Below are positions 1 through 64,000 of a stretch of DNA of 64,000 nt, piece by piece. The translations under genes and the position numbers were made by a program. The stretch is from Utricularia gibba. Taxonomy: Eukaryota > Streptophyta > Magnoliopsida > Lamiales > Lentibulariaceae. Positions within the stretch are counted from its first letter, which is position 1. Each line of letters begins with the position of its first letter. The stretch is taken from assembly GCA_002189035.1 (NCBI GenBank), contig NEEC01000009.1, positions 1,984,001-2,048,000 on the forward strand. The letters run 5' to 3'. The notes beneath the pieces were generated by a model, which saw nothing but the letters and a program-made list of their open reading frames with translations, made no database searches and was not told the origin of the DNA.

Positions 1-646
1 CTTCTCCAATATATATATATCTATTCTTTTTTACTCAGGGGATGGGCGGCCATGTGCTCTCCTCTGCTACCTACACCACACTCATCCAACTTGTTACCGT
101 GGTAAAAGTAAAACCAACTTTGCTCTCCCCCATTCCATCCTTTTTTCCGGCTACTGGGTGCCCCATTAATCTCATCTCAGACTTTGTACGTATTATGGGT
201 ATGAATGGATTCAAGATTCACATTTGGCGTGTGAATGAATGATGGGAAGGAGGCTGGTTGGGGAGGGGGTGGGTGGGGTGGGGGAGGAGATCGGCCCACG
301 CCTTGAAACAAACAAAGCATATGTTGACACCTCAACGTGTCAATTTGACTGAGTTGTAAGTGCACTTAATAAGAGATGAGCTGTCTGTACAGAGTAGGGA
401 CTTTAACTCCAAGGAGAGAGAGGACGACGCCTTTTCTTTATGGCTCAAATGTCTCGGTTGCCAAGAGTTTTTGCATTCTCTCTCTCTCTCCCTCTTTTTG
501 TTTTCTTCGCTGTGCGCTTCTTAAAATAATTTTTTCTTTGTGAGGAAGACACATTTACATACATACTCTTTATGAGCTGCTGCTGCTTTGGGCCTATTAG
601 GTATCTATCTCTATGTGTCGCGCTCTGTCATTGATTTCATCAGGTC
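1..646. other. Upstream region of the CYP85A gene
   Basis: No convincing coding sequence is seen. It holds short AT and CT microsatellites (about 7-22 and 478-492) and a G-rich stretch (241-290). It ends at a TATA box just ahead of the P450 gene, so most of it is probably promoter. Confidence 0.5.
228..233 (+). promoter_or_regulatory. BRRE-like element CGTGTG upstream of CYP85A
   Basis: The hexamer CGTGTG matches the brassinosteroid-response element bound by BZR1-type repressors. It lies about 420 bp upstream of the TATA box. CYP85A genes are known to be repressed by their end product through BZR1, so a site here makes sense. A hexamer is common by chance and occupancy is an inference. Confidence 0.3.
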
Positions 647-653
647 TATATAA
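647..653 (+). promoter_or_regulatory. TATA box of CYP85A
   Basis: TATATAA in a C-rich context, 178 bp upstream of the start codon. A leader of about 150 bases with a TTC/TCA microsatellite would follow. Confidence 0.6.
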
Positions 654-746
654 CCACCCGCACGAGCTCATGACTTGGCAGTACAACCAGAGCAAATCCA
701 CATACCTTTCAGAGATATATCCTGCTGAAGCTTCCTCCTTTTCTCC

Positions 747-791
747 CTTCTTCTTCTTCTTCATCATCATCATCTCCTTCTTCTTCTTCTT
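747..791 (+). repeat. TTC/TCA trinucleotide microsatellite in the CYP85A leader
   Basis: Tandem TTC units broken by four TCA units, lying between the TATA box and the start codon. Pyrimidine-rich 5' leaders are frequent in plants. The tract is a likely site of length variation. Confidence 0.75.
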
Positions 792-830
792 ACTCCTCCT
801 GTTGTTGAGTTGAGAGCTTCTGTGGAGGAG

Positions 831-3175
831 ATGGGTTTTCTGCTTGTTGTTGTTGGTGTGTTTTGGGGGCTCTGTTTCATGAGTATTGCTTTGCTCAGGT
901 GGAATGAAGTCAAGTACAGCAAGAAGGGGTTGCCTCCTGGAACCATGGGATGGCCGGTTTTCGGAGAAACCACCGAGTTCCTGAAACATGGTCCTGCATT
1001 CATGAAGACCCAGAGATCAAGGTATGCACGAAGAAACAAACACACCACAAAAATCACAACTTTTGCATGGTTTCTTATGATTCTTCCTCTCCAGGTTCGG
1101 GAGTTTCTTCAAATCCCATCTACTGGGATGCCCCACAATTGTTTCCATGGATCCAGACCTTAACAGATACATTCTTTTGAATGAATCCAAAGGGCTTGTG
1201 CCTGGGTATCCCCAATCCATGTTAGATATATTGGGGAAATGCAATATTGCAGCTGTTCATGGCTCTGCTCACAGATACATGAGAGGGGCTTTACTAGCTC
1301 TTATCAGTCCTACCATGATCAAAGATCGGCTGTTGCCAAAGATCGATGATTTCATGAGATCCCATTTGGAGAACTGGGATGGAAAGATTATAGACATTCA
1401 GCACAAGACAAAAGAGGTTCGAATAGAAAAGTCTACTAGATCTGTAATTCACCACATCTTGTTCTTCTTCCATCATCCTTATCTGTTTGTTTTGTTTCAG
1501 ATGGCTTTTCTCTCATCCTTGAGGCAAATCGCAACCGAAGAGGCCAGCTCCATAGCTGAAGCATTTATGCCCGAGTTTTTCAAGCTGGTTCTGGGAACTT
1601 TCTCGCTCCCCATCAACCTCCCAAAAACCAATTACAGGCGTGCCTTGCAGGTGAATCTCTTCTCTTTTCTTCTTTCCTGGTGCCCTTTTAAACAGGGAGA
1701 AACTTGGAGAATCACTCAGAAGTTTTATCACAGGCAAGGCAGAACATTACTTCTTTGCTGAGGAAACTACTGGAAGAAAGAAAAACGAAAGGAGTAAAAA
1801 AGAATGACATGCTCGGTTTTTTACTGGATGATGACAACAAATACAAGCTAAGCGATGAGGAAATGATTGATTTGATCATCACAATCTTATATTCTGGATA
1901 CGAGACGGTTTCAACAACATCTATGATGGCCATAAAGTATCTGCAAGACCACCCACAAGTACTTGAAGAACTGAGGGTAAGTCATTTTCTACACCATAAA
2001 GAAATAAGCAGAAAAAACAAGTTGTTTTTTGGGGTAGGTGTATATGCTGACTCGAGACCTTAAAATTTTCAGAAAGAGCACACGGCAATAAGAGAAAGAA
2101 AGAAGCCAGGGGAGCCTATTGATTACAATGACTACAAATCTATGCGCCTAACGCAAGCTGTGAGTCCAGACAACTTGCTCCCAAAAGATTTACTGAAGTA
2201 AAAAAACAAAAAAAAAGAAGATAAGAAAAGGGAAAACTTGGAGCCCTCCTGACGTTGGTTTCTGATGCCTTCATTTACAGGTCATATACGAGACATCAAG
2301 ACTTGCCACAATAGTAAATGGGGTGCTGAGAAAAACTACAGAGGATATGGAAATAAATGGTAAGGACAAGCTCTGTTTCTTGACCGTATGCATATCTTTT
2401 GCTCTCATTTAATGATTCATCTGCAAAGCAGAACTCTTGATTCAATTCCTCTCTAGTAGACGAGGACCTCAAATATGTTAGGAGCATCTACTTTTCGCAC
2501 TTTTCCTCTTCTACAAACGTTACCATGTTACACAGAATAGCAGATCTATATAAGAACAATCAAAGACTGCGAGATCACCTTTATGAATGGACCCTACCCC
2601 ATAATGATTCACATGGGAATATTTCATCCTACCCGAAGCCATTGGGTTCCTGACCCATCTCTTGTCTAGAAGAATTATTTTGTCTACCGTTTAGATTAAG
2701 GCATCTTATTGCAATTCAACAAACAAAATGTAAGCATCATCTAAGCGGCAAAAAAGCTGACCTGTTTTGCTGTCTCTTTCCAGGGTATGTGATTTCCAAA
2801 GGATGGAGGATATATGTTTACACGAGAGAGTTGAATTACGATCCATGCCTTTACCCAGATCCCTACACTTTTAACCCACGGAGATGGCTGGTGAGTGTCA
2901 CAAATCATCAATCACTAAAGATGTTCAAAATCTCAACGATCTTGTGCGTTTTTCTGCAGGAAAAAGGCCTCGAAAACCAACACCATGTTCTCATATTCGG
3001 GGGAGGAACAAGACAATGCCCGGGAAAGGAACTGGGGTTGGCCGAAATCTCACTATTTCTTCATTATTTTGTGACAAACTACAAATGGGAAGAAGTGGGT
3101 GGCGATAAGCTGTTGAAATTTCCCCGTGTTCATGCCCCTAACGGACTCCACATCAGAGTTTCCGCCGCCTCATGA
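831..3175 (+). CDS. CYP85A: Brassinosteroid C-6 oxidase (cytochrome P450 CYP85A)
   Basis: This ER-anchored P450 oxidises 6-deoxocastasterone to castasterone late in brassinosteroid synthesis; some members go on to brassinolide. Exons joined by phase: 831-1021, 1095-1416, 1501-1650, 1734-1976, 2073-2159, 2281-2359, 2784-2890, 2960-3175, giving 464 aa, the usual CYP85A length. Visible marks are an N-terminal membrane anchor, the proline hinge (LPPGTMGWPVFGET), the I-helix segment ILYSGYETVSTTS, the ExxR motif (ETSRL), the PERF-like NPRRW, and the heme loop FGGGTRQCPGKELG with its cysteine ligand. GYETVSTTS and TRELNYD are typical of CYP85A. The second donor (AG|gttcga) is weak. The gene looks intact. 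Whether it also makes brassinolide cannot be told from sequence. Confidence 0.93.
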
Positions 3176-4284
3176 CCACTCCAAGAAGAAGGGTACAGGT
3201 GTACAGTACAGCGTGTATATAAGATTCGGAGGATTAGATATGAAGATCACCCATGTAGGTTTTTGCACCCAATACCAAGAACAGATTCGGCTAACTGAGA
3301 CATCAGAATTCCAACAAGTGAAAGAATTGACTTGTATCCCCCCATTTTTCACCTACTGCTGCTGCATTCTGCAAGAAGTGATGATGACAACCGACGGCAA
3401 AATGCTGCATTCTTCAATGTCCAATCCGACCCCATCACAGAATAACACCATACTGAAACACCCCCACAATACGATTTGTTCTTTCCTTCCACCCGTGAAA
3501 TTGATGGACTAGGTAGGCAATAAATACTTTCCTCGGTTTCCTTGACGCCAACCAGCCGATGCATGTGTTGGGATCATCGGAAAGAATTCTGCTACTTTCC
3601 CTACATACAGAAATATGACCCCTTTTTCCAGAACATAGAAAAAGTGTAATGTTCGAATCACATTAAGAGGGCTCCCTTCACATCCAACCCAATTCACGAT
3701 TGCAAGATGCATGTAACGCTTGTCATACTCATCATTTTACCTACCATTCCTAAAATAAACGATCCTTCTATACAGACATCACAGATGATAATGAGGCTCC
3801 CCCATAAAACAGATAAGGATCACGTCAGGAGGCAGCATCAGAGCCAAGTTCTATCATGTTCCAATATTTTTAATGGTTTTCAATTTTGATACGAAGGTAT
3901 TTCGGTCGTTTCGAGCTCCGACCCATTACCAACATAAATGATTTCAGCCTTCTTCAATCCAGAAGTGTTTAGTTGGCGGCTGCACTCCGGCAAGAAAACA
4001 TGGTATCAGCTTGTAGGAAAAAGGAAGTCGCAGCCTCCAATTTGGGCCAAGCTGAATTGGATCTATGCAATCTTATTGGTTAGGCCCAATCCATGCTGAT
4101 GTGGGCCACAGCGACTCACGGTTTGGATCCCGTTTTAAATCGAAATAAAAACGTATATATATATTTTTTTGAGGTTGTGGCGCAGCGCCCCGCCATGCTC
4201 CGCTCGGGGGCTGAGTTCCCTCCTCGTTCTTAACTTGAAACCTTAGTCGTCGTTGCTGTCCTTGTAGAGTCTTACCCTTCAAAA
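3176..4284. other. CYP85A 3' region and spacer
   Basis: No gene recognised. The first few hundred bases are probably the P450 3' UTR, with AATAAA-like words near 3519. The rest is unremarkable up to the start of the SF3B3 remnant. Confidence 0.4.
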
Positions 4285-6290
4285 ACCCGCCTTCTCAGGG
4301 AGCCTCAAGTCCCAAGAAATTGTGGTGGCGCGTGGCTAGGTCCTAGACATCCTCCGCCCCGAGGAAACGGTAAGCTCCAATGTCTTTTATCCGTTGCGAT
4401 ATTCAGCGTTATTCGATAATTGGTTCAGCCGGTTCACCGGGTCTCAGAAGGATTATGCATTGTCGTGGGGTCGGATTCTGGGGGAATTCTTATACTCGAT
4501 TACAATAAAGAAGGGAGCGGGTTTGATAAAACTCACCAGGAAACTTTTGTGAAAAGCAGAAGCTTGTTTATGTTTTGAATAGGGATACTTCCGCTCGCCT
4601 GACCATTTCGTCTCCACTGGATGCCCACAAGAGCCACACTATAGTTAATTCTATAGGTGGGGTGGATTGTGGTTTTGACAACCCTGTTTTTGCCGCCATA
4701 CAGCAGTCTGAGGCTGATTAGGATCCCACTGGCTAGGAATCAAATGAGGCTCAAAAGCAATTAAACTTTTACGAATTGGATTTTGGTCTCTGCCATGTTT
4801 CAAGGAAATGGTCAGATCAAGTTAATAACGGCGATAACTTGCTTGTGATTGTACCAGGTGGCGGAGATGGACCTTGTGGCGTGCTAGTTTGTGTCAAGAA
4901 CTTTGTTATTTATAAGAATCAGGGCATCAAGATTTGAGAGCAGTTATTCCAAAGCGTGAGGAGTTGCCTGCTGAACATGGTGTCTTGATTGTGTCCGAGT
5001 CTATGCTCAAGCAGACATCTATGTATGTCTTCCTCCTGCAAACGTAGTATGGTGATATTTTCAAGGTCACCTTGGATCATGACAATGAGAGAGTGGAGGA
5101 GTTGAATATTCAGTACTTTGATACTATTCCTGTGATATCTGCCATGTGTGTCGTGAAGCCAGGTTTCTTGTTTGCTGCGTCCGAGCTTGGTAATCATGCC
5201 TTGTACCAATTTCATCTCTCGGAAGTGATCTAGATGTTGAGGCGTCGTCATCTACACTTATGGAGACGTGAGAGTTCTGGATCCAAGAGCTGCACAGACT
5301 ACTTGCTCGCTGGAACTTCAGGATGATGGGGCGGCATTCATATATTCCGGTTTAAGGAAGATGGGAGGGTTCTTGAACTATTGCACAAGACTCAGGTGGA
5401 AGGTGTTCCCCTGGAATTGTGTCAATTCCAAGGCAAGCTGTTGGCAGGTATAGGATCTGTACTAAGTTGTATGATTTAAGAAAAAGGAGATTGCTGAGGA
5501 AGTGCGAGAACAAGCTTTTTCCAAACACAATCACGTCCATCCAGACGTACTGGGATCGCATTTATGTTAGTGACATGCAAGAGTTATTTTATAAGTTGGT
5601 GAGCAACTTAATCTGAAACCCCCTTTTAGATTCTTTCACATGGTTCCTTCTTATTCCCATACGCTTCTCACATGCATTTTCGTTTTTCTGACAGTCAGTC
5701 TCATTCCCTCTTCTGTTTTTTTCTCAGTCCTTCCATTACTGCAAGTATAGACGTGACGAAAATCAGTTATACATATTTGCGGATGACACTGTCGCAAGAT
5801 GGCTTACTGCAGCAAGCCACATCGAATTTTGACACAATGGCTGGGTCTGACAAGTTGGGAAATATCTACTTCGTTCATCTACCGAGATTGAAGAGGACAC
5901 CACCGGGGGCAAGATAAATGGGAACAGGGGAAGTTGAACAGGGCTCCCAACAAGGTGGAAGAGATTCTCCAGTTCCACGTTGGTGATGTTGATTCCCAGT
6001 GGGGGTGAAATGCCTCATCTACGCCACTGTCATGGCTAGTCTGGGAGCCTTTCTGCCTTTCACATCATGCGTCAAGAACACCCACCTTCATGTGGCAGAG
6101 ATCATATGTCCTATAGATCCTCATATTTCCCAGTGAAGGTCTGTCAAAACACCTCTTCAGCTAATGAAATGCCTGGGAAATCCGCAGGACATGATTGATG
6201 GAGACCTCTGCAAACACTTCCCACTTGACATGCAGCGCAAAATTGCAGATGAGCTACACAGTCTTACATTCACCCTTAGAAACTCAACGA
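4285..6290 (+). pseudogene. Decayed copy of splicing factor 3B subunit 3 (SF3B3/SAP130)
   Basis: Pieces of SF3B3, an essential WD40-like U2 snRNP subunit, appear in order on the plus strand: SQEIVVARG near 4310, IVVGSDSG (4459), LTISSP-like (4600), GGGDGPCGVLV (4860), GDIFKVTLDHDN (5050), LFAASELGNH (5170), TCSLELQDD (5303), RKCENKLFPNTITSIQTY (5499), FADD-like (5777), FDTMAG (5828), GGKINGNRGS-type (5905) and the C-terminal DMQRKIADEL (6225). Many in-frame stops and frameshifts separate them. Several hundred residues are missing around 5265-5285, and smaller pieces elsewhere. A probable intron between the QE and YCKYRR segments (about 5597-5735) is retained, so this looks like a decayed duplicate rather than a retrocopy. 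Edges are approximate. Confidence 0.9.
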
Positions 6291-7590
6291 CCTCTCTCTG
6301 AGGCTTGCATAGAATTTGAACTGGCGACAGAGCCGGTTGATTGCTGCAATCCCATTACACACACTGGTCTACAGTAGTGGAGATCTCCAAATCCCATACG
6401 CCCAAAATGCCAAAGTCAAACCATGCTTTGAGTTAGAAGGATGAGGATGATTTGTTCCCAAGTCCTGAAATTTCAACTGCTCAACGTGTCTGTTTAGGTT
6501 CAATTCTCAATGATTGCTTGCAAGTGATCCGTCCGCCTCTGGCTGGCTATGAGTGGATTAGGAACATGTCATGCTCCTTTCTTACAAGGACACTCATCCC
6601 CCTTATTATCTCTTCAATACAACCGTACCATGTTTACTCAACTTCACTATTTCATATTCACAATCAAAAATCAAGTCCATTTTGTCTTCAAATATATGTG
6701 TATTGATAATTATTGGAACACATGTTTTACGTACCCATCCTCTTATTCTCTTTCATACATGATCACTTTTTTCATACAGTTAAAAGAAATTACCATATTT
6801 TTAATAGATCCCAACATTGGTATTCACTAAACACGTGATTTGTAAAATATTTACGAAACGGCCATAAATGTATTTTACATGAATTCATTAAACAATTATA
6901 TATAATCTAAGAATATTTATTAAACACAATAAAATTTTAAATACACATTTCTAAAATTTATCTTTAAACATTTTTCAATTATAATTATAAAGGAAATATT
7001 TATTTATACATGCATAATTTAAATATAATTAATTTTCACCAATCCGAGGATAACCGAACTCAAGCTGTAGGAGTCTAACACTACTGTGCCATTTATTTAT
7101 TTATTTATTTTTGGCAAGGTTTTATTGTAAGAAAGGACGGAAAAAGAAAAATGTGGCATGGTGACCAATCGGCATCTGCTCACCCTTCCATCCACCACCA
7201 CGCGCATCTCCCTCCACGTGAACCTCAACGCTTCTTCAAAACTACCGCGCGTGTCACCCACGTCCCTCTTCTCTCACCGGAGTATCCCATCACCAGGAAA
7301 CACCACCAATCAATTGAAATAATAAGCTGAGCAGGAACGCTTCGACACAGCTTCCATCCCGAGCTCTCAACCCTAAAAAAAATCTCCGTTCCTTTTCCGC
7401 TTGTGATTACAAAAAGCTGGATATTTGTATGATCACAAAAAACAAGCAAAACATGGATCATCATCGTTCTATAAATGGGTTGCTTCGTTTCTTTTTTTAG
7501 GGTTTGAAGGGAGCTGCAGTTGGTGTTGGTGAAGTGGATCTGTGGGTGGAATCAAAAGGGAAACTTCAAAACTACGAGGAGATTCATATC
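6291..7590. other. Spacer and 5' region of the MADS-box gene
   Basis: Strongly AT-rich from about 6800 to 7130, without a recognisable gene. A palindromic G-box core (CACGTG) is at 7215-7220. A CCCTAAA telo-box-like word is near 7371. The last 90 bases before the start codon read in frame with the MADS protein but begin downstream of any typical MADS start, so I treat them as leader. Confidence 0.4.
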
Positions 7591-9677
7591 ATGGGTAGAG
7601 GAAGGGTGGAGCTGAAGAGAATTGAGAATAAGATCAACAGACAAGTGACTTTTGCCAAGAGGAGAAATGGGCTTCTCAAGAAAGCTTACGAGCTTTCTGT
7701 GCTCTGTGATGCTGAAGTTGCTCTCATTATCTTCTCCAACCGCGGCAAACTCTATGAGTTTTGCAGCTCCCCAGAGTATTATCTCCTCATTCCAACTTTT
7801 AGGGTTCTTGATCTTGCTTCAACTTTGGTTGTATCTTTCTCCGAAATTTCTTCTTGTTCATGAAGATGCTCTAAAAAGCTAATCTTTTGTCTCGCAAGAA
7901 TCAGATTTCTCGCAGTCATCTAAGAACTAAAATTTTTTTGAAACGGTTGATTGTTCTCTGGTCTCAAAAAACTGTTTCCTTTAACCGGTTTGAAGCCTGA
8001 TCTGTCTTCTGTGCAAATATGTGTCTGCGTGTAAAAGTACGTGCCTCAGTATTTTACAGATCTTCTGGTAAGGTAGATTCCGTAACTGGAGCCCAGTTCT
8101 CTCTCAAGATCTTCCAAAGAAAATCTAGGGTTTATTGCTGTTTATTTGGTTAATAATATTTTATTGTTTTTGAACTGACATAAAGGATCTTGGCAGCTAA
8201 CTTGATATGACCTGTTTGTTTACCTTTTCATAACATGAATACCATATTTGTCAGATTTTTAAAGGTCCATTTTCTAAAATTGAATGCATACCTTCTACTG
8301 TCGCTAGTTCATTAATTGATCAATGGTTAATCACATTTTACACATTAATCAGTAGTAACAAAAACCATACATCATCTTCGTAACACATTTGGTTGGCTAA
8401 TGATTCATCTTATATGTGCTTATAGTATGATGAAGACCCTCGAAAGGTATCAAAAGTGCAGTTATGGATCATTAGAAGTTGGTAATCCGGGGAGGGAGTT
8501 TGAGGTAGTGTCTCACTCTCTTTTCCTTGTTCATCTGTATGCCAAAGATTTGATTTTGATGTGCGACAATGCTTGTGCCATTACTTTTTAAGACGAAATT
8601 TCTTCAGGGACTTTTTTTTTTCCATAGGTTTGTTGTGCTTGAATCTCTGGTTTTTTTTTTTTTTTTTTTTTTTTAAAAACTTATGAGTCTGATTGTGCTG
8701 CAGCAAAGCAGCTACAAGGAATACCTGAAACTTAAGGCCAGATATGAGGCGCTTCAGCAGTATCAGAGGTGTTTGTTTTGTCTCTGGTGTTCACTGGATA
8801 ATTCTATCTTCTTGATACAAGATTATGAACCACGAGACAGTTACTTCTTCATATTCTGCAGACAACTTCTAGGTGATGATCTGGGATCACTGAATCTTAA
8901 TGATCTTGAAGCCATTGAGCACCAGTTGGAGTCTTCTCTGGGCCTCATTAGGTCTACAAGGGTAAGCGAATCCCCCAGTTTAGCGATCACGCATTGAATG
9001 AAGAAATTTAACTTTTCCAATTCATATGCAGACACAGACCATGCTTGATCAACTTTCAGATCTCCAAACAAAGGTATTTATAATTGGCGTTAACTCCTCC
9101 TACCTGTGTAAGATAACATATGATTTGTTTCTGGTTCCATAGTGACAAAATGAAATAGTGAGAAGAGTATGCAAATATTCTTTTAACGTAATTCTTCTTC
9201 CTCCCTCGGATTCCTGTTGCATGGTCTAAATGCTAATGCTTTCTGCAGGAGAAACTGATGATGGATGCTAACAATGCTTTGGAAAGAAAGGTTGCTAGTT
9301 GATTTCTTTATGAATAAACTTTGTATCCCAAGTGTTCTTTTTATCTCTCTTTTTTTTTTCTGTGGTGGCAGTTGGAAGAAATTTATGCAGCCAGTCAGAT
9401 GCAGCAGCAAACATGGATTGCAGGGCAACAGTGTAACGCATTTGGTCACCAGCATCCTCATTCCCAGAGCTTCTTCCAGCCTCTTGATTGCAACTCCAGT
9501 CTCCAAATTGGGTACGAGATAAAAACTTTGCTACACAGGAATGATTGCTCGCAAATCTCTGAATGTTCATTGTATGTGGTTGTCAACAGGTGCGATGATC
9601 CAGTGACTTCCAGCCAGATGACAGGAGCATCTAATAGCCAGACTCTCAATGGATTACTTCCTGTTTGGATGCTCTGA
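7591..9677 (+). CDS. SEPALLATA-class MADS-box factor (SEP1/2/4 clade)
   Basis: A type II MIKC transcription factor that bridges floral quartets and specifies floral organ and meristem identity; it acts in the nucleus on CArG boxes. Exons: 7591-7775, 8426-8504, 8704-8768, 8862-8961, 9032-9073, 9249-9290, 9372-9511, 9590-9677, 246 aa. The sizes 185/79/65/100/42/42 are the classic MIKC pattern, with a first intron of 650 bp. The MADS domain (1-60) ends KLYEFCSSP, as in SEP proteins. The K domain runs about 88-172, and the C terminus ends GLLPVWML, like the SEP II motif. [11 protein letters not shown] and the C terminus point to SEP1/2/4 rather than SEP3 or AGL6. No defect is seen. Confidence 0.92.
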
Positions 9678-9762
9678 AAACTTCCAGAGACAACAACGTC
9701 CGACATAATCTATATCTGTTGTATGTGTATGGCATGAAGGATTCTGCTTCAGAAAGTTCATA

Positions 9763-9768
9763 AATAAA
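9763..9768 (+). terminator. Poly(A) signal of the MADS-box gene
   Basis: AATAAA 86 bases after the stop codon, at a normal plant 3' UTR distance. The neighbouring RCC1 gene ends only about 200 bases further on, on the other strand, so the two genes converge closely. Confidence 0.55.
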
Positions 9769-9968
9769 GGATGTTCTCTAGTTGTATGAATATCTTTCTG
9801 AAGCATTTGAAACTCCAGTCATTTTCATTTCGAGGACAGGTTGGTCTTCATCAAACTGTGAGCTCATGTCTTTGTCTGAATAAGGGAATTAAAGTTCCTA
9901 ATCTAGATACAGAGACACTATATCATTATACAACAACTACACAGAGATTGCCTAGAGATACAATATAA

Positions 9969-12575
9969 CTAAAACAGAATCACTCCATCTTCCAAGGAAG
10001 AGAATATTTCGCCACCATTCAGTGAATGCTCCCTGCAAAGGTGATGAATGCAGTTTAGCTTGATGGTTGTTATGCCTTCCCTGGTTGGAAAAGGGCCGTT
10101 CCAATCCTCATGTTAATGGGGTTACCTGAATCTTTCACATAGTCGGGCTAACGCATCTGATCCAGTCCTTGAAGCAATATCTTCAATCTGCAAGGCATTA
10201 GACATGTTTATGTTGTTGGCCAGCACAAACTCGCACAGCTCCTTCAGTGAGCATGCATCAGTCAACACGGCTGAATGGCCACCGCCTGCAGCTAATTTCT
10301 GTACCTCCCCGACACACCTATTTGCATGAAATTCCAATGATCAACTGCAATCCCTAGGAATGGATTTTACACGTCTTTCTTACCAATCAACCGGAGAAGG
10401 ATACCAAGCATATGTACACTTCCCGTTAGCAGCCTGTCCATAACAGTTATAGCCCCATCCATATATTCTTCCTTCCCTAGTGTAAATAAGTGTGTGGGAA
10501 TGGCCACAGCAAATGAGCTCCACACCACTGGGAATGACTTGGACTGGAATGTTCCGAAGCATCGCCACTGAGGTGTTTGGGGTGCAGGAAAAAAAGTCTG
10601 CATTTGGCCCCAAACCTAACTGCCCGACCTGGCCTCCACCCCAAGCATACAAGGACCCTTTGTTTGTCAAGGCGCAAGTATGAACACCACCACAATCGAC
10701 ATCCTTGATGACTACCCCATCTAGAGCTGCAACCCGCCTAGGCAAGAGTTCCTTGTCGCCACACTGGAGATAACAGTGGCCAAGTTGGCCCATGCTACCA
10801 AGTCCCCAAGTATAGCTGCAAAGTAAAGCATCACAGGATTTAAACCAACATACATATTTTTCTAGTAACATAGTTAAGCGAGTTAAATTACATAAATCGC
10901 ATAATTATCTTCATTTGACTAGAAGGAATAGAAAAACTATGCATCAGAACAAAGTAACGTCTCGAATTCTCAGGCTCTGCTAATACTGCACGAGATTTCT
11001 TATAGCCAGGTCCATGTGGATAACCTTGGATCTCTTTTCCTAACAGAACAACACACTTACAGCTCACCACATTCCGATATGGCAGCAGAATGATACTCTC
11101 CACATGAAACTTTGATGATTTTCACAACCTCAGGGGCCTCATCAAGGAACCTAGCATATCCATTAATTATACGAGCCCCCTGAAGACCTTCACAGGTAAT
11201 ACCTCTGCCAAGTTGACCATATTCATTATAACCTGATTTGGCAGATCAATTGGCAAAAACCTTATCATTAGATGACGTAACAGTTTTGTTTAGTGTATTT
11301 CCAATATTTCTTCTAAGACAATCTATTTCAAAGATTTAACAACCATATGCCCTTCAAGGCAAATATATAAAAAAGGAGACGATATAGTGAATCCTGGGGT
11401 TTGAAGTTTAGCAATGTTTTGTAGAAATTACCCAAGCTTGCAGCCTTCCATCTTCTGAAAGAGCAACAACATGAACAGCACCACATGCAACTTGGCGAAT
11501 GACCTAGAAAATACCACATACTTAAGCATCAGTTTTTGTAAACTGCTGATAATCAGAAAATACTCCACATGCCATAATCACGGGGCCAGCATGGAAGCAT
11601 GCATCAAAAAAATTCTTTCGGATACCATTATAAAATATGGATTAAGGAATGAATATGTCAAAAATGTATCTGTACGAGTCAATTGAAAACGATACCGTAT
11701 CTGCACTAAATGCTCCCCAGAATAGACGCGGAATATTAGAGCCCTACATGAGCAAACAACAAAAATTAATTGAGGGACTTGGAATACAGTTACGTGATCT
11801 TGGAGTTTCCACTGCAATGGAATTAATCTAATGCTATGATGATGTAGATAAAGGGAAAAAACCTCTTATCAGGATATGTGCATCTAAAAAAGCCATGTTT
11901 CTGTTCTAAACGAACCTGATTCTGTCCCCAGATCCACAGTCTCTTTGTTGATAAAGATCCATCATTTTCACGGGGCTGAGCAATAGCGGCAGTGCAATGT
12001 GCGCCGCAAGCTACCGAGATCACGAATTCAGACTGCAAACATGTGACCTTTGTGGGATTCTTTCTGCTTTCTTCAGTGCCATCACCCAGTTGCCCATAAT
12101 CGTTGCACCCTGTATCAACCCCATCAAGGACCAAAACGTAACATAAAAAAGGACTTCCATGCAACTTATGGTTTCAAATCAACCATTCAACTGAAGCAAG
12201 TTCTCCAATTTGACATAAAAAATAATCAAGAGCAATTACATACAAACCCTGCACCATATTATTCAGATGTTTCGAAGATCTGAAGTCGCGAAAAAAAACA
12301 GACGTACCCCATGTGAACAATGACCCATTGGACGCCACGGCAGCGGTGTGTTCATGCCCACAAGCGATATCAAGCCAGCGTAGATTGGGGCTACCTTCTG
12401 GGCATCCAAATAGTTCCAAAGGCAGGTGCCGTGGTATCCGCAAATCCCGTTCTTTCCCCTTCCGACCCGTTTGACCAGACTGGTTGTACCCCCATGCGTA
12501 TATCACGCTCTTATTGGGAACTTTGGGTCTCTTCGTTTCTCCCAATATCTTGGCAATCTCCATCTCTTGATACAA
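9969..12575 (-). CDS. RCC1-repeat protein (UVR8-like fold)
   Basis: A seven-bladed beta-propeller of the RCC1/UVR8 superfamily; the function of this subgroup is not established. Exons on the minus strand: 12308-12575, 11916-12109, 11696-11743, 11432-11503, 11061-11232, 10384-10815, 10126-10317, 9969-10032, about 480 aa once one base is allowed for. Repeat signatures run throughout: YAWGYNQSGQTG, GCNDYGQLGDG, GYNEYGQLGRG, YTWGLGSMGQLG, YAWGGGQVGQLG, YGWGYNCYGQA, each with a CG.H (A/V) partner. The C-terminal part (ALQIEDIASRTGSDALARLCERF) is alpha-helical. The exon 4/5 join is out of phase by one base at a G run (plus-strand 11431-11433). Translation may start at 12575 or at the second Met, 12563. 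It probably corresponds to At3g02300. Confidence 0.85.
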
Positions 12576-13259
12576 TACAATCTGTTACCTACGTCGCCGT
12601 GGTGCACCAGGCTCGGGAGAACGAATGCTGCCCGAGCTGCCCGATCAAGAAAAGGCTCTAGATCTTCGCGAGCATATCGGCGTTCTAGAACATTCTACCA
12701 CACATTTCGTGGGCAAAAATACCTGAACCATGAAATGAAGCCCACAGGCCCATAATATATTCTTGACTTCTCAAGCGGCCCATACAATTTACCGTTGGGG
12801 GCCTGTTCAAAACTGCAACCATACTAAACCTTAATTATAAAAATTATTTATATTAATAAAAAATGTTTAATATTTGCAAACAATTAAGAATTTTTTCCAA
12901 AATTAAAATTAATTTATACATTTTATGGAAATCGAAGAAATTTTGTTTTCAAATGCATAATTAATTTAGAATTCGATTTTTTTTTTCAACAAAAGAAAAA
13001 CAGGCAAAGAAAAGTAAACCGACTTTCAACCAAAAATAACAAATGACTTGAAGGGAAAGCCAAGTTCTGGTTCTGCTGCTCTGTATAATTACAAAACCCT
13101 TGTGACGCGAACGTATAAAAAACAAAAATCATTTCTTAGTTGTAATCTTTTTTCTGATTCTATCAAAACTCGCGAGTATCGGACCTGCGGTGTTCTACGA
13201 TCAATTCGACGATGAACTCCACTTGATCTAGGGGAAGTGTACCGGCGGCAGAGTCTGGT
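12576..13259. promoter_or_regulatory. Shared upstream region between RCC1 gene and BIG
   Basis: 684 bp separate two start codons pointing away from each other, so one region must carry both promoters. The middle (about 12800-13000) is AT-rich. No clear TATA box is seen for either gene, which fits broadly expressed housekeeping genes. Confidence 0.5.
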
Positions 13260-30972
<17,713 letters not shown>

Positions 30973-32572
30973 TGACCAAATGCTCTCTTTTTCACTTGGA
31001 TAGTTGTACGGACTTCCCTTCCAGAGTGTGGTTTGTACATTACAGTTATATCTCCTCCCATCAATAAAGGGTTTTTATAAAAATAATAACCTAAGTTTTT
31101 AATAACGTTCATGAATTATGATATGTTTTTTATTCCAGAAACACCTGAAAGATGTGGATTCAAAGAAACCTGATACAAGAACTTCTGGTCCTCGTTCCCC
31201 GTCCACTTCCACCAGGACAAAAGTGTCCTTCCAACATTCAGGGTTGGTGGGGATGAGTAGCTGGGAGTGAGAATGAGCCTCAAAGCACTGTTGTGAAGTT
31301 AAGGACGAGTGCTCAAGCTATTATGGGGAGAGAATGATTACAGAGTTTGCGTCCAGACCCATGTATTTGATCATTATGGCAAGGGGAACCCAAACTTTGC
31401 AAGCTTACTAATGGGACACAGGCTCTATCTGTCAGCCTCCTCAAAAACTTCCAGAGTAGACAGGTTTCCCTATTGACTTGCAGTGTTTCTAGTTTAGTAT
31501 CATGATGGTTTATGTCAGTTTTTCATGGTAGGAATAATGGTGCTCATGGGCGAGATATGAGAGCATCTTCATAAACCCAACCGTTTGTGGAAGCATCTCC
31601 AAAACATTGTTCAGGGATTGGAGCCAATGCCAAAATTTTGAAGCCTCTTTCAAGAAGTGCTCCTACTATTTCATTTATATCAGCATTACATGATGTTATA
31701 TCTATCCAGAGTTGCCCCATAAGCATTGAAGAATGGATATGAGGATGATGTAGATAACGACGAATTGGATTCACTAGGTTCAATGCCCCTTTCAATCAAT
31801 CCAGGGAACCCAAGGGGGTGGCTGATACAAGCAACAAACAAGAAACACAAATGGAAGATCAGGAACTGGAAGGTGATGAAAGCTGAATAAAACATATCTC
31901 TTGTTACTAACAATGAATGATCATGAAGCTTGGTGAGAAAATCAGCTCCATCTTCATGAGAGTGACAGTAGGTAGAAAATCTAGTCATTATTTTTTATGA
32001 TATTGCTAAACTTCTTCATGTATTAATTACTTGGACTAAATGTACGGAGGCTGTCACCCTTAACTGGGATTGACACTGTTTAAATGCAAATGGTGCTGTC
32101 CCCCACCTGATGAGCAGCATCAGTACTACTCGATTGTCGTACTGCACTACCATCTATCCTGCAATGGCATCATCAATTTGTTCTGTTGCAGCTTTTTACT
32201 GTGCTTGTTGGATGCACTCTATACACTTCAGTTTATAGAACAGTGAAATGGAGTAAACATGAGCTCACTTTTGTTTCTCTTCCTGTGAACTGTTTCTTAT
32301 AAAAGATGTTAAATGATCTCTTAATGCCCACATTTTGAAGTCACTCAAAATGCAGCCATCATAGAAGGGGAAACTGAGGAACCTTATTTATTCAGCATCT
32401 GTATCTTCATGTCATGGACGTAAGGTTTAAGTGATATAAGCAGTGCTTGTTGCTGCCTCACTTCCACAAATGGAAGAAGCTCGCTGCATAGTCGAGATCC
32501 GGCAAGTAACCGGTAAGCACACATCTCTAGGCTGGCTAAAAGAGAATTGTGATACAAATATGTGGTCTTGCT
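30973..32572. other. BIG 3' UTR and spacer
   Basis: After the BIG 3' UTR no gene is recognised. Short open frames on both strands (for example 31544-31795, minus) show no family motif I know. Confidence 0.4.
31063..31068 (+). terminator. Poly(A) signal of BIG
   Basis: AATAAA about 90 bases after the BIG stop codon, followed by a T-rich stretch. A normal plant 3' end. Confidence 0.55.
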
Positions 32573-33125
32573 TCAACGGTTGTTTATGGGTGGCTTCAGT
32601 CTTGGCCGATCCATTCCTCTGTAATCCTTCCACATCATTCTTTCAACTCTCTCTGCTGCATCAAGAAATGCCTTATTCTCTTCATGCTTCTGGCTGAGTA
32701 TCTAGGTAAAAAGAAAAGCAGCAAAGAACATAACCAAAAGATGAGAATGTGAAAACTCTACTGGAATCAAAAGACAAAACTCTTACCTTGGAGCCATTGT
32801 GGTGATACCCTTCTTCGCCGTCCTCTTCTTGTACTTCTTCTCCAAAAGAAGCTCTCTCTACAGAAGCTGGTTCATCGAACATTTGGAAAATAACAGAGGA
32901 AATTCACTGAAAACTGCATGCATCATGAAAAAGAAAAGCTTTTGAACCTGGGATGAAAACTGGCTTCTTGACTGCATCATGCACCTGCAGCAGAGTCTTC
33001 CTTCCTCCAAGAAATTCTGTTTTCACCAAGTTGCTGATACCTTGATGAAGTCTTGCATAAGTGAACTCCATAGCTAAGCAAATGAGGAAAAAACAAATCA
33101 TCCCTGAGGTACAAGGACTTCTCAT
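32573..33125 (-). CDS. RGF/GOLVEN/CLEL-type secreted peptide precursor
   Basis: A small three-exon gene found by joining frames: 32948-33125, 32787-32866, 32573-32689, 124 aa, with all three phases agreeing. The N terminus is a signal peptide (ICFFLICLAMEF then TYA and a likely cleavage). The middle is variable and acidic (EEVQEEDGEEG). The C terminus reads KDYRGMDRPRLKPPINNR and stops. Precursors of this shape release a short peptide starting with Asp-Tyr, whose Tyr is sulfated by TPST and whose prolines may be hydroxylated; RGF/GLV peptides begin DY and end PPxxN or NN, and act through RGFR/RGI receptor kinases in root meristem and gravitropism. Arabidopsis GLV4/RGF7 (At3g02240) lies next to BIG, which supports the call. 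Expression is unproven. A CIF- or PSY-type peptide is a less good fit. Confidence 0.72.
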
Positions 33126-34162
33126 TTTCTAGTCTTCTCCTTTATTCATGCCAAAACACCTGAACAAAAAGCAAGGAAATGAAACGTTGGATTCTTATAG
33201 AGCTTTCAAACGTCAGTCAAAGTTCCCGACAACCAACTATGCTCGTGGGGACAAGTAGAGCTTAAAGAAACTGATTATTAAAATAATGAGCAGAGAAAAT
33301 AGTAATTTTATGCTACCATACAGAAACCTTATCAGAGCAGACAACAGTGTCTTCTTATTGGTTGGATGGTGATCTCGAGGACCCCTTTGCTTATAAGGCA
33401 TGGTTACTATTAGGACTTACGAGCCAAGCATCATACTTGTACTTCATTAAATGCAATTTGGCTTCTTCCGTCTACACACAAATGCAATGAAATCTGATAC
33501 AACCACGAGCCTGTTCCACCTTCAAGATCGGTTCCATTGTCAAAGTAAGACACTATTTCAGAGTGGTGTGCATACATGTTTTGTATGGAAATGAATCTGA
33601 ATTTTCAAGTGGTAGAGGGGATGCTTGGACCATGTAGAGAGTCTCCTTGTGGGGCAGCTGTAAAGCCAAGAAATGCGCCGTTTCCTATTATGGATTCAGC
33701 AGAAAGTGATGTGCTCCAAATAAAAAACGATGTGTCCCAATCAGTTACGGGAACAGACATCATTTCCTTTTAACGATTGCTTTCAGAAGACATGTGCATT
33801 TTGAGTATTCACAAACGATCACACAGCTTTTAACAGCTCAAGATTCACAATCATCCAGTGATCTTGAAAGCAAACAAACAAAAAAAATCCATATCTTGCT
33901 CTGTGTAACAAACTACTGCAAAAATGTAGATCACCAAGCTGTGTGTTTGAATTTGTGATGACTGAACCATCAAAATTTCTGAAGAATGAATCATAAACAT
34001 CACTGGCGGTTAACTGTAGATTATGAAATTTGAATGGATGAAAAAAAAAAAAAACATACAGACCGATGCCAAAGAAAATTTCCACAGGGAGTGTTTTGTT
34101 TACTTCGTTAGTAATGGAAGTTAAAGAGGTTGCAATTACATGCCCGCTTGCATGCAACTGTT
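33126..34162. other. Spacer between peptide gene and F-box gene
   Basis: Probable promoter of the peptide gene next to the 3' region of the F-box gene, which is also on the minus strand. No gene-like structure is seen. Confidence 0.35.
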
Positions 34163-35449
34163 TCAGCAGACACTGGCATCGAATCGTGGCTCATAGAAGC
34201 AAACCTGGCTATTATACGTTTGGAGGGCAAATCCAGCTATCCAAGACCAAACTTTTTTATCAACATCATAGAGAAGGCCCTTTCCTTGGTTCCATGATGT
34301 AAAACAAATCAGATTATCCTGTCCGAAGCATTCAAATCTCTCGGCTGATAGCCTAAAAAGTGCTCGGAAATACTTCGGAGGCATTCTGCTCACCTCAATC
34401 CAAACCAATTTGGTATGGTCCAGCTCCCATATCTTCATGCTTTGAAGAGTACTATAGAGTCCGATTCTGCCAACTAGAAACAGGCGTTTTTGGGTTCCAG
34501 CAACAAGATATCCATCCAACAATGACCGGGGAAACTTTGCAGGTATGTGTTCCCAATGACCATTGTCCAACCGATACATCATCAAACCAAGCGGTGAAAG
34601 TGTTTCCAAGTACAACCTTGACTCACAAAATGCCATCTTTGAGGAGCAAAGGTTTACAGCAGGCATAGTTTCGTGAAGCAACCATTTGTTAAGTTTCGAG
34701 TCATACACTTCAGTGGGCAAGGATCTGTCACCATAGATATCACTAGTAGCTATAACTTTAAAGGACCGGTCCTTCCGATCGACAACCATAACCAACTGCC
34801 TTTGCTGGTTATAATGCATGCTGGGCAAGGTTCTCCAAGTCTGTGTCAGTGGATTGCAAATCAATGTCTTAAAGATGAAACCATCCAACCCTGAAAAGCA
34901 TACGAGCCCTCCAGAAGAGCCAACCAGCAAGAAGGCCCAAGCTGGGAGAAATGTAAATGGGATTCGGAACCACTGCTTAAGAGGCAAGCTAAATACTGAA
35001 CATTGAGGAGTCTGTGAGTTCTTCCAATATGTGAGAAGGCAAGGTCCATGAGAGGGTACTTGTGAATGAAATCTCAAAAAGCTCTGATCTTGCAAGATGG
35101 AATTCCATCTCTTGCACACGGAGCGCAGTCTAAATATCATGAATGGCGGAAGCCTAGCTAAGATCTCATTCAAAAGATCTTCCGGAAGCCTGGCCCATAT
35201 GTTATCTTCCATCTGTATATCTGGTTGAACAGCTTTACCAAATGAGGCTGCAGTTTCTTCATCTAGCCCCCGTGGTTTCGTTTTGATCACCTTCTGCCTC
35301 GACGGACTTGTATTTCTGGATCCAATTCGACCAAGTGGGCTGGTATTTCTAGACCCACAGCAACTATAGCCTGCTTGCCGGAGAAAAAGTTCCTCCTCCC
35401 TTGAAGAACTGCCTCTCACCCATCTAGAATTTGACGCAGCTTCCGCCAT
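34163..35449 (-). CDS. F-box protein, At5g15710-like
   Basis: Substrate adaptor of an SCF ubiquitin ligase. It is a single open frame of 428 aa. The F-box spans about residues 84-125 ([17 protein letters not shown], then [14 protein letters not shown]), which binds SKP1/ASK. The rest (about 150-415) is a beta-propeller-like substrate region with F-box-associated/kelch-type repeats ([35 protein letters not shown]). The N-terminal 80 residues carry a repeated GSRNTSP motif, a possible phosphosite cluster. The start is the first Met of the frame. A 5' UTR intron is possible: a GTAAGC donor lies near 35700 on the minus strand. The substrate is unknown. Confidence 0.88.
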
Positions 35450-36358
35450 TCAAATAAGCTTGACAAACACAATATACAGCCTCGAATTCTTACAAGAAAA
35501 GCTTAACTTGATAATCCCTTCAGAATTTCTCAGACTCAGCCACCACTAACAAATAAAAACCCAAGTCAAATGGAGAAACGCAGCAACCAACAAAAACCCA
35601 ATTCACCAGGCATTCCCATCACTAAAAAAGAACAATTTTTTAGCTCTCAACATTACAAACACCGGATTCAGAAAAAAAAAAAAAGAAAAGAAAAGTGGCG
35701 CTTACCCAAACACCCACCCGAAACCATAAGCATCCATCACCAGCAAAAAGGGTAAAAAAGAGGAAATTAAAGGAATTCACTGAATCTGGCATTCATTAAC
35801 TTCCACATCCACACTGACTGAACATGAACCGTCGAGGGACAAATTGGTGAGCTCATCTACCTACCTATTTCAATTCCCTTTGCTTTTTTGCACACCCTAT
35901 CTCTTTTTCTTTCCACTCTACTCCGGCAGCCAGAAAACCCCGTTCACTTTCCGAGTTCTCACTTTAACACCCGAAGTTCCAGCATTTACCCCTTTTCATT
36001 GTTCTCCCAAAACTACTGAATATCGAAAAAAAATATATTTTAAAAGTGTTTTTGATAAAAACAGATAACAGAACCATATGAGCCAACTCAGTGACCCGTT
36101 TTCCAAAAAGCGGGTCGGTTTGGACCCGGTCTTGTGACTCCACCCGACGGTGGCTGTTTGCATAAGCTTCTTCTACCGGATCTTCCGTCATGTTTTAATG
36201 AGTTCAGAAACGTGCTCAAAATCCACCCGCATGCCGGCTCATGGAGATGAACCGGAGTCACAATGTTACATTCGCATTGTGAAGGCGAACTCAGGCTCAA
36301 TTCATGCAATGCTGTGGGTCCTTGCTTGTCGCCCTGGATTTTGGAAAGGCGTACTTCA
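35450..36358. other. F-box gene leader and spacer
   Basis: Probably holds the F-box gene 5' UTR and promoter, then the 3' end of the kanadaptin-like gene, which lies on the same strand. It includes an A-rich run near 35673. No other gene seen. Confidence 0.35.
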
Positions 36359-39300
36359 TTAGTATCCAAAACGATCGTTCAGCGACGTTCGTCCATCTCC
36401 AGATTGGCCTGGCCGGAGAATCATAGAGCCACAGCGTGTTAAAAAGCAACCAGATAAAATACCCAGAAAAACTGGAAACTTGCAACAGAATGTTATGGCT
36501 CTTGAAAGTTGAAGGTACCTTGTGGGGGACCCAAGATTCATAATCCGACCCCTTGGACATGGATGATCTCTCGCCGTTGACCGCTTGTTCTTGTGTCTCG
36601 CTGTCCATCCAGGTGTCATCATCTTCATCACGGACATGGTATCCTTTAGAATGTTTTAGTAGCAAGGCCACAGCATCTTCTGCCTTGAACTTGGAAGGAC
36701 TGGGCTCCTCAAGCTCTCCGCTCCCAGTTGGCTTCGTAGCCTCACGTGACTTTCGCTTCCTTATTAAAAGACCAGGTGCAGCTGCTTCTAGTGAAGGGTC
36801 TGTTTTCTCCAGCATTGTTTGCCTATCTTTGTAGTCTACAAACTCGTCAGTTTCTTGATGATCATCAGCAGGTGTTACCTGCTTGCTTTCTTGTTTTGAT
36901 CTATCTTGCACAGCACCAAGCCACTGAGGCTTTGCAACTGTCAATGGTGTAGTTTGGGTTGCATCAGCTTTTGGTTCTGGTTCCGAAATCGCACCAACAT
37001 TTTCTTTCTCTTGAACTAATGAATCTTCCGGTTTGGCAGAACTACTGTTCCTTAACGAAGTGGCCATGTGCTCATCTGGCGCCGCGGGTCTTTTTCCAAC
37101 AAGTGAAGCAGAACTTCGACTTGCAGTTGTGACAACAGTCTGTCCTGCGGATTCCCTTTTCCTTGCAGCTTCTCCAGTAGGATCGGCAAGTTTCAACAGG
37201 TACAAAATCCTGTCCAACTCTGACCATAGACTTGACAACTCCTTCTGAACCTTTTCCTTCGTATCTATAACTGCCAATAAACAAGGATACTAACTCAACA
37301 CCAAACAGGTTTCAGCAGGGGAACAGATGTTAAGATCCCCTGGCATGAATCAAAAATAAAAAACATGAAAAACTTTTTCAAAGTCTAAGTCATAGAAAAT
37401 TTACCAAGCTGAGATGAAACAGCAGACATGTACGCATCAAGAGCATCTTCCTCATTGGCTGTGGACACATTATCCTTTTTCGCTAGATTGCTATCATCAA
37501 TAAGTAACTTTTCCTTCTCTTTTATCTCCTTGAGAAGGGATTCCTTCTTGTCAAGGAGAGATTCAGATGTTTCAACCGATTTGCTGTCCACGCTCTTTTT
37601 CTTTGGCTTCTTTGTCCGATCATAGAATTCATCATCATCACTGCATTTGTAGAATATTCAGTATAACGTGGTCATAGCCAAACCATTTTTGTGGCTGAAA
37701 TCAGAGGAAGACATGAAATGTTTTTCCAAAGTTGAGCACACCAAATTATTCAATTGGAGAGCATATATTCATCATAGCTCGTCTCACATGATACCTTAAA
37801 AGATCTTCCTCATCGATAAACCCTTTTTTCTTCCTAGCTGCTGATCTTCCAGACCGTGCGCCCAAACTCTCCCGGATACTATCATTTAATGTCTCTTCCA
37901 AATTTTCAAGTTCTTCCATTATCTGTTGAAAGATTCAAATGCCAGTTTATACACAAATAAAATGAAACACGCTCCAAGAAAAGGCATGCTATAACAATCA
38001 ACCTGTGATATCCTCTGGTCATTTCGAGCGATCTGAGTTTGTTGTCCTTGTGTCAGGCCACCTTGGGGAATATCCTTAGCCCGAATTGCATCGATCTCTT
38101 TTTTCATGTGAGCAATCTAGATAAAAAAATAAAATAAAATAACACTTTCGAAACTCATCATTTTCAAATTCAGTGTAAGTGTCCTTGTCCAAAAATTATG
38201 GAATACAAGTGACCTTCTCAAGTCTCTTAATAACTTTTTCTTTAGTTTTCTCCTGCTTCTCTGTCAGCTGCCCTTGTAATTTTGCCAAGTTATTTCATCA
38301 ACTTCATCCTAAATATTCATGATCAAACATTGTCACTGATAAAGAATAGCAAAGAGGGACTCTGAATAGTGATTAATCAATTCTTATGAAATGGGCAAGC
38401 GAACATGTATGAGCAATGCAGCAGTTGCACAAACCTCATCATCCTCCACAGCATCCTCACCCATGCCCCATGATATTCCATCTGCACGAGATGCTTCAAG
38501 CTTTGCTCTAAGAAGTGATGCTTCCATATCATGCATATTTTGTTGGAGTTTCGCTCTATGTAAACTCTTCAAATCGGCTTCCTTAAAAAACATGGCAACA
38601 AAACTGTGAAATAAAAATTATGCATTAAATGAACAGTCGCCACACATTTTCTGCAGAAAGAAAAAATTATAATAAAAGCCTGATCATGGATGATAAATCT
38701 ATGAATTAGAGAAGTACCTTTGGCATCAAATCTGAGGGCCCTTGAAATATGTAAAGTCTAGAAGAGCTGCATAAAAATTAATAAGGTGTCACCGTGCCAC
38801 GCACTGTGCCAAAGAACATGAATCATATATACGTAGGTGAAAAATAAAAATATACTACCAATTTTATGAGCAGCATACTGCACTGGTATAAGGCCACGAA
38901 ATCTTTCATAAAATATGATCAAGAAAACATGCATATCAAGCCACATAGAAGTGCCATAGTGCTTGGTACTTACAGGCCAAAACGTATGACATCACCAACA
39001 TGTAAATCCACGTACACTCTCTTCTTCACCTGGTAAGTACGATGACGAGTGAGGCAACAAACTCTGGGTATTGATTAGAAATCGTACAGAGGAAATAAAA
39101 TAATTAATACAGAAAAACATCAATCTGATATATCAGGCGACATGAGTCTGCAAAAATAAAGTTAATTGGTAATAATTAAAGAGATGGAACTTATGATACA
39201 AGAAACGTGGGAAAAGGATCAGCACACTTTAAGAGTCATATGTCTATTGCTCAAGCCAAATAAAACAAAAATAAATCATCTTGAGTTCATCACCTTAAAT

Positions 39301-40546
39301 GGAAAAAAAAAGCACCGCGTTCCCTAGTCTGATGGCATGCATCTCAATATGATAAATCAAAGCCACTGTTAGATTGAAAGAGCGTACTAACACATATCTT
39401 TAAGGAAGATCCAATAAAATTAGCGCTGTAATGCTGGCTAGTTAGAATTGCAGAAATGAAATGAAAGGTTTTACCTCCTTTTTGTTTACGAAGGTTCCAT
39501 GAGTACTTCCAAGATCATAAATATATGCATCCTCATCACTCTTGAACTGGAGCACTGGCATGAAATAAGAACTTAAAATGTAATATTCTCGTCTTATTTT
39601 AGCCCTGCCCAGGCTTACGATCAAACAAATTTTCCAGATACATGAACATTAACTTAATGCATACAAACCAGAATGAAGATTAACTAACTAATCCGAAGAA
39701 TAAAATTAGTTCAAAAATTGCCAGAGCTTATTAAGTTTTAGACCTTGCAGCTAACTTCTGAGTAAAATATAGGGAAATAGCACAACACAGAAGCAACTTA
39801 ACGTAGAGTAAAATCAACGGAAAGGGCAAGCTCTCATTTTTACTTTTTTTTCAAAAACAAAGCTCAGGTAGAGCAGCAGTTAGATATGGTTACTGAGGAA
39901 CCGTACCAGCATGAAAACGAGAAATAGTAGGATGCTCAAGCATAAAATCACAAAGATCCACGCGGCCAAACATATAAGCTCCCTTCTTATCCCTGAAACA
40001 AGTTATCAAAGTGAGATTCAATCTCCAAGGTTAAACACTGCAATACATAACCCTGTCGCTAATAACACATCGACTAATTCTAACACTCTAAATTTTCAAC
40101 TACATTAACACCTCAAAAAAAAAGAAGTAATCAATTCGAAATATCAAGAGAAACGCTACTAACACGTCAAATTGTTGAATGATGGCACCATCCTTAAGAA
40201 CCTCGAGGAAGAAATGACGAGAAGGGGCGCCGCTCCAGGGCGGAATCGTGTACGGAACAGCGGGGCTATTACTTCTCAGATCCGCTTTCCTTTCAACCTC
40301 AACAAAGGAAGCGCCTATCTCACCCTCGGCACCAACCGAGAGTTGAACTGAATTCCCGGATACGGGAGGTTCGGAAGAATTGCGTTCGGAATCCATTTCA
40401 GTGCCCTCAAATTTACCGATTTCGGATATTGGTTGCTCAGTAGGGGTCGCCAACGTCGCAGCTTCATGCACAGTTTCAGCTACCGATGTCTCCCCAGCGC
40501 CGTCGGCTCTGTTCCTCGTAGGAGGAGGTCCCATGTCGGTAGTCAT
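36359..40546 (-). CDS. Kanadaptin-like FHA-domain protein
   Basis: Homologue of animal kanadaptin (SLC4A1AP), a nuclear protein linked to spliceosomes; the plant role is unknown. Exons: 40164-40546, 39907-39992, 39475-39554, 38974-39029, 38718-38766, 38435-38581, 38214-38308, 38003-38116, 37795-37922, 37405-37640, 36519-37270, 36359-36408, about 725 aa if two one-base gaps are allowed for. The FHA domain (about residues 120-215) shows GAYMFGR, HPTISRFHA, IYDLGSTHGTFVN and GDVIRFG, the phosphothreonine-binding face. A coiled-coil and charged region follows, and the C terminus is QSGDGRTSLNDRFGY. Frame breaks lie at plus-strand 38271-38273 and 36524-36528; both look like a lost base in a G/C run. 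The start is the first ATG; upstream the frame has only GTG. Probable counterpart At5g38840. Confidence 0.87.
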
Positions 40547-41350
40547 AACTTCGGTGGACGTAGCAGAAGGCACCCGCGACTCTGACCGACGGAATGGCTT
40601 CCGCGTCTACTGCACCGCGCCTCTTTCGTCCTTACCCCTTTATATACTTTTATTCTGTGATTTAATTTTATACAGCAAATACCTAGACTACCCTCACCGA
40701 TATTCTTCGGCCTCCTCCCTGGTTGCTAACAGTTCCCTGTTCCAAGTTCACGGTGAAACGATGGGCGATGGCGGGGCATGCGTTCCGACCGGAGTTTCTG
40801 TATATGCATCTTCGACGGGATCCACACCGGTGCATCTATTTCGAAAGCAATTTTCCTAATATCCATAGGAACGCGTGCCCTGAGAGATGATCATTATCTT
40901 GCGCCGTCTTTTACGGTGCACTCGTTCCTCTCGAATCCGCGTCTCCGGAGCTACAGTTCACCAGTCCAGGGGCATGGCCACCGGTGATGAGCATGGTCGC
41001 TGGCGCGCAACGCGCCGCCATCGGTGGTAAAGTATATACCATAATTTTTTTCATTTAGTTTCATGTTTAATCATCAATTTTCAACTTCAAAAAGTTCATA
41101 TAATTCTCGCACATTTTTATTCCTTTATCAGAAGCCACCGCCATGAAACAGGTTCTTCATGGCCAATGGCTTCCGATGACAAGCAGCTTCAAACCAGAAA
41201 TACACACACGCATGCGCGTCGCCTACACCAACGCCGCTTATTTCCATGTTCAGAAAAATTGCATACAAACACTGCTTACACTCCAGATGGCATCGGTAAA
41301 GGGTTCTCAAAACACAGCCTCACCGTTGCTGCATGAGATTGAAGGTGTGA
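40547..41350. other. Promoter region of the kanadaptin-like gene and AVT6 3' region
   Basis: No gene recognised. The short open frames here carry no known motif. Confidence 0.35.
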
Positions 41351-43195
41351 TCAACCTCTGCGAGATGGCCCCTTCTTGAACAATGAATATGCATCGCTGA
41401 ATATCGCCACCAGGTTCGAGAAGACGGCAAGAACTATCATAGAGATGGCCAAGATCCTGTCTTTCCTGGTTGCGATGCCATATCTGTCCCTGCATGAACA
41501 GCCATGATTATCGTGTCAGCTGATACATCTGCGCAGGTTACGGTGGGTGTTCTTAGTTTAAGGGCTTCAGTTACCTGAGAGTAATGGCAGCCGGGAGAAT
41601 GAATCCGATGAGGACAGCAGCTGTGGCTCCGGTGAACTGGAAAGCATCCCATATGCTGGGAATGAAGTTTGCGCCAAGGAAGATGAGGAAGATGAGGCCA
41701 ATGCTGAGGGAAGCAAATCTGACATTGTCTGATGCCAGAGGCCTGGCGGATGGGAAGAGAAGGCCGTCCAAGTTCAGCCGCAGGGGAAAAAATATGATGG
41801 GGAACACGAGCATCAGGTGAGCGGCATAGCTGACGCGAACCGCATCATTAAGTAGAGAACCAAATGGGATCCCAAGATCTGTTGAGAAGTTGGCAAGCAC
41901 ATCATCAAGTGTAGCATCACCAAATAAGAGGAACCCGAAGAGGCTGGTCATGACATAAACGCTTGAGCAGAGGGCAAGAGAAGTTCTGACTACTGCTTTG
42001 ATCTTTGTGTTGTCCTCAAGCTCGTTGTCAATAGAGTGTACTTCAAATGAAAATGAAAGACATTAGCATAATCTCCCAAAAAAACTACTGTTAAACAGAT
42101 CAGATTGGTTTTTGTCCAACGAATGTCCCCAGATTCATACCATTGTAGTGGCAGATATATGCTGTGACAAGAACCGGAACAACAGTGAAGAGATCGAGGA
42201 CAGATGCTAAATCTCTAACATCTGGAAGTAACCTAGGCATCGCCACTGTTCCGCTGATCAACTTGATGAGTGAAATACCCACCATGATCACAAGAAACAC
42301 CACAGCAAGTCCAACAGATAGAGCAGAGGTGTATCTAAGCGAGTCTGAAAACAGGGACTCCATATTCAGGAAGGCTCAGAAAAAAGAATACATCATATGA
42401 TTCACTTGAAAAATCATGTCAAAATATGAGAAATTATCATAGCATGCGCACTTGTATAACGAGTTCAATATTTGAAAGATGATATCAGAGATAGAAAGGT
42501 ACCAATTCGCTTTAAACTTGCCAGTGGCGCAAATATGGCAAGAGTGGTGGCAAGAAGAATGAAAAAGCGCCCTGTCCACCAGTTTTCTCCGAACCATTCT
42601 TCCAAGACTCCAGCATGACGAATTCCATCTGATGTTGTGCCAGAAAGCACATCACCTGAAGATACAAAGCTCATTGGTGGGATGGTTGAAGAGTGAATAG
42701 GCAACCAACGACTAAGCAAAACCTGCAAGTGGAGCCTAACTTTGACAAAAAAGTTTGGTTACCTATGATAATCATGTACACTACAAGTACACCAATGTTG
42801 TTGATTAATACACATAGTTGAATCAATACCCTTCCAAACTTCCCAAATGCATCTCCCATGAGACCTCCATAGGAAGCTGACTTTGAAGTCCGGCTGAACC
42901 TAAGTAGAAACTCAATGGATGCTTCGGTCAAGAAGGCCATGATGATGATCATGGCAATCCCCAAAACAAGTCCCAAAACCTTCATCGTGGCAGGCAAAGC
43001 CATTATCCCGGCACCGATAATTGTTGTTGACAGATTAAACACTGCACCACTGAAGGAAGCTCCATTGAATTCATCGAATCCACCCTCTTCTGATTTACTG
43101 ACGGGCAACAATGGAGATTTCTCATCGGGAACTACATGCTTGTTCTTCTTTCTAGATTTTGCTTCCTTCGCAGGGCTTGAGTTCACAATTGTCAT
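41351..43195 (-). CDS. AVT6-type vacuolar amino-acid transporter
   Basis: Member of the AAAP/SLC38 family. AVT6 proteins move amino acids, notably acidic ones, out of the vacuole in Arabidopsis. Exons: 42763-43195, 42503-42655, 42141-42344, 41575-42040, 41351-41489, 464 aa with all phases consistent. The N-terminal cytosolic tail (VPDEKSPLLPV) is followed by the family signature GAVFNLSTTIIGAGIMALP at the first membrane segment, and about ten further hydrophobic segments. TSLFGFLLFGD and YAAHLMLVFPIIFFPLR are typical of AVT6. The last exon encodes the final helix and SLFKKGPSRRG. The start at 43195 is the first ATG in frame. Arabidopsis homologues include At3g30390 and At5g38820. No damage is seen. 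Confidence 0.93.
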
Positions 43196-44651
43196 CTTCG
43201 AAGCTTTACAGTTGAAATCTTGGATCACCCTAAAGCATACACAAGAAAGACCACATGGGTAAACTAGATCAGTTCAAAATAATTGTCTTCGCAGAGACAT
43301 CTCAAGAATCAAGAAAAGATTCAAACATCTGAAGCCCGTCTAAGAAAAATCAAGTTTTCAAGTGAATCTTCAAAGCACCTGATGAATATCAAGTTTTCAC
43401 AGAAACTAGCTATTCCGGAGCTTGTATCCGCAATGAATTTCACAAAAACCACCAACAAATACGTTGATTCCCGACCACTTCGTTTCCAAGATTCAAAAAG
43501 TTCCAATAAAAAAACAGGAACCAAAACCGAAAGCGCTGCGTTATGAATCAAGAACCCCACATCAGAAATCGACTTCAGGAATATCAAATGGGAAATGTTG
43601 CAATCATCACAGGCGAAAAGCACACGCAAGATCCTCTTAAATATATTTAAAATAAGGAAGAAGAGCCGCGTTAATTCACGCAACCGGCGTCCACATACCA
43701 AAAGAAAATTCGGGTTTCAGACTAGGAAACCCAGACCTTGATTATTCTTCAGGGTGCAGGCAAATCTACAGCCAAGAAACAAGCTTTTATCTATCTTCCA
43801 AGATTGCAGTCACTTAATTTTTCAGAGTTGAATCATTTGCAGTTCACCGACCCCCTCAGTGGGGATGAAACCATTACCACTGACGTCCCGTCCAGCGACC
43901 TCAGGGCCCCCTTCGAATCGCTCCAATGAGAGACTAACTCCCTCCCCTTCAGACAAAACAAGTGGCCCACAGGCCACAGGTGTCGAAATGAGTTCAGTAG
44001 CCTTTGAGCCCTGGAAGGGACGAGACGAAACTTGAACCAGTGAAAATTCTGTCCCTGGTAATACCGTACAGTAAAGTGAATCCGTCAACGTGTCTTCAAA
44101 TTCCGCATTTTGTGTTTCCCTGTCCCAAACACAATAATATTCAAATATTATATAATTTCCATGAAATATGACGAAATAAGAAATTAATCAGAAAATTTAA
44201 AATATAGACATAAATACAAAATATAATATTCATTTATAGGAAAAAAATCTGCCCATGAGTGGCTGGTAATGAAGACGCCAGCTTTTGCCAACCTTTGTCG
44301 TTTTTATCCGCGTGCCGAAAAAGATACGAATAATCTTTTAAATCTATTTTTAAAACAAAATAAACAAATAAACTATTTTGATAAATACCAAAAATTGGAT
44401 TCAAAAAGTTTGAATTTGATTCATTTATTTACACCATAAAAAAATAAAACAAACATGGGGACTTTCAAATACCAATTTGAACACAAACTCATTTGATTCC
44501 AGATTTTCCGGACAAAAAAGAAAAGTATTACAAATTTGAACATACTATTTTTAGTATATAATAAAATTATGTATAAAGAAAATATGATAATGACCAATTT
44601 TGTGAATAAACTCAATTGGGCAATTGAAGCTTATCAATATGCTTTGCTATG
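43196..44651. other. Upstream region of the AVT6 gene
   Basis: Contains the transporter's promoter and 5' UTR, perhaps with an intron. It is strongly AT-rich from about 44100 to 44620. No gene is recognised. Confidence 0.35.
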
Positions 44652-47258
44652 CTACATCATGGCATACAGTTCTTCATGTTCATCAGCTGGAGAAAGGTGA
44701 TCATCTTCTGGGATGGAGCCATCCATCTTCTTCATCTCCCATATCACCAAATCAAGTTTCTGGTATATCTCCTTGCGTTTTGGATGAGCTCTGTCTCCTA
44801 CAAGGAACATGTGCACCTCCGACTGGAGCTCGATCCAGCTGCAGCCCGGCTCCTTCTTCAGTCCACGATCTTTCATGATCTTCCTCAACTTTGCAACTTC
44901 GACCCACATTTCTGCATCTGCGTAGATGTTCGACAAGAGAATGTAAGCTGAGGAGTCTTGAGGGTCCAGCTTGAGCAGGGAGGTTGCTGCTGTTTCTGCA
45001 ACCTCGACGTTCCCGTGCATTTTGCACATACTGAGAAGGGTTCTCCAGATAACATCATCTGCACTGAAGGGCATTTTTGTTATGATGCCCAGAGCATCAG
45101 CAAGTCTTCCTGACTTTCCTAGTATCTCCACCATGGAGGAGTAATGCTCCAGTTCGGGTTCTAATCCGTAATCAGTACTCATTGAGTTGAAGAAGCGAAG
45201 GGCATCATCCACCAGTCCCATATGAGAACAGGCACGAAGAACAGCAACAAAGGTGGCATGATTTGGCATTATATTGTGAAGCTGCATTGTCTTGAAAACC
45301 TGGAGTGCATTTGCTGCATGGCCGTGGTGAGCATAAGCACAGATCATGGCATTCCAAGTAACAAAATCGCACTTGGATGACTTGTCGAAGATCAAAACGG
45401 CATCTTGCATGTTCCCACCTTTTGAATACATGTCAACCAATGTGCTGATGATGTATGGGTCTGACTGCATATCTTCTTTGATGATTTGAGCATGGATCTG
45501 CCTTCCAAGTCCAGCGTTAGCAATGTTGGAGCAGGTATCAAGAACTGCAGCGTACGTGAAACTATCAGGTTTACATCCAGCTTCCAGCATTTTAGAGAAC
45601 ATAACCTGAGCCCTGTCGCTCTCTTCATTCATTGAGAAACCAGAAATGATTGCGTTCCACGAAACAAGTGCTGGATCCTCCATTAGCCAGTGAAGTTTCT
45701 CAGCATCTTCTATTACTCCACACTTAGAGTACATGTCAACAAGCACACTTCCCACAAATGTGTCCGTTCCCATCCCACACTTGATAACTCTACCATGGAT
45801 TTCCCTACCGGAGCTTAGAACTTGCCCACTTGTACAAGCTTTCAAAACACTTCCATATGTAAATACATCGGGTTCCATCCCAAAACGAAGCATAGAGAGG
45901 AAAAGCAATAGTGAGTCCTCATTTTGGTTCTGCTCACAAGCTGTGATCACCGAATTCCACGAGACTGAATCCCTTATTTCCATTTCATCAAAGACACGGA
46001 GAGCATCGCCAAGCATCCCGCATTTACCATACATATCTAAGATAGCATTAGTCACACATATGTCATACTGGAGGGGGGTTTTGATTGCCAACCCATGTAC
46101 CTGACCACCTTCCAGATTTCCCTTGATTACTGCACAAGAACTGAGAGCACCAGATAGGCTCACTGCATCAAACCCGAAGCTTGACTTTAGCAGCAGCAGA
46201 AACAGTTCTAAACCTTCAAAGCCACAATCTGCTCTAGAATATCCAGTTATCAACGCATTGTAAGATTGCAAGTCGAGATTAGGAGAAGAGTCAAATAATT
46301 TCCTCGCATTTTTCAAATCACCACACTTTGCATACGTATCAATCATGGCTGTCACCACAATGGCATCAGCCCCAAAATCATTTTTTAATGAATGAGCATG
46401 TAATTGGCAACCCAAGGCCATAGAAGAGAAGCTAGCACATGATCTTAGAACACTTGCATAAGTAGATTGGCTTACACCAATTCCTTGACGTTGCATTTCT
46501 TTGAAAAACTCTAGCCCACCGTAAAGGTCATTATTTTGGACGCAACCAGCGATCATCGCACTCCATGATACCCAATTTTTCATTGGCATTGCCTCAAAAA
46601 AGAGGCGAGATTCTTCCAGTCTGTTGCTTTTAGCGTACATATCCAACACACCACTTCCTGCAACCAAATCATTCTCAAAACCAGCCTTGATTATCATTCC
46701 ATGAAGTTGAATGCCTAGACTATGGTGTCCTAAACCTGAACAAACTTTCAAAACAAGTGCGAGAGTGGTTTCATCATAACCAACGCCATCCTTCCTCATC
46801 AACAAATACACCTCCATCGCTTTAAAAAGATCCTTATTCCGCACATACCCTGAGATCAATGAATTCCATGATATCACATCCCTCTGAGGCATCATATCGA
46901 AGAAGGTTTGCGCCTGCCCCAGTTCCCCACTGTTTGAATACCCATATATTATCTTGTTCCACGAAACACGGTCCCGATCAGGCAACCTGTCGAACACCTT
47001 CCTAGCGTACTCCAACTCGGAGCATTTTATGTACACTTGCATCAAACAATTGGACACAAAAATTTTCGGTCGGAATCCGGACACGGTCATCCGCGCATGC
47101 GCTTGTCGCCCAGGCTCCAGAGCTTCTACATGAGCACATTCTTGAAATATATGCGAAAACGTTTTGTAGAAACGGATTACCTGAGCTCCCCAAAACCCCC
47201 CAAATCTGATGTAAAAACCCAGAAATAGAGACCTCGGCTGGAAAAAAGAGCCACCCAT
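44652..47258 (-). CDS. PLS-class PPR protein with E/E+ C terminus (MEF13/At3g02330-like)
   Basis: Organellar RNA-editing factor of the plant PPR-PLS family. It is a single-exon frame of 868 aa, as usual for PPR genes. After a short N-terminal targeting region, alternating P, L and S repeats of about 35 residues run from roughly residue 50 to 760 (motifs such as DVISWNSLISGYVRN, CDFVTWNAMICAYAHHG). The C-terminal E and E+ motifs follow (WRTLLSMCKMHGN, KEPGCSWIELQSEVHMFLVGDRAHP). No DYW domain is present, so a separate deaminase partner would be needed. From memory the Arabidopsis protein MEF13 (At3g02330) edits mitochondrial transcripts; orthology is inferred from similarity and context. The frame has no interruption. 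Confidence 0.9.
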   Translation of the reverse strand: MGGSFFQPRSLFLGFYIRFGGFWGAQVIRFYKTFSHIFQECAHVEALEPGRQAHARMTVSGFRPKIFVSNCLMQVYIKCSELEYARKVFDRLPDRDRVSWNKIIYGYSNSGELGQAQTFFDMMPQRDVISWNSLISGYVRNKDLFKAMEVYLLMRKDGVGYDETTLALVLKVCSGLGHHSLGIQLHGMIIKAGFENDLVAGSGVLDMYAKSNRLEESRLFFEAMPMKNWVSWSAMIAGCVQNNDLYGGLEFFKEMQRQGIGVSQSTYASVLRSCASFSSMALGCQLHAHSLKNDFGADAIVVTAMIDTYAKCGDLKNARKLFDSSPNLDLQSYNALITGYSRADCGFEGLELFLLLLKSSFGFDAVSLSGALSSCAVIKGNLEGGQVHGLAIKTPLQYDICVTNAILDMYGKCGMLGDALRVFDEMEIRDSVSWNSVITACEQNQNEDSLLLFLSMLRFGMEPDVFTYGSVLKACTSGQVLSSGREIHGRVIKCGMGTDTFVGSVLVDMYSKCGVIEDAEKLHWLMEDPALVSWNAIISGFSMNEESDRAQVMFSKMLEAGCKPDSFTYAAVLDTCSNIANAGLGRQIHAQIIKEDMQSDPYIISTLVDMYSKGGNMQDAVLIFDKSSKCDFVTWNAMICAYAHHGHAANALQVFKTMQLHNIMPNHATFVAVLRACSHMGLVDDALRFFNSMSTDYGLEPELEHYSSMVEILGKSGRLADALGIITKMPFSADDVIWRTLLSMCKMHGNVEVAETAATSLLKLDPQDSSAYILLSNIYADAEMWVEVAKLRKIMKDRGLKKEPGCSWIELQSEVHMFLVGDRAHPKRKEIYQKLDLVIWEMKKMDGSIPEDDHLSPADEHEELYAMM

Positions 47259-50200
47259 TGACCTGGGAATTCATGCTTTATCATAACCTTCAGCCGTCTG
47301 GTGAAAATATCACTATCCCCACCGCCCTCACCCCCATACAACTATCTCACAGTCAGACAGCTTCAGCAAGATCAGAAACACTGCAGTCCCCGTCTCCGCC
47401 CGATGTCCATGGTGAGCTCGATGGGCCATCTACAGTCTAGATGAAGCCCTATAAACAACTGTAGAGGCCCATTAAGAATGAAATTGCAGGGGGCCATCTA
47501 CACACCTTTCTCTCCATCATCATTCTCTTATCACAGACAGAAAAAGAAGGGGAAGGTCAAGGAGATAATAATGAGGAGATGGAATCCCCTGAAACGGAAT
47601 CAAAAGCGAAAAGGCAGAAAAGGAGAAAGCCAAAGGCAAAGGGCAAAGCCAAAGCCAATTTGTTTTTTTTTTTTTTTGTGTATTTTTAAGAGGGAAATGA
47701 AAAAGGAAAAGGGGTGGCCTATTTTCTTTAAATAGGCTGCCTTTTCCTCCTGGCCACAAAAAGCCTCTCCCCGTGAGTGGAGAGAATCGGATCGGATCCG
47801 ATCGGAACCCATCTTACGCGTACCGGAGGCACTCACCCACGCGTGTGCAAAGCATGCGACGTCAATAAAAACCCATTCAGACAAAAAACATAGTTCATTC
47901 AATTCAACGTCATTCTCACTTCATTTTCATGATTTTACAGTGTTCTGAAAATTTTTTTAAGTATATTTCTATTTTCAAAAATAAAAATAATTTTATTTTA
48001 AAACACTATTAATTATATTAAAAATATTTTTGAAATTATACTACAAAAATTAATTTTAAAAAAGTAATTAATAGATTACTTTTACTTCTTATTTATACTT
48101 TTCTAAAATAATTTTGAAAAAATAAAAAGGAGTTACACAAATTTTTAAAAACACTGCTATAGTCATTATATTTAAATTATTTTACATGTTTAGGAATTAC
48201 ATTTTATAAATACCACTTCAAGTTCCGAGTGTAAAAATCCCATTTTGCTTGATTATGCCAATTTTTTGTTCTTTTTTGTAAGATTTTGATCTTAAAATTG
48301 GAAAAGAGATTTTTTTTTACTAGAAAATTGAAAACCATATGAAGATGGGAAGAGATTTACATTCCCAAATTACAATTTAATTTATTTCACCATATATTTT
48401 TTAAAATAAAAATCACTAATCATACAAATTGTTTTTAAATACTAAATATTACTAAAAGAATCCCAATTCAATCCTCCAAAATTCAATTATTAATTACGAG
48501 AGGGGTGGAGGGCTACAATCTCAATGCGCGTCAACTCCATAATGAAACTAGTCATGTCTCAACCAACCATACAGTGACAGCAAGGCGAAGGGGGGAATCA
48601 TGCGGGTCATTTTGAAAGTTATCCATTCTACATTTCTCTCACACACACTAATCACAAAAAAATACACGTAGGGTGAGTAGTTTTCTAACCACAGTAAAAT
48701 ACAGTGGATATTTTTCAAATTAACTCGGAATCATGCCAACATTGAATGGCCAAAGTAGGAGAACTAGCAACAGACCACAAGTCACGATCCTATGCACATG
48801 TCATAAAATGGTTAGATTTCTAAAGCATCCATTCACCAGGCATCCTATGCACATCAGGCTGATTCTATTCTGGAGTAGCAGGTTAGGTTCTAAAGAGCAA
48901 GAAGGATCACCTGGTATCCTGTAGGGGGAATCAAGGAAAAAGGGAGGGGATCTTCATGTGCTTTAGAGAACTGGAAGGCATAGAGAGTAGCAGCAGGCAG
49001 GGAGACAGCAAATCAAGATCCGGATCGATCAACACATGATGGCTGTGTAGAAAATCTTTCACCTTTGCCACCCTGTAAGATGAAGCTTTTGCAAAGGTTA
49101 CATGGGGTGGGGTATGTGCCTGTACCATGAAAATGAATCCATAGCAGACGGATGGGAGAATCTGAAAGGACACAAAGATTGCCTGTAGAGGAAAATCGGA
49201 ATCATGAACGCACAGTGATCCCAACGTGTGGTCTGAAACATTTACTAATACACAGGGAAACCAGAAGCATCTGAACTGGAAATTCAGAAACACTCCATGG
49301 CACACGCTCAGCCATGATAGAAGTATCACCTATAGCATTTCAGGTTGGTGTCCTAAAAATATGTGCTTTTCTGTTAAGAAAAATATGAAAATCATGCAGA
49401 TCCTCTTTTGCTGGGAACAAGTTGTTGAATGACAGGGAAGCAAGCTGTGAGCAATAGCACCTTGGCGGGGGGTCCATTATGCATTCTCATCCTGTAACCA
49501 CAACACCCGCTTGACCATTTATAAAGGGTAAAGAAATAAACTGTTCTTCCGGTAAAAACTACACTTCATTTCTCACATGCTTGTTCATTGTTAAAATAAT
49601 CCACGAAGCTTCACCGAGCATTAAAAAAAAATCTATGAAGCTTCAATATGTGCCACTTCAAACACTCATAAGCCAACTGCAAAAGCTTCTTGAGTCATGA
49701 AGGCTCTTTCTTACCTATTCCCATCTGATTCCACAAGAAACCATGCTAGAAAGGTTGTGATGAAGCTTCACCGAGCATTAAAAAAAAAAAAACTATGAAG
49801 CTTCAACATGCTCAAATACTCATAAGCCAATTACAAAAGCTTGTTGAGTCATGAAGGCTCTTACCTAATCCCATCTGATTCCACAAGAAACCATGCGAGA
49901 AAGGTTGTGATAATAACATGTTTGAAGGTGCAGCATAACGGAAATTCGCCACTGTGAACAAACAATAATTGTGTCAAAAATGCTTTGTAAGTGAATTTTT
50001 TTTGAAACTTCAACAGAAATAAACTAGTGAGATGTAATTTTAAAACACAAAGGACAAAAATCATGATAAAGATAAGCAAAAGGTATATTCATTGCACATT
50101 AACGCTAGAAAAGGTTTATAACATACTTCTAGGATCGAACATGCAATTTTTAAGCCAGATATGTATCCAAGAGTGTATGGCTCGTTTCAAATGATATCAA

Positions 50201-52032
50201 TTGCCATCAACAAAGTAACCTTATGATCACAGATTCAATTAAATGCTAAAACATTCACCGTGTTCACAGTTTGTAAATCTACACAATCTTGTCAATGAAA
50301 CCAGTCAAATAAGTGCAATAGTGGAAGCAAGAAAAGCCTCCTCGTTATACAGAGCATATATAGTAAGATGCTAGGACATAAGAGGATGGTTTTGAAGGTA
50401 GAACGAGTTATTCAGCAACGCACCTCAAGTGCGTTCAATCATTTCTTTCACAAGCATTAAACTGACATCATTTCCATTGAGCACCATCTTTTTCTTTCCT
50501 ACTCTTTATTTCATTGCTTCTGTTGCAGGGATAAGAATGAAAAAAAGCTACGGCTTACGTCTCATACCATATGACGCAATATGCCTAATCATCTCATAAT
50601 TGAACCCATTTGAAAGAAAATACGACTGCTCCTTTTTCACAATTGAGTGCTCACTTCATTTCTCGGAAACTTATCCAACCAAAGAACCACATGAAGCACG
50701 ACCATGATCATGTAGTGCAAGAAACGTGTTTTTTACAGATTATCAACGAAAACAAGTTCAAGTGTAACAGAAACTCTACATGACAATTCAATTATAGAGA
50801 GGTCTAACCCAGATGCATTAAGAGATAATACTCCCTTACCACAAAAAACAAGCAAAGGAAAGGAAGTGAAGCGACAGGCAGACTGCTAAAGCAGTCTATC
50901 GAGAATGCTTTCATCACCATGTCAAAAGGCCTTAAATTTGGAGGCACTCTGGAAAGCCACAATACAATACTTAAAGATAATGTACTTTCATTACGAAAGA
51001 TATACTTTAGTGTTACAAAAAATCATAAGGTAATTTGTGCAGATAAACACACGCTAGGCAACTCAATACCCCTTCCTATGTACATTAATCATCCCTCTGT
51101 CAAAGTGCAACTTTTCCACCATGAACTGCATAAGAATTCTAACAGAAGCAAACACAGATTTGTGCAGATAAAAATGAAAAAGATAAACAGATGCTGAGTG
51201 AAAACCTATAACAAAATACATGCTGCTGTAGCTTAGTAAATAATAAGAAGCAAGACACCTATTTTATTCCTAGAAAGTGATAAATGGAAGGCTCGCCTCT
51301 GAAAAAATTTAAAAAATGGTGCCAAGAAATTGTAAATCATTAACTTTGTACTTATCCAATTAGCAAAATGACCACATGAAATGATTGATCCATTTCTGAG
51401 AAAAAAGTTCAAAAGAATTAACCTGCCATTTTCTGCAATGATCCGTCCAAAACATCCCTTTCTCCAAAGCATGCACTCGGCTAGCGGAAAAAAAAATTGA
51501 AGGATGAGTTTTCAGCCCCAATGTTGAGTATGAGATCAAAAGAGAAAGTTCAATTAACAATGGTTACACAAAAGTTCAAAACTCAACTACTGATTTCTTT
51601 CACGCAAGTTTTCTACTTTAAGAAAAGCTCCATCTGGATGTCTCTCACTAATTTACGCCACTGAATCTTGTTACCTGAAAGAACATGTGTGGCAGCGTGC
51701 TACTTGGCTAAGTATTAGAACCACACTTACAATCAACTTTTCGTCCCCGTTATCCAGCGCGATTTCTTTTCATGTTCTTCCTGAGATTTATGGTCGTATC
51801 TAGTAAGATTTCCATACCCACCTATACACAATAGGAACTACTCCATTCACACGGCTTATGAAATCACTTAGTCAATCATCAAGTGTAAATATATCACTCA
51901 TATTGTCCACGTTCCAAAGGTTTGTAGATTTAGAGTCAGCAGAGTGAGGTAACCATAGAGGCACAAAATGACTTGAATAACCGTGAAAGTGGTCTCCTAT
52001 TTGTGGTGGTTGATGAGCACAATTGCGCTCAA
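47259..52032. other. Long gene-poor interval between PPR and bZIP genes
   Basis: About 4.8 kb without a convincing gene on either strand. Very AT-rich at 47940-48500, with poly(A)/poly(T) tracts. A tandem duplication lies at 49605-49911. Unannotated transcripts or transposon remnants may be hidden here, but I could support none. Confidence 0.4.
49605..49911. repeat. Tandem duplication of a ~155-bp unit
   Basis: Two adjacent copies, 49605-49761 and 49762-49911. Both start GAAGCTTCACCGAGCATT plus an A run, and both contain CATCTGATTCCACAAGAAACC. Copy 2 differs by a few substitutions, a longer A run and small deletions. It is a recent local duplication with no protein content. Confidence 0.85.
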
Positions 52033-52046
52033 ACGTCATCACGTGG
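52033..52046 (+). promoter_or_regulatory. Paired ACGT elements (G-box) in the bZIP promoter
   Basis: ACGTCA at 52034-52039 is followed at once by CACGTGG at 52040-52046, 15-27 bp upstream of the TATA box. These are C-box- and G-box-type sites bound by bZIP proteins, so the gene may be regulated by bZIP factors, possibly by its own product. Confidence 0.5.
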
Positions 52047-52060
52047 GCCCTTTTCCATTC

Positions 52061-52067
52061 TATAAAT
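52061..52067 (+). promoter_or_regulatory. TATA box of the bZIP gene
   Basis: TATAAAT placed 75 bp before the ATG at 52142, in a C/T-rich leader. The spacing suggests a leader of only about 50 bases. I see no ATG in that leader and so no sign of the sucrose-control uORF of some group-S bZIPs. Confidence 0.55.
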
Positions 52068-52141
52068 TCTCCCCTTCCACCAGCTTACCCTCGCCATCAT
52101 CTACCTCTCTGACACCCTTTCTGCAATCTATCCTGGAAACA

Positions 52142-52672
52142 ATGCAACCTACCGAGTTACCGGAACACCATCTCTTTCCTTCTACCATTATGCAGTTCCC
52201 TGACTGCTTTAGCTTCGCTACCAGCATTTTGCCAGCATACAATTTGAATGGGTTCCCAAACCCATTATTTCAGTTTCACGTAGAGCACCAACTCCAGGAA
52301 GGTAATCTGAAATCAACATCTTTCAGCAATAACTCAACTTCCGATGAAGCAGACGAGCAGCAACAGAGCATAATAAATGAGAGGAAGCAGAGACGAATGA
52401 TTTCAAACCGGGAGTCGGCAAGAAGATCAAGAATCCGGAAACAAAGGCACATGGATCAGCTCTGGTCACAGGTTGTTTGCCTCAGAAATGAGAATCAGCA
52501 ACTCAGAGATGAGCTGAACCGTGTATCAGAGAATCATGAACAAGTACTACAAGAGAATGCACAACTCAAGGAAGAAGCTTCAGAGTTTCGACAGGTGCTT
52601 ACTGACATCCAACTCAATAGCCCATATTCCGCTAGCTACGCACAGCTTCATGATTTGGTCTGCATCAAGTGA
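52142..52672 (+). CDS. Group-S bZIP transcription factor (bZIP42/43-like)
   Basis: Small intronless gene, 176 aa, encoding a nuclear DNA-binding protein. The basic region is at about residues 76-100 (ERKQRRMISNRESARRSRIRKQ), with the invariant N-x(7)-R, and the leucine zipper follows with heptads to about 150. The frame is open upstream to 51983, but that stretch includes the TATA box, so 52142 is the better start. The short size, lack of introns and long zipper fit group S. Arabidopsis bZIP42 (At3g30530), bZIP43 (At5g38800) and bZIP3 (At5g15830) are the likely relatives. Target genes are unknown. Confidence 0.88.
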   Translation: MQPTELPEHHLFPSTIMQFPDCFSFATSILPAYNLNGFPNPLFQFHVEHQLQEGNLKSTSFSNNSTSDEADEQQQSIINERKQRRMISNRESARRSRIRKQRHMDQLWSQVVCLRNENQQLRDELNRVSENHEQVLQENAQLKEEASEFRQVLTDIQLNSPYSASYAQLHDLVCIK

Positions 52673-54597
52673 GAGTTCTCTCCAAGGAGATCCTGTAACT
52701 TTGGCTTGTTCGGGTGTATGATACAAGATCTGAGCATCATAAATACTGGTAATAAATCGAGTCATGTCATCCACAAGTCTAATTGCAACGTATGAACCTC
52801 AGTGAATCCATTAATCTTCCTAAAAACCGCAAATGCAGATTCCCACATGCAGGCAAATCGCCGTGTTATCAGCCAGAAGATGCATATCAAAGCAAGGGTC
52901 GGCATAATCAAAGCAAAAACTAAAAAGCATAACGTCGAACACCTGTTATCCATATCACCGCTTGCAACTTCCTCCTCCAGCATCAACTCGGTATCCATTA
53001 AAGTTTCCAACAGCCAGGACTACCTGTCAAATTTCCATTACGCCGTTGGCGTTCACATACTCTCAGAAGAAAACTGCTCCACGAGTCAAATCGTTGATTT
53101 AATACAAAAATACCGTTCACCACCACCCAGCATATATCGAATCCCGAATATTCTCGCTGTCGGTCACGCCGTTAAACTGATCATAATTTCACTCGCTGCG
53201 GCGACGCGGGTTGACCCAAGTCTCCAACGAAAACGAAAAACGCCGATTCCCAAGATATAATTTTTTCTCCTGGTTCACTGCTTATGCAATCGGTGCTTTG
53301 TTCATCGGCTAGGTAATTTTGTCTGGGAAGTTCTCTTTTTATTTTCGATTCGCATAAGCTGCTTCTTTCTGTCTGCGCTTTTTGAAAAGCCTGTTCCTAT
53401 GTTTAGTTTTCCTCATTCAAACTCCATTGAGGAGCCGTAGAGGGCAGGCTCATTCCTACGCACCACGCTTGATAATTGAAAAAAAGCCGAAAAGGGATTA
53501 TGTATCTGGGGATAAGGGGCTTGCTCTTCTTTGAAGTGGGTCAAAGAAGCGTCATGGCTGGATGCTGTTGTGTTCATGCGCATTTTTTGTTCTTTGATAT
53601 GTGAATTGAAGGAACTCTGCAACTACGTTTGTCTATAAATGCAGTTCATTTGCTTGTTGTAGAAGTAGCAGTTATCTGTCTGATACTGGAGGCTCAGGGG
53701 GTTTAGACTTGGAGGGGCATTGGAACTTTCATTCTGCTTCTTATCAAACACCTGTGGAATCAACAAAATGTTGACTTTCAAGACGTACCATGCAGTTAAC
53801 CGGAAACATTCACCATTCCAAATGCTGATGTGGGTCAAAGTTTTAATGTGAATCTGAAACTACTATTCCATTTGGATTTCTGAAAGTTTGTGGTTACATT
53901 CTCTATGGTTTGCATTTTCACAGCAGTTGTCTGCTATCTTCTGTACATTGTTTGAAGTTTTTTTTTTTCTTTTTTTTGCATCAATATCAAAAATGGTTGC
54001 ACTTTCTATTCATCAAAACCTCGGTGAACCAGTGCACCGTATAGTTCGAAGCAGTCCTGCTGTTTCTGGGAGAAGCCTGAGTGCAAGTGTTGAGTTTTCA
54101 GCAACATGTCGGAATGAAAGAAAAAGTTTTGAAGCCAAGGGTAGTATGTCAATTGCCAATGAACGTCATGTTCTTGTGGCTGCATTCACCTTCTTATTCC
54201 ACTTGTGGCCTTTTATCTGATACATTTCAATGTTTTCTGAGAACGAAGCAAACTATATGTGAAAAACACCAGAGCAAACTTGAAGATATTGAAGTTGTGA
54301 GAACAAGAGGATCTTCTTTGGCACTAAAGATAATATTTTTCTCCAACTATTCCTATTGTTGAAGACAGGTATTCCCAATATAAGGATTCTGGATCATCAG
54401 GAATTGCTTTCGAAAAATGTAAATGAAAGAAATTATTTTGCAATATCAAAGTTAAGATAACTAAAGCATATGCGATATTAATAATTTAACTGAAATCACT
54501 ACAGTATGCATCAAAACACACTTTTCAACAGTATGAAAACGTGCCCTTTCATAAGCTTGGTTTCTGTCTATAATCTGTAGAAAATATGGAGCCATTT
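52673..54597. other. Spacer between bZIP and NIK genes
   Basis: No gene could be supported. A minus-strand frame at 52762-53010 has one hydrophobic segment but no known family. The rest is 3' UTR or spacer. Confidence 0.35.
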
Positions 54598-57409
54598 TCA
54601 TCTGGGACCGGAGAGTTCAATGGCTTGTGCAATGAGAGAAGAATCGTCGGTGAGGTCCGAATACCGTTCAGACGAAGAGAGTTCCTGCAACTTGAGCTTG
54701 TGTGGTTCCAATCTCTGAGAAGCCTCCCATCTCTCTGCAACTCCATCTCCTTCGAGCATCCTAACTACTTCAGACATCTTTGGTCTCAGGCTGGGAAGAT
54801 ACTGAGTGCATAACAATGCTACTTTGATCATTTCCTCAAGCTCGATTCTGTCATAGTTGTTCTTCAAATCCCTGTCTACAAGCTCCTCAAGTTTCTTCTC
54901 CTGTTGAAGCTTCTTCACCTGAAATGAAACCATCAGTTTAATTGAGAATGACAACCTGCATTCACCCTGTTGGATTAAAATGTGCAACGCTTGGTGCTTA
55001 CCCATTCAAGAACTGCTCCTTTCTGATTAGTAGCTGACTTGCCAAACTGTAAGGCTCTTTGGCCTGTGATCAGCTCTAGAAGAAGTATTCCAAAGCCAAA
55101 AACGTCCGTCTTTTCAGATGATTGACCTGTTGATAAATATTCAGGAGCTATATGCCCCACTGTGCCACGGACAGCAGTTGTGACATGAGAGTCCTGGTGA
55201 TCCAAAAGCTTTGCCAATCCGAAATCTCCAACAACCGCCTCACAGTACTCATCAAGAAGTATGTTAGCTGCCTTGACATCCCGGTGAATTATCTTTGGAT
55301 CACACTGTTCATGAAGATATAACAGCCCTCTTGCAGCACCTAAAGCTATTCTTTTCCTTGTCCCCCAGTCCAGGACAGGTTTTGCTGCTCGAATCAATGA
55401 CTAAATCAAGCACTCGAGGAGATGAATATGAACCAGTGAATATGGTGGAGCAGGGGTACCTTTGAGCCGGGAAGCAACGCTTCCATTTGACATGTAAGGA
55501 TAAACTAAAAGCTTCTCTGAGGGTGTCACACAAAATCCATGTAGTTTGAGGAGATTGCGGTGAACGGCTAGACTGATCATCTCGACTTCTGTTTGAAATT
55601 GCTGCTCCCCACCGGTGGTGCCACCATCTTTAAGTCTCTTTACAGCCACAGGTGTGCCATCTTGGAGATGTCCCTTGTACACATTTCCAAAGCCTCCTTT
55701 GCCCAAGAGGTTTTTACTGCTAAAATTGTTGGTTGCTACCTGGAGTTCTCTTAGTTGAAACCTTCTCAAATTTCCAAAAGAAACTTCCTCTTGCTGATGA
55801 ACTGAGATTTTAACCAGCACATTTCAGTCATGCTACGTAAATACGGATCACAGCAAGGTGTGAAGCTGTCTATCTAACCATTAACATCAAAGAACTTCGG
55901 TTGTCCATTCCTAATTCTCCACAGCAAGAGGCATGTTGCAACTGCAAGGAGGCTGATGCAACCGAGACTCATTCCAAGTGCAAGTGCTGTCCTTTGACGA
56001 CTTGACAGGGGCGCTATCGAAAAAACATGGAACAGCATTTGTACAAAGAGATATTTGGCCTGTTACTTTGGTGCCATTCAACAAAGAAATACACCAAATT
56101 CAGTGAAGAAACAGCTGATGTGTGTGTGATCATACCTCTTGAATTGCTTAAGGACGCAGGAATTGGCACTGAAGAGTTGCCGGAAGTACACTCCAACTCT
56201 CTCCCTGTAGCACATATCAAGGGGTTTCCTATTACACTGAAAAACATGGAACAAGAACCCCTTCAGAGATGAATGACAGCGGCCTAGCTCTACGATGCAC
56301 TCGAAATTTTTATAGTTTTTCTAGTATTCGAAACGGAAACATCTCAATGCATTACACAACATATTCAAAGGAGTTGAAATAGTAAAAAAAACTCACTTGA
56401 ATTTAGAGGGGAACTTGGGAACAGGACCACTTAAATTATTGTAAGAGAAGTCACTGCAGATCAACAACAAAATATGGGGAAGGTTACTGGGAGAACTAGA
56501 TAGAAAGGAGAAATACGCAAGATGGAAATGAGAATTACACAAGAGAGAGCAATGTTAGGTTGGAAAGTGATGAGGGAATCTCTCCAGAGAGACTATTATT
56601 ATTCAGCTTCCTGATTCACACAAAAAATCAGCAAAAGTTATTCGCAATTCTAAGATTCGAAGTTCTTCATAATACTTTAAGTTTCATACATGTACCGAAG
56701 GCTGTTCAAGTGACCTAAAGTAGCAGGAATGCTGCCAGTGAAAAAGTTGCTTGAAAGATCAAGAGTTTGAAGCTTTGAGAGCCTCCCAAGTTCATCAGGG
56801 ATAGTCCCTGATATGTTATTGTTCTGCAACAGTCTGCAAAATCTCAAATCCATCAAATACCGCATTTTTTTGGGGAGAAAGAAACAGAAAGAAGCAACGT
56901 TTTGGGAATAGTTAACTTGCATTGTACGGAGATTTGTCAAGTTTCCAATGCTTGAAGAGAGTGTTCCAGATAAATTCTGGCTGGGGCTTCCGCTGCACAA
57001 TAGTATGTATCAACCATGTAAGCAGACTAGCAATTACCTATTTCCTCCCAGAAACGGTGATTTTCCGTGATTGGAGTAAAGCTTACAGGCCAACGACAAG
57101 GCTCTCAGATGAACAAGTGACCAAGGTCCAACTACAGGGATCAACAGCGTCTCCATCCCAATTTTTCAGTACCCCATGAGTGTCTCTGAGGGAAGCTTTA
57201 ATGCCCATTAAAGCTTGAACTGAACAAGCAACGCCCAGATGATAAAATCGACAGTTTATTCTAAAAGAGTCCAAAACCATTAAATTCCAGTCTGGGTTCT
57301 AATCTCTACCTTCGAAGTTGACACCCTGGGGAGAAAGCAAGCAAATCCCAGTACCCAAGAAGAACAGAAACGTGACTGCCCCAAAAGAAACTGCCATTCT
57401 CCTTCTCAT
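54598..57409 (-). CDS. NIK: NIK-type LRR receptor kinase (LRR-RLK subfamily II)
   Basis: NIK proteins are plasma-membrane kinases related to SERKs. They act in antiviral translation control and were found as targets of geminivirus NSP. Exons: 57310-57409, 57087-57219, 56921-56992, 56690-56833, 56539-56610, 56397-56453, 56136-56236, 55879-56013, 55460-55801, 55002-55384, 54598-54918, 619 aa with phases consistent. Visible in order: signal peptide; LRRNT-like VDPCSW; LRR exons of 72, 144 and 72 nt, as in the family; a juxtamembrane loop; one TM segment in the 55879-56013 exon; kinase motifs [37 protein letters not shown], and the activation loop [14 protein letters not shown]-terminal [10 protein letters not shown] and ELSGPR. 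The third intron uses a GC donor. It could be NIK1, 2 or 3; position favours NIK1. Confidence 0.93.
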
Positions 57410-60400
57410 TGTGAAGAGAAGCGATGAGCATCTATCTGCAGCTATGAGTCGCTGATTTCTACGGCAGGAAGGAATTGTGTGTGATATGCGGTGCCTGCAA
57501 GTCCAACCAAGTCAGTCCGTCGCGCTGCATAAAGCACCCCGCATTGCCTGTCACGCTCCAGGAACCTTTATCAGGAAAAAACGCATATATTTTGTAACAA
57601 GAAATTCACCCCCAATAAAATTTGGCTTGAATCAAAGACCTTTTTTTACCCAGCAAGTTTTTATACTCTACCACATGAAGACGAAGCACAAGAATCCAAA
57701 AATCAGGCCACCGATGATCTCAACCCACTTCCAGAACCCATGAGCATGACTACTCCAGAAACACGACACACAACAATCCAACATTCCCTCTGCCCATGAA
57801 CTCTGTTAATCATCGAAACAACGCCAAGAACACAACAAGAACCAATGTTTGGAAAAATTGAAAGGCTGTTCAGAACTCTCAGTTTTTGAAATTCTGCAAC
57901 AAAACCAAGACTTTTCTTGAAAGTTGCGAAGCGACTCCTGCATGCCCGTTGGAAGGGGTGATATATACAAAATACACATACGCATACACACATACATGGG
58001 TGCAGTGCGTAGCAGCAAAGCAGACCAACTTTCTCATCTTTCTCTTTCACCCTTCCTTTTTGCTGCTAGGGGTCTGCATTGCTGACTGCTCACCATTGAG
58101 AAAAAAAAAGGTTGCAAAATGCCACACCGGAAAGTGAGAATATAGTCGACAGCGAAGCAGAATAGTAGCCATCTTCAGTATTCAAACCGTCAGATACAAC
58201 ACACTTGTTTATTCATTATTACTGGAATTTAGGAACTGTAATGACTAATGACCACAAAATCCACTGCCAAAACTAGCAGAAATTCCCATACTTTATACAG
58301 AAAACACTTGGTATGGGACCAATCTAGAAGAGACCACCTCCACTGAGCCCACCCACCTTAATCCCAGTTATTCTTTAAAAAAAAAAAATCAACCAGGATT
58401 TTCGACAGTATCATTAAATTCAAATTCCCATACCATGGATTGGTACCAATTCTACTGAGCTAAGAAAAATGAGTTGGTCTGAAATGAATATAAAGTAGCT
58501 TTAATAATTGACACCCTTTTTTGTTTCAAAGGGTGTGGTTAGATTCAAACAAGCCGGGTTCACTTTTAGTGCCACATTGTTCTGGTTACAATATTCAGCA
58601 ACATGGAAAGCTACGAATCGACTGGTAAACTAGAAGGCATGTCGATGGTCTTAGAGGATGGAGTCTTGAAGGGTCTCCTTTGCTTAGTGTGTAATATGCA
58701 GCACAAACTCCGGCCAGTCCTGCATTTATTTTACCCTGTGTCCTGCTACGGTGAGGTAAAGGAAGAAAGAAATGGGGAAGTTTGGCACCCGCGTGACAGA
58801 TGGACCACTTGAAGAGAAAGGAGCAAACTTCCATCCCCGCATTCAATTTCCTGCCGTCTGAACCGAGATGAGCAAGAAATAGACCACACGATGATACACA
58901 CACATATGGAAGATGTCATGAGAAACGCGAGATCCATTGCAGATGAATAAGTTGGGTACAGCTAAGGCTCTGGTCCCCGGCGGAACACCACCACCACCAC
59001 GCAGAAGAACAGGCAGGCTCCAGAGAAGACGTTCTCTGGCGTGGTCAGTGTGCTTCCTTCTTCTTGGCACTAACTACTAGCTTCATGGATTTGGTTTCGA
59101 CAACTAACGGAGTGACTACTGCACCACCATGAAATAAGTTCCAATCCCAAATTTAATCTTGAAAAAGATTCAGTTTCTTGGCTCCCTTAACGACCGTCAC
59201 GTGTTCCTTCTTCTTCTTCTTCTTCTTACTCAAGATCCAATGAGGATGATCCATCCAAGGTTGAGACCCACAGACTCCGGAGCAAGACCCATCGCGCCAC
59301 GTGGACTGGACGCCTTTTCATTAAGAAAACATTTTATTCCAAATAACAATGACGTCAAATTCAACTATAATTTATATTACATATTTACATGAAAAATAGG
59401 CATGTATTAGAAAATTGGTCACTATCTGTGTTGTATGAGAAAAATAACCATAATATATATAAAAAAAATGTTTAATTTTCTAAATAATTCAAAAAATAGG
59501 CGATGAGGAGACAACTCCAATACAAAATAAATAACCTTAAAATACACACTTACTCTAAAAATATTCCCGCTGCGGCATCAACAGAACATGAACTGTCACC
59601 TCACTACCGCATTTAATATAATATTACAAATACCAAAAAAAGGTTTTTTTTATTGTAAGTACTTATTTGGATGATAAATATTAAAAATTTAAATTTTTAA
59701 GTATTAAAAAGTTAAATTACATTATTACCCTTAACAAATTATTTTTTATTTCTCTATTGACTATATTTAAAAGTATAGATAGAAAATAATGAAGGTTTAT
59801 AACTATGAAATCATTCATGTCCGATTCGAAACCGAAACCGTATTCGACCCATCTCTTTTCTTTGCTTTCTCAAAATTTGGAACCCAAAGGCATGGATGTA
59901 TGATTTCAAATGTTAGGAATTGTTTTATTTATATGACTAAAAGAAAAGGCCGAAAATGGAATATTCTTATTATTATATTGGAAAATAGGGAAGTAGGGGT
60001 GTGGGGGTCCCACCAAGTAACCGGGGTCCCCCCTTGGTAACAGCAACTCATCATCGGATTTTGATTGCATTTGGTCGCTCTCATTCCCCGCCCCAGGCCC
60101 AGACAGACACCGTATTCAATTGCGCAAACCCTAGGCTCTTAATTAATTGCAGAAAATTCGAATATTATTTATTATTTATTATTATTAAAAAAGATTAGTA
60201 AGGGATTTTACTAAAGATGGGCATTTCTTTAATTATTATTATTTGAGATATGGAAGGAGCATTAATTCCATTGCCCCAATTTTCTGGGAGGCCTTGAATC
60301 AGGCCGACCCCCACGTTGTAGTAATTGACTCGTGCCGATTTGGTCACCCCGACAATAAAGGACCGGTTTCGAACCCGGTTCAAGGGGGGGGGGGTTAGCC

Positions 60401-60717
60401 AATTGAAAAATTTCTTTTAAACTATTTTTTGAAAATCAATTCTAATAAAATCGAAGTTAGGAATTTATAATTTATTTTAAAAAATTTATTCGTTTAAGGA
60501 TATAAATCGTTCGTATTTGATAATTATTTATAATATATTTTTATAAGAGGATAATTTGTTTTAGACAGATTTTAATTTTTTATTTTATTTTAGGCCCATT
60601 TTTGTTCGGCCCCAAATGAACTGGGTATCTCCGTAGCCCATTTAGGTGTTTACATTCTGACCAAGAATTATACACAGCGGCCCATGTGGTGGTGGCTCTG
60701 TCAAAACATTGTTTTGA
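57410..60717. other. NIK upstream region and AT-rich spacer
   Basis: Upstream of the NIK start this holds its leader and promoter. No gene is recognised. It includes a TTC microsatellite (about 59208-59227), AT-rich DNA (59390-59800, 60400-60600) and an 11-base G run near 60385. The short frames carry no known motif. Confidence 0.35.
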
Positions 60718-61127
60718 CAGAGCTGGGCACGGTTACGGGTTGACCCGTGTATCCGGCGGGTCAACTCGTGACGGGTCCAACCCGTAACCTGTAACCGTCG
60801 AAAACGGGTACGGGACGGGTCGGTTGTACACGGGTATGAGTCGACCTGGTGGGCCAATGTAAATGGAACTAGCGTGTAATGTATTAAGAATTATTGAGTT
60901 AACTCACAAAAATATAAAGACATGATCATTTCATAACCTAATTATCAATAAATATATCTAATATTATTAAAATTAAAAAAAATAATGACACGTATCAACT
61001 CGTGACTCAGGACGGGTCAACCCATCCAACCCGACCCGTCAACTCGTATCCGCCGAGTCAGCCATTTCATTTTTTACCCGGCGGGTTCGACCCGTTACCC
61101 GCCGAGTCGGACCCGTGCCCACCTCTA
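60718..61127. mobile_element. Probable non-autonomous hAT-like element (MITE)
   Basis: The ends form an imperfect inverted repeat: left CAGAGCTGGGCACGG, right (reverse complement) TAGAGGTGGGCACGG, 13 of 15 matching. The subterminal parts are dense in ACCCGT/ACGGGT words in both orientations, around an AT-rich core (60880-60990). This build is known from hAT-type non-coding elements in plants. No transposase is encoded. A clean 8-bp target duplication is not seen; CAAAACAT (60702-60709) and CAAAACAA (61128-61135) match at 7 of 8 but do not abut the left end. Confidence 0.55.
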
Positions 61128-61366
61128 CAAAACAATATCTTGAAGCTCAATTCTTGTTATCGTGCCTGGGACACGGAGCCCGTGCCTGCATTTGCAGCCT
61201 CCAAATCCATGTTCGCCTTTGGGGATTGCCATCCATTTTCAAGCTGAGGTGATTTTTTGGATTTGGAGTTTTGAGTAAAGTTTTTTTTCTTTTGAGGTTG
61301 AGCCGAATCTTGAACTGGGTAGAAATGCGAACCTCCGGTGAAGCTTCTTCATAAGGTTTTAGGGTG

Positions 61367-63552
61367 ATGGCATCTTTGCCTCTGGTTTCCAAGGACAGTT
61401 TCTTGATCTCCCAGGGAAATTTTGATATTTGTCTTCACAGGCCCAGGATTGTTTTAGGAAATGGGGGCTTATCTTTCATTGGTTCTGCTTCTTACCCTGT
61501 TTCGTGGCGTCAGGCGGGTCAAAGAACTTACTGTCGGTTTCGGTGTTGTGGTAAATTAAGTAATGCTGAGCAAAGATTTCTTAAAGGAGAAAATAACGGA
61601 CCAAGGAAGGATTTTGGATTCAGGTTACAGTCCGAGACGAAATTGTTGTTGAGAAGGTTGAAACACACTTCGATCAAGTCAGTGTTAGATGGTCTGGGAA
61701 CATTTCTGCGTAAGAATGTGAAACAATTAGCGCTTACCGCTTGTGTTTCTGTTGTATTGGGTTTCTGCTTTATATTTCTCAAAGTCACTGCAGTTCAAGC
61801 TCCTAGAGTTGTTCCATACTCAGACATGATTTTGAGCCTCCAGAATGGGAACATAGCAAAGGTTTTGTTTGAGGAGGGCAGCCGCCGTATATATTACAAC
61901 ACGAAGTCATTCAGTGAAAAAGGGAGCCATGGTGCAACGGATGAGCATCAAACTCTTGATAGCCATGTGTTGGATGATGTGGCTGTCCAAGAAAATGCGC
62001 AAAAATTTGTTTCTGGGAAAGATATGGCGTGGAAGGTGAGGAAACCCCAGAGTTCAGTCAGTAGTTGGGAGTTCTCCACCAGAAAGATTGATCATGATGA
62101 AGGATATGTTCTTAGTCTGATGAGGGACAAGGGGATTTCTTATAGTTCAGCTCCCCCATCAATTGTAATGTCTATGAGGAACACTTTGATAACGGTTTTA
62201 ACTTTGTGGATTCCGTTGACGCCGTTAATGTGGCTTCTTTATCGCCAACTCTCTGCTGCCAGTAGTCCTGCCAGGAGAAGAAAACCTACCAACCAACTTG
62301 TTACCTTCGAAGATGTGGAAGGTGTTGACACTGCAAAGATGGAGCTGATGGAGGCAAGCATTCTCCTTTAAGCTTCTAGTTTCTAAGCAGTTTTTTATTT
62401 CTTTTACTTTTATGATGTTGACATATCAAGATGTTGATAATGAGCAGCCTTCAGATCTGTAAAGGGCTCTACAGTTATGCGTTTTTCTGATTTTTTGCAG
62501 ATGATTTCATTTGCATATGGTTACTGAATATGCTAATCACTTCTTCTGTTAATTCTTTTATTTCCATAGATCGTGTGTTGCCTCCAAGGCTCAATTAACT
62601 ACAGTAAACTAGGGGCCAAGTTGCCACGTGGGGTGCTCCTTGTTGGCCCCCCTGGAACAGGGAAGACCTTACTAGCTCGGGCGGTTGCAGGAGAAGCTGG
62701 GGTACCATTTTTTTCGGTTTCGGCCAGTGAATTTGTGGAGCTATTCGTTGGAAGAGGCGCTGCTCGCATAAGAGACCTCTTCAGCGTCGCAAGAAAGAAT
62801 GCCCCTTCGATTATCTTCATTGATGAACTTGATGCAGTAGGGGGAAACGTGGACGAAGTTTCAATGATGAAAGAGACCAAACATTGAACCAAGTACTTCA
62901 TGCTTTTATCCATTCAACTGTTCAACTTAAGTGATCTCTCCTAGTTGTTCCATGTAGTGTTTTTTTTCCTCTACAGTTGCTTACAGAAATGGATGGCTTT
63001 GAATCTGGCATGAACATCATCGTCATTGCTGCCACAAATAGACCTGAAGCTCTTGACCCAGCTCTCTGTCGACCAGGGAGGTTCTCAAGGAAAGTTTACG
63101 TTGGAGAACCAGACCTGGAAGGGAGAAGAAAGATCTTGGCAATACATTTGAGAGACATACCATTGGAGGAAGAGGAGTCCCTTATGTGCAGCCTCATTGG
63201 ATCTCTCACACAAGGCCTTGTTGGTGCTGATCTGGCAAACATAGTAAATGAGGCAGCCCTTCTGGCTGCACGCAGAGGTCAAATAGCTTGAGTTTCTTGT
63301 TGACGGTGGTGTGTTCGATGTAACTTCATTGCATTTTATTACTTTCTTGCAGGAGCTGAAAAGGTTTCCAGAGAAGATATCATGGAAGCTATTGAAAGAG
63401 CCAGGTTCGGAATAAAGGAGAAGCAAACAGGCCTGAGTACGATCAGCAAGGAAGTTGGGAAATGGTTTCCATGGATGCCTCCTCTTTTGAGTGGAAATGA
63501 CAACGGAAAAGATGGAATCCAGGGACCCCTTGGGTACCAAACTTTGAGCTAG
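61367..63552 (+). CDS. FTSHI3: Plastid inactive FtsH-like AAA protein (FTSHI3-like)
   Basis: FtsH-type membrane AAA-ATPase of the chloroplast without a protease domain. FtsHi proteins act in plastid development, some in the import motor. Exons: 61367-62353, 62570-62892, 62977-63277, 63353-63552, 603 aa if one base is restored. N-terminal transit-like region, TM segments near residues 122-145 and 265-292, then the AAA domain with Walker A GPPGTGKT, Walker [10 protein letters not shown], and [18 protein letters not shown]. The protein ends [10 protein letters not shown] soon after the AAA lid, so the M41 protease domain with HExxH is absent, as recalled for FTSHI3 (At3g02450). Exon 2 is one base short at the GGGGGAAA run (62840-62847) just after DAVGG, putting [15 protein letters not shown] in another frame. 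The first intron starts with GC. The start is the first ATG of the frame. Confidence 0.85.
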
Positions 63553-63916
63553 CAAGTAGCAAGTTACCTTGCTTCTCCTTTTACCCCGGTCGGCGTTCGA
63601 ACCAATGCTGGTCCAGAGTCAGCACACATTCTCTCATCCTTGGATACCAGAAAAGAAAGAGACTGATGTGCTCGTCATATTCAGGGGGTATACAATCCTT
63701 TTTCATGTACATTAGTAAAATGCCGCCAGATTGTTTTCATTGCATGGGAATCTTACCGTCTCCTTGCTAAACAAGTAGTCCAGAGAGAAATCGCGAAACT
63801 CGAGGAAAACAAAACTAGGTAAAGAAAATCAAGCAAGTTCGGATCTAATTTCGCATCAGGAGCCTTTAGCTAACAGATAAATTGTTTTGAAACATAAATC
63901 ACAGATTCATTCAGTA
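63553..63916. other. FTSHI3 3' region
   Basis: Probable 3' UTR and spacer; nothing gene-like is seen. Confidence 0.4.
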
Positions 63917-64000
63917 TCATTCAAAAATGTTTACATTCCATGCAAAGTCGGAGAGCTGCTCATCTACTTTATCCTCTACCGCAGACTCCATTGGAATAAA
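63917..64000 (-). CDS. Possible 3' end of a gene cut by the window edge
   Basis: A minus-strand frame enters from the right edge and ends at TGA (63917-63919). It spells 27 residues, including MESAVEDKVDEQLSDFAWNV. Composition is protein-like and it would converge with FTSHI3. Too short to assign a family, and it may be chance. Confidence 0.3.
   Translation of the reverse strand, partial: FIPMESAVEDKVDEQLSDFAWNVNIFE

Follow-up and report, generated by a model that had tools for sequence, protein, structure and literature searches.

Precursors of GLV peptides combine a variable region with a conserved motif (PMC4526922), and introns are present in most RGF genes (PMC8708909). CLEL6 carries two processing sites, RRLR and RRAL, of which the second is required, and the CLEL9 peptide ends in PIHNR, which is a precedent for an arginine after the last asparagine (PMC7162652). 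In Arabidopsis, GLV4/RGF7 lies at At3g02240, GLV8 at At3g02242, and GLV9 at At5g15725 (PMC11534595), and BIG is At3g02260; GLV4/RGF7 is induced by pathogens and acts in immunity (PMC11534595; PMC9066070). From our analysis of 64 kb of Utricularia gibba DNA (the whole stretch, hereafter the window), we describe a peptide gene whose structure, duplication, conservation, motif constraint, and neighbours were observed directly and are best explained, with a probability of about 0.92, by a functional RGF/GOLVEN/CLEL peptide-hormone gene, which most likely corresponds by synteny to Arabidopsis GLV4/RGF7, GLV8, and GLV9.

Gene structure and precursor

The gene occupies positions 32573-33125 of the minus strand and consists of three exons separated by GT-AG introns, with the phase kept throughout. 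A sequence-only reading had proposed a protein of 124 aa from the exons 33125-32948, 32866-32787, and 32689-32573, and the joined sequence indeed encodes it. The exons and the phase of that model stand, but its intron 2 acceptor at 32689 is probably not the one used: exon 3 more likely starts 12 nt upstream, at 32701 (TTTTTACCTAG/ATA), which gives a precursor of 128 aa rather than 124, MRSPCTSGMICFFLICLAMEFTYARLHQGISNLVKTEFLGGRKTLLQVHDAVKKPVFIPASVERASFGEEVQEEDGEEGYHHNGSKILSQKHEENKAFLDAAERVERMMWKDYRGMDRPRLKPPINNR. We prefer this acceptor because it directly follows a pyrimidine tract (surrounding sequence, CTTTTTACCTAG), is in phase, and aligns with the equivalent acceptor of a duplicate gene elsewhere in the genome. 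The motif is unchanged whichever of the two acceptors applies.

Exon 1 (32948-33125) begins with the ATG at 33125 and encodes the signal peptide and the start of the variable pro-region in 59 codons plus 1 nt, exon 2 (32787-32866) encodes an acidic part of the pro-region, and exon 3 (32573-32701) encodes its end, the GLV motif, and the stop TGA at 32575-32573. Intron 1 (32867-32947, 81 nt) has the donor GTTCAAAAG and the acceptor AACCAG, both identical in the duplicate; the donor (CAG/GTTCAA) is weak, and retention of the intron brings in an in-frame stop within it, ahead of the motif. Intron 2 (32702-32786) is 85 nt long, or 97 nt with the acceptor at 32689, and has a strong donor (AAG/GTAAGA) and a pyrimidine tract followed by CTAG. 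Like the intron-containing genes of the RGF/GLV/CLEL family, the gene has two introns, and both are kept in the duplicate.

The predicted signal peptide MRSPCTSGMICFFLICLAMEFTYA (33054-33125, minus strand) holds the strongest hydrophobic 11-mer of the protein. This core, at residues 9-19, has a mean KD of 2.98 (the next best is 0.90 among segments starting after residue 30), which bears out the signal peptide claimed earlier, and by the -3,-1 rule cleavage is plausible after TYA, before R. Further along, RKTL (32991-33002, minus strand) is a candidate SBT6.1/S1P pre-processing site; together with RKAL in the duplicate, it resembles the RRAL of CLEL6 and may likewise be cleaved. The precursor ends in WKDYRGMDRPRLKPPINNR, so the C terminus starts with DY and finishes with KPPINNR as had been read. 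The predicted mature peptide DYRGMDRPRLKPPINN (32579-32626, minus strand), followed by a single R and the stop, differs from that of the duplicate only by D/N, and it has the initial Asp-Tyr, the proline in the second half, and the terminal [HN]N of RGF/GLV/CLEL motifs. The precursor as a whole is made of the three parts of the family, namely a signal peptide, a variable region, and a conserved C-terminal GLV motif one residue before the stop.

Duplicate copy, selection, and upstream block

In a whole-genome search, one further copy was found in the same assembly (G000:C402:292138-292715), with 77% DNA identity over the whole length. It has the same three exons, encodes 138 residues, and ends in WKDYRGMNRPRLKPPINNR. 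Identity between the copies is 86.0% in exon 1 (a single 3-nt gap), 77.5% in exon 2 (one in-frame 9-nt gap), and 88.4% in exon 3 (one in-frame 18-nt gap), and neither copy shows frame damage. The gaps in the coding sequence are all multiples of three, whereas those in the introns are irregular (1, 3, and 5 nt in intron 1; 1, 1, and 4 nt in intron 2), which is the pattern expected of coding exons. Intron 2 of the duplicate (L002 1851-1931, on C402) starts with GC (AAG/GCAGGA) where the window copy has GT, which points either to a GC-AG intron or to incipient decay.

We then estimated dN and dS between the two copies by NG86. Over the whole gene, dN was 0.140 and dS 0.307 (dN/dS 0.46). The last 37 codons gave a dN of 0.058 and a dS of 0.526, a ratio of about 0.11, against 0.74 for the codons before them (dN 0.178, dS 0.241). 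The C terminus is under strong purifying selection while the pro-region is nearly free, and this difference matches the known layout of GLV precursors. As no exon is a long ORF, the three frames could conceivably have been assembled by chance where there is no gene; this is almost certainly not so, given the duplicate with an identical structure, the constrained motif, the synteny with GLV genes described below, and the rarity of the DY...PPINNR-stop motif, which a six-frame search of the 64 kb window found a single time and which was absent from all 200 windows simulated with the same dinucleotide composition.

A sharply bounded conserved block, probably the promoter, covers the 250 bp ahead of the start codon (33126-33375, minus strand); it has a TATA box at 33199-33194 and carries the sequence TTGACTGACG at 33220-33211. 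Identity between the copies is 90.0% in this block, which is above that of every exon, and 56.2% farther upstream. A W-box reading of TTGACTGACG, prompted by the control of RGF7 by WRKY33, was dropped, since chance alone accounts for such a match.

Family assignment of the motif

The motif was scored against 27 sulfated-peptide motifs of the Arabidopsis table in PMC11534595. RGF4/GLV3 DYPIYSKPRRKPPVNN was the best match, gapless over 16 residues with a score of 52 (none of 2000 shuffles was as good), followed among the 27 by GLV8 DYQGPKPRSKPLKNN and RGF6 DYPQPHRKPPIHN. Mean scores were 30.8 for RGF, 16.8 for CIF/TWS1, and 6.3 for PSY motifs. The PSY family (DY..(P/S)..N..H.P) was rejected on this low mean, none of its motifs beating the shuffles. 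The part DY...PRL.(K/R)PP recalls CIF1 DYGNNSPSPRLERPPFKLIPN, which also has DY, PRL, and PP, and could point to a CIF/TWS1-type sulfated peptide that is read by GSO1/GSO2 in Casparian strip or cuticle signalling. However, the alignment to CIF1 needs several gaps and reaches a score of 24 (shuffle p 0.05), compared with 52 for RGF4/GLV3, the mean CIF score falls well below that of RGF, and the neighbours are those of GLV genes. The FKLIPN end is also absent: the peptide ends in PPINNR, not in PPFKLIPN (CIF1/2) or P..[PE]H (CIF3/4, TWS1). We rejected CIF/TWS1 membership, which we consider very unlikely.

Several features support membership in the RGF/GLV/CLEL family, to which the sequence-only reading had assigned the gene: its C-terminal motif, signal peptide, candidate R-x-x-L site, exon layout, selection on the motif, and neighbours. 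The accompanying doubt, that an unusual DY-PP spacing and an extra DRPRL might mark a divergent member, is unfounded since long forms occur in the family: the 16-residue spacing of RGF4/GLV3 is identical to that seen here, and GLV8 and GLV9 are long as well. Scans of the precursor against Pfam and NCBIfam, libraries which may contain no RGF/GLV model, gave nothing above cut-off; a PDB sequence search with the precursor gave chance-level matches only, and an exact text search for motif-core strings such as KPPINN found no peptide paper.

Across the genome, the pattern KPP[IVM][HN]N had 8 matches and its reversed control 7, and the match count alone therefore carries no meaning. Half of the 8 have an in-frame upstream DY, namely the window gene, its duplicate, and two loci, L006 (DYSEAKRKPPIHN) and L011 (DYSAAKRKPPIHN); the remaining matches looked like chance or proline-rich repeats. 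The motifs at L006 and L011 are canonical 13-residue GLV motifs with the stop directly after them and resemble the tomato SlRGF2 form.

Genomic neighbourhood

In the window, the peptide gene is flanked by both a BIG homologue and an F-box gene like At5g15710. The 3' part of the BIG/UBR4-like gene (14029-31686, plus strand, end approximate) is convergent with the peptide gene and contains a UBR4 domain (Pfam, 2.1e-34), a ZZ finger (1.1e-9), and E3_UbLigase_R4 (8.1e-98), and these domains confirm the placement next to BIG proposed earlier. On the other side lies the F-box/kelch gene (34163-35449, minus strand; Pfam F-box 5.3e-11). Primers published for qPCR of the At5g15710 homologue in N. benthamiana, with a product of 127 bp (PMC3460881), map facing each other at 34372-34498, which is exactly 127 bp, with 5 mismatches each. 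Farther along the window, 41351-43970 has 78% identity to the duplicated C402 block and is probably another retained gene pair, and 44652-47258 encodes an intronless pentatricopeptide-repeat protein of 868 aa with E and E+ motifs.

Going by locus numbers, Arabidopsis has GLV genes beside BIG in one region and GLV9 beside the F-box gene in another. With adjacency in Arabidopsis read in this way, the peptide gene appears to correspond by synteny to GLV4/GLV8/GLV9 and is probably their orthologue. The simplest reading would be one ancestral block with the F-box gene, a GLV gene, and BIG in that order, which was duplicated and thinned in Arabidopsis. More tentatively, and with somewhat less than even odds, the 16-residue DY-x9-PP form at one locus between the F-box gene and BIG may be ancestral, with GLV4, GLV8, and GLV9 derived from it by duplication, both of blocks and in tandem, and by shortening of the motif; if true, three scattered genes become one lineage.

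The C402 block is a second copy of this neighbourhood. The peptide gene has been kept there, as has the F-box gene (protein identity 93%, dN 0.035, dS 0.478), but BIG survives only in pieces within the stretch examined. Its BIG copy (L004, G000:C402:294000-302000) matches the window gene only at 7315-9984 and 29649-31475 and lacks a large internal stretch, which suggests the loss of one copy of BIG after the duplication. This deletion, the GC donor of the duplicate, and the overall dN/dS of 0.46 would also suit a pseudogene, a non-functional GLV remnant left by genome duplication. Such a remnant is very unlikely, though less so than chance assembly, as both reading frames are undamaged with every coding gap a multiple of three, the motif codons are strongly constrained, and the 250-bp upstream block is kept at 90%.

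Predicted maturation and comparison with known peptides

For a functional GLV gene, processing, sulfation, and perception can be sketched by analogy with the family. The 128-aa precursor would enter the ER and secretory pathway through its signal peptide, and the pro-region would probably be cut at RKTL/RKAL by an SBT6.1/S1P-type subtilase. Tyrosylprotein sulfotransferase would sulfate the tyrosine of DY in the Golgi, a cut before DY may be made by an aspartate-dependent subtilase such as SBT3.8, and trimming of the trailing Arg would leave the peptide of about 16 residues. Proline hydroxylation is a further modification in the family that the mature peptide may carry. Its presumed receptors are the RGI/RGFR leucine-rich-repeat receptor kinases with SERK co-receptors. 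An immune role like that of GLV4/RGF7 is a guess from the same analogy. If expressed, the gene would serve as a clear-cut syntenic marker of the branch formed by GLV4, GLV8, and GLV9, whose member GLV4 is tied to immunity in Arabidopsis, and it offers a concrete 16-residue peptide for synthesis and testing.

In essence, the gene is an ordinary member of a known peptide family and represents no new signal class. RGF4/GLV3 (AT3G30350) has DY, PR, KPP, and NN at the same positions and an equal motif length of 16 residues; the comparison covered the motif and the precursor length, which is 180 aa for RGF4/GLV3 (PMC11534595) against 128 here. CIF1/CIF2 share the DY start, PRL/PKL, and PP but differ in the FKLIPN C terminus, are longer, and align with gaps. 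RGF7/GLV4 (AT3G02240) and GLV8/CLEL5 (AT3G02242), with precursors of 102 and 111 aa (PMC11534595), lie near BIG (AT3G02260) like the window gene, although they are two genes in Arabidopsis where the window has one. The GLV4 motif is the 13-residue DYGQRKYKPPVHN, unlike the 16 residues here, whereas that of GLV8 is long, with PR..KP..NN, like the window peptide. GLV9 (AT5G15725), which by locus number adjoins the F-box gene AT5G15710, also has a 16-residue motif, EYPSPVKPRKRTPVHN, but differs in its EY start and in RTP in place of KPP; GLV8 and GLV9 are both long forms with KPR in the middle.
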